In this document: piece after piece, positions 1 to 44,709 of the stretch | Layout: the number at the start of each line of letters is the position of its first letter | How positions within the stretch are numbered: position 1 is the stretch's first letter | NCBI GenBank assembly: GCA_030648515.1 | Contig: JAUSHK010000003.1 | Span: forward strand, 1-44,709 | Length of the DNA stretch: 44,709 nucleotides | Source of the DNA: Candidatus Jorgensenbacteria bacterium | GTDB taxonomy: Bacteria; Patescibacteriota; Minisyncoccia; UBA6257; GWB1-50-10 | Reading direction: 5' to 3' | Notes under the pieces: generated by a model | What the model was told of the DNA's origin: nothing | The model's input: the letters and a program-made list of their open reading frames with translations, nothing else | The model's database searches: none | Translations under genes and position numbers: made by a program

Positions 1-3000
1 TATGTCTTCGCTGTGACAGTTTCGAGTGTCGGGGTACCGTCAACGTAGAGGCCCACAATGTTGCCTGCCAAAGCTCCTCCGCTAAGATCGGCGTCATATC
101 CAAGGTTAGTCTCAGTTACTTCGTAAGTGAGGCTTCCAAGCGCATTCACGCCTAGCTTGAATGTGTCGTTGTTAGCAGAGCCAGTAGTGGCTGTCTTGAT
201 TGTGAGATATCTCCACGATCCGGCGCCAATCTGACGATTCGCTGCCGTAACATACGTCAAATCAAACGGGATGGACGTTGAAGTACCATACGCCGTTGAT
301 GTTGCGATGTATGTCACTGAAGCATCGGCTGCTCCGCCTTGGTCAGCAGACGCATAGAGCGCGAAAGTCAATGATGTTGACGCAGAACCTCCATTCGCGA
401 AATTGCCGAATGTCGTCGTTGATGCGAGGTTAATCGCAGAACCGCCGTTGTTGGTAACTTTGAAGACACCAACGGTTACGCCGGCTCCCGTTCCAACCGT
501 CGCCGCCGTTGTCGGAGAAATGCCTTCAACAACTACGCGGAACGGAGTGATGTACGAGACACCGCCTTGTGTCGGCGTTCCAGTCTTTGTCCCGCCCGTT
601 GAAGCGGTGACTGAACCCTTCACAGCAACATCTCCTGTTGACGAGGCGATCAAGAATTGGAAGTTGTCTCCAAGTCGAGCAGCGCCGCCCGCTGCGACAT
701 CGGCTTTCACATAAATTGTGACGCCGGTTGTCGGAACTGGGTTCGTCAAAATGTTGTCAGTAGCAGTAAAGGTTACCGTACACTTGCTTACGTCGCACGC
801 GTCAAACTGCGCTGCCGAAGCAACCGCAGTTCCTGATGGAGAATTTTCGTATAGACGAATATTCTTCAAGGTCGTGGTAGCAAGTCCGGAGGAACCAGTT
901 GATGTCGCAGTGAGCTTAAGCGAGGTGATCTTCTGCGTTTCATACTGAGAGGTCAGTTTGAACGCGAAGTATACGCCATCATTCGTGCCCACATTAACAA
1001 TCTGGTTTGCTGACGGACCGCCTGTCGCAAGCGACAAGTTAAGCGTACCCGCGGCAACAAGAGTCTGGTTCTGACCATTACCTGCGTAGGTTATGTCAGA
1101 TCCATGAGTCAATGTATTGCCAGTCGAAACGCCGACAGCGGTAACTGCCGTTGTTGACGTCGTGACACTAAAGCGGTTTACGCTCCCGGTTGCCGCGCCA
1201 GAAAGGACGTTTGCCTTGAGGTGCAGTGTTACCGGAGTTCCGCGCGCTACAACAATCGGGGTCGAAAAGGTGAAGGTAAACGGATCGTCCGTACCGTCAG
1301 CCGTTGCATCCCCGCTGTTTACCGTCGCGGTTGTCGGAAGTGGTGATGTGTCGCTGTCCTTGTAGAGGTAGTAGGTCCCGACATCAGTATCAACTGACGA
1401 GCTGCCGTTATGAACAACGACGAGCTTTGAAACCTTTACATCCTCTCCGCCGGACTGCGCATTCAACTGGATTGTCGCAAGTTCATAGCTGTTCGTTCCC
1501 GCAACCACTGAGTTCGCCACAGGAGTGGAGAGCGTTGTGATTACAAGAGCAGCCGCCTTTACCGCAATGGAGTTGCCATTGGCAGTTCCGGTCGGGTTAG
1601 ACACTATGTCATTTGTGACAATGCGCTTTGCCTGCGAAACCTGGAAGCTTGTTACTTGATACGTGCTTACAGATGTCGCGCTTGAGCTAACTGAGCCCTC
1701 AACTGTGATTGTTGCGTCTTGGCCCGCGGTCAAAATCGGATACGAGGACAACGCGTACGCTGTCGCTGCGGTATTCGAGATATCTCCGATTGCCTTGCTC
1801 ATTACAGTCGCGCCGTTCACCTTGATATACAACGTTCCAGTTAGGTCAACAGCTGCTGCATTGGTGCTCGTTGCGAGGTAGAACTTCACCTGGCGAAGTT
1901 CATAGTTCTCACCAGTCGGCCTTGCGGTGAACTTAGCAAGAACAACACCCGTTGCTCCAGGGACAACCGCGTTGCTCGGCGAATCCGCCGCGCGGTTCAA
2001 GCTAATTGTACCCGAACCAATGGTCTGGATGTTAAATCCGTTACCAACAGGGAAAGCAGTGTCAACTGTACTATTCCCAGGGATAACAGAAACTCCAGTT
2101 GATACGCCGCGAAGGTCAATATCATAGTTGTTATACACAACAAAGTTGATTGTTCGCGATGCACCATCAATGATTCTTGATTTAATTGTGAAATCCCTCG
2201 TAAGACCCTTATCAATGAGATATGGTGTTGCGAGTTCAAAATTTACCCACTTGTTCTTCTGTTGTGCAGTTGCAAGTGTTGTGCCGTCCTGCGCGATAAG
2301 AGTTACATCTTTCACGTCAGTATCGGCTGCGCTGCCGTAGTTGTACAAAGTAAGTTTGTACAAATTTACGCCTTCATTGCTAGAAACTTCCTGAATACGG
2401 AATTTCGTAATTTCCTGAAGGTTATCGGCATTCACGTTAAGCGTTGATGAACCAGTTCCGGTCTGAGCATCGAGGGTTGTGGAAGCAAGTGAAGTTCCAC
2501 CGTTCACGATGCTTGCGACGCTCCCGCTAATTGGGAACGAACCAGATATCGCGGTTGTGTCAGCGCCGACGCCTGTTGCGGCAGTGATGCCAAAACCGAT
2601 AGTTCCGGTGTAATCACCAGTAAGAAGATTGAATCTAATAGTGATGTATTCCGTTGAACCGGCGGCAACAGTAATCGGATCCGTAGAAAACGTGAGAAGC
2701 ACCGTGTTATCGGCGTTTACAGACGTAACCACGTTTCCATGGCGAACACCGTCGGAGGTTTTTGCCTCGACACCATTAAGGTTTGTATTCGCTAAAAATC
2801 CATTCTTCTGGAGTAAAAGAGAAGTGATCTTAACAGTTTTTGAACCGGCTGTTAAAGCTACTTTCAACGCTGGATTGAAAGCGGTGCCGCTACCAATCGT
2901 TCGCGCTCCAGGAGTATCAGTTGCGAGAGAAACCACGAGGTCAGTTCCGGAAGGAACCGTTACAACCGGGGTTGTGACACCACCAGTCGTTGTTCCACCT

Positions 3001-3440
3001 GTGGTTGTTCCACCTGCCGAAGCAACCTTCGCGCGGGTGATAGAACCGAAATATCCAGCGGGGGGCGTTATGCCGTTAGCCGCCTGATACTTTGCGAGAG
3101 CAGCTCTGGTTGCCGGACCGAAATATGTTGTTTCGTTCCCGGAAGAACCCGCCGCTCCGCCAGTTGCTACTGCGTAGCCGCTAGCATTGAGCCATTGCTG
3201 GAGCGCCTTAACATCATCGCCCTTCGAGCCCACAGTGAGGTTGCGAGTGAAGGTTGTTGATGACACTACGGTCGTTCCGCCAGCAGCTCCGAGCTGTGAC
3301 TGTAAAGTTTGAATTTGAGCCAATAAGGCTGCAATTTGGGCCTGCAAATCAGCCGTTGTAGCGGCGAAAGCAGGAAGAGCAGTGAGCAACATCGTTGCCG
3401 CGAGCCCAACTGCTGCAATTTTTTGTGTTAATTTACTCAT
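1..3440 (-). CDS. S-layer-like surface protein with peptidoglycan-binding domain (5' part; runs off the window)
   Basis: The minus-strand frame starting at ATG 3440 stays open to base 1, giving at least 1146 residues. The parts I translated run in order: a Sec signal peptide (residues 1-26, MSKLTQKIAAVGLAATMLL then ALPAFA); a short coiled coil rich in Gln and Leu (about 28-50); a PG_binding_1-type domain (about 65-140, with GSKGDDVKALQQWL, YFGPATRAALAKYQ and GYFGSITRAKV); a Gly/Thr linker; then a long Ser/Thr/Val-rich region that reads as repeated beta-sandwich domains (recurring VxxxTGxxVTVxxG and YELxxIxLNAxSGGEDVKVxKL-like units). One Cys pair is visible (FDACDVSKC). It is probably the main cell-surface or S-layer-type protein, anchored to peptidoglycan. 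It is preceded by a ~500 bp leader. The C-terminus is not in the window, so any sorting signal is unseen. Family assignment is by architecture only. Confidence 0.85.
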   Translation of the reverse strand, partial: MSKLTQKIAAVGLAATMLLTALPAFAATTADLQAQIAALLAQIQTLQSQLGAAGGTTVVSSTTFTRNLTVGSKGDDVKALQQWLNASGYAVATGGAAGSSGNETTYFGPATRAALAKYQAANGITPPAGYFGSITRAKVASAGGTTTGGTTTGGVTTPVVTVPSGTDLVVSLATDTPGARTIGSGTAFNPALKVALTAGSKTVKITSLLLQKNGFLANTNLNGVEAKTSDGVRHGNVVTSVNADNTVLLTFSTDPITVAAGSTEYITIRFNLLTGDYTGTIGFGITAATGVGADTTAISGSFPISGSVASIVNGGTSLASTTLDAQTGTGSSTLNVNADNLQEITKFRIQEVSSNEGVNLYKLTLYNYGSAADTDVKDVTLIAQDGTTLATAQQKNKWVNFELATPYLIDKGLTRDFTIKSRIIDGASRTINFVVYNNYDIDLRGVSTGVSVIPGNSTVDTAFPVGNGFNIQTIGSGTISLNRAADSPSNAVVPGATGVVLAKFTARPTGENYELRQVKFYLATSTNAAAVDLTGTLYIKVNGATVMSKAIGDISNTAATAYALSSYPILTAGQDATITVEGSVSSSATSVSTYQVTSFQVSQAKRIVTNDIVSNPTGTANGNSIAVKAAALVITTLSTPVANSVVAGTNSYELATIQLNAQSGGEDVKVSKLVVVHNGSSSVDTDVGTYYLYKDSDTSPLPTTATVNSGDATADGTDDPFTFTFSTPIVVARGTPVTLHLKANVLSGAATGSVNRFSVTTSTTAVTAVGVSTGNTLTHGSDITYAGNGQNQTLVAAGTLNLSLATGGPSANQIVNVGTNDGVYFAFKLTSQYETQKITSLKLTATSTGSSGLATTTLKNIRLYENSPSGTAVASAAQFDACDVSKCTVTFTATDNILTNPVPTTGVTIYVKADVAAGGAARLGDNFQFLIASSTGDVAVKGSVTASTGGTKTGTPTQGGVSYITPFRVVVEGISPTTAATVGTGAGVTVGVFKVTNNGGSAINLASTTTFGNFANGGSASTSLTFALYASADQGGAADASVTYIATSTAYGTSTSIPFDLTYVTAANRQIGAGSWRYLTIKTATTGSANNDTFKLGVNALGSLTYEVTETNLGYDADLSGGALAGNIVGLYVDGTPTLETVTAKT

Positions 3441-3504
3441 TTGTTTTCTTTATTCGACTTATTTGTTACTAAAACTTAGTTTCGACCTTTAAAGTTCTGG
3501 AACG

Positions 3505-3745
3505 CTCTGGTGTCCCCTTTTCGACACACCGGACCTGTGAGGAAGGATGGTGATAGGGGTTTCACCGAGCGGGCTGGTATCAATTGTGATTTGCGGGCTT
3601 TATATAAAAAACAAAAAGCCCGCTTTCTTAGAGCGAGGCTAATACAGCTAGACACCCCAAGAAACTCGGGGGCTAACCTGAGCAAACAAGCTACCTTCCT
3701 AAAAAGATAGCTCTTATGCGGCCTAGCCTCACACTAAGCCCTGCT
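3505..3745. ncRNA. Candidate structured RNA or long structured leader upstream of the S-layer gene
   Basis: Six consecutive hairpins fill this non-coding stretch: 3509-3530 (GGTGT/ACACC), 3549-3566 (GGTGA/TCACC), 3593-3623 (GCGGGCTTT/AAAGCCCGC), 3655-3671, 3689-3712 (AGCTACC/GATAGCT) and 3720-3740 (GGCCTAG/CTAAGCC). The loops of the first two are complementary (CCCCT 3514-3518 with AGGGG 3555-3559), so they could kiss. On the minus strand this would be the 5' UTR of the S-layer gene or a separate RNA just before it. The strand is not certain because stems fold on both. I see no RNase P, SRP, tmRNA or known riboswitch signature. Confidence 0.5.
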
Positions 3746-3792
3746 TTCAATAGGTAGGTCTGCTTATTTTCACAAAACACACCAAAACCTGC

Positions 3793-3828
3793 CAAAAACA
3801 GAATACCGACACGTTACGCCTATTCTGT
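3793..3828 (-). terminator. Putative terminator of the clpB-side minus-strand operon
   Basis: An inverted repeat ACAGAATA/TATTCTGT (3798-3805 with 3821-3828) is followed on the minus strand by TTTTT. The stem is AT-rich, so this is a modest terminator. It separates the upstream genes from the S-layer leader. The rest of 3441-3961 outside this and the hairpins holds no gene that I can support. Confidence 0.5.
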
Positions 3829-3961
3829 TAAAAAAGCAACATTTCTGCTGCTTTTGCTCTTCTGTATAATAAAACGAAAAAGTCGTCTGTGAGTTACTAA
3901 TTGCCGAATAAAATTCCCTGCCTCGACTGTATACAACTACTTTCCCTTATTTTCTGACTCC

Positions 3962-4762
3962 CTAAACATCCCATGGCGACGACGCAAAAAGCAGGAGTGA
4001 AATCGCTATAAATAACACAACTTCCCTAAGCATAAGGCGGGTATCAAGTTTGCCGGCAAAATTCGCAAGAACCATATCCCGCGCGAGAATAAGAAAAACG
4101 GTGAGGAATGCCGCTGTATTAATCGCACCAAGTGGTAAAAAACCAGTTATCCACAGAATTTCTGCCCCAAGAAACGCAAGTGCGCCATTTATAACAACCA
4201 TCCGCCTACCTCTGGCCCCAAAAGGAACTGGAGAAAAAATCAATGATTCACTGAGCATCATATACGCCCCGATCGCAAAAGCGATGATAAGCACAAATGA
4301 ACCGAGCGCGAACATTAGTTGTGGTTCACTAGTAAACGCCGGCGCAGAACGAAGCGCGACAAGAGTAATCACAAACAAAAACAAGACAACCGCGTTCAAA
4401 ATACCATGTACTTTCACTGTATCTCTAAAGCGAAACCTGAGAAGCGAAAGGAAAAAAGCGATTATCGCGATGTACCCCAAAACGGCGACGTATTCCGGCC
4501 ACGCTCCAGCAATTTCGCCCGCGACAATCCGTAAGAGTAGAATAGCGGAAAGTGAGAGGATGATAAGCGAGTTTCGGACAGCAACTCGCCCCTCGCTCTC
4601 TGAAAGGTAGAGCGCAAAAACTCCTACAGTAAAAATCGCGCACGCCCATAGCGAAAACCCCTGGATAAGAACGTATCCGAGGAGGAGGCCGGCGGCGGCG
4701 CTCTTAGACAGCAACTTCCACTCTATTTGATTTGCCGAGAGTAACAGTAACTTTCTGTCCAT
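3962..4762 (-). CDS. Polytopic membrane protein of unknown function
   Basis: It is a 266-residue, very hydrophobic protein with roughly eight to nine membrane-spanning stretches and short charged loops (for example [12 protein letters not shown] and [10 protein letters not shown]). I recognise no family motif. The first ATG (4762) lies 59 bp inside the 3' end of clpB. A TTG at 4714, just after GAGTGGAAG, is an alternative start with a smaller overlap. The tight overlap suggests translation coupled to clpB in one minus-strand operon, and a putative terminator follows at about 3795-3828. Membrane topology is the only property the sequence supports. Confidence 0.7.
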
Positions 4763-7364
4763 CTTTTACGTCACCGTGCACCATTCTGTCAGCCAAGGCG
4801 TCGACAATCACCTTTTGAATCAGCCGCTTTACCGGACGCGCTCCGTAATCTGGGTCGTACCCGTGAGCAGCTAAATATTCTTTTACTTCTGGTTTTACCG
4901 TAATCCGTACTCCGCGCGCTTTGAGTCGCTCTTCAAGTTTCCGGAGCTGGATGTCCACGATTTCAGCCATATCTTTCGGCGTCAAAACATTAAATATCAC
5001 TGTTTCATCAAGCCGGTTCAAAAACTCCGGCCGGAAGGTTTCCCGAAGCGACTCCATGACTTTTTCCTTAAACTGCTCCTCTTTTGAAATTATTTCTTCT
5101 TTCTGCTCCGGACCGAATCCGAGATGCGAAATTTCGCGGAAGTATGAGCTTCCGACGTTTGACGTCAAAATAATCACGGTGTTTTTAAAATTTACCGTTC
5201 TGCCCTTCGCGTCGGTAAGCCGGCCGTTATCAAGCACTTGAAGGAGAATATTAAACACCTCTGGATGCGCCTTCTCTATTTCATCAAAGAGAATAAGACT
5301 ATACGGACGGTGTCGCACAATATCAGTAAGCTGTCCCCCTTCTTCATATCCGACGTATCCAGGCGGCGAACCAATAAGACGCGAAACAGTGTGCTTCTCC
5401 ATATACTCCGACATATCAATCCGCACGAGCGCCTTTTCGTCGTTAAACATAAATTCAGCAAGCGCGCGCGCAAGCTCGGTTTTCCCGACTCCGGTTGGAC
5501 CCAAAAACATAAATGAACCAGCCGGCTTGTCTTCATCAGCAAGCCCCGCCCGCGATCTTCGAAGCGCCCGCGAGACTGCGCCAATCCCCTCTTTCTGTCC
5601 GACAACGCGCTTTCCCAATGCTTCTTCAAGCCGTCCGAGTTTTTGCATCTCGCCTTCAAGCATCCGCGAAACCGGAATGCCCGTCCAGCGTGAAACAACC
5701 GCGGCAATATCTTCCTCGTCAACTCGCTCCTTAATGAATCGCGCCGTACGTGACTTTGATTTCTGCGCTGCCTCGTTCTTTTTTTCAAACGCCTGATATT
5801 CTTTTTCCGCCTGAGGCAGTTCGCCGTAAACAATCTGCGCTACGCGCTCTAGATTTCCCTCGCGCTCGGCAACTTCCGACTCATGCCGCAAATCCTCAAG
5901 CTTTTTCCGCAACGCATGGAACTGTTCAAAAGAAATTTTCTCCGTATGCCACTTTGCCGAGAGCGTGTCATTCTCGCGCTTTAGCTCGGCGAGTTTCTTT
6001 TCAATTTCTTTAAGCCGCGCCGATTTCTTTTTTCCTCCTTCCTGCCTGCCTGCGCAGGCAGGCGCGAGCGCCGACCGCTCTATCTCAAGTTTTGTAATTT
6101 CTCTGCGGGCCCGTTCAAGCTCATTCGGCACGCTCTCGCTTTCAAGTCGCCGTGCGGCGCCGGCCTCGTCAACAAGGTCCACCGCCTTGTCAGGCAGAAA
6201 TCGGTCAGTGATATAGCGCGCGGAAAGATTTACCGCCGCGATAATCGCTTCGTCGGTTACTTTGAGCCCGTGATGCAATTCATATTTTTCCTTGAGTCCG
6301 CGAAGGATGGTTATTGAATCATCAATCGTCGGCTCATCAACGAAAATCGGCTGAAACCTGCGTTCAAGCGCCGCGTCTTTTTCAATATGCTTTTGATATT
6401 CCTTTATTGTCGTGGCGCCGATTGCGTGAAGCTCGCCGCGCGCAAGCGCCGGCTTTAATAAATTAGAGGCATCAATCGCCCCCTCGGCGGCCCCGGCTCC
6501 AACAATCATATGAATCTCGTCAATGAACAGAAGCAACTTCCCTGCTGATTGCTGGATTTCGTTTAAAAATGCCTTGAGGCGGTCTTCAAATTCACCGCGA
6601 AATTTTGTGCCGGCAATCATAGACCCTAAGTCAAGCATGATAATTTCCTTATTGCGGAGGGGCTCAGGAACGGTTCCCCCGACAATCCGTTGGGCAAGCC
6701 CTTCAACAATGGCCGTCTTCCCAACACCCGGCTCGCCTATCAAAACAGGATTATTTTTTGTGCGGCGCGAAAGAATTTGCATAAGACGCCGAAGCTCCTC
6801 ATCACGGCCGATTACGGGGTCAAGTTTTCCTTCGCGCGCCTTCTCGGTGATATTTACCGAATACCGCTCAAGCGCCCGGAACTTGCTCTCGGGCATCTCA
6901 TCCGTCACGCGCGTTGAGCCGCGAAGCTGTGAGAGCACGCGGAGCAGCATTTCTTTCCGCACGCCAAGCTGTATAAGCAGTTCCTGCGCGGCTGAAGGAA
7001 CTTCAAGAAGCGCGAGGATAAGATGCTCGCAGGAAATAAACTCGTCTTTTTGCGCGAGAGCGACTCTTCCTGCCTCATCAAGCACTTTCATAAGCTCCTG
7101 TGAAAGGTAGAGTTGATTTACATTCCCGCCCGCGCCGGTAATTTTAGGAAGCTGCCCAAGCTGCGTTTCAAGCGCTTCCGCAAGTTTTACAAGATTCACG
7201 TTCGAACGCGTGAGCATCGGGCGCACGAGCGTCGCATCATCATCAAGAAGAGCCGATAGAAGGTGGATTGCTCTGAGCTCTCCGTGATTCATGCGCGTAA
7301 CCAAATCCTGCGCGTTTTGGAGCGCTTCCTGTGCTTTTATGGTAAACCGATGAAAACTTGGCAT
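4704..7364 (-). CDS. clpB: ATP-dependent disaggregase ClpB (Hsp100)
   Basis: ClpB works with DnaK in the cytosol to pull proteins out of aggregates. The 886 residues show the full architecture. Two Clp N repeats span about 1-145. AAA-1 has Walker A GEPGVGKT at 210-217 and Walker [10 protein letters not shown] at about 277-285. A long coiled-coil M domain (about 410-540) distinguishes ClpB from ClpC and ClpA. AAA-2 has Walker A GPTGVGKT at 622-629 and the [12 protein letters not shown] pore loop. A D2-small domain ends in VEVAV. An odd stretch, [14 protein letters not shown] at about 434-447 near the start of the M domain, is encoded by a 20 bp GC palindrome (6044-6063) also seen in htrA. It begins 24 bp after the htrA stop. 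No Shine-Dalgarno is visible. Confidence 0.95.
6044..6063. repeat. GC palindrome inside clpB (GCCTGCCTGC/GCAGGCAGGC)
   Basis: This is a perfect 20 bp palindrome, in frame within clpB. The same 18 bp core is at 8557-8574 inside htrA, and an imperfect version is at 17316-17334 between genes. It looks like a small dispersed REP-like repeat tolerated in coding sequence. Confidence 0.75.
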
Positions 7365-7388
7365 GTGTTATTGGTTATTAGTTACTTA

Positions 7389-8666
7389 TTATTTTAGCGT
7401 TGCCGGTCGTTCCTCTAATGTCGCTTGAATTTTTTTAGTTTCTTTTCCGCGGCGAAGAGTGACCGTGATAGTGTCGCCGATATTGTATTTTTGAAGAAGC
7501 GTCACAAGTGACATATCTTGCGTTACTTTTTCGTTATTAATCTCGGTAATAATATCTTCCGCCTGTATCCCTGCCTTGGCCGCGGGAGAATCAGGAATTA
7601 CCGCGGGGCCACTCTCGGTCCCGCGCACTAGCGCGCCGTAATCAACTGAAAGTTTCTGACTCTTTGCAATGTCCTCCGTCACCAGCAAGTATCGCACACC
7701 AAGATAGGATGACTTAATGGTCCCGGTACGTTTTACCGATTCAATGGCGCGCTTCACGGAATTAATAGGAATCGCGAAACCGATACTCTGGGCGCCCGAA
7801 GCCATCGCCGTATCAATACCGACAACCTCGCCTTTCAAGTCAAGAAGCGGACCGCCGGAATTCCCAGGGTTAATCGCCGCGTCGGTTTGAATAACACCAC
7901 TCAGCGCTTCCGTGCCAATGTCCTGCCCTGATGCCGAAATGCTCCGCGAAAGGCCGGAGATCACGCCGACCGAAACAGTGTTCCGAAATTCGCCGAGCGC
8001 GTTTCCAATCGCAATCGCTGTCTGCCCAAGTTTCAAACCGTCTGAATCTCCAAGCTTCACTGGCTTGAAACCTGCTCCGTCAATTTTAATGAGCGCGAGG
8101 TCCTGCACCGGATCAATCGCGATAACTTTCGCCGTGAATTTTTTGCCGTCATTCGTAAAAACCGTATAATCCGCCTTCGCGTCGGATACAACGTGCTTAT
8201 TTGTTGCAATCAAACCGTCTTCAGAAACAATGAATCCGGACCCTCCGCCGACATCTTGTTTTTGCGTTCCCTTCTGGCATGGCTGAGAAAACTCGACTCC
8301 GCCGCCAAAAAATTGCTGGAACTCCGGCGGAAGATCTGAAAATGGATCGTAAGGGCACTGCTCAATAACAGGAACGTCTTTTGAAATGACGATTGAAACT
8401 ACGCCCGGCGTCGCCGACTGTACGGCTTCAATAACCGCGTCCTCGTAATCAAGAACCGGCTTATATAATTGAATCGGCTGTGATGGAGTAGAAGGCCGTG
8501 AAGGCGTTGACGAAGAGACGCCACGCGTTAAGAAATCCCATACAGAGCTCCAAATACCTGCCTGCGCAGGCAGGCCTGCATCCGCCGGCTGAACGGAAAT
8601 AAACGACCCAACTGCTCCGCCCACAAGAACCGAAACGATAATGAGTGCAAAAATTTTCTTAGACAT
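7389..8666 (-). CDS. htrA: HtrA/DegP-type serine protease with PDZ domain, membrane-anchored
   Basis: It is an envelope quality-control protease of family S1C. I chose ATG 8666 (MSKKIFALII...) because it follows AAAGAGAAA and opens directly into a signal-anchor helix (residues 5-25). A Pro/Ser-rich linker follows (about 50-68). The trypsin-like domain has H158 (ATNKHVV), D189 (DLALIKID) and S270 (GNSGGPL). One PDZ domain occupies about 315-415. Residues 28-38 (ADAGLPAQAGI) are encoded by the GC palindrome at 8557-8574. Two Cys (104 and 130) sit in an insertion before the catalytic His. It lies between the SIMPL gene and clpB on the same strand, consistent with an envelope-stress cluster. It has a single PDZ domain, like DegS and many Gram-positive HtrAs. 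Confidence 0.93.
   Translation of the reverse strand: MSKKIFALIIVSVLVGGAVGSFISVQPADAGLPAQAGIWSSVWDFLTRGVSSSTPSRPSTPSQPIQLYKPVLDYEDAVIEAVQSATPGVVSIVISKDVPVIEQCPYDPFSDLPPEFQQFFGGGVEFSQPCQKGTQKQDVGGGSGFIVSEDGLIATNKHVVSDAKADYTVFTNDGKKFTAKVIAIDPVQDLALIKIDGAGFKPVKLGDSDGLKLGQTAIAIGNALGEFRNTVSVGVISGLSRSISASGQDIGTEALSGVIQTDAAINPGNSGGPLLDLKGEVVGIDTAMASGAQSIGFAIPINSVKRAIESVKRTGTIKSSYLGVRYLLVTEDIAKSQKLSVDYGALVRGTESGPAVIPDSPAAKAGIQAEDIITEINNEKVTQDMSLVTLLQKYNIGDTITVTLRRGKETKKIQATLEERPATLK
8557..8574. repeat. GC palindrome inside htrA (CCTGCCTGC/GCAGGCAGG)
   Basis: This perfect 18 bp palindrome is identical to the core of the repeat in clpB. It lies in frame in the poorly conserved linker after the signal anchor, where extra residues are likely tolerated. 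Confidence 0.75.
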
Positions 8667-8725
8667 ATGAAAGTTTCTCTTTTTTATTGAAGAGGGTTCG
8701 ACGTTAAACAATACACTTTGTCGCC

Positions 8726-9538
8726 TTATTTAATTTCGTACCTGAGGGTAACATTCACTGTCACGTCCTGCGATCCTGCTTCAATCGTCGGCGCCGAAGC
8801 GGCGATACCGCCCCCCATTCCATACGATGCGCTCTTCATCGCGGACTCGTAATAAATCGGAGATGCGCCACCTTCGTCAATTGAAAGAAGACGTCCAACA
8901 GTGAACCCGCCCGAACCTGCTATCATTTCCGCTTTTGCCCGCGCCTGCGTTATCGCCTTATCGCGAGCTTCATTCTTAACGGAGCTTGGGTCATCAAGCG
9001 TAAAACTTAACTGTGAAACAGAATTTGCGCCTTCTTTCACAACACCGGCAAAAATTATTCCGATTTTAGAGAAATCCCTGATTTTTACACTAGTTGTTTG
9101 CGTGATTGTATAGCCAACAATGTCAGGCGGAGGACACGCCTGTCCAGTAGACACGTTCGGGGAACCTATCATGGGAACGCTGTTAGTGGTACAGCTGTAA
9201 TACTGATACCGCGGTTCAATGGCGTACCCTTCTGTTTTAATGTCTTTATCCACAACCCCCTGGCCTTTTACAAAAGCGATTGCCTTACTCGCCTTGTCAC
9301 CATTCTGCTTCTGAAGCGCCGCAATATCCTTTCCGCCCTGCGTTATTACCGTAAAAGAAAATGTCGCTATATCAGGCACCGCCACAACCTTCCCCTCGCC
9401 CGAAACCGAGAAGCTCCTGAACGACGACGGCTGTATTGAGTCGCCGTACGACCGCACATAGCTCCATGTCGAAAACGCGACGACTATCACCGAAACCGCA
9501 ATGGCAATACCTAAGTAACTCTTTATTTTTTCAGTCAT
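8726..9538 (-). CDS. SIMPL-domain (DUF541) protein, membrane-anchored
   Basis: It is a 270-residue protein with an N-terminal membrane anchor (about residues 5-26) and a SIMPL domain. The signature regions are FSVSGEGKVVAVPDIATFSF, the Gln/Asn/Lys-rich helix after it, YAIEPRYQY, and the C-terminal ARDKAITQARAKAEMIA with VTVNVTLRYEI. The family is extracytoplasmic and widespread; its biochemical role is poorly known. A Cys pair (YSC...GQAC) is present in a loop. I chose ATG 9538 because a strong promoter (TTGAAC, 17 bp, TATAAT) ends exactly 6 bp before it, so the mRNA is probably leaderless. A longer frame upstream would have to be translated through its own promoter. Confidence 0.85.
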   Translation of the reverse strand: MTEKIKSYLGIAIAVSVIVVAFSTWSYVRSYGDSIQPSSFRSFSVSGEGKVVAVPDIATFSFTVITQGGKDIAALQKQNGDKASKAIAFVKGQGVVDKDIKTEGYAIEPRYQYYSCTTNSVPMIGSPNVSTGQACPPPDIVGYTITQTTSVKIRDFSKIGIIFAGVVKEGANSVSQLSFTLDDPSSVKNEARDKAITQARAKAEMIAGSGGFTVGRLLSIDEGGASPIYYESAMKSASYGMGGGIAASAPTIEAGSQDVTVNVTLRYEIK

Positions 9539-9544
9539 GGTTGC

Positions 9545-9573
9545 ATTATACGCTATAAAAACGGTTGGTTCAA
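9545..9573 (-). promoter_or_regulatory. Sigma-70-type promoter for the SIMPL gene (leaderless)
   Basis: TTGAAC (9573-9568), a 17 bp spacer and TATAAT (9550-9545). Only six bases (GCAACC) separate the -10 from the ATG, placing the expected transcription start at or next to the start codon. Confidence 0.75.
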
Positions 9574-9587
9574 GACTGATTTTCGGG

Positions 9588-10583
9588 CTAATTTTTTGCA
9601 CTACCGGCCATTGCTTTAATATGGTTTTTAATACAACTTAGCAGTTTATTGCAATTACCATGCTTCAGTAATCCAAAATATGATTGAATCATCTCGAATT
9701 TTCCCTGTTTCTCTGTAATATTTCTAAACATTCTTCTTTTTGTCGTCGTCCGCAAAACTCTATGATTTGTAAAGTGAACCCAGCCGAGAAAATCAACTCC
9801 TGATGCAAGCGTTTCGATTGAAATTTTATCAGGATGTAATTCAAGCCGTAGCTTCTCTTGGAGGAAATTTTCTATTACTGGAAGTATATATTTTAGCCAT
9901 TGCTTGTCGCGCGAAAAGACAACAAAATCGTCCGCGTAGCGAATATAGTATTTAGCTTTGAGTTTATGTTTCACAAATTGGTCAAATTCATTCATGTAGA
10001 TATTTACAAATAATTGCGAGGTTAAGTTGCCAAGCGGCAACCCTTTTCCTTTTTCTGTGGAATAAAAACTGCTTACTATTTCCTTTAAAAGCCGTATAAC
10101 CGATTCATCTGATACGTGCCGTTTCAAGATGTTCATAAGAATCTCTTGGTCAATGCTCGCGAAGAACTTTCGTATATCGCATTTCAGAATCCAGCAGGTT
10201 TTTGTATTGTTCTCACTTGCTTTATAGGCAAATGCTCTGAATCGCGCAAGCGCTTTATGTGTGCCTTTTCCGATTCGGCACGAAAAAGAATCGGCGACGA
10301 ATTTCCTGTCAAAAAACCGGTAGAGTACGCGATAAACGGCGTGGTGTAATAAGCGGTCGCGCACGCTTGCCTTGTGTATATTTCTCGGCTTCGGGTCGGA
10401 GATGTTAAACGCTTGATATCCACCATGGCGATAGGTACGATTGGCAAGGTCGCGGTGCAGCGCAAAGAGGTTATCCATAAACCGAAGTGAGAATTCCTGT
10501 ACATCAACTCTCCCGCGCTTTCCACGCAAAAATTCTCGCCACGCCTCAAGCAGATTTTCCATACTTATTATTTCTTTAAACAT
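9588..10583 (-). CDS. Reverse transcriptase of a diversity-generating retroelement (DGR)
   Basis: It copies the TR RNA into mutagenised cDNA that replaces the VR of the target gene. The 331 residues carry the group II-intron-like RT motifs: KCDIRKFFASID (first catalytic Asp), GLPLGNLTSQLFVNIYMNEFD and YIRYADDFVVFSRD (YADD). The LGNLTSQ motif fits the [ILV]GxxxSQ signature that separates DGR RTs from other bacterial RTs. There is no maturase or endonuclease domain. The start is uncertain: ATG 10583 or ATG 10562 (MENLLEAWREF); neither has a clear Shine-Dalgarno. The RT, TR and target gene are on the same strand; the avd-like gene points the other way and begins in the same CATATG. Confidence 0.93.
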   Translation of the reverse strand: MFKEIISMENLLEAWREFLRGKRGRVDVQEFSLRFMDNLFALHRDLANRTYRHGGYQAFNISDPKPRNIHKASVRDRLLHHAVYRVLYRFFDRKFVADSFSCRIGKGTHKALARFRAFAYKASENNTKTCWILKCDIRKFFASIDQEILMNILKRHVSDESVIRLLKEIVSSFYSTEKGKGLPLGNLTSQLFVNIYMNEFDQFVKHKLKAKYYIRYADDFVVFSRDKQWLKYILPVIENFLQEKLRLELHPDKISIETLASGVDFLGWVHFTNHRVLRTTTKRRMFRNITEKQGKFEMIQSYFGLLKHGNCNKLLSCIKNHIKAMAGSAKN

Positions 10584-10953
10584 ATGCAAAAAGAATTACC
10601 ATTACCCCCCCCGACGGAATCAGTTGCCTGTTATCCAAAAACTTATAACAGTGTACAAGCTGTGGCATGAATTCGTGCCACACATCCCGAAAACTTCGCG
10701 ATACACGCTCGGCGCAAAGATTGACTTGTTTTTTCTTGAAATTATTGAATATATTTTCTCTGCGGCATTTATCACGCGGCACGAGAGACTTATGAGAATA
10801 AATGGTGCAGTTACTAAGCTTGATTTACTTAAATTTTTTCTCCAAATCGCATGGGAAATCAAATCGTTGGACACAAAAAAGTATATAGCCCTTTCGGAAA
10901 AATTGGACGAGACTGGAAGAATGCTCGGCGGCTGGATAAAACAACTCTCATAA
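10584..10953 (+). CDS. avd: Avd-like accessory protein of the DGR, frame broken near its start at a C8 tract
   Basis: The recognisable part (from about 10621 to the stop at 10951-10953) reads LPVIQKLITVYKLWHEFVPH, then IPKTSRYTLGAKIDLFFLE and further amphipathic helices. This matches the four-helix Avd/bAvd family that binds DGR RTs and the TR RNA. The only ATG (10584) is one base out of frame with it. Removing one C from the run of eight at 10605-10612 would join them as MQKELPLPPRRNQLPVIQ. So this is a sequencing slip, a phase-variable switch, or a gene that really starts at TTG (10622). The gene is antisense to the interval between TR and RT, which is unusual because avd is normally colinear with them. 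No Shine-Dalgarno is seen. Confidence 0.75.
10605..10612. repeat. Homopolymeric C8 tract at the start of avd
   Basis: Eight consecutive C lie between the ATG and the conserved avd frame. With eight C the ATG frame ends after 28 codons; with seven C it reads through to the Avd helices. The tract is also only 22 bp upstream of the first RT ATG on the other strand, where it reads G8. Confidence 0.8.
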
Positions 10954-10980
10954 AAAACTTCCCTGCAATAAACAGGGAAG
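10952..10980 (-). terminator. Terminator after the TR
   Basis: CTTCCCTG (10958-10965) and CAGGGAAG (10973-10980) form an 8 bp stem followed on the minus strand by TTTTTT. The avd stop codon overlaps the T tract from the other side. Confidence 0.75.
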
Positions 10981-10996
10981 GTAAAGAGGTAAGCTT

Positions 10997-11106
10997 CGGA
11001 CAAACACGCGATTGTCGCTGTTCCACCTATTATCATCCAAGTCATTCGCATTCAGGTTCCACTTGTGGTTGTCAGCGTTCCAGTTCACGTTCACTGCAAC
11101 AATGCG
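10997..11106 (-). repeat. DGR template repeat (TR), 110 bp
   Basis: It aligns without gaps to 11354-11463 (VR). Of 110 positions, 21 differ, and every difference falls at an adenine of the TR coding (minus) strand. Read in the target frame it would give a string very rich in Asn (AAC/AAT) codons, for example VNVNWNADNHKWNLNAND, as expected of a TR that maximises A-directed diversity. It is not itself a gene: the frame has no start signal or N-terminal domain. Confidence 0.97.
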
Positions 11107-11273
11107 TAATGCGTGTAATACACCCTCCAAACCACCGTGCCTTGAAAAAATCTCGGCACTGAATCGAATCCCGGGCATTAAAACCCGATAGTGAACTACA
11201 CTGGCTGACCTTTTATTTTTTTGAAATTTTCCGTCGAAGCCGTAACCGCGACGATATTAAAAATTTCATTGTC

Positions 11274-11282
11274 ATTATAACA
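11274..11282 (-). promoter_or_regulatory. Putative extended -10 promoter for the TR RNA
   Basis: TGTTATAAT on the minus strand, immediately downstream of the terminator of the target gene. No convincing -35 element is seen. Confidence 0.5.
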
Positions 11283-11310
11283 AAAACCCCGTCCAATATT
11301 GAAACGGGGT
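11282..11310 (-). terminator. Terminator of the DGR target gene
   Basis: ACCCCGT (11286-11292) pairs with ACGGGGT (11304-11310), and the minus strand continues with TTTTTG. It lies about 40 bp after the target stop codon. Confidence 0.85.
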
Positions 11311-11346
11311 CAAGATCAAAAATCAAAGAATCCAACGGTCAGTAGG

Positions 11347-12021
11347 TCAGCCACGGACAAACACGCGACTGACGCCGTCCCACCTAATACCACCCAAGTC
11401 ATACGCACCCAGGTACCACCGGCGGTCGACAGCGAGCCAGTACACGGGCACTGCAACAATGCGACCGCTCTTAAGTTGAATATAATCAATGTTCGACTTG
11501 TAATCAGAAGCGAGATGGCCATTCTCGCCACTTGGTTGTTCAAGAACCAGAACACGGGTTTTTGCAATCCACTCATCCGGCGTGAGTGTGCCGTTGCCTA
11601 TCTCGCTTCGTATCTCGCCATCGGTCATCCCTTTCGTGAGATCAAAGGAAGAGAAGGTTTCTTTAAATTCGGGGACTGTTTCGGAAATCTCCGGCAGGAC
11701 CCAGTTGTAAAAATTACTGCCGGTTGAAATCTTCATGCCGTCTTTTGAATCAAAGAACTTTGTTTTGGAGAAAGCGGGCGAGGAAACTTTGACGTCTTTT
11801 TCAATGGACTTGAGGAAACAAATTTTCGTCTCAATAAACAAATCTGCGATCGCATTCACAATTTTCCGGACGGCTTCCCTGCTATTTGGTTGGGCAAGTT
11901 TTCCAATTGCCTCAATGATACTAACATTGCGTTCTTTAAGACCGGCTGAAATTCCAGTCACGACTGATTCAAGCTGGCCAGCAATTTGAACGAGCGGGCT
12001 TTTCTCTTTACCTTTACTCAT
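11347..12021 (-). CDS. DGR target protein with C-terminal variable (C-type-lectin-like) domain
   Basis: It is a 224-residue protein whose last ~40 residues are encoded by the VR. Family knowledge says DGR targets display a hypervariable ligand-binding face on a C-type-lectin-like fold. Here the VR region reads RIVAVPVYWLAVDRRWYLG, then AYDLGGIRWDGVSRVFVRG, with invariant W, RW and RVF positions typical of that fold. Seventeen codons differ from the TR, including Asn to Pro, Tyr, Leu, Gly, Asp, Ile and Ser. The N-terminal part (1-180) is helical and not recognised; there is no signal peptide, so it may be cytoplasmic or tethered through a partner. Shine-Dalgarno AAGGAG precedes ATG 12021. It has a consensus promoter with an operator-like palindrome and its own terminator. 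A distant relative lies at 38757-39308. Confidence 0.9.
   Translation of the reverse strand: MSKGKEKSPLVQIAGQLESVVTGISAGLKERNVSIIEAIGKLAQPNSREAVRKIVNAIADLFIETKICFLKSIEKDVKVSSPAFSKTKFFDSKDGMKISTGSNFYNWVLPEISETVPEFKETFSSFDLTKGMTDGEIRSEIGNGTLTPDEWIAKTRVLVLEQPSGENGHLASDYKSNIDYIQLKSGRIVAVPVYWLAVDRRWYLGAYDLGGIRWDGVSRVFVRG
11354..11463 (-). repeat. DGR variable repeat (VR), 110 bp
   Basis: This is the 3' end of the target gene, stopping one codon before the stop. The last ~16 bp in coding direction (ending GTTTGTCCG) are identical to the TR and would be the homology for initiation of cDNA exchange. The first 15 bp (CGCATTGTTGCAGTG) are also identical. Confidence 0.97.
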
Positions 12022-12150
12022 GATTCTTCTCCTTAATTTTGTTTACCCCTCACTTCCTGCTTTTATTTATTAGTAAGTTTGGAAGCCTCAGATAAACTTT
12101 TATTTTAATGTGTGCTGAAGAGCTGAAGAATTGGTAATCTTCTGTGCAAA

Positions 12151-12179
12151 AGTATATCATACCGCAAATGGTATGTCAA
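12151..12179 (-). promoter_or_regulatory. Consensus promoter with operator-like palindrome for the DGR target gene
   Basis: TTGACA (12179-12174), a 17 bp spacer and TATACT (12156-12151). The spacer is filled by the palindrome CATACC-N6-GGTATG (12158-12175), an obvious place for a repressor. The promoter abuts the iscS stop codon and gives a ~120 nt 5' UTR ending in AAGGAG. A similar TACCATTGGTA palindrome lies in the presumed hup promoter (23211-23221). Confidence 0.75.
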
Positions 12180-12182
12180 GTG

Positions 12183-13493
12183 TCAGATTTTCGCTCCTAT
12201 CCTGCCTAAAACCCCATCAATTTCCCTCTTTGTAGTCCCGTCACCAAAACTGAAACGCAATGACTCTTTCGCCTGCTTCGGCGTAAGGCCGATGGCTTCA
12301 AGAACATGCGACGGCTTTGCGGAACGCATGGAACACGCTGAACCAGCGGAAACCGCAACCCCAAGCATATCCAGTTTTATTAAAAATTCTTCGGCAGAAA
12401 CTCCGGGAAAACGAACATTCAAAATATGCGGCGCCGCTTTCCTCCTTCCATAGGACAATTCTATGGAATTGTCCGGTGATGGAGTGTGTGGAAAATCGGG
12501 ACCATTTACCGCCGACGACGGGTATAGTTTTTTAATTCCTTTCCAAAAATATATTTTAAGTTCGTCAATCCGTTTTGCTTCTTTTTCGCGATTTTTGTCC
12601 GCAAGCTCAACGGCTTTCGCAAATCCGGCAATAAGCGGAACGTTTTCCGTTCCTGAACGCAACCCAAACTCCTGTCCTCCACCTGTGATTATAGGTTGTA
12701 GTGAGTAGTTTGTAGTTTGTAGTTGGCGGACACAGAGCGCGCCTACACCCTTCGGGCCATATATTTTGTGGGCGGATATAGTCATTAAATCTACGCCAAG
12801 TTCCTGAATATTACAGGGTAAATACCGGAACGCCTGCACGGCATCAGTATGGAATAAGGGATAGTGAGCCCCGACGTTCTGTCGGGATCCCGACCGGAGT
12901 TTTGGGATAGTTTGTCTCCCTGTGGGAGATGTCCCGTAGGGACATAGTGAGTAGTGAGTAGAAGAAGAATGAATAGATTTTTTGAACTCTCCAATAATTT
13001 TTGAAATTTCGGCGATCGGCTGAACTGTCCCAATTTCATTATTGACGTACATCACGGAAACTAAAACCGTCCGCTCATTGAGCGACTCTCGAAGTTTTTT
13101 TAAATTAATCACTCCCATTTTATCTACAGGCAAAATAATAAGTTCGGCGCCCTCTCGCTCTAGATCTTTTACTGTTTCCAAAACCGATTCGTGTTCAACC
13201 GCAGAAATAATTATTCTCGGTTTCTTTCCGCTCTGTTTATGATTCACAATCCCGCGCAGCGCGGAATTATTGGCCTCCGTCGCCGAACCCATAAAAATAA
13301 CGCCGCGAAATTCAGCGCCAACAGCTTTGGCAATTATTTCCCGTGCGCTATCAATAACCGCAATCGCCTTCTGTCCCTCCATATGGAGTGAGCCGGGGTT
13401 TCCATACACGTTCCGGAAGGTTTCCTCCATAACCTTCAAAACCTCAGGTTTTATGGGAGTTGTTGCTGCGTAGTCAAGATAAATCCTATTCAT
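12183..13493 (-). CDS. Cysteine desulfurase (NifS/IscS family)
   Basis: This PLP enzyme takes sulfur from cysteine for Fe-S clusters and tRNA thiolation. Seen in order: YLDYAATTPIKPEVL at the N-terminus, GSATEANNSAL, NNEIGTVQPI, HTDAVQAF, SAHKIYGPKGVGAL (PLP lysine), GGGQEFGLRSGTENV and SAGSACSMRSAKPSHVL (active-site Cys). An extra ~35-40 residues sit just before HTDAVQ. They are encoded by repeat-like DNA (about 12853-12972) containing a 36 bp element also found between rpmI and rplT. I chose ATG 13493 (MNRIYL), 8 bp after the -10, over ATG 13499 which is only 2 bp from it. No IscU or SufE gene is adjacent. NifS versus IscS cannot be decided here. Confidence 0.93.
   Translation of the reverse strand: MNRIYLDYAATTPIKPEVLKVMEETFRNVYGNPGSLHMEGQKAIAVIDSAREIIAKAVGAEFRGVIFMGSATEANNSALRGIVNHKQSGKKPRIIISAVEHESVLETVKDLEREGAELIILPVDKMGVINLKKLRESLNERTVLVSVMYVNNEIGTVQPIAEISKIIGEFKKSIHSSSTHYSLCPYGTSPTGRQTIPKLRSGSRQNVGAHYPLFHTDAVQAFRYLPCNIQELGVDLMTISAHKIYGPKGVGALCVRQLQTTNYSLQPIITGGGQEFGLRSGTENVPLIAGFAKAVELADKNREKEAKRIDELKIYFWKGIKKLYPSSAVNGPDFPHTPSPDNSIELSYGRRKAAPHILNVRFPGVSAEEFLIKLDMLGVAVSAGSACSMRSAKPSHVLEAIGLTPKQAKESLRFSFGDGTTKREIDGVLGRIGAKI
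12911..12946 (-). repeat. 36 bp double-hairpin repeat inside the cysteine desulfurase gene
   Basis: On the minus strand it reads TATGTCCCTACGGGACAT followed by CTCCCACAGGGAGACAAA: two adjacent small hairpins. It matches 34 of 36 bases at 43129-43164. It is inserted in frame, next to another palindrome (GTCGGGATCCCGAC, about 12880-12893). Confidence 0.8.
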
Positions 13494-13501
13494 TGTCATA
13501 T

Positions 13502-13552
13502 ATAATACATCTTATTCGTGACATTGACAAAATACAAGCAATTTGCTACAAT
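13502..13552. promoter_or_regulatory. Overlapping divergent promoters for cysteine desulfurase and Nudix gene
   Basis: Plus strand: TTGACA (13524-13529), 17 bp, TACAAT (13547-13552), leading to the Nudix gene with a ~50 nt leader. Minus strand: TTGTCA (13530-13525), 17 bp, TATTAT (13507-13502), 8 bp before ATG 13493. The two -35 boxes overlap, so the promoters probably compete. Confidence 0.7.
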
Positions 13553-13607
13553 ACACATAGATAAATTTAAATAAAAACTTAAAACTCCCCAATGAAAGGA
13601 GGAGAAT

Positions 13608-14201
13608 ATGTCTAAATATTTAGTAGAGGAAGATTTTAACGCACTAAGCATGGGAGAGCTTGATTGGATGAGTACTCATCTGCCAGGGAAAAAAAGTATG
13701 AGCGTGCGAATCATTGTCCCACACCCTAAAAATCACGGTAAATTTCTTCTTGTATTCAATTCGGAAAAAGGTGTCGGAAATGGGGAAACCAGAAGAGAAG
13801 GCTGGGGGCACGCTGGCGGCGGCGTGAGAAAAAATGAGAAACCGTGCGAGGCAGCTGCACGTGAGTTATTCACTGAAGAAACATTACTCAAACGAACCGA
13901 TGTAAAAATCCCGCGAATTGCCAGTTATGGTAAAAGAAAAAAGAATTCGAGAGCAGGATTTGGAGAGCATATTGATTTGGTGTTCGTTGCTGAAATGGAA
14001 CAATCAGGGGAATTAGAAGACGGCCCAATAGAGGACTATGCCGCTGATGGCGTCACTGAATCCAGGTGGGTTCATTATAAGGCAATTGAAGAAACCCCGG
14101 ACGGAAAATTTTTTCTAACCATCAAAAAAAACGGAAAGCCGTGGAAAGCTGAAGTATACGCTTCTCATATTGGATTTCTCAGAAAACTCGAACTTATTTA
14201 A
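13608..14201 (+). CDS. Nudix-like hydrolase
   Basis: It is a 197-residue protein with a Nudix box at about residues 71-93: GGVRKNEKPCEAAARELFTE followed by ETLL. The catalytic RE..EE core is intact, but the usual Gly after EE is Thr. The family hydrolyses nucleoside diphosphates linked to another moiety; the substrate here is unknown. A very strong Shine-Dalgarno (AAAGGAGG) precedes the ATG. It is a single-gene unit with its own consensus promoter and terminator, placed divergently from the cysteine desulfurase. The C-terminal ~60 residues (SRWVHYKAIEETPDGKFFLT) complete a standard Nudix fold. Confidence 0.85.
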   Translation: MSKYLVEEDFNALSMGELDWMSTHLPGKKSMSVRIIVPHPKNHGKFLLVFNSEKGVGNGETRREGWGHAGGGVRKNEKPCEAAARELFTEETLLKRTDVKIPRIASYGKRKKNSRAGFGEHIDLVFVAEMEQSGELEDGPIEDYAADGVTESRWVHYKAIEETPDGKFFLTIKKNGKPWKAEVYASHIGFLRKLELI

Positions 14202-14230
14202 AAGTTTTTCAAAAACTGCAAAATTAAAAC

Positions 14231-14265
14231 TCCCGCCTAGGAAAAACCTAGCGGGATTTTTATTT
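14231..14265 (+). terminator. Terminator of the Nudix gene
   Basis: TCCCGCCTAGG and CCTAGCGGGA form a stem with an A-rich loop, followed by TTTTTATTT. Confidence 0.9.
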
Positions 14266-14284
14266 ATACAAACGATGTAAGTAC

Positions 14285-14779
14285 TTATTTTCCCTTCGCT
14301 GTTCTATTTTTTCCGTTTCCTGATGGCTCGCTGGAAACCATGTCAATTCTTCTAAGAACGATCAAAATAACCACGAGGCCAGCCGTTGCAAATGCCGCGA
14401 ATGTTAAAAGCCCGATTCCGCACAAAACGCCGACTGCAGCAACAAGCCACACCGTCGCGGCAGTTGTTAAACTGCGCACATGAATCCCCTGCCGCACAAT
14501 AATGCCGCCGCCCAAAAATCCAATTCCAACGACAATATTTGCGATGACCGCGAGGAAACCGCTGTTCCCCGCAATAACTTCCGCGAGATGCGACTGTGAC
14601 AAACTCACGATGTACGGCAAAGTAATTGCGATGATTGAAAAAATCGCGGCGCCCGCGGAAACAACTACGTCGGTGCGAATCCCTGCGTCTTTTCCGGCAA
14701 ACTCGCGCTCAAGCCCGATGGCCGCGCCAAGCAAAACCGCAACCCCTAACCGAATAAGCATGTCTTCAAGTGAGAGCAT
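14285..14779 (-). CDS. MgtC/SapB family membrane protein
   Basis: It is a 164-residue protein with about five membrane segments. The signatures are GLEREFAGKDAGIRT and VGIGFLGGGIIVRQG, then VRSLTTAATVWLVAAVGVLC, all typical of MgtC/SapB. These proteins are linked to Mg2+ homeostasis, acid stress and modulation of the F-type ATPase; their transport activity is disputed. The C-terminal cytosolic ACT-like domain found in longer MgtC proteins is absent. ATG 14779 (MLSLEDML) is chosen because TATAAT (14792-14787), with an extended TGG motif, ends 7 bp before it, which predicts a leaderless mRNA. Confidence 0.88.
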   Translation of the reverse strand: MLSLEDMLIRLGVAVLLGAAIGLEREFAGKDAGIRTDVVVSAGAAIFSIIAITLPYIVSLSQSHLAEVIAGNSGFLAVIANIVVGIGFLGGGIIVRQGIHVRSLTTAATVWLVAAVGVLCGIGLLTFAAFATAGLVVILIVLRRIDMVSSEPSGNGKNRTAKGK

Positions 14780-14809
14780 TAGGACTATTATACCACGCAC
14801 AAACTAATT

Positions 14810-14847
14810 AAAAATAAAAAGGCACCACAATCTCCCATTGTGATGCC
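14810..14847 (-). terminator. Terminator of the 14872-15324 gene
   Basis: GGCATCACAAT and ATTGTGGTGCC form an 11 bp stem on the minus strand (14847-14821), followed by TTTTTATTTTT. Confidence 0.9.
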
Positions 14848-14871
14848 AGTTTTAAATAAAAAACCGTCTAT

Positions 14872-15324
14872 TTACTTACTCCGAAACAGTAACCATAGCG
14901 TCAAACTAAGCATTCCAGCAACTGTTCCTGTAATAAAAAACCAAAGAACAGTTATCCCGAAAATGAGCCAGAAAAATCTGTATGCAATTTGGGTGATAAT
15001 GAATAACGCAATCGGCATTGCAACACCCCGCGCTACAACATTATCCCAAAACGGTTCTCTGACACATTCCAAATGCGCGGTACCGAGTCCGGTACGGCCA
15101 GGCCTCCACTCTCCTTCATCCAGCGCGGCGATACAAAAAATCAAACCGATAATACCAAGAAGGAAAGCCCATCCACCGTTGTCTACATACCACAATACGG
15201 TCATCGTGGCGCAGTACAAAATCCCGACAATGGCACCAAATGAAAATTCTTTGTACTTACTAATAAAATTTTTCGCCGCGCAAAACAACGAGGCGGCCCA
15301 ATCGAAGTTCAATGCTATTCTCAT
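14872..15324 (-). CDS. Small polytopic membrane protein, unknown function
   Basis: It has 150 residues with about four to five membrane segments (around 28-46, 50-68, 100-118 and 122-146) and a central polar loop (DEGEWRPGRTGLGTAHLECV). No known family is recognised. A clear Shine-Dalgarno (GAGGAG) stands 8 bp before ATG 15324, and a strong terminator follows the stop, so it is a stand-alone expressed gene. It is typical of the orphan, Shine-Dalgarno-led genes scattered in this window. Confidence 0.75.
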   Translation of the reverse strand: MRIALNFDWAASLFCAAKNFISKYKEFSFGAIVGILYCATMTVLWYVDNGGWAFLLGIIGLIFCIAALDEGEWRPGRTGLGTAHLECVREPFWDNVVARGVAMPIALFIITQIAYRFFWLIFGITVLWFFITGTVAGMLSLTLWLLFRSK

Positions 15325-15444
15325 TCTTCTAGCTCCTCAAAATTGAGTGTTAAATTTTCAACAATTATTGACTGACACCAGTATACACCACCGCGCCATT
15401 TTAGTCAAGCCAGGCGCTGGCTAGAAATTCTCAAGCAAATTGGG

Positions 15445-15906
15445 CTATTTTTCCCATATTGCCAGCATCCACCGCTTGGTCTTCTCATATTTCCCGTGCC
15501 AGCGTTTCATAAAAAACTTCCTCGGCAAGGCAAAACCCTTTCCGTTCCATGGGTCGTTAAGAATAATATTTTTCCTGTCGAGCCCGACAACCACCGCGTA
15601 ATGCCCGTCCTCATGCGACGGCTCAATGTAGTTCACGATAACAGGAATGTCCTTCTCTAGAAAAAATGATATATCCCTGAAACTGGCATTTTTCTTTTCT
15701 GTATGCGATAAACCGAGTTCATCGGCAATTTTCTCCATCGCGCCAGTCGGAATTCCCTTCATAGTAGTCGTCCATTTTTTGCTCAGCCTAACAATAAGCG
15801 GCTGTGAAATTTTTGCCCCGAAAAATTTCGAAACCATGCAAAAACACGCTATCCCGCATGTGTAATCTTTTTTCTGCCGGCAGTACGACACACGAAGTTT
15901 TTTCAT
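15445..15906 (-). CDS. Peptidase C39-like (papain-fold) protein
   Basis: It is a 153-residue protein with the C39 triad layout: C17 in DYTCGIAC, H102 in DGHYAVVVG and D118 in ILNDPW. C39 domains cleave double-glycine leaders, usually within ABC exporters; stand-alone C39-like proteins of bacteria have mostly unknown substrates. There is no signal peptide, ABC or membrane domain. ATG 15906 lies only 3 bp after the 3' end of tRNA-His on the same strand, so the two are probably co-transcribed. Cleavage of the tRNA 3' end would leave a nearly leaderless mRNA. Confidence 0.8.
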   Translation of the reverse strand: MKKLRVSYCRQKKDYTCGIACFCMVSKFFGAKISQPLIVRLSKKWTTTMKGIPTGAMEKIADELGLSHTEKKNASFRDISFFLEKDIPVIVNYIEPSHEDGHYAVVVGLDRKNIILNDPWNGKGFALPRKFFMKRWHGKYEKTKRWMLAIWEK

Positions 15907-15909
15907 TTG

Positions 15910-15981
15910 GGTGCCTAGAGGGAATCGGACCCTCATCCTCGCCTCCACAGGGCGGTGCTTTACCACTAAGCTATAGGCACC
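15910..15981 (-). tRNA. tRNA-His (GTG)
   Basis: Cloverleaf with anticodon loop CTGTGGA. The acceptor stem has eight pairs if G-1 pairs with C73, the tRNA-His identity feature. The T arm is GGGTCCGATTCCC. The 3' CCA is not encoded. It is followed at 3 bp by the C39-like gene. Confidence 0.95.
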
Positions 15982-16026
15982 ATTCAATAATTTACTTATC
16001 CCATACTTGATACTTAATACTTGCTA

Positions 16027-16434
16027 TTATCCCTCCTCCGGATGCCTTGATTCACTGCGCAATTTTTTCTTTTTGTACCGCTTTTCTTTCCTGACCATCG
16101 CCGCGATTTTTGCGCCATGCGACGGCTCAGTAGGAATCCTCTCAGGCGATACAGTCACCGCCTCGGCAATAAGTTCATTCATCCGCTCTATCGCCCGCGC
16201 GTGGTTCATCGCTTGCGCTCTCTCCTCTTCACACGAAACTTCAAGTTCATCGTTTTGATTTATGCGCCCCGCGAGCTTTTCGCGGATCAAGCGCTTTTCA
16301 TCGTCAGAAACTTGCAAGTCAGCGACGCGCGCCCACACGTGCACTTTTGTGGAACGGCGGTTTACTCGCTGTCCGCCCGGACCGCTTGACCTCACTGCTA
16401 GAAAGCGGGTATTGTTCTCCGACACGAAAGGCAT
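16027..16434 (-). CDS. arfB: ArfB (YaeJ)-type ribosome rescue peptidyl-tRNA hydrolase
   Basis: It is a 135-residue single-domain release-factor relative. The GGQ motif sits in RSSGPGGQRVNRRSTKVHVW (about residues 15-34), and a basic C-terminal tail (KEKRYKKKKLRSESR) matches the ArfB tail that probes an empty mRNA channel. There is no stop-codon-recognition domain. ArfB frees stalled ribosomes independently of tmRNA, and smpB and tmRNA are also in this window, so two rescue routes coexist. A minus-strand TATAAT lies at 16477-16472, back to back with the DedA promoter, giving a leader of about 30 nt without a clear Shine-Dalgarno. Confidence 0.88.
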   Translation of the reverse strand: MPFVSENNTRFLAVRSSGPGGQRVNRRSTKVHVWARVADLQVSDDEKRLIREKLAGRINQNDELEVSCEEERAQAMNHARAIERMNELIAEAVTVSPERIPTEPSHGAKIAAMVRKEKRYKKKKLRSESRHPEEG

Positions 16435-16485
16435 AAATTCGGTAAGACGTAGGATTCACTACAACGTCGTAAAATTATACTAGTA

Positions 16486-16491
16486 TATAAT
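16486..16491 (+). promoter_or_regulatory. -10 box of the DedA gene (leaderless)
   Basis: TATAAT ends exactly 6 bp before ATG 16498. No good -35 is seen. Confidence 0.6.
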
Positions 16492-16497
16492 GAACCA

Positions 16498-17199
16498 ATG
16501 GGCAATTTGCTCGATAGTTTAAGCGGGCTTGTATCGCTCTATCCAGCATGGACGTATGCGATTATAGGAGCCGGAATGGTTATCCAGGGCGAGATAACAA
16601 TCGTTATCGCGATGTATCTCGTCGCCGGCAATGTGCTCACGTGGCAGCAATTTTTTGTCGCAACATTTGTTATCTACGTCATCTATGAAAATATCCTCTA
16701 TCTCGCGAGCAAGGCGATGCGCCGCACGCGGTTCGGGTGGAAACTGTACCGCAAGTACAAATCGCGGAAACGCGTCCAGCTTTACACGTACTTCCTGAAG
16801 AAAAATCTTGCGAAGCTTCTTGTCATTGCAAAATTCGTCCCCGGGATGAATTTTCTGGTTATCACCCTCTCCGGCTGGTCAAAAACTTCATTCCGCGCGT
16901 TTCTCGCTTCCTACTTTTTAGCAACGTCTATTTGGTTTATCGGCATCTCTGCGTCCGCTTATTTCGTGGTTTCAGGATTACAATATTTGCGCGCGGCAAA
17001 AATTTTCAAACAAGCGGAAATGGTTGGTATTGTGGCATTTATTGTATTCATCCTTGCTGTTGAGTACTTCTTGAGAAAACTCGTGCAAAAGCGCGCGCTT
17101 GAAGTCGTAAATAAAGAAAAAATCCCGGAGGAAATAATCGACGAGGAAGAAAAAGGAGATTTTTGGGAACCGAGAAATAGGAACGGCCAGACAAATTAG
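16498..17199 (+). CDS. DedA (VTT/SNARE-associated) family membrane protein
   Basis: It is a 233-residue inner-membrane protein with the DedA core. GEITIVIAMYLVAGN is near the N-terminus, and the motif KFVPGMNFLVITLSGWSK, then FRAFLASYFLATSIWF, marks the VTT domain. Family members are proposed lipid scramblases or transporters (undecaprenyl phosphate, phosphatidylethanolamine) and support proton-motive force. The usual GxxxGRF-like stretch is changed to PGMNF, as in divergent DedA proteins. The acidic, charged C-terminal tail (EEIIDEEEKGDFWEP) is cytosolic. A -10 box 6 bp before the ATG suggests a leaderless transcript. Confidence 0.85.
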   Translation: MGNLLDSLSGLVSLYPAWTYAIIGAGMVIQGEITIVIAMYLVAGNVLTWQQFFVATFVIYVIYENILYLASKAMRRTRFGWKLYRKYKSRKRVQLYTYFLKKNLAKLLVIAKFVPGMNFLVITLSGWSKTSFRAFLASYFLATSIWFIGISASAYFVVSGLQYLRAAKIFKQAEMVGIVAFIVFILAVEYFLRKLVQKRALEVVNKEKIPEEIIDEEEKGDFWEPRNRNGQTN

Positions 17200-17212
17200 A
17201 TTAGTAACAAAC

Positions 17213-17232
17213 TCACTGTGCCGCGGGGGTGA
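17213..17232. repeat. 20 bp direct repeat of the tRNA-Phe 3' end (distal copy)
   Basis: TCACTGTGCCGCGGGGGTGA is identical to 17408-17427, which spans the T-arm and acceptor 3' side of tRNA-Phe plus 6 bp beyond it. The copies are 195 bp apart. The intervening 17233-17407 holds no gene, but has a CCTGCCT/AGGCAGG hairpin (17316-17334). It resembles an att-site pair left by an integrative element. Confidence 0.7.
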
Positions 17233-17413
17233 GATCGGCTTTGACTCTCGCCTCGCCGCCACTCGTCTCGGTCTAGCCACCGCCTCGCGTCCCTCAGAAA
17301 CTTCGGGATAAGCTCCCTGCCTACCGCAGGCAGGCGGCGCTCAATTCACCACGCACATCAATAAATTGGCGTGCTCCCACGTACTCGTTCTCCGCCAACC
17401 GGCGGATTCACTG

Positions 17414-17485
17414 TGCCGCGGGGGTGAATCGAACACCCAACCAATCGCTCTTCAGGCGAATGCTCTGCCATTGAGCTACCGCGGC
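17414..17485 (-). tRNA. tRNA-Phe (GAA)
   Basis: Cloverleaf with acceptor GCCGCGG/CCGCGGC, anticodon loop CTGAAGA, T arm GGGTGTTCGATTCACCC and discriminator A. CCA is not encoded. Its 3' end is duplicated 195 bp downstream. Confidence 0.95.
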
Positions 17486-17529
17486 AAACAATAAGTGAAG
17501 ATTACTATTTTTAACCTTCACAGTCAAAA

Positions 17530-18876
17530 TTATTTCATAAATTTCGACATTTTTAGAAGCGAGGTTTTTGATATTCTTCTCACGGCCTCGTCTTTTGAAA
17601 CTTCGAACTGCGAACGCTCCGCGAGATTCCTGACCTGCATAGCGCCGCGTTTTTTCTCGTCAGACCCAGCAATAATGACAATATTGAAGTTATTTTTTAC
17701 CGCGTATGAAAGCTGTCCCTTAAGCGACTCTTCATTACCGAGATACAGCTGCGCGCAAACGCCCGCACTCCGAAGGCCGGCGACAATTTCCGCGCAATAC
17801 GTTTCGCATTCAGGTTCAAAGTTAAGGACCAAAGCTTCGGAAAGCTGTTTTGATTTTATAATTCCCAATTCTTCGCACGCTTTATATAAACGATCAATGC
17901 CAACCGAAAATCCTACCGCTGGAGCGTTTATGGAACTAAACCTATTCACTAATCCGTCATATCTTCCGCCGCCGCCCACGCTTCCAATTAAAGGAACGTC
18001 TTCAAGGACAATTTCAAATACCATGCCGGTATAGTATCCAAAACCGCGCGCGACAGAAAAATCTACTTTCCAAGATTTTGCTGGAACGCCTAGCGACTCC
18101 AATAAATCAGCAATCTTTTCAAGATCATCTATCCCCTGCGTCGCCGCCCATGAATCTTCCAGTAGCGCGCGTACTGACACAAGCGCTTTTTTTTGATTGT
18201 TTTCGCGAATATCCAAAACTTTTTTCACAAGTTTCACGTCTCCGCCAAGCTTTTCAAGCTCGCGTTCTACGGCATCCCATCCTCTTTTATCAAGCTTATC
18301 AATTGCGCGGAGCACGTCGGGAATTTTTCCGGGCGGAAATTTTGCAAGCTCAGCAACACCATTCAATATCTTTCTCGTGTTCACACGAATTAAAAACTTT
18401 GAAATTCCGAGCGCGGAAAATGTTTCATGCGCAAGCGCGATAATTTCAGCATCGGCTGAAACGCGGCTTGACCCAACAATATCCGCGTCGCATTGAATAA
18501 ATTCGCGATATCGCCCAGCCTGCGGTTGTTCAGCCCGCCACACCCCGCCAATTTGATACCGTTTAAATGGCCATGGTAATTTACTTTGGTTCTGCGCGAC
18601 AAACCGCGCGAGTGGCACTGTAAGGTCATACCGAAGCGCGAGCGGGTCATTTTCATTCCGCTCCGCGATTCTGAAAATCTGTTTTGAAAAATCAGCGTCG
18701 CCGCCAGTAAGTACTTCTTCTCTCTCAACTCCTGGCGTCTCAATCGGAATAAATCCAAAAAGCTCAAATATACGCTTAATAGAATCAAACATCCGCCCGC
18801 GCACCGCGGCCTCTTCGGGCCCATAATCCCGAAACCCTCCCGCTAACTGTGGTTTTATTTTTTTCTCTTTATCCAT
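17530..18876 (-). CDS. hisS: Histidyl-tRNA synthetase
   Basis: It charges tRNA-His with histidine. The class II core is clear: GGFRDYGPEEAAVRGRM at the N-terminus, motif 2 RYQIGGVWRAEQPQAGRYREF, the His-specific RGFGYYTGMVFEI, and motif 3 GGGGRYDGLV with FSVGIDRL. A C-terminal anticodon-binding domain follows (about 345-445). At 448 residues it has normal length. The ATG is 12 bp after the 3' end of tRNA-Arg on the same strand, so tRNA-Arg and hisS are probably co-transcribed. Its substrate tRNA-His is 1.5 kb further along the same strand. Confidence 0.96.
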   Translation of the reverse strand: MDKEKKIKPQLAGGFRDYGPEEAAVRGRMFDSIKRIFELFGFIPIETPGVEREEVLTGGDADFSKQIFRIAERNENDPLALRYDLTVPLARFVAQNQSKLPWPFKRYQIGGVWRAEQPQAGRYREFIQCDADIVGSSRVSADAEIIALAHETFSALGISKFLIRVNTRKILNGVAELAKFPPGKIPDVLRAIDKLDKRGWDAVERELEKLGGDVKLVKKVLDIRENNQKKALVSVRALLEDSWAATQGIDDLEKIADLLESLGVPAKSWKVDFSVARGFGYYTGMVFEIVLEDVPLIGSVGGGGRYDGLVNRFSSINAPAVGFSVGIDRLYKACEELGIIKSKQLSEALVLNFEPECETYCAEIVAGLRSAGVCAQLYLGNEESLKGQLSYAVKNNFNIVIIAGSDEKKRGAMQVRNLAERSQFEVSKDEAVRRISKTSLLKMSKFMK

Positions 18877-18888
18877 AAATATTCGTTG

Positions 18889-18960
18889 TGCCCCCGGTAG
18901 GAATCGAACCTACATCAAGGCCTTAGAAGAGCCCTGCACGATCCATTGTGCTACAGGGGC
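18889..18960 (-). tRNA. tRNA-Arg (TCT)
   Basis: Acceptor GCCCCTG/CGGGGGC, anticodon loop CTTCTAA, T arm TAGGTTCGATTCCTA, discriminator A; no encoded CCA. The hisS start codon follows at 12 bp. Confidence 0.95.
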
Positions 18961-19118
18961 AAACTGAAAAATCAGGGCAAGTTTTTTCGTACTGTTTGAT
19001 TCTAAGCTAAATATGAGATAATTTCTAGAGAGTTGGAAACAGGGCAGGATTATCTGCTTAACTTCTAAACACTAGATTTAAGTGTAAGCGGGTTTACCCG
19101 CAGAAGTTCTGACGAAGG

Positions 19119-19189
19119 CGGGCTGTAGTATACCGGTAGTACGCATGCTTTGGGAGCATGTAGACTGGGTCCAATTCCCAGCAGCCCGA
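19119..19189 (+). tRNA. tRNA-Pro (TGG)
   Basis: Acceptor CGGGCTG/CAGCCCG, anticodon stem CATGC/GCATG with loop TTTGGGA, T arm TGGGTCCAATTCCCA. No encoded CCA. Confidence 0.95.
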
Positions 19190-19193
19190 CAAT

Positions 19194-19221
19194 TTGACTT
19201 TATATAAATTTATGGTACACT
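19194..19221 (+). promoter_or_regulatory. Promoter of the zinc-finger gene
   Basis: TTGACT (19194-19199), 16 bp, TACACT (19216-19221), directly after tRNA-Pro. It gives a ~73 nt leader ending in AAGGAG. Confidence 0.65.
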
Positions 19222-19300
19222 TATAAACAGTTTTTTAAGTTTCCTAATTCCTCGTTTATTACGACAAACTTTATTACACAATTACACAAGGAGCTTGTTT

Positions 19301-19780
19301 ATGACAACGGCGGAACGATCTGTAACGACGATACGGCAAGTATTAGCGCTGAAAGCTGGATTATCAGGCGAGAATGAATTTGCAAACATTAAATTTCCAT
19401 CGCGGTTTCTTTCTCAGAGAGAATGCGTGAATATTCTCAAAACCATTTTTGAACGGTTAAAAGAACATAGTAAAAGCAGTGTCGCCCTAAATGAGGATGC
19501 TGTAAAAGTTACTATGGAAAGTCAGTTTTCTGTGGGCTCACAAAGCGGGACTGACTCTATTCTGAAAGAAATTGGCGCATTTTTTGCCGGGCGTCAAAAC
19601 GACATTATCTCTCACCTTGTAGAAACTCTTGAAAGATTGCTAAGGGATGAGAATTTTGGTTGCTGCGAGAACGAGGAGTGCAAGAAAGCTATTGGTTACG
19701 AACGAGTAAAGGCTGTCCCGAACACACATTTTTGTATTGTCTGTAAAACTAAATTGGAGGCTGAAAAAACGAGGCATTAG
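19301..19780 (+). CDS. Small protein with a DksA/TraR-type zinc finger at its C-terminus
   Basis: It has 159 residues. The C-terminus reads CCENEECKKAIGYERVK, then AVPNTHFCIVCKTKLE. This matches the four-Cys DksA/TraR finger (CxxC...R..A.P....C..C) that in relatives sits in the RNA polymerase secondary channel. The N-terminal ~110 residues are helical but lack the recognisable Asp-tipped coiled coil of DksA, so a direct polymerase role is only a guess. ATG 19301 is chosen because AAGGAG stands 7 bp before it. It has its own promoter and a strong terminator, so it is a single-gene unit. Confidence 0.75.
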   Translation: MTTAERSVTTIRQVLALKAGLSGENEFANIKFPSRFLSQRECVNILKTIFERLKEHSKSSVALNEDAVKVTMESQFSVGSQSGTDSILKEIGAFFAGRQNDIISHLVETLERLLRDENFGCCENEECKKAIGYERVKAVPNTHFCIVCKTKLEAEKTRH

Positions 19781-19793
19781 GAAAAACTTTTCA

Positions 19794-19829
19794 AGGGCAA
19801 TGCACGAACTTTGTGTATTGCCCTGTTTT
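19794..19829 (+). terminator. Terminator of the zinc-finger gene
   Basis: AGGGCAATGCAC and GTGTATTGCCCT form a 12 bp stem, followed by GTTTTATTT. Confidence 0.88.
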
Positions 19830-19844
19830 ATTTCCGACAAGTAC

Positions 19845-20459
19845 TTATTGTATTGATTTATCAAACTCCCCCATCTTCTCAAGGAAGGTAGCGTTGAGCT
19901 CGTTTATTTTTCGCGCGCCTCCGCTGATATCAAAAAGAAGTCCCTCAGCTTTTTTTGTACTCGCCTGAATTTCGTCCGGCGTCGCGTAAGTAAGCGTATC
20001 TAAAAATTCGTTTACTGAACGAGTGTAAGCAATAAATTCACTTACGAGAGATAACTCTGTACCGACGGCATCATACGCGAGTCGCTGGGTTCGGAGATTT
20101 GAAATCCCACTCAAGGATTCCGCGAGCGATTGAAGCTCTTGAGACAATGTGAATGCTTTTGTATAGGCCTCTTTATTTGTCTTCCGCGCATCGTCAAAAA
20201 GGTAAAGCATCTGGCTATAGTTGTCACGCGAGTCAAGAAGAATTGCGCGCTTCAGCGCCCGGTTCGTATCGTTCGCGAGATCCACAATCTCCTTACTCAC
20301 AACCGCCGCGTTGTTACGAGCAGTAATAAATTGCAAAGGAAGTACAACTTTTTCACCGCCAGAATCACCTGAAAGCACGTAAACGCCCCAGCCGATACCG
20401 AGTATGATTAGCACAGCACCGACTACAACCGAAACCTTTTTTAATCCAGGACGGTTCAT
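19845..20459 (-). CDS. Membrane-anchored helical protein, unknown function
   Basis: It has 204 residues: one N-terminal membrane helix (about 9-30, VSVVVGAVLIILGIGWGVYV) followed by an extracytoplasmic, mostly helical domain rich in Leu, Ala and Glu. No catalytic motif or known family is recognised; it could be a helical-bundle scaffold or sensor. A -10 box TATAAT with extended TG (20473-20468) ends 8 bp before the ATG, so its mRNA is probably leaderless. It converges with the zinc-finger gene. Confidence 0.7.
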   Translation of the reverse strand: MNRPGLKKVSVVVGAVLIILGIGWGVYVLSGDSGGEKVVLPLQFITARNNAAVVSKEIVDLANDTNRALKRAILLDSRDNYSQMLYLFDDARKTNKEAYTKAFTLSQELQSLAESLSGISNLRTQRLAYDAVGTELSLVSEFIAYTRSVNEFLDTLTYATPDEIQASTKKAEGLLFDISGGARKINELNATFLEKMGEFDKSIQ

Positions 20460-20609
20460 AAAAATAAATTATAACAAGCATTACTACAGTACTATGAAAT
20501 TGCCGCGATTTCAACGTATATGACTAGTACGCGCACAGTGAACGCATCAGTAAAATACTTGTGCCGACGGGCCAATTCTGCAATAATTACGCCTGTAACA
20601 CGAATCCTA

Positions 20610-20680
20610 GCGGGATTCGTATAGTGGTAGTACATCACCCTTCCAAGGTGGAGGCGCCAGTTCGATTCTGGTATCCCGCT
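20610..20680 (+). tRNA. tRNA-Gly (TCC)
   Basis: Acceptor GCGGGAT/ATCCCGC, anticodon stem TCACC/GGTGG with loop CTTCCAA, T arm CCAGTTCGATTCTGG, discriminator T. No encoded CCA. Confidence 0.95.
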
Positions 20681-20739
20681 CAAAAACCTATGTTACACCT
20701 GCGTTACGAAACGAAAACCAATTTCTATCGTTTTACCCT

Positions 20740-21309
20740 ATGAAGGACGAACAATCGCTCATTACAAGCGCTAAAAATGGCAATAACGAGGCCTTCGGGG
20801 AACTCTACGACCGCTACCTTCCAAAGATCTACAGGTTTGTGTTTTTAAAGGTCGGAAGAAAGCAGGACGCTGAGGACCTCACGCACCAAGTTTTTATGCA
20901 GGCGTGGGAGCATATAGGGAACTTTGAATTTCAGGGGTTCCCGTTCGGAAGCTGGCTTTACCGCATCGCCTCAAACGCCGTTATTGATTACTATCGCACC
21001 TTCAAGCGCACGTTTGATATAGAAGCAATACCGAAAGAAGTTCTGGCGCACGATCCAGAACTTGAGAGCAGCTTGGACTCCGCATTTTCAATTGAGCTCG
21101 TACGCAGTGCGATTACAAAATTGGATCATGATCAGCAGAACGTGGTCATTATGAGATTTGTAAACGATCTTTCAACGAAAGAGATTGCGGACATTTTAGG
21201 AAAAAGCGAGGGCGCTGTCCGGGTCATCCAGCACAGGGCGCTCAAACAATTAAAACAGCATATTAATATCAATGGAACAGAACCTCGTAACACAACTCAA
21301 GAAGCTTAG
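20740..21309 (+). CDS. ECF-type RNA polymerase sigma factor
   Basis: It is a 189-residue sigma-70 family protein with region 2 (about 22-90: YDRYLPKIYRFVFLKVG, DAEDLTHQVFMQAWEHI, FGSWLYRIASNAVIDYYR) and region 4 (about 118-175: ITKLDHDQQNVVIMRF, STKEIADILGKSEGAVRVI). Regions 1 and 3 are missing, as in extracytoplasmic-function sigmas. It overlaps the next gene by 38 bp. That gene encodes a one-helix membrane protein in the place where an anti-sigma factor normally lies. The third gene is a secreted helical protein. The set therefore looks like a sigma/anti-sigma surface-sensing operon. Confidence 0.9.
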   Translation: MKDEQSLITSAKNGNNEAFGELYDRYLPKIYRFVFLKVGRKQDAEDLTHQVFMQAWEHIGNFEFQGFPFGSWLYRIASNAVIDYYRTFKRTFDIEAIPKEVLAHDPELESSLDSAFSIELVRSAITKLDHDQQNVVIMRFVNDLSTKEIADILGKSEGAVRVIQHRALKQLKQHININGTEPRNTTQEA

Positions 21310-21769
21310 CGCGATTGAACCAGACCGCGAATTTGTCGCGCGTTCACGCGGACATTTTATGGTGCAGCGAAAAGTTCATGCGACGCTCGCGGCGCCGTCG
21401 GTAACAGGCGCGAGAACATTTTCATTTCCGTTCGTTTTCCCACAAATGAAACTTGCGGGCGCCTTCGCGTTTCTCGGTTTGCTTGTTTTCCTTTTAACGC
21501 CGTTTATTTTTCAAACTCCACAGCTCTCGGCACTGAGCGCCGACGCTATCAATCGCGAGTATGACAATATGAGCATCAACATCCAGCTTAATGAGATAAG
21601 TTTTGATCAAAATGCTCATCAGACAATCGCGACGGCAATTACCGAAATCACCGATATGAAAACAAAGCATCTAAGCTCGCAGATTCTTGAGTCTGAAGTT
21701 AAAGACATAACCACCGTGAGCGACGAGGTAGACCAAGTTGACGCTATGCTAAACCAGATTATTAATTAG
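21272..21769 (+). CDS. Single-pass membrane protein, candidate anti-sigma factor
   Basis: It has 165 residues: a cytosolic N-terminus of about 58 residues (EQNLVTQLKKLSAIEPDREF...), one membrane helix (about 60-82, LAGAFAFLGLLVFLLTPFIF) and an extracytoplasmic helical part. No zinc-binding ZAS motif (HxxxCxxC) is seen. The anti-sigma role is inferred only from topology and from the overlap with the sigma gene. The N-terminus resembles the DUF5667-like or RsgI-like segments seen beside sigma genes, but I cannot confirm a family. Confidence 0.65.
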   Translation: MEQNLVTQLKKLSAIEPDREFVARSRGHFMVQRKVHATLAAPSVTGARTFSFPFVFPQMKLAGAFAFLGLLVFLLTPFIFQTPQLSALSADAINREYDNMSINIQLNEISFDQNAHQTIATAITEITDMKTKHLSSQILESEVKDITTVSDEVDQVDAMLNQIIN

Positions 21770-21774
21770 CGACT

Positions 21775-22794
21775 ATGGAAAAACATATTTTTATTTTTGT
21801 ATCAGTGTTTCTCGCGGGCTCGCTCATGGCGGGCAGCGTCGCGTTCGGCCAAACATCGTCTTCGTCGGTCTCCTCCCCTGTTGAAAAAGCGCTAGGCGAC
21901 GTTCGGGATACGTTTGATAACCTCATTAACGCAAAGGACGAGAATAGCGCGCAAGAGCTTCCCTTCCGCATTGAAACATATAAAAAAGTTATTGATTTCA
22001 CAATTACTGAAGCAAAGGATCTTAAAGTGAAGCTTCTTGCGATTGATTCAGTTAATGAACACCTCGTGCCATGGCAGGAGGAATCGCTTCAGAATCTCGC
22101 AAAGGCAGGAGAATATTATGAGGCTCAGAAAAAGCTCCTGAATGAAAAAGAAAAGACGCTCACTATGGACCAGCTAAAAAAGCTTGCTGGCAATTTCAAA
22201 AAAGAACGCGAGGGAAATTTCCTGCCGACAATAAATCAAGCCAAGGATTTCTTGATAATCTATCAGGAAAAAAGCTCAATTGATACGGCAAAAAGCAGAT
22301 GGAGTAAAATTCAGGATGACGTGAAAAAACTTCAGAAATCAAAAATAAAAGCGGCGGATACATTCGCCTCAATGTTGAAAAACGCGAATGGGCTTATTAA
22401 TGAGGCACAAACATTGAATAAAAATGCGGAGCGTCTTTTCTGGGACAGCTACGCGTATACCGCGACCACGACAATAACAGCAGCGTCTTCCACGGACGAA
22501 ATTAAAGAAACGCTGGTGGCAGCGGAGACCGCCTTATTACCGGGTAAAACAGTTACACTGGAGCCGGCCTCGACAGTAATAGCTACCGCAAGCTCGTCAT
22601 CCACCGAACAAACCAGCGCAAACACTGTGCCTGTATATACCGCAACAAGCACGGCTACTTCAACCGATGCGGTCTTAGCTCCCACCCAACCACCGTCAAT
22701 AAGAGATCTAGTAAAGTCATCCTTAATAAAAGTTAAGGATGCCTACCAGATCTTTATTGAGATGAGCTCTCTTGTGAGGAAAGGGCTCAAATAA
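21775..22794 (+). CDS. Secreted helical protein of the sigma operon
   Basis: It has 339 residues with a signal peptide (1-25, ending VAFGQ). A long helical region with many Lys, Glu and Gln follows (about 35-225, likely coiled coil). Next is a Ser/Thr/Ala-rich low-complexity segment (about 228-305, TATTTITAASS and STATSTDAV), probably a wall- or surface-exposed linker. A final short helix closes the protein. It begins 5 bp after the previous stop, so it is translated from the same mRNA. It may be the extracellular partner or the output of the sigma system. There is no known family motif. Confidence 0.7.
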   Translation: MEKHIFIFVSVFLAGSLMAGSVAFGQTSSSSVSSPVEKALGDVRDTFDNLINAKDENSAQELPFRIETYKKVIDFTITEAKDLKVKLLAIDSVNEHLVPWQEESLQNLAKAGEYYEAQKKLLNEKEKTLTMDQLKKLAGNFKKEREGNFLPTINQAKDFLIIYQEKSSIDTAKSRWSKIQDDVKKLQKSKIKAADTFASMLKNANGLINEAQTLNKNAERLFWDSYAYTATTTITAASSTDEIKETLVAAETALLPGKTVTLEPASTVIATASSSSTEQTSANTVPVYTATSTATSTDAVLAPTQPPSIRDLVKSSLIKVKDAYQIFIEMSSLVRKGLK

Positions 22795-22813
22795 AGCGCT
22801 CCGTGAGGAGACA

Positions 22814-22850
22814 AAACTAAAAACCCTCCATAACGGAGGGTTTTTAGTTT
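22814..22850. terminator. Bidirectional terminator between the sigma operon and hup
   Basis: A perfect 16 bp inverted repeat (AAACTAAAAACCCTCC with its complement) around a 5 nt loop, with A and T tracts on both sides. It serves both convergent genes. Confidence 0.92.
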
Positions 22851-22871
22851 GGAATTCAATACTATTTTTCT

Positions 22872-23147
22872 TTAGAGAACCGCTTCTTTCAAAAGTTTTC
22901 CTGCGCGGAATTTCGGCTTTGTTGACGCCTTAATTTGAATCTTCTCGCCTGTCTTAGGATTAACACCCATGCGAGCGGCGCGCTTTACGACTCGGAATGT
23001 TCCGAATCCGCTGATTGCGACCTCATCTCCCTTGCTCATCGCTTTTACAATCGAATCAAAAACAGTCTCGACAGCCAACTGCGCCTGCTTTTTCGTCTCA
23101 ATTCCAGTAGCTTGCATTACAGCCTCTACTATTCCGTCTTTTTTCAT
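22872..23147 (-). CDS. hup: HU family DNA-binding protein
   Basis: It is a 91-residue nucleoid protein. The family core is intact: ATGIETKKQAQLAVETVFDS, then GDEVAISGFGTFRVVKRAAR with the DNA-binding arm GVNPKTGEKIQI and KPKFRAGKLLKEAV. It bends and compacts DNA as a dimer. The likely -10 (TATACT, 23205-23200) lies ~50 bp upstream of the ATG, with a TACCATTGGTA palindrome (23211-23221) just behind it. That palindrome recalls the one in the DGR target promoter. No Shine-Dalgarno is evident. Confidence 0.95.
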   Translation of the reverse strand: MKKDGIVEAVMQATGIETKKQAQLAVETVFDSIVKAMSKGDEVAISGFGTFRVVKRAARMGVNPKTGEKIQIKASTKPKFRAGKLLKEAVL

Positions 23148-23237
23148 GAAATAACTAAATATTTATATCAATCGACCTTTGTATCATTTCGACGCTCGTA
23201 GTATAGCAAATACCATTGGTAATTGCTACGTAAATTG

Positions 23238-24761
23238 CTATTTGGCGTATTCCACTGCCCTTAGTTCCCGCACTACTGTTACTTTTATCTCACCAGGGTA
23301 TTGAACATCCGACTGTATCTTGCCGGCTATCTTCTTTGCGAGCTCAAAGGCGCCGAAATCGTCTATTTTCTCAGGAATTACGAATACCCTAACCTCGCGG
23401 CCGGCGGAAACGGCATATGCCTGTTTTACCCCATCAAAGCTCTTTGTAATCGTCTCGATTTCCTCAAGCCGCTTCAAGTATTTTTCAAGTGTGTCGCGCC
23501 GCGCGCCCGGCCGCGCAGCAGAGATTGCGTCAGCCGCTGCGACCACATACGCCTCCGGAATCGCGTAAGGATAATCATCGTGGTGCGACTGCATCGCCTG
23601 GATTATGTTTTCGTCTATGTTGTATTTTTTAAGCAGTTTCCGTCCAAGTTCCACGTGGCTCCCCTCAACTTCGTAGTCAATCGCCTTCCCGATATCATGG
23701 AGAAGCGCCCCCTTCTTCGCAATCGCGACATTCAGCCCGAGCTCCGACGCAATCATTCCTGAAATGTGCGTCATTTCAATTGAGTGCTGCAAAACATTCT
23801 GCCCGTAGCTTGTGCGATAGTTTAGTTTTCCCAAAACATGCATTATCTCTTTTGGAAGATCTAAAATACCAACCTCGTATGCTGCTTCCTCCCCTACTTT
23901 CTTTACATGCTCTTCAAGTTCGCCGCGCGTTTGTTCAACAACTTCCTCAATGCGGGCCGGCTGGATTCTTCCGTCTTTCATGAGTTTCTCAAGCGACAAC
24001 TTCGCAAGCTCGCGCCGCATCGGATCAAACGATGATATAACGAGGGTTTCCGGCGTTTCGTCAATAATCACTTCAACACCCGTCGCGCGTTCAAATGCGC
24101 GCACATTACGGCCCTCGCGCCCGATAATTTTCCCTTTAATGTCCTCGTTTGGAAGCGGTATGATGCTCGTCGTAACGTCAGCGATTTTTTCGCGTGCAAC
24201 GCGCTGAATAGCTGTCGTAACAATTTCAAGCGTCTTCCCTTCAATCGCGTCGCGCTTATCGCGCTCAAGCGACGCAAGAAGTTTTGAGAGCTCCTCGCGG
24301 TTTGCTTCCTGAAATTCTGAGACAATGTGCTTGCGCGCTTCTTCCCGCGTGATGCCGGAAATCCGCTCAAGCTCCGCGAGCGCTTTTTCGTGAAGCGACT
24401 GCGTATTTGCCTCAATGCTTTTCGCGCGTTCAAATTCTTTTGCGAGCCGCGCGGCCTCGGTTTCAAGCGTTCCCTTTTCTTTATCAATCGCGTCCTCTTT
24501 TTTCATGAGGCGCTCTTCCATCCGGCGCAGTTCCTGTTTGCGTTCTTTCTCCTCCTTCTGCGCCTCCATCAAAATTGATGCGGCGTTGTCTTTTGCGGAA
24601 ACAACTAGCTCCTTCGCCTTTGCGCGGGCGCTTTCAAACTCATCTTCAAGTTTTCGTTCGTATGACTCTTTAGAGCGCCGCGCGAAGAAGAATCTTGCTC
24701 CGTAGCCAAGTGCGATTCCAATTACGACAAGCGCCCCGATAACCAGCGGGTTTTGAAACAT
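23238..24761 (-). CDS. rny: Ribonuclease Y
   Basis: It is a membrane-bound endoribonuclease that starts mRNA decay. The 507 residues show an N-terminal membrane helix (about 5-27), a long Lys/Glu-rich coiled coil (about 30-190), a KH domain (IIGREGRNVRAFERATGVEV) and an HD domain with HSIEMTHISGMI, LLHDIGKA and QSHHDDYP. The length and order are normal for the family. Together with RNase J (28577-30313) it gives this organism a Bacillus-like RNA decay set. Confidence 0.96.
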   Translation of the reverse strand: MFQNPLVIGALVVIGIALGYGARFFFARRSKESYERKLEDEFESARAKAKELVVSAKDNAASILMEAQKEEKERKQELRRMEERLMKKEDAIDKEKGTLETEAARLAKEFERAKSIEANTQSLHEKALAELERISGITREEARKHIVSEFQEANREELSKLLASLERDKRDAIEGKTLEIVTTAIQRVAREKIADVTTSIIPLPNEDIKGKIIGREGRNVRAFERATGVEVIIDETPETLVISSFDPMRRELAKLSLEKLMKDGRIQPARIEEVVEQTRGELEEHVKKVGEEAAYEVGILDLPKEIMHVLGKLNYRTSYGQNVLQHSIEMTHISGMIASELGLNVAIAKKGALLHDIGKAIDYEVEGSHVELGRKLLKKYNIDENIIQAMQSHHDDYPYAIPEAYVVAAADAISAARPGARRDTLEKYLKRLEEIETITKSFDGVKQAYAVSAGREVRVFVIPEKIDDFGAFELAKKIAGKIQSDVQYPGEIKVTVVRELRAVEYAK

Positions 24762-24851
24762 AGGTAAGAAATATACGTATATAATTTGTCGACATTTGTC
24801 CTTTTACTATACTCTCACACGCCTACAGAATCAATGCACCGTTGCCTGTGG

Positions 24852-24857
24852 TACAAT
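24852..24857 (+). promoter_or_regulatory. Extended -10 promoter of the iPGM-like gene (leaderless)
   Basis: TGGTACAAT, with the -10 ending 7 bp before ATG 24865. No clear -35. Confidence 0.6.
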
Positions 24858-24864
24858 CAAATGA

Positions 24865-25806
24865 ATGAAACCGGCAGTTATCCTTCTTATTTTAGATGGC
24901 TGGGGAATTGGAAACTCAGACGACAGCAATCCGATATACGCGGTAAGGCCCGCGGCGTTTGAGTCCATCGCAAGCTCCTATCCGGGCGGGGCGCTCCGCG
25001 CGTCGGGCACGGCGGTCGGACTTCCGTGGCAAAAAGAGGGATCAAGCGCTTTGGGACACCTCATGCTCGGCTCGGGCCGCACTATTCCGGAACGCGTCCA
25101 GAAAATCGCTTTTACGGAAAATTCGCCGCAAGCAAATGGTGAAAAACATATAGAACCGCTTGAAAAAACATTGGGCGAAGTACTCGCGAATGAAAATAAG
25201 TTTGTAATGCGGATCGGAGAAACAGCGCGCGAAAAAGAAATAACATATTTTTTTAGCGGCCTCCGCGAAGGGCCGTTCCCAAACGAGTACCGCGTACTTA
25301 TTCCTTCAGAACGCGTCGCGCGTCAGGAAGAATCCCCCGAGATGCGGGTTGTGTCAGTTGCTGACCGACTCCTCGTCGCCGCCCGCGAAGGCACATTTGA
25401 TTTTATACTCGCAAATTTTACAAATGCTGACGTGGTTGCGCGAACCGGAAACTATCAAGCAACGATGAAAGCGGTTCAGGCCATAGACCGCGAGCTCGCA
25501 AAAATAGTAAACGTGATTTTAGAAGAAGGGCACACCCTAATCATCACCTCAAGCCACGGAAACGCAGAGTATGTATTAGACCTCAAAACTGGTATCCCTG
25601 AAAAAAGCGATGACCCGAATCCTGTGCCATTCCACATTGTTGGAAAACGCTTCGCGCTTAGAAACCCAACACCAAACCCGCTAAGCCCGCGCGTTGTCGG
25701 CATATTGCCGGACGTTGCCCCAACCATTCTTGAAATAATGGGCATAGAGCGCCCCGTAGAGATGACCGGCGAAAATCTCCTCCCCCAGCTCGGCATCCAA
25801 CTTTAG
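24865..25806 (+). CDS. Reduced iPGM-like protein lacking the phosphotransferase domain
   Basis: It aligns along its length with the phosphatase half of cofactor-independent phosphoglycerate mutase: LILDGWGIGN, AVGLPWQKEGSSALGHLMLG, ITYFFSGLREGPFPNEYRVL, NFTNADVVARTGN, IITSSHGNAEYV, NPVPFHIVG, GILPDVAPTILEIMG. At 313 residues it is ~200 short: the insert domain that should follow GSGR is replaced by ~35 residues. D11, S61, D189 and H231 are kept. The ligands equivalent to H407, D444 and H462 of the Bacillus enzyme read R193, S230 and D249. It is therefore unlikely to be a normal two-metal mutase. It may be another alkaline-phosphatase-superfamily enzyme or a non-catalytic protein. Confidence 0.85.
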   Translation: MKPAVILLILDGWGIGNSDDSNPIYAVRPAAFESIASSYPGGALRASGTAVGLPWQKEGSSALGHLMLGSGRTIPERVQKIAFTENSPQANGEKHIEPLEKTLGEVLANENKFVMRIGETAREKEITYFFSGLREGPFPNEYRVLIPSERVARQEESPEMRVVSVADRLLVAAREGTFDFILANFTNADVVARTGNYQATMKAVQAIDRELAKIVNVILEEGHTLIITSSHGNAEYVLDLKTGIPEKSDDPNPVPFHIVGKRFALRNPTPNPLSPRVVGILPDVAPTILEIMGIERPVEMTGENLLPQLGIQL

Positions 25807-25812
25807 AAAAGC

Positions 25813-25818
25813 TATACT
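25813..25818 (+). promoter_or_regulatory. -10 box of the holin-like gene (leaderless)
   Basis: TATACT ends 6 bp before ATG 25825; it lies just after the stop of the iPGM-like gene. Confidence 0.55.
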
Positions 25819-25824
25819 ACTCAT

Positions 25825-26190
25825 ATGGGACTTATTGGACGCTTCATACTACACACCATCGGGAACGCAATCGGAATCTACGTGGCGAGTTATTTTATCC
25901 AAGGATTTTCTTTTGTTGGGGATTTTCTATCGCTGATTGTGGCGGCAGCAATCCTAGCCGTGATTCAGGCGATTTTAAAACCGATATTAAAACTTTTCTT
26001 GGGGCCGCTCATTGTTCTTACGCTCGGTCTTTTCTCAATCGTTATAAACGCGCTTCTACTCATTATTCTTGACTTCCTCTCAAAAGACCTTACCATTCAG
26101 GGGTATCTTCCACTCCTCTACGCAACACTTATCATCAGCGTGATAAATATCGTTGTGAGTGTCGGAGGAAGGGAGACAAAAAAAGACTAA
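25825..26190 (+). CDS. Phage holin superfamily IV-like (PF04020) membrane protein
   Basis: It has 121 residues in four membrane segments, with the family pattern NAIGIYVASYFIQGFSF, ILAVIQAILKPILKLFLGPL, LGLFSIVINALLLIILDFLS and a final hydrophobic helix. The family is common in bacterial chromosomes, usually far from phages, and its role is unknown; the holin name is historical. No phage gene is nearby. It is followed by secG. Confidence 0.8.
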   Translation: MGLIGRFILHTIGNAIGIYVASYFIQGFSFVGDFLSLIVAAAILAVIQAILKPILKLFLGPLIVLTLGLFSIVINALLLIILDFLSKDLTIQGYLPLLYATLIISVINIVVSVGGRETKKD

Positions 26191-26264
26191 CGTAGCCAGC
26201 AAAAGGCCACTAATCCTAATCACTATTTTCTAGTTACCAATTACTACTTTCTAATTACTATTCT

Positions 26265-26483
26265 ATGCTCGTAACAGCGGAAATAATTGTCTCTTTGGTT
26301 CTCATTGTCCTTATTCTTCTTCAGGAGCGCTCAGCCGGCGCCTCGGGAGTTTTTGGCGGCGGAGGAGGTGGTGGAACGCCGTACCAAACGCGGCGCGGAC
26401 TTGAGAAAGGAACATATTGGGCAACAATCATTGCGACGATTCTCCTTGTAGTGCTCGCGGTCGCAAACCTTATTATTAGGTAA
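26265..26483 (+). CDS. secG: Preprotein translocase subunit SecG
   Basis: This small subunit of the SecYEG channel has 72 residues in two membrane helices (about 4-20 and 49-70). They are joined by the typical Gly-rich loop (SAGASGVFGGGGGGGTPYQTR) with the RRGLEKGTYW segment. The gene stands before a Sec-exported binding protein. No Shine-Dalgarno is visible. Confidence 0.9.
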   Translation: MLVTAEIIVSLVLIVLILLQERSAGASGVFGGGGGGGTPYQTRRGLEKGTYWATIIATILLVVLAVANLIIR

Positions 26484-26506
26484 CGGGGCTTCCCTTATTT
26501 ATTTTT

Positions 26507-28165
26507 ATGCCGTTCATCGGAGTTATTAAGAACACAATGTCCGCCCGCGAGCGGGCTGTATTTTTTGGAGCGCTTATCGTGCTTGCGCTTTCGCTTATCA
26601 TACGAGGCGTGATGTTGGTCCGTGAAAATAGTATTTTCGTTCCAGTCCGCGGCGGTTCGTATATTGAAGGCGTTGCCGGCCAGCCGACGCTTATCAACCC
26701 CGCCGTTTCGCAAAATCCGGTCGACCTTGATATCTCAGCGCTGGTTTATAGTCCCCTATCTGATCTCATCGCAAACACGGAGGTCCAGCCGGACGGAAAA
26801 ACGTATGCGGTAAAACTCAAGGAACATCTCGTGTGGGACGACGGAACGCCGCTTACAAGCGATGACGTTATTTTTACCGTACAAACAATTCAGGGGCCTG
26901 ATTCAAACTCCCCCGCCGCAAAAAACTGGCAGGGTGTCACAATAGAGCGCGTAAGTGAACTGCATATAAATTTCACGCTTCCGGACCCGTTTTCATTTTT
27001 CCCAGACGTATTAAAACGCACGCGCGTAGTTCCAAAACACATCTTTGGAAACATCCCGGTTGAAAACTACCGGCTTTCCGATTACAGCTTAGAACCAGTT
27101 GGAAACGGCCCGTATAAAGTTGTGAGTTTTAAAAAACAAAAAGACGGTTTTATTACGGAATACCACTTAGTGCCGAATTCGCGATACGCGGGGCAGACGC
27201 CGTATATCAGCGATTTTTATTTCAGGTTTTATCAAACCGAGAATGACTTAACAGATGCTTTCCTCGCGCGCAAAGTGCATGGCATTGGTTCCATTACGCC
27301 ATTTACAGTAAATTCATCCGCAGCAAGCTCATCAAACCCGCTTGGCGACTTACTCACGGAAACAAGCCGCATAAAAATCGACGTGCTGCCAATGCCGCGC
27401 TATTATGCAATTTTTATAAATCAGGCAAGCGACCCCGCGCTTAAAAGTCTTTCGGTTCGACGAGCACTTGATCTCGCAATTGATAAAACAAAACTGGTCA
27501 GCCTATTCGGCGAAGGCAACGCGGCTCCTATTTCAAATCCGCTTGTTGTAAACCCGCTGGATTTCTCAACTTCGACGAGCGGAGTTGAAGATAGCGGCGC
27601 ATACGATCCGGACACGGCGCGCAATCTTCTCGCGGCCGCAGGGGCACAAAACATGAAACTTACTATCACCGTCCCGGATGTCCCGATACTCGCGAGCGCT
27701 GTGGACTTTGTAAAACGCGCGTGGGTTTCTGCCGGCGTCGGTGAAGTTACCATAAACACCGTTGATACGAGCGCCGTCATTGAAGACGCCATACAGTCGC
27801 GCGACTTTGAACTCCTCCTCTTTGGCAACATTCTTGAAAACCCGCTCGACCTCTTCCCGTTCTGGCACTCATCGCAAAGAATGTCCCCGAAACTGAATAT
27901 CACCTCATACCAAAACACGGAGGTTGACCGTCTCATCGAAAACGTAAGAAAAGCAACGGACAAAAACGAGCAGCTGCGAATGACCTCACAAGCAGCTGCG
28001 CGCATCCAAAATGATGAGCCGGCAATTTTCCTCTTCGCTCTTCCATATTTCTACGCGCATACCGACAAGCTTTCCGGCATAGGAACTGATGCTGTCGCAA
28101 TGCCATCAAATAGATTCCAAAACATTGTTGATTGGAGCGTCTTGAAGGCGCGGGCTCTACGATAG
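26507..28165 (+). CDS. Extracellular solute-binding protein, family 5 (peptide type)
   Basis: It is a 552-residue SBP_bac_5 protein that in relatives binds peptides or nickel for an ABC importer. An N-terminal helix (about 18-38) acts as an uncleaved anchor; no lipobox Cys is present. Family landmarks are GGSYIEGVAGQPTLINP, YSPLSDLI, AVKLKEHLVWDDGTPLTSDD, PVGNGPYKVVSF, SVRRALDLAIDKTKL and LLFGNILENPLDLFPFW. No permease or ATPase gene is adjacent, so it is an orphan binding protein here. It starts 23 bp after secG. Confidence 0.88.
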   Translation: MPFIGVIKNTMSARERAVFFGALIVLALSLIIRGVMLVRENSIFVPVRGGSYIEGVAGQPTLINPAVSQNPVDLDISALVYSPLSDLIANTEVQPDGKTYAVKLKEHLVWDDGTPLTSDDVIFTVQTIQGPDSNSPAAKNWQGVTIERVSELHINFTLPDPFSFFPDVLKRTRVVPKHIFGNIPVENYRLSDYSLEPVGNGPYKVVSFKKQKDGFITEYHLVPNSRYAGQTPYISDFYFRFYQTENDLTDAFLARKVHGIGSITPFTVNSSAASSSNPLGDLLTETSRIKIDVLPMPRYYAIFINQASDPALKSLSVRRALDLAIDKTKLVSLFGEGNAAPISNPLVVNPLDFSTSTSGVEDSGAYDPDTARNLLAAAGAQNMKLTITVPDVPILASAVDFVKRAWVSAGVGEVTINTVDTSAVIEDAIQSRDFELLLFGNILENPLDLFPFWHSSQRMSPKLNITSYQNTEVDRLIENVRKATDKNEQLRMTSQAAARIQNDEPAIFLFALPYFYAHTDKLSGIGTDAVAMPSNRFQNIVDWSVLKARALR

Positions 28166-28207
28166 GGGCGACTACGACCGCCTCGGGGCGATCTGCCTCT
28201 AACGGGG

Positions 28208-28236
28208 TTGACAAACGCGGTTAAGGAGAATACAAT
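28208..28236 (+). promoter_or_regulatory. Consensus promoter upstream of tRNA-Leu
   Basis: TTGACA (28208-28213), 17 bp, TACAAT (28231-28236). The next gene is tRNA-Leu at 28416, so the transcript has a ~170 nt leader. That interval (28240-28415) has no open frame and no structure I recognise. Confidence 0.75.
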
Positions 28237-28415
28237 GTCACTAACGCTAAGTTCCTCCTTTGCTATTTAACCTGTGTCAATGTGTCACGATTTCACCTCT
28301 TCGCCTGTCCTAATCCGCAGAGTTGTATGTTGTTCTCGCATTCGCGCAGTTTAACACGCAGAGGTGGTAACCTGCTCGCAGTGAGCCAGCCGAATCTGCC
28401 CATCATGCGCCTCTT

Positions 28416-28497
28416 GCCGGAGTGGTGAAACTGGTAGACACGTACGGTTCAGAGCCGTATACCGAAAGGTTTGAGGGTTCGAGTCCCTCCTCCGGCA
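28416..28497 (+). tRNA. tRNA-Leu (CAG)
   Basis: Class II tRNA with acceptor GCCGGAG/CTCCGGC, anticodon stem TACGG/CCGTA with loop TTCAGAG, a long variable arm (TACCGAAAGGTTT) and T arm GAGGGTTCGAGTCCCTC. No encoded CCA. Confidence 0.95.
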
Positions 28498-28576
28498 CAT
28501 TCAACTCATTCCATTCACTCAGAGTAAACACACAAATCAAAAAGTCGTTCTCAACCAAAATATAAATAAACGAATC

Positions 28577-30313
28577 ATGGTTCCAAGAACACAACGAGCG
28601 CCGCGTCGAGCGGAACTCAAAGTTACAAAAAAAATAGCCGGCGATGAACCGGTGCGGTTTTGCGCGTTAGGCGGGCTCGAAGAAATCGGTCGCAACATGA
28701 TGTTTTTTGAATATCGCGACGAAATTCTCATTATTGACGCGGGCCTTCAGTTTCCGGAGCAAGAAACTCCCGGCATTGATTACATCATTCCGAATACCGC
28801 CTATCTCGAGGAAAAGAAAGCAAACATTAAAGGCATTATTATAACGCACGCCCACTACGACCACATCGGGGCAATCCCCCACATCTTGGCAAAGCTCGGC
28901 AATCCGCCAATCTATACGACGCACATCACAAAGGAAATCGTTATGCGCCGGCAGGAGGACTATCCGAACTCGCCAAAACCGGTCTTTATCATAGTAAAGG
29001 GCGGCGAGACGCATAAGTTCGGCCAATATTTCTCGGTTACATTCTTTGACGTTTTTCACAACGTGCCTGACGGCATCGGCTCAATCATCCACACGCCGAT
29101 TGGAGACGTTGTTCATCCGGGCGAATTTAAATTCGATTATGACGATGATGGAAAACCGAAAAATCTTGATGTATGGAAGCGAATCGGCGAACAAGGAATC
29201 CACACGCTGCTTCTCGACTCAACAGGAGCGGAAACGCCGGGACACACGGTCTCGGAACGCCTCGTTGAAGCCGAACTTGAAAAAACGTTTAGAAGCGCGA
29301 AAGGCAGAATTCTCGTCGGCACCTTCGCTTCTCTTCTTGACCGCTTAGGCGAGATTATTAAAATCGCCGACAAAATCGGGCGGCGAGTCGCCATCTCGGG
29401 CCTCTCAATGAAAACAAACCTTCAGATTGCGCAAAATCTCGGCTATCTGAATTTTGATAAGGGCTTAATCATCCCGCTTGAAGAAATCGGCAAGTATCAT
29501 GATGATAAATTACTGATTCTCTGCACTGGCGCACAAGGCGAACCAAAAGGCAGTTTGATGCGCATCGCAAGCGGCGAGCACAGGCAAATCAAAGTGAGGC
29601 CCGGCGATACGATTATTCTTTCCTCTTCCGTCATTCCGGGTAATGAAAGGAGTGTGCAGAGCTTAAAAGACAATCTCGCCCGCCAAGGCGCGATTATCTA
29701 TCACTACAAGATGCTTGATATTCACTCATCCGGACACGCCGCGCAGGAAGAACTCCAAATGGTAATGAAATTAGTGAAACCGAAATTTTTCATTCCGATT
29801 CACGGTTATTACTTTATGCGCCAGCGTAACGCAAAACTTGCTGAAGAGGCACTAAACCTCACGCCAGAAAAAACTATTCTCTCCGATAACGGCCTTGTGA
29901 TTGAACTTCATAAAGATTCTGCGCGCCTCACAAACGAGCAGCTTCCCGCTTATTACGTCATGGTTGACGGGCTCGGCGTCGGAGATGTTGGCGAAATTGT
30001 TCTGCGCGACCGGATAACGCTCTCGCAGGAAGGAATGCTTGTAATAATAGTGACGATAGGCAAGCAGGGCGGCAAAATGCTTAAAAACCCGGACATCATC
30101 TCGCGCGGGTTTATCTATCTCAAAGAAAATCAGGACCTTCTTGAGGAAATCAGGCGCAAAATCCGCGCTATCATCAGCCGGATTCCTCACGGACACAACC
30201 AGTCGCTTGATGCCGATTACATAAAAACGCTCATCCGCGACCAGATTGGCCAGTTCCTGTATACTAAAACAAAGCGAAGGCCGATGGTTTTGCCTGTTAT
30301 TATTGAAGTCTAA
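28577..30313 (+). CDS. rnj: Ribonuclease J
   Basis: It is a metallo-beta-lactamase/beta-CASP nuclease with 5'-3' exo- and endonuclease activity. Motifs: CALGGLEEIGRNM, ITHAHYDHIGAIPHI (HxHxDH zinc site), DSTGAETPGHTVSE, CTGAQGEPKGSLMRIASGEH, SSSVIPGNERSV, DIHSSGHAAQEEL and FIPIHGYYFMR. A C-terminal domain follows from about residue 450 to 578. Length is typical. A basic N-terminal tail (PRTQRAPRRAELKVTKK) precedes the core, as in some actinobacterial and CPR forms. It follows tRNA-Leu and has a strong terminator. Confidence 0.96.
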   Translation: MVPRTQRAPRRAELKVTKKIAGDEPVRFCALGGLEEIGRNMMFFEYRDEILIIDAGLQFPEQETPGIDYIIPNTAYLEEKKANIKGIIITHAHYDHIGAIPHILAKLGNPPIYTTHITKEIVMRRQEDYPNSPKPVFIIVKGGETHKFGQYFSVTFFDVFHNVPDGIGSIIHTPIGDVVHPGEFKFDYDDDGKPKNLDVWKRIGEQGIHTLLLDSTGAETPGHTVSERLVEAELEKTFRSAKGRILVGTFASLLDRLGEIIKIADKIGRRVAISGLSMKTNLQIAQNLGYLNFDKGLIIPLEEIGKYHDDKLLILCTGAQGEPKGSLMRIASGEHRQIKVRPGDTIILSSSVIPGNERSVQSLKDNLARQGAIIYHYKMLDIHSSGHAAQEELQMVMKLVKPKFFIPIHGYYFMRQRNAKLAEEALNLTPEKTILSDNGLVIELHKDSARLTNEQLPAYYVMVDGLGVGDVGEIVLRDRITLSQEGMLVIIVTIGKQGGKMLKNPDIISRGFIYLKENQDLLEEIRRKIRAIISRIPHGHNQSLDADYIKTLIRDQIGQFLYTKTKRRPMVLPVIIEV

Positions 30314-30315
30314 TC

Positions 30316-30353
30316 AGTAAAAACCCTCCGGTGCACATCGGAGGGTTTTTACT
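30316..30353 (+). terminator. Terminator of the RNase J gene
   Basis: AGTAAAAACCCTCCG and CGGAGGGTTTTTACT form a perfect 15 bp inverted repeat with a T tract. Confidence 0.92.
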
Positions 30354-30381
30354 TGTGGAATAACAAACCAAGTTTTATACT
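30353..30381 (+). promoter_or_regulatory. Promoter of trpS (leaderless)
   Basis: TTGTGG (30353-30358), 17 bp, TATACT (30376-30381); the ATG at 30390 is 8 bp downstream. Confidence 0.6.
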
Positions 30382-30389
30382 AATCCAAT

Positions 30390-31457
30390 ATGAAACCGAT
30401 ATTAGTTTCAGGAATCCAACCAACAGGAAAACTTCATCTTGGAAATTATCTCGGCGCGCTCAAAAATTTTGTTGAGCTTCAGAACTCTGGCAAATACGAG
30501 TGTTATTTTTTCGTTGCCGACCTCCACTCGCTCACCGAGGATTACAATCCGAAAGAAAAACAAAAACAAGTGCTGAACGTAGCGCTTGATTTTCTCGCCG
30601 CCGGCATTGACCCCAAAAAATCCGTCGTATTCATTCAATCGCATATTCCGGCGCATTCCGAATTTACTTGGATTTTAAACACCATCACGCCATTCGGAGA
30701 TCTAGGAAGAATGACACAATTTAAAAACAAATTCCAAGTTATTTTTGAATATTTTGAAAAAAAACATAAAAAAGAAGAACGAGAGTACAGTGATCAAATA
30801 AGTAATGATTTAGCAGAAAATCTCTTAGGAAAAACTAACAACGTGGGGCTTTTTGACTACCCCGTCCTCATGGCTGCCGATATTCTCCTCTATGATGCGG
30901 CTTTTGTCCCGATTGGAGACGATCAGCTCCAACACCTTGAACTCACCCGCACGCTCGCGCGCAAATTTAATACTATGTTCGGAGAAACGTTAATAGAACC
31001 AAAACCGTTACTCACAAACGTTCCGCGTCTTATGAGTCTATATGACCCAACAAAGAAAATGTCCAAATCACAGCCCGAGGGATGTATTTTTATTGATGAC
31101 TCGCCGGCGACAATCAGAGAAAAAATAAAGCGCGCGATGACCGACTCACATAAAACAATCGCCTACGATCCCAAGAATCGCCCAGGGCTCTCAAACCTCG
31201 TGCTTATCTATTCCGCAATGAGCGGCGTTGCGATTGATAAAGTCATAGAGCAATCCGCCGACAAAACGTATTCGGAGTTTAAAGAAGAACTCGCAAAAAT
31301 CGTGATTAAATCACTCGCTCCGTTCCAGGCAAAAAAGAAAAAGCTTTCCGTGGATATGAAAAGAGTGTCTTCCGCGCTCGCGTCCGGTAATAAAATCGCA
31401 AATTCGGTTGCTAGTAAAAAACTGATGGAGATAAAGAAGAAGATCGGACTAGTATAA
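30390..31457 (+). CDS. trpS: Tryptophanyl-tRNA synthetase
   Basis: This class I enzyme charges tRNA-Trp. It shows SGIQPTGKLHLGNYLGALKN (HIGH region), FFVADLHSLT, FDYPVLMAADILLYDA, PIGDDQLQHLELTRTLARKF and the KMSKS loop as KKMSKSQPEGCIFIDD. At 355 residues it is slightly longer than average because of a charged insertion of about 25 residues after MTQFKNKF (IFEYFEKKHKKEEREYSDQI). The insertion lies in the region that bridges the two halves of the active site. It is a single gene between two terminators. Confidence 0.95.
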   Translation: MKPILVSGIQPTGKLHLGNYLGALKNFVELQNSGKYECYFFVADLHSLTEDYNPKEKQKQVLNVALDFLAAGIDPKKSVVFIQSHIPAHSEFTWILNTITPFGDLGRMTQFKNKFQVIFEYFEKKHKKEEREYSDQISNDLAENLLGKTNNVGLFDYPVLMAADILLYDAAFVPIGDDQLQHLELTRTLARKFNTMFGETLIEPKPLLTNVPRLMSLYDPTKKMSKSQPEGCIFIDDSPATIREKIKRAMTDSHKTIAYDPKNRPGLSNLVLIYSAMSGVAIDKVIEQSADKTYSEFKEELAKIVIKSLAPFQAKKKKLSVDMKRVSSALASGNKIANSVASKKLMEIKKKIGLV

Positions 31458-31473
31458 TGTGTAAAATAAAAAA

Positions 31474-31499
31474 ACTCCCTAATTGCGGGGAGCTTTTTA
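31474..31499 (+). terminator. Terminator of trpS
   Basis: ACTCCC and GGGGAG stem, followed by CTTTTTAA. On the minus strand it could also serve the 31523-31897 gene. Confidence 0.75.
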
Positions 31500-31522
31500 A
31501 TGTTTAGTTTTTAGTAATAGAT

Positions 31523-31897
31523 TTACAGCAATGGCCACGGAAATACGAAAGGCTCGACAAATCCCTCGTGTTTAGAAGGAATAAAATAAAGTACAGTACA
31601 AAGAACAAGAAATAAACCAAAAACGATAAGGAAGAGGCGCTCATTTTCTGGATGACTCATCCACTCCTCAACCAGCCCTAACTTATCACTATTGGTTTGC
31701 GACTTCAGTGAATGATCCGCATCTGTAGAAGAGTGCGTTGACACTGGACATTGCGGCAGCGAGTATTGAGGCGATTTATGCCCTATTGTGGTCGCGCCGA
31801 CCGCAAAAACGTCGGAAAATGTTACTGTTATTAGTAACACCACAAAAAACATACCAAAGCATACCAAGCTTTCTCCAAATCCTCTAAATTTACTCAT
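31523..31897 (-). CDS. Small two-helix membrane protein, unknown function
   Basis: It has 124 residues. An N-terminal helix (about 11-33) may be a signal peptide or anchor. A polar Ser/Thr/His-rich loop holds one Cys, and a second helix (about 87-105) precedes a short aromatic tail (EGFVEPFVFPWPLL). I recognise no family. A perfect Shine-Dalgarno (AAGGAGG) 4 bp before the ATG makes it a real gene. It lies downstream of two other tiny membrane-protein genes on the same strand, separated by a terminator. Confidence 0.7.
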   Translation of the reverse strand: MSKFRGFGESLVCFGMFFVVLLITVTFSDVFAVGATTIGHKSPQYSLPQCPVSTHSSTDADHSLKSQTNSDKLGLVEEWMSHPENERLFLIVFGLFLVLCTVLYFIPSKHEGFVEPFVFPWPLL

Positions 31898-31973
31898 AAA
31901 ACCTCCTTCTTAAATTGACAAATGGAATTGCTATTTAGCTACCTATACAATACCACCCAATCATCAAAAAGTC

Positions 31974-32000
31974 AAAAGCTTCCGATTTCGGAAGCTTTTT
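31974..32000. terminator. Bidirectional terminator downstream of the small membrane genes
   Basis: AAAAGCTTCCG (31974-31984) and CGGAAGCTTTT (31989-31999), a perfect 11 bp stem with T or A tracts on both sides. Confidence 0.88.
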
Positions 32001-32026
32001 ATAAAACTCGTATAATTACTACTCAC

Positions 32027-32131
32027 TTAGTCCCGCTCATGAATCATTCTATCAGTGGCAACTACTTGAAACGCGCCATAGACACCATAGACAAGCATCA
32101 GAGCAATGAAGATGATAATAGCACCAACCAT
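32027..32131 (-). CDS. 34-residue single-helix membrane peptide
   Basis: ATG 32131 is preceded by AAAGGAGG, one of the best Shine-Dalgarno sites in the window. The reading frame gives MVGAIIIFIALMLVYGVYGA, a membrane helix, then a charged tail FQVVATDRMIHERD. It overlaps the end of the 32098-32319 gene by 34 bp, and a terminator follows at 31974-32000. The function is unknown; it may act with its overlapping neighbour. Its short length makes it easy to miss in automatic annotation. Confidence 0.7.
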   Translation of the reverse strand: MVGAIIIFIALMLVYGVYGAFQVVATDRMIHERD

Positions 32132-32319
32132 GAATGTCCTCCTTTCAATAGTATCGGGAGCAGAAATATAACTGCCCCAATGAAAATTAGCACACAACCC
32201 AGAGCGACAGGAATATAGGTTTCTGCCGGACCTTCGTGTGTATTAACACGAAGTACATAATAGAGAACGCATGCCCCCGCAACAATAAAGAGAATGGCGA
32301 TAAAAGCGGCGATTCCCAT
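32098..32319 (-). CDS. 73-residue two-helix membrane protein, unknown function
   Basis: Two hydrophobic helices (about 2-24 and 37-58) flank a short polar loop (VNTHEGPAETYIP). A strong Shine-Dalgarno (AGGAGG) stands 5 bp before ATG 32319. It overlaps the next, 34-residue gene, so the two are probably translationally coupled. No family is recognised. Confidence 0.7.
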   Translation of the reverse strand: MGIAAFIAILFIVAGACVLYYVLRVNTHEGPAETYIPVALGCVLIFIGAVIFLLPILLKGGHSWLVLLSSSLL

Positions 32320-32404
32320 AGCTTCCTCCTACTTTTACGTTTTTAGTTTTTAAACAGTTAATCTAGGGGCAGAATACAACAAGACAACCGCAAAGACAAG
32401 TTTT

Positions 32405-35400
32405 CTACACTTTTCTTGCCCCAATCCAAAGCGGAGTGTTTTCAAATTTTGTTTCAATTTCAACTGAGAATTTCTGCTCTCGGCGCGGAACGATATCTTT
32501 TGCATTAACTTCTTTGCAAATAATGCTCTCATATTTACGCACGACGCCCTCAAGTTCGCCCTGCGTAGAAACCATAACAATGATTTTATCCTTCGGCTCC
32601 AACTTCGCGCTCTGACGCAAATCCTGAATCATGCGGACAAATTCGCGCACAAGCCCCTCCTCGCGCAATTCGATTGTTATATTCGTATTAAGCGCGATTT
32701 CATCCTTGAGTTTTTTATCAAGCGAAACTTTTTTAACATTCACCTCGTCTTTCAAAATCTCCATTAATCCTCTCTGTTTCCATAATTCGCTATCCGCGAT
32801 TTTGAGTTCAGCGAGTGGCTGACGGACTTTAACTCCGACCCCTGCCCGCTTTGCAAGCGCAATACTGGATAATCTGCGTACTTCTGCCATATCGTGAAGC
32901 AATTTTTTGTCAGAAGCGCCGCCAGCCGACCAGTTGTCCAAATGAACTGATTCTGTATTCCCGTGATTAAATGATTTATAGAGCGTGTCGGCAAAAAACG
33001 GCACAAATGGCGCGAGCAATTTTGAGAGCTCTATCAAAACAAACCCAAGCGTCTGCGATGCGCTTTCATAATCCTTTATACTGTCAGGATGCTGAAATCT
33101 CCTGCGGGACCTGCGAATGTACCACCGAGATACGTCTTCCACAAAATTTTGGACAACGCGCGCAGCATCTCCTATCTCATAGGCATCAAGCAGTTTTGTT
33201 GTTTTAGAAACCGTTTCATTCAATCTCGCCACAACCCACGCATCGAGTATATTTTTTGATTTCGGAACGCAGGTTAATTTCGAATTCTCTTTGCCATACG
33301 TTTTCCAAAAAACGAACGAGTTGTATGCGAGAAGAATGAACTGGCGCATTACTTTGCCGAAATCCGCATCATCAATCCGCTTCGGCTCGCCCGGCGGATT
33401 CATTGTGTAGAAATGCCACCGCACTGCGTCAATGCCGTATTTTTTCGCCATCTCCCATGGGTCAATAATATTTCCCTTTGACTTTGACATTTTCTGCCCA
33501 TTTTTATCCAAGATATGCCCCAAAGAAATGACGTTGCGGTATGGCTCGCCGCGGCCCATGAGCACTGATATCGCGAGAAGCGTGTAAAACCATCCGCGCG
33601 TCTGGTCCACCGCCTCGCAAATATACTCGGCAGGAAAATCCAGTGAGTCCTTGTTCTCAAATGGCCAGTGCGCCTGTGAAAATGGCATTGATCCGGCGTC
33701 AAACCATACGTCAAGAACTTCGGGAATTCTTTTCATAGTCCCTTTTTTGCATTTCGGGCATTTGAATTTCACGGCGTCAATGTACGGCTTATGCAAATCA
33801 CCAGCGCCAGAGACATTCCGCGGAAGCGGCAAAAATTCGCCGTCCCGCACTTCGGCATTCGCAAGAAAATCAGTGTACGTAGCCTTTTTATGCTCAACTG
33901 CCTCTTCATTCGTCCATCCGTTCAAAATACTTTCCCCCATCCAAATCGGATACTCGTGACTCACGAGTAAAATATTTTTACCAGAATATTTCTTTTCCAA
34001 ATCCAGAATGAGATTATAAATGCGCGCGCGCACGTCCGTGAGTGTTTCGCCGTTTGGCGCAGGCTTCGTAAACTTTTCAATATCGGACGTGTAATAATTT
34101 CCGTAAAATTTCTGGCCCCGCCCGTGAAAATCACCGATATTGATTTCGCGTAATCTCTTATCAAGAACGATTTTTGTTTTGAGGGCCTTACTAAAAATCT
34201 GCGCTGTTTCCTTCGCGCGCGTGATATCCGAACTCACTATATAATCTATTTTTTGTTCTTTCGCGAGTTTCTTCGCCGCGCGTTCAGCCTGCGTAACGCC
34301 CTTGAGCGTTAGGTGGTGTTTCAGGTCTGGCCACGCGCTGCAAATTTTAAGCTTATTATTCTGCGCTTCGCCGTGCCGCACAAAAAAATAGTGGTTTCGT
34401 TTTTTCTTCGTCTCCTGGAGCGAAACAAGTTCCTGAATGCTTCCGACGGCATGCGTTTCCCCGCACGCATCGCATTCCCAGATCGGCAACGGCGTCCCCC
34501 AGTATCGCTCTCGCGAAATCGCCCAGTCTTTCGCGTCTCTAAGCCACTCTCCAAATCTTCCTTCCCGTAAATGCCCAGGAATCCATTTTATATTTTTATT
34601 TGAAGAAATTAGTTCATTTTTAAGTTTACTCATCGCAATGAACCATGCCCCACGGGCATAATAAATAAGCGGAGAATCACATCGCCAGCAATGCGGATAT
34701 TCGTGGGCATATTTCTCTGTTTTAAAAAAATTCCCTTGTTTTTTGAGATATTCAAAAATAAGCGCGTCCGTCTCTAGTGTCTTTACTTTTTTCCCAGCAA
34801 GTTCCTCAACTACGCCAATTCTCCTATCGCTCTCTGAAAGAAATCTCCCGTCTATTCCAACTGTGTGAAATTGTAGAAGTTCTTCCTTCTTTCCAAGATT
34901 GTAATCGTCTTCACCATACATTGGCGCGATATGCACCACACCAGTGCCGTCATTTGTAGTGACAAAATCTGCAGGATATATCCTATATGACCTGTCATTT
35001 TTAAGCGCAGGGACATCAAACAATGGTTTATACGATGCTCCAATAAGGTCTTTTCCTTTTAGTTCCCCTCCATACAAAGTTACCTTTTCTCCGGTAAATA
35101 TTTTCACCAACAAGTGAGTCGCAACGATATATAAACCATCCGTTTCCAGTACAACTGAGTAGCTAATATCTTTACCAACAGCGAGCGCGACATTCCCAGG
35201 CAGCGTCCATGGCGTTGTCGTCCACGCGAGAATGTAGGTTTTATCATCGGTTGTGAAGCCGCCAATCTTTTGTCCAATCTTCAATTTGAATTTGATATAA
35301 ACGGATGTGTCTTCCGTCTCTTTATATCCCTGCGCGACTTCGTGCGATGAGAGCACTGTTCCGCATCGCGTGCACCACGGTACAACCTTGTGCCCTTTAT

Positions 35401-35917
35401 AAATCAGTTTTTTCTTCCAGATTTCTTTTAAAAGATACCACACCGATTCCATATATCGGTTGTCATAGGTGATGTACGGATGTTTAAGGTCAAGCCAAAA
35501 CCCCATGCGCTCAGTAAGTTTTTCCCATTCGTCTTTGTATTTCCACACCGATTCTTTGCATTTTGCGTTGAACTCCGCGATGCCATATTGTTCAACTTCT
35601 TTTTTTGACTTCAGCCCAAGCGCTTTTTCAACCTCAATTTCAACAGGAAGCCCGTGCGTATCCCATCCGCTCTTGCGCGGCACGTAGTATCCGCGCATCG
35701 TTTTATACCGCAAAATAATATCCTTAAAGGCGCGCGCGAGAACGTGATGAAGCCCAGGGTGGCCGTTTGCAGTCGGCGGCCCTTCGTAAAACACGAACTT
35801 CTTCCCGCTGGTTCGGTTCTTCTCAAGCGACTTCTCAAAAATATTATTCGTTTTCCAAAACTCAAGAACTTTCTCTTCTAGCTCAGGAAGCGAAAACTGC
35901 TTTAGGTTACGCAGCAT
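32405..35917 (-). CDS. ileS: Isoleucyl-tRNA synthetase with an inserted histidine-phosphatase domain
   Basis: It charges tRNA-Ile. The IleRS parts are clear: EGPPTANGHPGLHH (HIGH region, about 45-58), WTTTPWTLPGNVALAVG in the editing domain, RYWGTPLPIWECDACGETH, EVLDVWFDAGSMPFSQAH, DQTRGWFYTLL, KMSKS at 809-813, and a C-terminal anticodon-binding region. At 1170 residues it is longer than usual. Residues ~501-706 form a complete histidine phosphatase fold: FFVRHGEAQNN with H515, SSDITRAKETAQIF, LREINIGDFHGR, NGETLTDVRARI and ILLVSHEYPIW. The insert lies between GSIQELVSLQ and DLHKPYID, inside one uninterrupted frame. Histidine phosphatases hydrolyse small phosphoesters; its role here is unknown. 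Confidence 0.95.
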   Translation of the reverse strand: MLRNLKQFSLPELEEKVLEFWKTNNIFEKSLEKNRTSGKKFVFYEGPPTANGHPGLHHVLARAFKDIILRYKTMRGYYVPRKSGWDTHGLPVEIEVEKALGLKSKKEVEQYGIAEFNAKCKESVWKYKDEWEKLTERMGFWLDLKHPYITYDNRYMESVWYLLKEIWKKKLIYKGHKVVPWCTRCGTVLSSHEVAQGYKETEDTSVYIKFKLKIGQKIGGFTTDDKTYILAWTTTPWTLPGNVALAVGKDISYSVVLETDGLYIVATHLLVKIFTGEKVTLYGGELKGKDLIGASYKPLFDVPALKNDRSYRIYPADFVTTNDGTGVVHIAPMYGEDDYNLGKKEELLQFHTVGIDGRFLSESDRRIGVVEELAGKKVKTLETDALIFEYLKKQGNFFKTEKYAHEYPHCWRCDSPLIYYARGAWFIAMSKLKNELISSNKNIKWIPGHLREGRFGEWLRDAKDWAISRERYWGTPLPIWECDACGETHAVGSIQELVSLQETKKKRNHYFFVRHGEAQNNKLKICSAWPDLKHHLTLKGVTQAERAAKKLAKEQKIDYIVSSDITRAKETAQIFSKALKTKIVLDKRLREINIGDFHGRGQKFYGNYYTSDIEKFTKPAPNGETLTDVRARIYNLILDLEKKYSGKNILLVSHEYPIWMGESILNGWTNEEAVEHKKATYTDFLANAEVRDGEFLPLPRNVSGAGDLHKPYIDAVKFKCPKCKKGTMKRIPEVLDVWFDAGSMPFSQAHWPFENKDSLDFPAEYICEAVDQTRGWFYTLLAISVLMGRGEPYRNVISLGHILDKNGQKMSKSKGNIIDPWEMAKKYGIDAVRWHFYTMNPPGEPKRIDDADFGKVMRQFILLAYNSFVFWKTYGKENSKLTCVPKSKNILDAWVVARLNETVSKTTKLLDAYEIGDAARVVQNFVEDVSRWYIRRSRRRFQHPDSIKDYESASQTLGFVLIELSKLLAPFVPFFADTLYKSFNHGNTESVHLDNWSAGGASDKKLLHDMAEVRRLSSIALAKRAGVGVKVRQPLAELKIADSELWKQRGLMEILKDEVNVKKVSLDKKLKDEIALNTNITIELREEGLVREFVRMIQDLRQSAKLEPKDKIIVMVSTQGELEGVVRKYESIICKEVNAKDIVPRREQKFSVEIETKFENTPLWIGARKV

Positions 35918-36003
35918 ATGTAATATCCATATAATATCCGAAAACTCCGCTCTTTTCCACCTGTACTGGCCGCGACTAAATAGCTAAGGGAAACTTTCGG
36001 AGG

Positions 36004-36009
36004 TATAAT
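36004..36009 (+). promoter_or_regulatory. -10 box of the antiporter gene (leaderless)
   Basis: TATAAT ends 6 bp before ATG 36016. Confidence 0.6.
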
Positions 36010-36015
36010 AAACTT

Positions 36016-36954
36016 ATGTTAATTGCAGCGACTCTCATCGCTATCTGCGCGCTGTTTTATCTTTTGTGTAAATCGGCCGATGTTGTAGTAACGCAAATAC
36101 GTTCGCTTGGCCACAGATTCGGCGTTCCACTCTCTTTTCTTGGAATAGTTCTGGGACTACTAACGACTCTCCCCGAACTTTCGATAGGAGTTAACGCGAT
36201 AATAGAAAATATCCCGTCTATATCTATTGGAAATCTTCTTGGAGGGATAATGGTGATTTTCGGCCTCATTTTTGGAGGAAGCATCATATTAAACCGGGAA
36301 ATAGCGACCGATGGAAAAATTTGGCACATTCTTCCATTTTTTGCTTACATACTTGTCGCAATGATCATGGGTCTCGACGGGAAATTCAGTGAAACCGACG
36401 GAATAATACTAATGGTCATTTATCTCGGCATCCTGTTCTCGCTCTATGAGAAGTATCACAAACAAGAACTCCTTAAGCACATGCCGACGATTCATCATCA
36501 TCGAATCAGCAAACACATAGTTTACATAATTCTCGGCGTTACCGCCGTTGTCGTACTAGCAAAGGCAATAATTTCGCTCTCCGCGGAATTACTGAAAGCT
36601 TTTGATGTTTCGATATTTGTAATAGGACTCATCGTGTTTTCAATAGGCACAAACTTACCGGAAATCATTGTAACCATACGCTCATGGCGCAGGCACATTA
36701 AAGAGCTTTCGACGAGTAGCCTGATAGGATCAGCAATAGCAAATCCGTTCATGATAGGCCTTCTCGCGCTCCTCCATCCGATATATATCACGGTAGATTT
36801 TTCCTATTACCTCACAATGGCTTTTATCGCGCTGCTTTTTTCAGCTTTTCTTGTGTTCTATAAGACCAACCGCCAGCTTACCGCTCGCGAAGGCGTAATT
36901 TTAATCGCGATTTATGTCTTTTTTATAATCTCGCAGTTTCTATACGCGTTCTAA
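36016..36954 (+). CDS. Ca2+:cation antiporter (CaCA) family protein
   Basis: It is a 312-residue membrane exchanger with about ten helices. The two inverted alpha repeats are visible: GLLTTLPELSIGVNAIIENI with SISIGNLLGG, and SIGTNLPEIIVTIRSW with SSLIGSAIANPF. The conserved acidic residue in each TLPE/NLPE is kept. A cytosolic His-rich loop (HMPTIHHHRISKH, about 155-168) between the halves may bind metal. Family members exchange Ca2+ for Na+ or H+. It is convergent with argS, with only 3 bp between the stop codons and no terminator. Confidence 0.88.
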   Translation: MLIAATLIAICALFYLLCKSADVVVTQIRSLGHRFGVPLSFLGIVLGLLTTLPELSIGVNAIIENIPSISIGNLLGGIMVIFGLIFGGSIILNREIATDGKIWHILPFFAYILVAMIMGLDGKFSETDGIILMVIYLGILFSLYEKYHKQELLKHMPTIHHHRISKHIVYIILGVTAVVVLAKAIISLSAELLKAFDVSIFVIGLIVFSIGTNLPEIIVTIRSWRRHIKELSTSSLIGSAIANPFMIGLLALLHPIYITVDFSYYLTMAFIALLFSAFLVFYKTNRQLTAREGVILIAIYVFFIISQFLYAF

Positions 36955-36957
36955 CTG

Positions 36958-38583
36958 TCACATTTTTTTCGGCGCGGAGATGCCGAGTATTTTAAAAAGA
37001 TTCTGAAAAACGATGATTGATGCGGAAACTAAAACTGCGCGCGCCTGCGCGATGTTTTTTGCTTCGCCAGCCACGCGTTCTTTTTCGTAAAAATTATGAA
37101 ACGCTTTTGCGAGCTCTGATGCGTACTTTGTAATAGGATGGATTTTATAATCCTTTGCCGAGTCCGCGATGACTTCAGGAAACCGCGCGAGCTCGCGAAT
37201 AAGCTTTGTATCAACGTCGGTCTGAAGCGCATCAAGAGAAGCTTTTGCTGAAGTTTTTATTTTTGATTTCTTGAGAATACTCAGCGCTCTTACAAGCGCG
37301 TACTGGATGTAAAAAACGGGATTTTTCTGAGACCGCTCCTTCGCGAGCTTTAGATCAAAATCCATATGCGACTCCGGTGTTGTCATAAGAAAGAAAAACC
37401 GTGCAGCATCGCGCCCGACCTCGCTTATAAGTTCCTCGAATGTAATAAACTTCCCTTTCCGCTTAGACATCTTCGTCTCTTTCCCATCCGAAACGAGCCG
37501 TATCGTCTGCGTCACAATAACACGTGAGTCAAGTCCAAAAATTTTTGCTACCGCCTGTATGCGCGCAACATATCCGTAGTGGTCCGGGCCTAAAATATTT
37601 ATTTTCGCGTCAAACTTTCGTTCTTTTGTTTCAAGATAGTGTCCGGCATCGGCAAGAAAATATGTCGGCTCTCCGCCCTGCTTCACGAGCACCCTATCTT
37701 TGTCATCGCCGAAATCTTTTGTACGAAGCCAAACCGCGCCATCTTGTTCGTACACCCGCCCGCCCTTTTTAAACACCGCAAGCGCTTTTTTAACATATCC
37801 CTTTTTATGAATATTCCTGTCTTCGGATGTGTACCTATCAAACTTAATATGTGCCCCTTTTTCAATAGTATTGCGAGTGCCTCGCAAAAAATCTTTTGCC
37901 GCGCGCTTTCCGATCTCCATCGGATTGTTTTTGTGCTTTAAGACGAAAGATTTATTTTTCTTCGCCCACTCTCTTACATACTCGCCCTTATAAAATTCTT
38001 CCTCGGTCGGAATAATACCTAGCGACGCAATGATTGATTTTCCAAAAGTTAAAATCTGGTTTCCTGTGTCGTTTACATAATATTCTCGCTCTACCGCATT
38101 ACCAGCGGCTTCCAAGATATTTGAGAGTGCGTCGCCAAAAAACCCTCCCCTTCCATTCGCAAGCGTGAGCGGCCCCGTTGGATTTGCCGAAATGTATTCA
38201 ACTTGGATTTTTTTCTTTTTTTTGCTTTTTACAATTCCATAGTTCTTTTTCTCTTTCAAAATAATTTGTAACTCACTGGCGAGCGCATTCTGCGACAGCC
38301 ACATATTCAAAAATCCCGGGGTTACTGCTTCAACTCGCTCAAACAATTCTGCTTGCCCGAACAGTCGCTTTGCGACTGTTTTAGGGGACGCGGACTCTAG
38401 AAGTTTTGATGCAAGCTTCTCTGCCTCCTCCATCGGCGAAACCCCTTTTTGCTTTGCGAGCTTGAAGGCAACATTCGTGCTGTAATGCCCTTGCGTATCG
38501 TTCTCCGGCACGGAAAGTGAAACATCCGTGCCTTTAGGAATAAGACCCTCAATTTTCGCGGTTATTTTTTCTCTAAGTGTCAT
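36958..38583 (-). CDS. argS: Arginyl-tRNA synthetase with a degenerate HIGH motif
   Basis: This class I enzyme charges tRNA-Arg. The core is clear: VEYISANPTGPLTLANGRGG, EREYYVNDTGNQILTFGKS, GPDHYGYVARIQA, KETKMSKRKGKFITFEEL (KMSK at 371-374) and a C-terminal DALR-type anticodon-binding domain (YIQYALVRALSI onward). The HIGH signature, normally GPLHVGHxRGA, reads GPLTLANGRGG: both histidines are replaced (T140 and N143). ATG 38583 (MTLREK) is chosen because the promoter TTGATT-17-TATACT ends 8 bp before it. That promoter lies in one arm of an inverted repeat. Length, 541 residues, is normal. Confidence 0.94.
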   Translation of the reverse strand: MTLREKITAKIEGLIPKGTDVSLSVPENDTQGHYSTNVAFKLAKQKGVSPMEEAEKLASKLLESASPKTVAKRLFGQAELFERVEAVTPGFLNMWLSQNALASELQIILKEKKNYGIVKSKKKKKIQVEYISANPTGPLTLANGRGGFFGDALSNILEAAGNAVEREYYVNDTGNQILTFGKSIIASLGIIPTEEEFYKGEYVREWAKKNKSFVLKHKNNPMEIGKRAAKDFLRGTRNTIEKGAHIKFDRYTSEDRNIHKKGYVKKALAVFKKGGRVYEQDGAVWLRTKDFGDDKDRVLVKQGGEPTYFLADAGHYLETKERKFDAKINILGPDHYGYVARIQAVAKIFGLDSRVIVTQTIRLVSDGKETKMSKRKGKFITFEELISEVGRDAARFFFLMTTPESHMDFDLKLAKERSQKNPVFYIQYALVRALSILKKSKIKTSAKASLDALQTDVDTKLIRELARFPEVIADSAKDYKIHPITKYASELAKAFHNFYEKERVAGEAKNIAQARAVLVSASIIVFQNLFKILGISAPKKM

Positions 38584-38591
38584 TTTATAGC

Positions 38592-38620
38592 AGTATACCC
38601 CCACACCAATAGTGAATCAA
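38592..38620 (-). promoter_or_regulatory. Promoter of argS (leaderless)
   Basis: TTGATT (38620-38615), 17 bp, TATACT (38597-38592), then 8 bp to ATG 38583. Confidence 0.7.
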
Positions 38621-38685
38621 TAAAATTTTCCGCGTAGTTATAAGTGGGCTAAATTGGAAACAATTCACTATCTGGTGTGGGGGTA
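38596..38685. repeat. Imperfect inverted repeat over the argS promoter
   Basis: Arm 38596-38617 (TACCCCCACACC plus AATAGTGAAT) is complementary to arm 38663-38685 (ATTCACTAT, CT, GGTGTGGGGGTA) with one mismatch or gap near the middle. The arms are 45 bp apart. One arm holds the argS promoter; the other reads as a mirrored, degenerate copy on the plus strand. Confidence 0.75.
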
Positions 38686-38688
38686 CAT

Positions 38689-38720
38689 AAAAAAGTCCCT
38701 TCTCTAAATGGAAAAGGGAC
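38689..38720 (-). terminator. Terminator of the 38757-39308 gene
   Basis: GTCCCTT and AAGGGAC form a stem on the minus strand, followed by TTTTTT. Confidence 0.85.
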
Positions 38721-38756
38721 GGATAGTACAAAAACAAGAGCACAATGAAGAAATAC

Positions 38757-39308
38757 TTAGCGAAGAATCATTCTAATCGGAACTGTCTTTTTAGAAAACA
38801 TACAACCGTCGCTTTCCCATGTGTGTGAGAGGTCAGTTGGGCTGCCTAAAAAAATCCCACTAAAGTACCACACGCGTTCTTCAGGAAACCAGCTTATTCT
38901 AACTGCAACATGGTACCCACTTTTTAACCGCACACAGAAAATATTTGTATCGCCCACGAGAAGCGCGCCCTTGTTACCATTCTTCTGTTTTTTGAGAAGC
39001 GCACAAATGATTGTTAAGAACTCTCCGATTGAGAAGGTGCTAGTAATAGATAGAATTGAGTCATAGGTCGTAGACTTCGCAAGTAAGTTTTTTGTGAGTG
39101 TACCAGTAAATGCCCTGATTAAATTTGGAATTTCCGGTACAATCAACTCTGTAAAACCCCTTTCGAATTCGGCTTTTATGCGAAATTTTTCAAAACTAAA
39201 AGTTTTTGGAAGCGCGAATTTTCTGTAAAATTTCTTGGGAAAAAGTGTGTTTTTCCCAAAAGATTTAGTTTTTACTTGAACATCAGCGATAAATTTCATA
39301 GTTTCCAT
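38757..39308 (-). CDS. Protein resembling the DGR target (no template repeat)
   Basis: It is a 183-residue protein. Its C-terminal part VRLKSGYHVAVRISWFPEE, then RVWYFSGIFLGS, lines up with the VR domain of the DGR target (IQLKSGRIVAVPVYWLAVD, then RRWYLGAYDLGG). It keeps the LKSG, VAV, W and WY positions. The nucleotide sequence does not match the TR beyond ~9 bp, so the DGR should not diversify it. The N-terminal part resembles the target more weakly (DVQVKTKSF against DVKVSSPAFSKTKFF). GAGGAAA precedes ATG 39308. The promoter is near-perfect and a terminator follows. Function unknown; probably a fixed member of the same domain family. Confidence 0.7.
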   Translation of the reverse strand: METMKFIADVQVKTKSFGKNTLFPKKFYRKFALPKTFSFEKFRIKAEFERGFTELIVPEIPNLIRAFTGTLTKNLLAKSTTYDSILSITSTFSIGEFLTIICALLKKQKNGNKGALLVGDTNIFCVRLKSGYHVAVRISWFPEERVWYFSGIFLGSPTDLSHTWESDGCMFSKKTVPIRMILR

Positions 39309-39398
39309 AGCTTTTCCTCATATTTTTAACTTATCTTCCGCCCGCGCAGTCTGCGAGGCAAAAGATGAGTTGATTAGTTGTTTTTAACGTGCTTTTGT

Positions 39399-39428
39399 AT
39401 TATAGCATAGTACCATATACAATGTCAA
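39399..39428 (-). promoter_or_regulatory. Consensus promoter of the DGR-target-like gene
   Basis: TTGACA (39428-39423), 18 bp, TATAAT (39404-39399), giving a ~85 nt 5' UTR. Confidence 0.8.
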
Positions 39429-39468
39429 ATATCGTAAGCGGCCTAAAACAGTGATAATCTTAAATCCA

Positions 39469-39909
39469 ATGGCGGTTTTTGCAATAAATAAGCGCGCGTC
39501 GTTTGATTATGAAATCCTTGAAACATTTGAGGTTGGCTTGGAGTTGAAAGGATTTGAAGTGAAATCAATCGCCGCCGGACGGGCAAACTTAAGCGGCGCG
39601 CACGCAATCCTCAAGGGAAACGAGGTGTGGCTTCTGAATTTAGATATTCCCCCATACCAGCCGAGCAATACGCCGGAAGCGTATGACTCAAAACGCACGC
39701 GGAAACTTCTTCTGAACCGCGCGGAGATAAACCAGCTTATCGGACGCACAAAAGAGAAAGGATTGACGCTCATACCACTCAAGCTGTATAATAAGCACGG
39801 CAGGATTAAGGTTGAAATCGGTCTCGCGCGAAGCAAGAAAAAGGGAGACAAGCGCGAAGCGATTAAAAAGCGCGACGTTGAGCGCGAGATCCGCAAATCA
39901 ATCTCATAG
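39469..39909 (+). CDS. smpB: SsrA-binding protein SmpB
   Basis: SmpB binds tmRNA and brings it to stalled ribosomes. The 146 residues include INKRASFDYEILETFEVGL, GFEVKSIAAGRANLSGAHA and NLDIPPYQP. Further on are SKRTRKLLLNRAEINQL, LIPLKLYNKHGRIKVEIGLA, and a basic tail (KKKGDKREAIKKRDVEREIRK) that mimics mRNA in the channel. I chose ATG 39469 (MAVFAINKR) over the in-frame GTG 18 bp upstream because the family starts here. A GATAAT lies 10 bp before the ATG. The tmRNA gene follows 82 bp downstream, so partner and RNA are adjacent. Confidence 0.96.
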   Translation: MAVFAINKRASFDYEILETFEVGLELKGFEVKSIAAGRANLSGAHAILKGNEVWLLNLDIPPYQPSNTPEAYDSKRTRKLLLNRAEINQLIGRTKEKGLTLIPLKLYNKHGRIKVEIGLARSKKKGDKREAIKKRDVEREIRKSIS

Positions 39910-39991
39910 TTATTTAACAATTGAATAACCCACGCCTGCGGCGGGGCGCTGAATTTTTCAGCTACTCACTTCGCTCGCAGGAAAAATTCGC

Positions 39992-40321
39992 GGGGATGCC
40001 GGGCTTTGACAGAGAAGCTTTCGTGCAAATTGCAGGCCGAGCTGACTACCTCGTAAAACTTGTCAAAAAATAACTGCTAATAAAACAGCGGCGCCGGCTT
40101 TCGCTTTTGCGTAAGTTGGTGTTCCCCTTCTATTTATAGATGGGGCATCGGCCCCGACGTTTCATAGGGAATCGCCGGTGTTATACCTGAAACTCGCCTA
40201 TTGTATTACGACTTCAAATACAATTGGTTAAACCAAAGAAGTCACTCGTTCTTTTCGAACTAAGCTTGTAGAAAATTTGCGTGTAACTCTCTGGACGGCG
40301 GTTCAACTCCGCCCATCTCCA
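39992..40321 (+). ncRNA. ssrA: Transfer-messenger RNA (tmRNA)
   Basis: The 5' end GGGGATGCCGGGCTTTGACAG and 3' end GGCGGTTCAACTCCGCC-CATCTCC-A form the tRNA-like domain; the acceptor stem is GGGGATG with CATCTCC. CCA is not encoded. The conserved upstream sequence CTCGTAAAA leads into the tag frame at 40076: codons GCT AAT AAA ACA GCG GCG CCG GCT TTC GCT TTT GCG TAA give the tag ANKTAAPAFAFA. It ends in small hydrophobic residues as expected for a ClpXP-type degron. It is a one-piece tmRNA of about 330 nt, adjacent to smpB. Confidence 0.95.
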
Positions 40322-40424
40322 CAATCGTCACAGAATTTTTTGTTTTGACATGAAAAGATGTATTTTGCTAGGCTTGGCACAGCAATCCAGTAATTCACAT
40401 TACCAACTAAATTATGGAGGAGTT

Positions 40425-41537
40425 ATGCAAATTAAAAACACAATAACTTATCTCAGCTCCGGCGTAGATTATGGCGCCATGGATCCATTCAAATGCGCTG
40501 CTCAGCTCGCAGCAAAAGAAACCGCGCAGAACCTCGAACTTTATCACGGACTTATCGAGATTGGAAAAAGCCGCGGAGAGAGCGCGTACATTATGGAATT
40601 CCCCGGCTTCTACCTCGCGCATGTCCACGAAGGGCTCGGGACAAAAAACCTCGTCGCTGATGAAATGGGTAAGGATTTTCCGCTTTTTTATGACGCTATT
40701 GCGCAGGATACAGTGGCTATGATTGTAAATGACGTGATTACAGTTGGCGCCCTACCGATTTCGGTGGCAATGCATCTTGCTGTTGGTAGTTCCAATTGGT
40801 TTAAAGAAACGGAGCGTAGCAGTAATTTAATCGCTGGCTGGAAAAAAACGTGCGACATGGCGCAATGTGCATGGGGCGGAGGAAAAACACCGACGCTTCA
40901 GGGCATTATAGAGCCTGGCACTGTAGAATTAAGCGGCTCAGCAATCGGAATAATTTCCCCGAAGAAAAATATTCTCTTGGGAGAAAAATTACAGGCCGGG
41001 GACGCGATTGTGCTTTTTGGAAGCTCAGGCATTCACGCAAATGGGCTGACGTTGGCACGCAAAATAGGCAAAAAGCTCGTAGACGGCTTCCGAACAAAAA
41101 TCAGCGATGGGAGAACATACGGAGAAGCGTTACTTGATCCGACAATAATCTATGTCCCTCTCATGAGAAATCTTCAGAAAGCGGGCATTGAAATCCATTA
41201 TGCCGTAAACATAACAGGCCACGGCTGGAGAAAAATTATGCGGGAACCGCAGGAATTCACCTACATCATAGAAAAAATTCCCAAACCACAGCCGATTTTC
41301 AAGTTTATCCAAGAAAACGGCCCTGTGAGCGACGAGGAAGCGTATGCAAATCTAAATATGGGCGCCGGTCTTGCACTTTTCATGCCTGAGAAATACGTCT
41401 CAGAAACGATATTAATAGCAAATCTCCAATGTGGCATATCAGCACTTCCTGCGGGACACGTGGCACGAGGAAAAAAGAAAGTAGTGATAAGACCATTAGG
41501 AATAGAATACAGTGCAGAAACACTGCGAGTCAGGTAA
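40425..41537 (+). CDS. PurM-like (AIR synthase-related) protein
   Basis: It is a 370-residue protein of the PurM/AIR synthase ATP-binding superfamily. Signs are SSGVDYGAMDPFKCAAQL, the glycine-rich GLGTKNLVADEM, NDVITVGALPISVAMHLAVG, GGGKTPTLQGII, GSAIGIISPKKNILLGEKL and GDAIVLFGSSGIHANGLTLA. PurM makes the imidazole ring in purine synthesis, but no other purine gene is in the window, so the substrate is uncertain. A strong Shine-Dalgarno (TGGAGGAG) fixes ATG 40425. Upstream, TTGACA lies at about 40344 with a poor -10. It follows the tmRNA and precedes the tandem RNA pair. Confidence 0.85.
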   Translation: MQIKNTITYLSSGVDYGAMDPFKCAAQLAAKETAQNLELYHGLIEIGKSRGESAYIMEFPGFYLAHVHEGLGTKNLVADEMGKDFPLFYDAIAQDTVAMIVNDVITVGALPISVAMHLAVGSSNWFKETERSSNLIAGWKKTCDMAQCAWGGGKTPTLQGIIEPGTVELSGSAIGIISPKKNILLGEKLQAGDAIVLFGSSGIHANGLTLARKIGKKLVDGFRTKISDGRTYGEALLDPTIIYVPLMRNLQKAGIEIHYAVNITGHGWRKIMREPQEFTYIIEKIPKPQPIFKFIQENGPVSDEEAYANLNMGAGLALFMPEKYVSETILIANLQCGISALPAGHVARGKKKVVIRPLGIEYSAETLRVR

Positions 41538-41541
41538 ATTC

Positions 41542-41728
41542 TTATCCACACCCCCCACTTGCAGAAAGTGCCGGAAGGCCTAAACTAGTAATTGGGTCAT
41601 TACCATATTTCAGTGCAACGCGGCCATCCTCGGGCCGAATTATGTGGGCATACAAATGCCCTATCATCAGTTCTTTTTATTTACAGGAAAAAGCCTCGCC
41701 CTATTATCTTATTATGCGAGGCTTTTTT
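41542..41728 (+). ncRNA. Candidate structured RNA, copy A of a tandem pair
   Basis: This non-coding unit resembles the next one (copy B) from its first bases (TTATCCAC, C-rich run, TTG) through CCTAAACTAGTAATTGGG to a shared 3' module: GGCC hairpin, CCGAA, GTGGGCATACAAATGCCC (hairpin with ATACAAAT). It ends in a terminator. Conserved sequence blocks with different stem sequences argue for a selected RNA structure. No known riboswitch or small RNA signature is recognised. Confidence 0.6.
41688..41728 (+). terminator. Terminator of RNA copy A
   Basis: AAAAAGCCTCGC and GCGAGGCTTTTTT, a 12 bp stem with T6. Confidence 0.9.
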
Positions 41729-41748
41729 ATTTTCCGGCACTCCTAAAA

Positions 41749-41935
41749 TTGTCCACCTCCCCCTTGTAAGCAACGGCCAGAAACCTATACTATTAACTGG
41801 GATTGGTGCTATCCACAAACCCAAATCCCAACATGGTCTGGCCACTATCACTAGTGTTTCCGGACCGAACGTGCGGAAATACAAATCTGCGCGGCTCTTT
41901 TCATAAAAAAGCTCTAGTGATCCTGGGGCTTTTTT
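41749..41935 (+). ncRNA. Candidate structured RNA, copy B of a tandem pair
   Basis: It begins TTGTCCACCTCCCCCTTG and has CCTATACTATTAACTGGG where copy A has CCTAAACTAGTAATTGGG. It then has a TGGGATT/AATCCCA stem, a GGTCTGG/CCGGACC stem followed by GAA, and a GCGGAAATACAAATCTGC hairpin carrying the same ATACAAAT. It ends in its own terminator. Same length as copy A. Confidence 0.6.
41905..41935 (+). terminator. Terminator of RNA copy B
   Basis: AAAAAAGCTCTAG and CTGGGGCTTTTTT, a stem with a few G-U pairs and T6. Confidence 0.88.
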
Positions 41936-42019
41936 ATTTGACTCTAGTCAAGCCGGCGTGTTATGTTTCCTGAAGCAGATTAAGTGAATATAAACCTATA
42001 TAGAACAGAGGGGACAGCC

Positions 42020-42316
42020 ATGGAAGAAATAGAAACAAAAGAAGGGAGTGAAATCGCCGTTGTCTTTATGCAATTCACCATTAAACTTAATGGAGATAGT
42101 GAATTTTTTGTTGGTAAAACCGCCGATGACATTCTTCTTGAAACAAACAATGGAGTAATGTACGAAGGAAAAGAATACGGTGGATACAAAAAGGTAACTC
42201 TTAAGCGCATTGAGGCAATAAAAAAATTGGACGCTATAGCGTTAGAAAACGCGATTAATTCAGTAAAAAGCGGGCTTCAAAGTGTCGCTTTCATAGTTTT
42301 AGAAAAAAGGCGATAA
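42020..42316 (+). CDS. 98-residue orphan protein
   Basis: It is a small, charged, soluble-looking protein (MEEIETKEGSEIAVVFMQF...). An alternating pattern suggests beta strands in the first half, and a helix runs at about 68-90 (KRIEAIKKLDAIALENAI). It has no signal peptide and no motif I recognise. Shine-Dalgarno GAGGGGA supports ATG 42020, and a strong terminator follows. An in-frame GTG lies 36 bp upstream but lacks a ribosome site. It stands directly after the tandem RNA pair, but the terminator between them argues for separate transcription. Confidence 0.7.
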   Translation: MEEIETKEGSEIAVVFMQFTIKLNGDSEFFVGKTADDILLETNNGVMYEGKEYGGYKKVTLKRIEAIKKLDAIALENAINSVKSGLQSVAFIVLEKRR

Positions 42317-42333
42317 ATTAGTTCATCTTGCGC

Positions 42334-42360
42334 AGAGCCGATTAAAACCCGGCTCTTTTT
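42334..42360 (+). terminator. Terminator of the 98-residue gene
   Basis: AGAGCCG and CGGCTCT stem followed by TTTT; the infC -35 box starts 3 bp further on. Confidence 0.9.
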
Positions 42361-42362
42361 AT

Positions 42363-42391
42363 TTGACTCCTCCCACAAAGTGCCTTACTAT
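42363..42391 (+). promoter_or_regulatory. Promoter of the infC-rpmI-rplT operon
   Basis: TTGACT (42363-42368), 17 bp, TACTAT (42386-42391). Six bases later is an in-frame ATC (42398), the same spacing as between -10 boxes and ATG codons of other genes here. Confidence 0.75.
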
Positions 42392-42397
42392 ATTCTC

Positions 42398-42901
42398 ATC
42401 TACACCAAGATCAATAACCAAATAACCGCGCCGGAGCTTCGGGTCATAGACGAGCACGGAGCAAACCTCGGCATACTCCCGCGTGATAAGGCGCTCACCC
42501 TAGCACGGGAACAAGGCCTTGATCTGGTAGAGATTGCCGCGACGGCAAACCCGCCGGTCGCAAAAATCATAAGCTTTGACAAATTCAGGTATCAAAAGGA
42601 AAAAGAAGAGAAAAAGCTTTACGTGGCGCAGAAAAAAATCGGCGAATTGAAGCAAATTAGGATTTCGCCGCGCGCCGCGAAAAACGACCTCGAAATAAAA
42701 ATAAAGAAAATAGGGGAATTTTTGTCCGAAGGGCACAAGATTGAAATAAGCATCTTCCTCCGCGGACGTGAAAAAGCAAACCGCGACTGGGCGCTTCAGA
42801 AACTCAATAATTTTCTTACAATGATAAAAGTACCGCATGTCGTAACGCTCTCCCCTCGCCCGGGCGGACGCGGGTTCGTAAGCCAAATCGCAAAAAAATA
42901 A
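42398..42901 (+). CDS. infC: Translation initiation factor IF-3, probable AUC start
   Basis: IF-3 keeps 30S subunits free and checks the start codon. The family body is complete: KINNQITAPELRVIDEHGAN, REQGLDLVEIAATANPPVAKI, the linker KFRYQKEKEEKK, and a C-terminal domain with QIRISPRAAKNDLEIKIKKI, GHKIEISIFLRGREKANRDW and LSPRPGGRGFVSQIAKK. No ATG or Shine-Dalgarno precedes it. A GTG at 42380 lies inside the promoter. I place the start at ATC 42398, 6 bp after the -10, giving MYTKINNQI. IF-3 genes typically use AUU, AUC or AUA as an autoregulatory start. ATT 42392 is an alternative. Confidence 0.93.
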   Translation: MYTKINNQITAPELRVIDEHGANLGILPRDKALTLAREQGLDLVEIAATANPPVAKIISFDKFRYQKEKEEKKLYVAQKKIGELKQIRISPRAAKNDLEIKIKKIGEFLSEGHKIEISIFLRGREKANRDWALQKLNNFLTMIKVPHVVTLSPRPGGRGFVSQIAKK

Positions 42902-42902
42902 C

Positions 42903-43088
42903 ATGAAACATTCAACGCTTAAGAGCATCACAAAAAGACTCAAAATATCAAAAGGAGGAAAAGTAATGCGCCGATCAATGGGACTCGGTCACTCGCGCGC
43001 GAATAAGTCCTCGCGTCAGCGTCATCGGCGCAGTAAGGAGCACGAGCTAGGCAATCAAGGCGTCGCGGCTAGAAAATACTTCTTATAG
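42903..43088 (+). CDS. rpmI: 50S ribosomal protein bL35
   Basis: It has 61 residues, strongly basic, with the bL35 pattern KSITKRLKISKGGKVMRRSMG, then the Arg/Lys-rich RANKSSRQRHRRSKEHEL. It starts 1 bp after the infC stop, so it is translationally coupled. Order infC-rpmI-rplT is the classic one. Confidence 0.93.
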   Translation: MKHSTLKSITKRLKISKGGKVMRRSMGLGHSRANKSSRQRHRRSKEHELGNQGVAARKYFL

Positions 43089-43128
43089 TTGCTTTTCCGT
43101 TCGATTTCACATACACTCTACTTCTAAT

Positions 43129-43164
43129 TATGTCCCTTCGGGACATCTCCCGCAGGGAGACAAA
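43129..43164 (+). repeat. 36 bp double-hairpin repeat between rpmI and rplT
   Basis: TATGTCCCTTCGGGACAT then CTCCCGCAGGGAGACAAA; it matches 34 of 36 bases of the copy inside the cysteine desulfurase gene. Both differences are in the small loops. Confidence 0.85.
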
Positions 43165-43191
43165 TAAACTAACAATTAATTACCATTCTCT

Positions 43192-43536
43192 ATGACACGG
43201 GTAAAACGGGGCACAACTGCTAATAAAAGACGCGAAAAAGTACTGAAACTCACCAAGGGCTTTAAGTGGGGGCGTAAATCAAAAGAACGCGCCGCGAAAG
43301 AGGGGCTCTTGCACGCGCTTCCGCGCATGTTTAAAGGCAGAAAGGAAAAGAAGCGCGATTACCGCCGGCTCTGGAACGTAAAGATAAACGCTGGTTCGCG
43401 CGAAGCGGGAACAAAATACAGCACGCTCATAAACGCACTCCATAAGAAAAAGGTTCGCCTCGACCGAAAAATTCTCGCCGATCTCGCCGAACACGAACCG
43501 GAAGTGTTTAAAAAGATAGTTGAGTTTGTAAAATAA
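43192..43536 (+). CDS. rplT: 50S ribosomal protein bL20
   Basis: It has 114 residues, basic, with TRVKRGTTANKRREKVLKLT, KGFKWGRKSKERAAKEGLLH, RDYRRLWNVKINAGSREAGT and a final helical domain. It is an early assembly protein on 23S rRNA and in many bacteria represses its own operon. The 103 bp gap from rpmI holds the double-hairpin repeat instead of a recognisable bL20 operator. Confidence 0.95.
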   Translation: MTRVKRGTTANKRREKVLKLTKGFKWGRKSKERAAKEGLLHALPRMFKGRKEKKRDYRRLWNVKINAGSREAGTKYSTLINALHKKKVRLDRKILADLAEHEPEVFKKIVEFVK

Positions 43537-43564
43537 AAACCGCCCATACAACAGGGCGGTTTTT
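43535..43564. terminator. Bidirectional terminator between rplT and the Nudix gene
   Basis: AAAAACCGCCC and GGGCGGTTTTT, a perfect 11 bp stem; it overlaps the stop codon of the convergent Nudix gene. Confidence 0.92.
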
Positions 43565-44084
43565 ACTTATTAGGAACCGGCTTGGGTTGCACGGGAACCG
43601 GCCCGTGCTTGCGCCTGCCTAAAATAACACTTTGTATATATTTCAAATGCCTCTGGAGGTTTGGCGCCGTGAGCATCTTTATAGCGTCTCTGCACAAAAA
43701 CCATCCGTACCCGTCGTGCCGCTCCCCTTCGTGGTTTTCACTTACAAGCTTGATATGTATCTCCTGATTGCGCGTCTCGGCGAGATAGTACACAACGGTC
43801 TTGTAAATCTTCTGCCGGTCGCGCACATACGTAAACCGGTCTTCCACGCGAAACCAATTTTTGAACTGTAAATCGCGCGGCCGGAGCCCCGTCTCTTCCC
43901 ATACCTCGCGGAGTGCCGCGCGAAAACTCTGCTCCCCTTCTTCAAGCTTGCCTTTTGGAAAATTCCAATACGTCCCGCCGTTATAGAGCAGTAGAAACTT
44001 TGGACCCTCGCGCGTCATGCGGTAAATAATTATGCCGGCGGAAAATTCCTGACGCGAAGGGCGTATGGGATTATTTTTGAACAT
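43563..44084 (-). CDS. Nudix hydrolase
   Basis: It has 173 residues. The Nudix box is complete: GKLEEGEQSFRAALREVWEE followed by TGL (GX5EX7REUXEEXGU, about residues 45-67). SAGIIIYRMTREGPKFLLLY and NFPKGK before it resemble Ap4A-hydrolase-type members. The exact substrate is not determined. The C-terminal tail (GRRKHGPVPVQPKPVPNK) is Pro-rich. Its ATG overlaps the 3' end of the transporter gene by 14 bp, so the two are co-transcribed. Confidence 0.9.
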   Translation of the reverse strand: MFKNNPIRPSRQEFSAGIIIYRMTREGPKFLLLYNGGTYWNFPKGKLEEGEQSFRAALREVWEETGLRPRDLQFKNWFRVEDRFTYVRDRQKIYKTVVYYLAETRNQEIHIKLVSENHEGERHDGYGWFLCRDAIKMLTAPNLQRHLKYIQSVILGRRKHGPVPVQPKPVPNK

Positions 44085-44709
44085 TTGATGGCAAATGGTC
44101 AGCGATGAGCGGCCGACTTGTGGTCCGCTTCGGTAAAATTATATTCGGCAAGGTAAGAATTACAAACGCGCTCCCAAAAGAAAGTATCCCTGCGGCGATA
44201 AAGAGCGCGGGAAAGCCAAAGTAATCCGCGACCATTCCGCCGATGAGCGCCGTAACGCCCGACGCAACGCCGATTGACGTGCTATCAAGCGACCAATCAA
44301 GCGCGTACCGGTCCTTATCAAGATGGCGCGAAAAAATCGCGTACCATGACGGGATATAAAGCCCGAAAGCGATGCCTTGGAGTAATGTCACAAAATAGAG
44401 TTGCCCGGTTGTCTTTACAAGAAGAAACGCGAGGGCGACAAAACCGGCAAGGATAAGGCTCCCGATAAGCGTGTAGAGCTCGTCTTTTTCTCCCTTGTGT
44501 CGGTCAAGGAGAAGCGCGACGGGAATCTGGATAATTGATTTTACAATCCAGTAAATCGCCGACGTCGCGCCGATGGTAACAAGGCTGACGTTTGGAATTC
44601 CCTGAATTATGAAAACGGCAAAAATCGGGCCAATAAGCCCCCACCCCGACCACAACATCAGGTCGGAAAGGATAAAATGCTTCACGACGCGGTTAATTTT
44701 AATCCTGCC
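44071..44709 (-). CDS. MFS-type transporter (partial; N-terminus beyond the window)
   Basis: The frame is open to the window edge. A GTG at 44685 is the only start-like codon, but the sequence before it continues in frame (GRIKINRVV), so the protein probably extends upstream. The visible 212 residues contain about six membrane helices. Features such as LLDRHKGEKDE after helix 2-3 and a central GIAFGLYIPSWYAIFSRHLD resemble an MFS half. Substrate unknown. Confidence 0.65.
   Translation of the reverse strand, partial: GRIKINRVVKHFILSDLMLWSGWGLIGPIFAVFIIQGIPNVSLVTIGATSAIYWIVKSIIQIPVALLLDRHKGEKDELYTLIGSLILAGFVALAFLLVKTTGQLYFVTLLQGIAFGLYIPSWYAIFSRHLDKDRYALDWSLDSTSIGVASGVTALIGGMVADYFGFPALFIAAGILSFGSAFVILTLPNIILPKRTTSRPLIADHLPSNVQK

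Follow-up and report, generated by a model that had tools for sequence, protein, structure and literature searches.

Few enzymes are as conserved as the aminoacyl-tRNA synthetases, and the genomes of CPR bacteria are minimal. Why, then, does the isoleucyl-tRNA synthetase (IleRS) encoded in the window, the 44,709-nucleotide stretch of Candidatus Jorgensenbacteria DNA analysed here, contain a second enzyme? A sequence-only reading had proposed that a complete RHG-type phosphatase lies in frame within this synthetase, and the proposal holds. A single frame matches the IleRS model TIGR00392 at 867.2 bits (curated cut-off 621.4) and the model of histidine phosphatase superfamily branch 1, PF00300, at 120.1 bits (gathering cut-off 21.7). 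The interval originally given for the insert, 33799-34417, corresponds to residues ~501-706, and the RHG, SSDITRAKETA, LRE and VSHE motifs are as reported (Table 1).

Table 1. Features of the ileS gene and of the histidine phosphatase (HP) domain inserted in its product
Feature	Position in window	Strand	Basis
ileS, type-2-like isoleucyl-tRNA synthetase with inserted histidine phosphatase	32405..35917	(-)	single 1170-aa ORF
IleRS residues 1-504: N-terminal part of catalytic domain, CP1 editing domain, first half of Cys4 knuckle	34406..35917	(-)	TIGR00392 stretch 6-523; P. megaterium IleRS2 9-475 aligned
CDAC (C482, C485), first half of knuckle, N-side of insert	34463..34474	(-)	at least 90% conserved, 59 aligned relatives
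Inserted histidine phosphatase domain, residues ~505-700	33818..34405	(-)	PF00300 at 511-672, E 1.2e-34; AF2 domain model
R514-H515 of RHG motif, H515 being the nucleophile His	34373..34378	(-)	117/117 inserted domains
R567, second catalytic Arg (SSDITRAKETA)	34217..34219	(-)	117/117 inserted domains
E591, putative proton donor (LREIN)	34145..34147	(-)	E in 110, D in 7 (n=117 inserted domains)
H654, second catalytic His (VSHE)	33956..33958	(-)	117/117 inserted domains
IleRS residues 701-1170 and stop: second half of Cys4 knuckle, KMSKS, anticodon-binding domain, DUF5915	32405..33817	(-)	Pfam/TIGR00392 matches, IleRS2 alignment
CPKC (C720, C723), second half of knuckle, C-side of insert	33749..33760	(-)	at least 90% conserved, 59 aligned relatives

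The host keeps the class I signature and the CP1 editing residues (H58, K809-K812, T233-T235 and D338, in columns conserved across 59 aligned relatives), and TIGR00392 finds no second ileS in the genome above its curated cut-off. The insert is bounded by GSIQEL (492) on its N-side and DLHKPYID (707) on its C-side, and thus falls between the two CxxC pairs of a putative zinc knuckle. The AlphaFold2 (AF2) model of the whole protein has a pTM of 0.86 and a mean pLDDT of 91.9; pLDDT exceeds 90 over most of the insert. The neighbourhood contains an argS-like gene at 36958-38604 (-) and, between it and ileS on the opposite strand, a membrane-protein gene at 36016-36954 (+) that by eye resembles a sodium/calcium exchanger.

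The HP domain carries the complete branch-1 catalytic set (R514, H515, R567, E591, H654). Members of the superfamily transfer phosphate via a phosphohistidine. Modelled by itself, the domain reaches a pLDDT of 93.7 and a pTM of 0.90, and structure comparison places it nearest to the phosphoserine phosphatase PspA (4ij6, Z 23.9), Rv2419c (23.4) and PhoE (22.0); profile search agrees on the nearest solved relatives. All are metabolic phosphatases: PspA, Rv2419c, PhoE, CobC and a riboflavin-pathway phosphatase. We infer that the insert is a small-molecule phosphatase of the PhoE/PspA/CobC type. The window protein falls below the subfamily cut-offs for dPGM (NF038349, 88.6 vs 225 bits), the alpha-ribazole phosphatase CobC (TIGR03162, 71.1 vs 162.9), PspA (NF045917, 61.6 vs 350) and the phosphohistidine phosphatase SixA (TIGR00249, 34.9 vs 74.5). 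Since no subfamily model is reached, the substrate cannot be named by homology.

The position of the insert invites the idea of an RNA-end phosphatase, which would repair or sense phosphorylated 3' or 5' ends of tRNA near the acceptor-binding face. The Cys4 knuckle belongs to the catalytic half of the enzyme, and this region is thought to lie close to the acceptor end in class Ia synthetases. Profile and structure searches, however, returned no RNA-specific HP relative, and we consider such a role very improbable.

Whether the domain still works as an enzyme can be judged from its relatives. The 118 aligned inserted pieces represent 117 HP domains, one domain being in two pieces. HP-profile columns 8, 9, 57, 61, 118, 126 and 148 show no variation across them (R, H, S, R, E, R and H, respectively), and column 85 always holds an acid, E in 110 domains and D in 7. 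The domains are otherwise divergent, with a median column identity of 0.38 and a mean pairwise identity of 32%. Second and third copies within one synthetase are as catalytically intact as first ones. The sole domain with an internal deletion (L129) keeps the catalytic positions in its two pieces. The sequence-only reading had noted that H515 and the second His are retained, and had named degenerate catalytic residues or a chimeric assembly as grounds for abandoning the idea. Both residues are present in every inserted domain. A degenerate remnant is ruled out by the intact R-H / R / E(D) / H set in 117/117 domains, and a chimeric assembly by the dozens of independent genomes that share the architecture. 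This pattern is that of an active enzyme rather than a remnant, and the domain is probably catalytically active. Retention of the catalytic residues, together with the exclusion of a chimera, argues that it is a selected phosphatase linked to IleRS. A purely structural insert, a scaffold or stabiliser in which catalysis is irrelevant, would suit a loop position in a large host. This reading is already disfavoured, and we rate it as the least credible of all, given that the catalytic residues are complete in so many divergent copies and that the HP also exists free-standing.

A survey of CPR IleRS, as the sequence-only reading had advised, shows that the insert is recurrent. TIGR00392 was searched in the 142 genomes of the window's class, about 120 of which have a readable ileS: 37 have insert-free IleRS frames (~940-1064 aa), ~83 have frames of insert size, and the remainder are truncated or unclear. 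Among 60 large class frames that were read, 59 carry an HP at the same site (IleRS profile column ~495), with the catalytic residues conserved. The remaining frame (L087, G397:C5:58500-64500) has no HP and instead contains a NUDIX domain in the CP1 region, at IleRS residues 225-343. Across the phylum (192 genomes) IleRS is mostly insert-free, and HP was found in several other families. Most Peregrinibacteria (family f83) have two HP domains in tandem. One IleRS (L021) has two HP domains at two sites, and the 1572-aa IleRS of a relative (L036, G243) has three, at 531-662, 725-898 and 1045-1183, all with catalytic residues. Four valyl-tRNA synthetases (ValRS; L011, L012, L016, L034) also contain HP. 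Of these, two are ~1280 aa long: L011 (G229) combines HAD_2 (229-342), Ser_hydrolase (631-772) and HP (819-1002), and L016 (G373) combines Ser_hydrolase and HP. Among the named records that bear it are Yanofskybacteria, Nomurabacteria, Paceibacterota, Kerfeldbacteria and Peregrinibacteria. Among the matches listed for 66 further loci (L179-L244, mostly Bacillota and Chloroflexi), HP was found only in the Peregrinibacteria record L180, whose HP sequences are identical to those of G252; the non-CPR IleRS among the best 80 matches have no HP. In two loci (L032 in G181, and L172) ileS occupies two open frames broken near the CP1 region, with HP intact; the break is either real or a sequencing error. 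End-to-end HP fusions in CPR (L038, L039, L040, L041, L045) join HP to proteins that by eye are a 2-hydroxyacid dehydrogenase-like protein, a DedA-like membrane protein, an MFS-like transporter and a Nudix protein.

The same genome counts bear on pyrophosphate. PPi is a product of IleRS, and an inserted enzyme that removed it, standing in for inorganic pyrophosphatase, would pull charging forward. Soluble family I pyrophosphatase (PF00719) is found in only 30/142 class genomes, as such a role might require. Its frequency, however, differs little between insert-free (10/37) and insert-bearing (~13/83) genomes, a count that covers family I, and the window's genome has both the insert and a soluble pyrophosphatase. 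The normal substrates of HP enzymes are, moreover, phosphomonoesters. The PF00719 counts give no sign that the insert replaces soluble pyrophosphatase, and removal of PPi seems to us a most unlikely purpose.

The insert has a complex history. On the IleRS core tree the insert state has to change 21 times; with ~21 gains or losses, the HP activity must be dispensable in many lineages. In the HP tree the two copies of Peregrinibacteria lie apart from each other, and those of ValRS are spread over up to three parts, from which several independent acquisitions of HP are likely. A careful HP tree, which is unrooted, moderately supported and not fully settled in its bootstrap, interleaves free HP genes with the inserts at three distinct points, with three changes forced by well-supported branches. 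This interleaving implies that free and inserted states have interconverted. Together with the short loops in some insert-free IleRS, and within a tree that has no root, it would suggest excisions.

The free genes provide a second line of evidence. The HP subfamily was searched against 40 genomes of the class in which no HP insert had been recognised. In six insert-free genomes from three families (G413, G392, G490 and G453 of f166; G274 of f20; G349 of f25), a free HP gene directly precedes ileS on the same strand. These HPs belong to the insert clade and their frames mostly overlap, or else abut, that of ileS. In G349 (L281) the gene order is argS-like gene, HP, ileS, the argS assignment being judged from sequence. 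Two f24 genomes have a more distant HP 1-2 kb upstream of ileS, again in the same orientation. A six-fold adjacency of HP and ileS is far beyond chance where genomes hold several hundred genes, even if counted as three families. The presence of the free gene directly upstream of ileS in relatives would link the phosphatase activity to isoleucine charging; it also offers a clean genetic handle.

The main rival explanation is that the phosphatase is a passenger. It would be an ordinary metabolic enzyme, acting on phosphoserine, a phosphosugar or a cofactor precursor, to which charging is irrelevant and which is carried along in the permissive loop of an essential protein that is always expressed, or in the operon of that protein. 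We hold this to be possible, at a minority share of the probability. The nearest solved relatives of the domain are what a passenger would lead one to expect, as is the presence of unrelated enzymes (NUDIX, HAD_2, Ser_hydrolase) in the same kind of host. The HP fold also appears, from the sequences, to be a promiscuous partner that is fused end-to-end to assorted, unrelated CPR proteins, and this counts against a role in charging, as does the dispensability of the activity in many lineages. On the other hand, every HP-bearing frame of more than 800 aa that was read is an IleRS or a ValRS. Passive riding does not predict the apparent repeated, independent gain by these two synthetases, although permissiveness of the loop could explain it.

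We propose that the window protein is a bifunctional IleRS-phosphatase whose second activity is linked to isoleucine charging and clears a phosphorylated small molecule at the synthetase, a form of housecleaning. We put the probability of this reading at roughly one half. An active PhoE/PspA/CobC-type phosphatase would sit within the Cys4 knuckle, in a surface loop of the synthetase, and would act by a phosphohistidine mechanism with His515 as nucleophile. Its substrate would be a small molecule that arises at the synthetase or is met there, and that would lose a phosphate; candidates are by-products such as an adenylate or a dinucleotide, and inhibitors that resemble an adenylate. The sequence-only reading had put forward, as conjectural roles, hydrolysis of aminoacyl-adenylate by-products, of an alarmone or of an amino-acid antibiotic, or a coupling of phosphate metabolism to charging. 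In relatives with the free gene, the same phosphatase would be made separately, from directly upstream of ileS. Housecleaning or detoxification is the leading guess for three reasons: (i) the link to IleRS; (ii) the other enzymes inserted in CPR Ile/ValRS are also hydrolases (NUDIX in the IleRS L087, HAD_2 and Ser_hydrolase in the ValRS L011); (iii) a family of IleRS with an added GNAT domain exists (NF040702). More speculatively, Patescibacteria may have repeatedly recruited HP as an extra quality-control or housecleaning site of IleRS, and of ValRS, acting on a phosphorylated or adenylylated charging product or inhibitor; this wider claim is tentative and we would not favour it as it stands. 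That so many minimal genomes conserve an additional phosphatase in their IleRS implies a selected function. An HP inside or directly beside IleRS suggests that tRNA charging is coupled to a chemical step not yet described and, if the wider claim is true, IleRS would catalyse a third reaction in addition to aminoacylation and editing.

Comparison with known systems places these observations in context. The synthetase frame as a whole resembles type 2 bacterial or Thermus-like IleRS (P. megaterium IleRS2, 8c8u; T. thermophilus, 1ile), with 42-45% identity over 804-935 residues and shared signature and editing motifs; where P. megaterium IleRS2 has a loop of ~9 residues (475-484), the window protein has ~200 residues of phosphatase. 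That phosphatase shares its fold (Z 20-24, rmsd ~2.2-2.5 over 181-184 residues) and catalytic set with PhoE/PspA/CobC-type enzymes (1h2e, 4ij5, 6e4b), which are free-standing, whereas the window HP is inserted and falls below every subfamily cut-off. NCBI already recognises a bacterial IleRS with an added enzyme domain (NCBIfam NF040702, ileS_w_GNAT), but the addition there is an acetyltransferase; the window protein scores 320 against the 1999 bits required and its Pfam scan contains no GNAT domain. Mycobacterial MutT1 likewise joins an RHG histidine phosphatase to a nucleotide-related enzyme, by end-to-end fusion to Nudix rather than by insertion in IleRS, and its HP motif is described as of unknown activity (PMC11784022). 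Searches of open-licence PMC papers turned up no account of an IleRS that contains an HP or phosphoglycerate-mutase-like domain, or of CPR synthetase fusions. Enzyme insertions into synthetases are already known; a phosphatase in IleRS and ValRS, its multiplicity and its free counterpart adjoining ileS appear to be new.

Follow-up and report, generated by a model that had tools for sequence, protein, structure and literature searches.

Two tandem predicted small-RNA genes with DnaA-box-like promoters upstream of infC in a Candidatus Jorgensenbacteria genome

The window analysed here comprises the first 44,709 nucleotides of contig 1 in a Candidatus Jorgensenbacteria genome of the Parcubacteria type (690.8 kb in 5 contigs). 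It contains, in this order, a tmRNA (39992-40324), an AIRS-domain gene (40350-41537), two non-coding units arranged head to tail, denoted U1 (41542-41733) and U2 (41749-41937), a 98-aa orphan ORF (42020-42316, plus strand) and infC (42363-42901, plus strand), which encodes IF3 domains and served as the positional anchor in the comparison with relatives. The orphan ORF is distinct from the RNA units and has no match in Pfam or PHROGs. As the preliminary description had it, this gene comes with signals of its own, namely a separate promoter immediately 3' of the U2 terminator (TTGACT, 18 nt, TATGTT; 41938-41967, plus strand), identified by a consensus scan and in the sequence, and a terminator (42334-42360). 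A further predicted promoter (TTGACT, 17 nt, TACTAT) adjoins the coding frame of infC.

Small ORFs that differ from one another are located just upstream of infC in the window (42020-42316) and in same-family genomes (loci L045, L052, L058), as if this interval were a site of gain and loss of such ORFs. Directly before the IF3 frame, a -10 element (TACTAT or TATCAT) is present both in the window (42363-42410) and in many relatives (e.g., L037, L040, L044, L045, L059), and infC accordingly looks, from its sequence context, like a leaderless gene with a non-AUG start. Elsewhere in the window, a reverse transcriptase gene (PF00078; 9588-10589, minus strand), which in our reading resembles those of diversity-generating retroelements, adjoins a 143-aa ORF with no Pfam match.

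The two tandem non-coding units of ~187 bp with ordered sequence blocks that had been described previously are indeed present (~190 bp each in our delineation). The blocks that they share comprise TTRTCCAC with a C-run, a -35 element (TTGYAR), a 16-nt spacer and a -10 element (TAWACT), that is, the strongest of them (TTrTCCAC with the C-run, and CCTAwACTA), initially taken for RNA motifs, are promoter elements instead. In U1, the upstream box TTATCCACA and the C-run occupy 41542-41556 (plus strand), and the layout is TTATCCACACCCCCC, 2 nt, TTGCAG (41559-41564), 16 nt and TAAACT (41581-41586), with the promoter (41559-41586, plus strand) delineated from the sequence and from alignment A4 with relatives. 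In U2, the box TTGTCCACC with its C-run (41749-41763, plus strand) belongs to the layout TTGTCCACCTCCCCC, TTGTAA (41764-41769), 16 nt and TATACT (41786-41791; promoter 41764-41791, plus strand). A simple consensus scan lists the U2 promoter, which is also evident in the sequence; the U1 promoter is absent from the picks of the same scan. We take the U1 box to be an exact match to the DnaA-box consensus and the U2 box to be a degenerate copy; in both promoters this DnaA-box-like element is placed directly upstream of the -35.

Downstream of these promoters, all on the plus strand, folding delineates a U1 RNA body at 41593-41687, with the start placed ~7 nt past the -10, and a U2 RNA body at 41798-41904. 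In U1, the 5' hairpin (HP1) is weak and is followed by HP2 (CGGCC..GGCCG, 41621-41637) and HP3 (GGGCA-UACAAA-UGCCC, 41646-41661). A firm HP1 is predicted in U2 only (41798-41830), along with HP2 (41835-41866) and HP3 (41871-41892), the latter with AAUACAAA in the loop; the loop of U2 HP1 contains another box-like sequence, CTATCCACA (41809-41817), with AACCC right behind it. Each unit ends in an intrinsic terminator, and both are strong, as had been claimed: -16.8 kcal/mol with a T-tract in U1 (41688-41733) and -13.6 kcal/mol in U2 (41905-41937), each folded alone. The units were also rightly called structured given that, from their likely starts, both transcripts fold better than dinucleotide shuffles (z = -3.96 for U1 and -6.32 for U2). 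Neither matches any Rfam 15 family at or above the gathering threshold, in agreement with the earlier failure to recognize a known class, and a permissive Rfam search of the window (E<=10) yielded for U1 and U2 only sub-threshold rows at chance level.

To compare the units with each other, we cut them right after the -10 hexamer and again ahead of the terminator, and scored the parts against 1000 dinucleotide shuffles. The whole units are clearly alike (local score 63 vs 24.5 +/- 4.5 for shuffles; 0/1000 shuffles reach the score), and so are the promoter parts, i.e., the first 43-45 nt (32 vs 15.3 +/- 3.1; 1/1000). The bodies past the -10 score near the shuffles (local 26 vs 20.3 +/- 4.1, 119/1000; global, 34/1000), so the likeness is carried mainly by promoter DNA. 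Thus, the proposal of homologous RNAs stands for the units as wholes and is marginal for the RNA bodies: U1 and U2 are duplicates or share a promoter, with the likeness of their RNA bodies nearly lost. The short blocks still shared by the bodies, CCGAA, ATACAAAT in the loop of the last hairpin and CTCTTTT, are only suggestive. Stems that preserve pairing, another element of the preliminary description, can be drawn manually for both HP2 and HP3, but the stem lengths and loop sizes of these hairpins differ (6 vs 8 nt in the HP3 loop), the hairpins of U1 and U2 have no common register, and RNAalifold, run on two-sequence U1/U2 alignments from which covariation is unprovable, finds no common fold that includes the hairpins predicted from each sequence separately.

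The specificity of the promoter was assessed with a two-part matrix (box and -10) trained on six relatives, with the window left out. U1 ranks first in the entire window on both strands, with 22.1 bits, a score reached in 0 of 40 simulated windows, and U2 ranks third with 13.2 bits, which alone is not significant (23/40 simulated windows); the second-best site (9246) lies within a gene. An nhmmer profile built from the relatives' promoters matches U1 weakly (E = 1, rank 3) and does not match U2. A sequence-only model, R1, derived from eight promoters including those of the window, has, at E<=0.5, no matches in the window's genome other than U1 and U2.

Among the 42 same-family genomes, which include no other member of the genus of the window's genome, infC was found in 37, and the upstream DNA was retrieved for the window and 36 relatives, two of which (L050-L051) were covered in part only. 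A comparable unit precedes infC in 6 of these 36 relatives, four of them in one genus, g16 (G022, G023, G024 and G025), the others being G035 and G009. All six combine a box of this type with an extended -10 (TGnTATACT; TGGTATAGT in G009), an RNA that contains hairpins and a terminator right before infC. The pattern TTRTCMACNNCCNCCN{10,36}TAWACT, derived from the window and relatives together, has 11 sites in 9 of the 244 genomes of the order (2 in the reversed control), and all six sites in the family, two of them in the window's genome and one each in G023, G024, G025 and G035, are at the locus upstream of infC, with degenerate versions in G022 and G009. In 33 genomes of other families, inspection by eye revealed no such unit upstream of infC; there, tmRNA-like 3' ends are often found right before infC, and ARAGORN detects a tmRNA in 6 of 13 loci of the family.

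The RNAs upstream of infC in the relatives also fold better than shuffles (z = -2.8 to -5.3), and an Rfam search of the six loci retrieved only a tmRNA. The four g16 RNAs are homologous to each other (z about 5-21), with RNA sequence kept over ~90 nt, and in alignment A3, 10 of the 16 pairs that are predicted show two-sided changes that keep pairing; almost all of them belong to the stem of the terminator. The 5' block GAAC..AGTTCRAAAGTTT is present in 5 of the 244 genomes (2 in the control); the fifth, G039, carries it 8 nt behind an R1 promoter match, on a contig that differs from that of its infC, and this homologous unit away from infC argues for a stand-alone gene. The G022 RNA resembles one in G090, of another family (0/500 shuffles), where the adjoining gene is one that we recognize as clpP. 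In that other family (genus g57), DnaA-box promoters before multi-hairpin RNAs with terminators adjoin a ClpP-like gene (L126, L133 and L145, in G087, G090 and G086, respectively).

U1 and U2 agree with the RNAs upstream of infC in g16, G035 and G009 in promoter class and position and differ in the transcribed part. No likeness of the U1 and U2 bodies to the relatives' RNAs was detectable: in the 23 comparisons that involve U1 or U2, 2.4-99.6% of 500 shuffles reach the score; the best were U2 with G009 (12/500) and U1 with G087 (20/500). A blastn search with the 403-nt stretch against the 42 same-family genomes found, besides itself, only terminator-like scraps, and the three-block pattern ACTANTAA..CCGAA..TACAAA gave 4 matches in the 244 genomes, fewer than the reversed control, the only convincing one being the window's own. 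The widespread covarying RNA family envisaged at the outset was, therefore, not found in these searches; it is the promoter, the architecture and the position upstream of infC that reappear in relatives. A single RNA family that would comprise U1, U2 and the relatives' units is hypothetical, with bodies only marginally alike between U1 and U2 and undetectably so beyond them.

The promoter type itself extends much further. The pattern TTATCCACAN{20,34}TATACT occurs in 114 of the 244 genomes of the order (4 genomes in the reversed control; table counted by hand) and in 26 of 192 genomes of a phylum-wide sample (6 in the control; also counted by hand). Most of the sites fall between genes, ahead of pilin-like and HU-like genes or of hairpin RNAs: 10 of 30 box-TATACT loci are inside an ORF of at least 100 aa, compared with 242 of 300 positions picked at random from these loci, and some of these 10 look like conserved coding sequence rather than promoters. 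At E<=1e-3, R1 matches 16 genomes outside its training set where ~0.24 would be expected, the E-values being rough. Among 23 further R1 loci (one, L142, was left out as mislocated), several lie before genes whose sequences we recognize as encoding type IV pilins, HU and an ABC ATPase; roughly six are followed by non-coding sequence that contains hairpins along with a terminator. Promoters with TTATCCACA are seen before pilin-, lexA-, dnaN- and HU-like genes (e.g., L065, L066, L072, L073, L074, L123, L130, L131, L138, L140). Tandem short hairpin transcripts (DnaA box, TTGACA, TATACT, ~45 nt, T-run) are predicted in G202 and G203 (L143, L144), each of which has 4-5 R1 matches.

DnaA is encoded in the window's genome, and its control of U1 and U2 is plausible judging from the boxes. 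This genome also codes for a 369-aa protein that combines Bac_DnaA_C and Sigma70_r4 domains, both above the curated Pfam cut-offs, with a Cys-rich C-terminus (G000:C4:77087-78193, minus strand; L190:604-1713). At a threshold of 1e-12, matches that extend past the DnaA domain into the C-terminal part are confined to 3 of 244 genomes (G000, G072, G173), the relatives in G072 and G173 being nearly full-length, and the promoter carriers G022, G023 and G025 have no match. This fusion protein, thus, cannot be the general reader of the promoter class, although a role in the window's genome alone is possible.

Taken together, these observations indicate that U1 and U2 are real units that are absent from Rfam and are probably small-RNA genes with weak conservation. 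Given that infC and the 98-aa ORF have predicted promoters of their own, the units are best read as stand-alone genes rather than leaders or riboswitches, and the suggestion of tandem small RNAs made in the preliminary description is the one we favour. With reasonable, although far from complete, confidence, we propose that they are two tandem, independently transcribed genes for small RNAs of ~140 nt, with promoters of the DnaA-box-like class, two to three hairpins and their own terminators. Each unit would start at its own sigma-70-type promoter with a DnaA-box-like element (TTATCCACA and C-run in the prototype) and would be transcribed alone up to its own terminator, and the ORF and infC would be transcribed from their own promoters right behind the upstream terminators. 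An activator bound just upstream of the -35 can touch RNA polymerase; DnaA is the obvious candidate for the reader of the box and might modulate U1 and U2. From the stand-alone layout, the RNAs may be expected to be trans-acting, either through base pairing or through binding to proteins. Their bodies probably diverge fast, with the promoter and terminator kept; the units are located in the stretch that separates tmRNA from infC, and there the six same-family genomes carry one unit each with the same promoter type and layout.

An unlikely alternative is that the units are cis-acting leaders or attenuators, riboswitch-like or with L20-type autoregulation, whose conditional terminators control the ORF and infC-rpmI-rplT. 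The position upstream of infC, common to six relatives, is compatible with this, and in U2 the segment CTAGTGAT of the terminator is perfectly complementary, over 8 nt, to ATCACTAG in the apical part of HP2, as an antiterminator would require. However, the predicted promoters of the ORF and infC lie past the terminators, the -10 right before the infC frame recurs in many relatives, what follows the U1 terminator is another promoter and no gene, the homologous G039 unit is not beside infC, and there is no match to the Rfam L20 leader or any riboswitch. An antitermination switch was rejected as a candidate: the 8-nt complement is present in U2 only, and U1 complements are limited to 5 nt.

Rather improbable, too, is the notion that the units have no RNA function and are promoter-terminator cassettes serving as DNA, for DnaA binding or titration or for operon insulation. 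The better conservation of box and promoter than of RNA between U1 and U2, and the further box-like CTATCCACA in U2 at 41809, fit this idea, but titration loci contain clustered DnaA boxes, and here the boxes are single, just before the -35 and unclustered; moreover, the bodies of U1, U2 and the relatives fold beyond shuffles, and one genus retains ~90 nt of RNA sequence. A divergent housekeeping RNA missed by the Rfam models, such as 6S RNA, is very improbable: CPR RNAs can be divergent and a tmRNA is nearby, but even the permissive search yields no Rfam row at or above the gathering score of its family, there are two differing tandem copies, and the predicted U1 and U2 folds are rows of separate hairpins instead of the single long, closed hairpin of 6S RNA with its central bubble, seen only loosely in G035.

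If the small-RNA gene interpretation is true, a reduced genome gains, with U1 and U2, sRNA genes that have names and can be tested. Of the two results, the promoter class has the wider reach and is of greater interest. Tentatively, and with the odds against it, we suggest that the order uses DnaA-box promoters (TTATCCACA, often with a C-run, just upstream of the -35) for pilins, DNA-maintenance genes and fast-evolving multi-hairpin small RNAs, tying regulatory RNAs to the replication cycle, with U1 and U2 as a duplicated member. Such a class might provide a handle on the timing of pili and RNA expression relative to DNA replication in regulator-poor cells. In the portions of the literature available to us, a search retrieved no small-RNA or promoter-class study for Patescibacteria, and from these sources almost nothing seems known on either subject.

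Bacterial intergenic genes for trans-acting sRNAs have their own promoter, a length of 100-150 nt, hairpins, an intrinsic terminator and no ORF. U1 and U2 are like them in promoter, size, hairpins, terminator and lack of an ORF, and differ in having no Rfam family, a fast-evolving body and a DnaA-box-like promoter element. The L20 or infC operon leader (Rfam L20_leader) is a structured RNA with a terminator upstream of infC-rpmI-rplT; U1 and U2 share this description and position, but they do not match the model, infC has its own predicted promoter downstream, an ORF intervenes and there are two copies. According to a published review, DnaA can activate or repress promoters with DnaA boxes and can stabilise RNA polymerase at E. 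coli nrdAB (PMC8203912). A DnaA box at the promoter is common to those systems, as far as they are covered there, and to the units described here, being exact (TTATCCACA) in U1 and degenerate in U2; unlike them, the present class is characterized by a single putative box with a C-run just upstream of the -35, across the order and before small RNAs.
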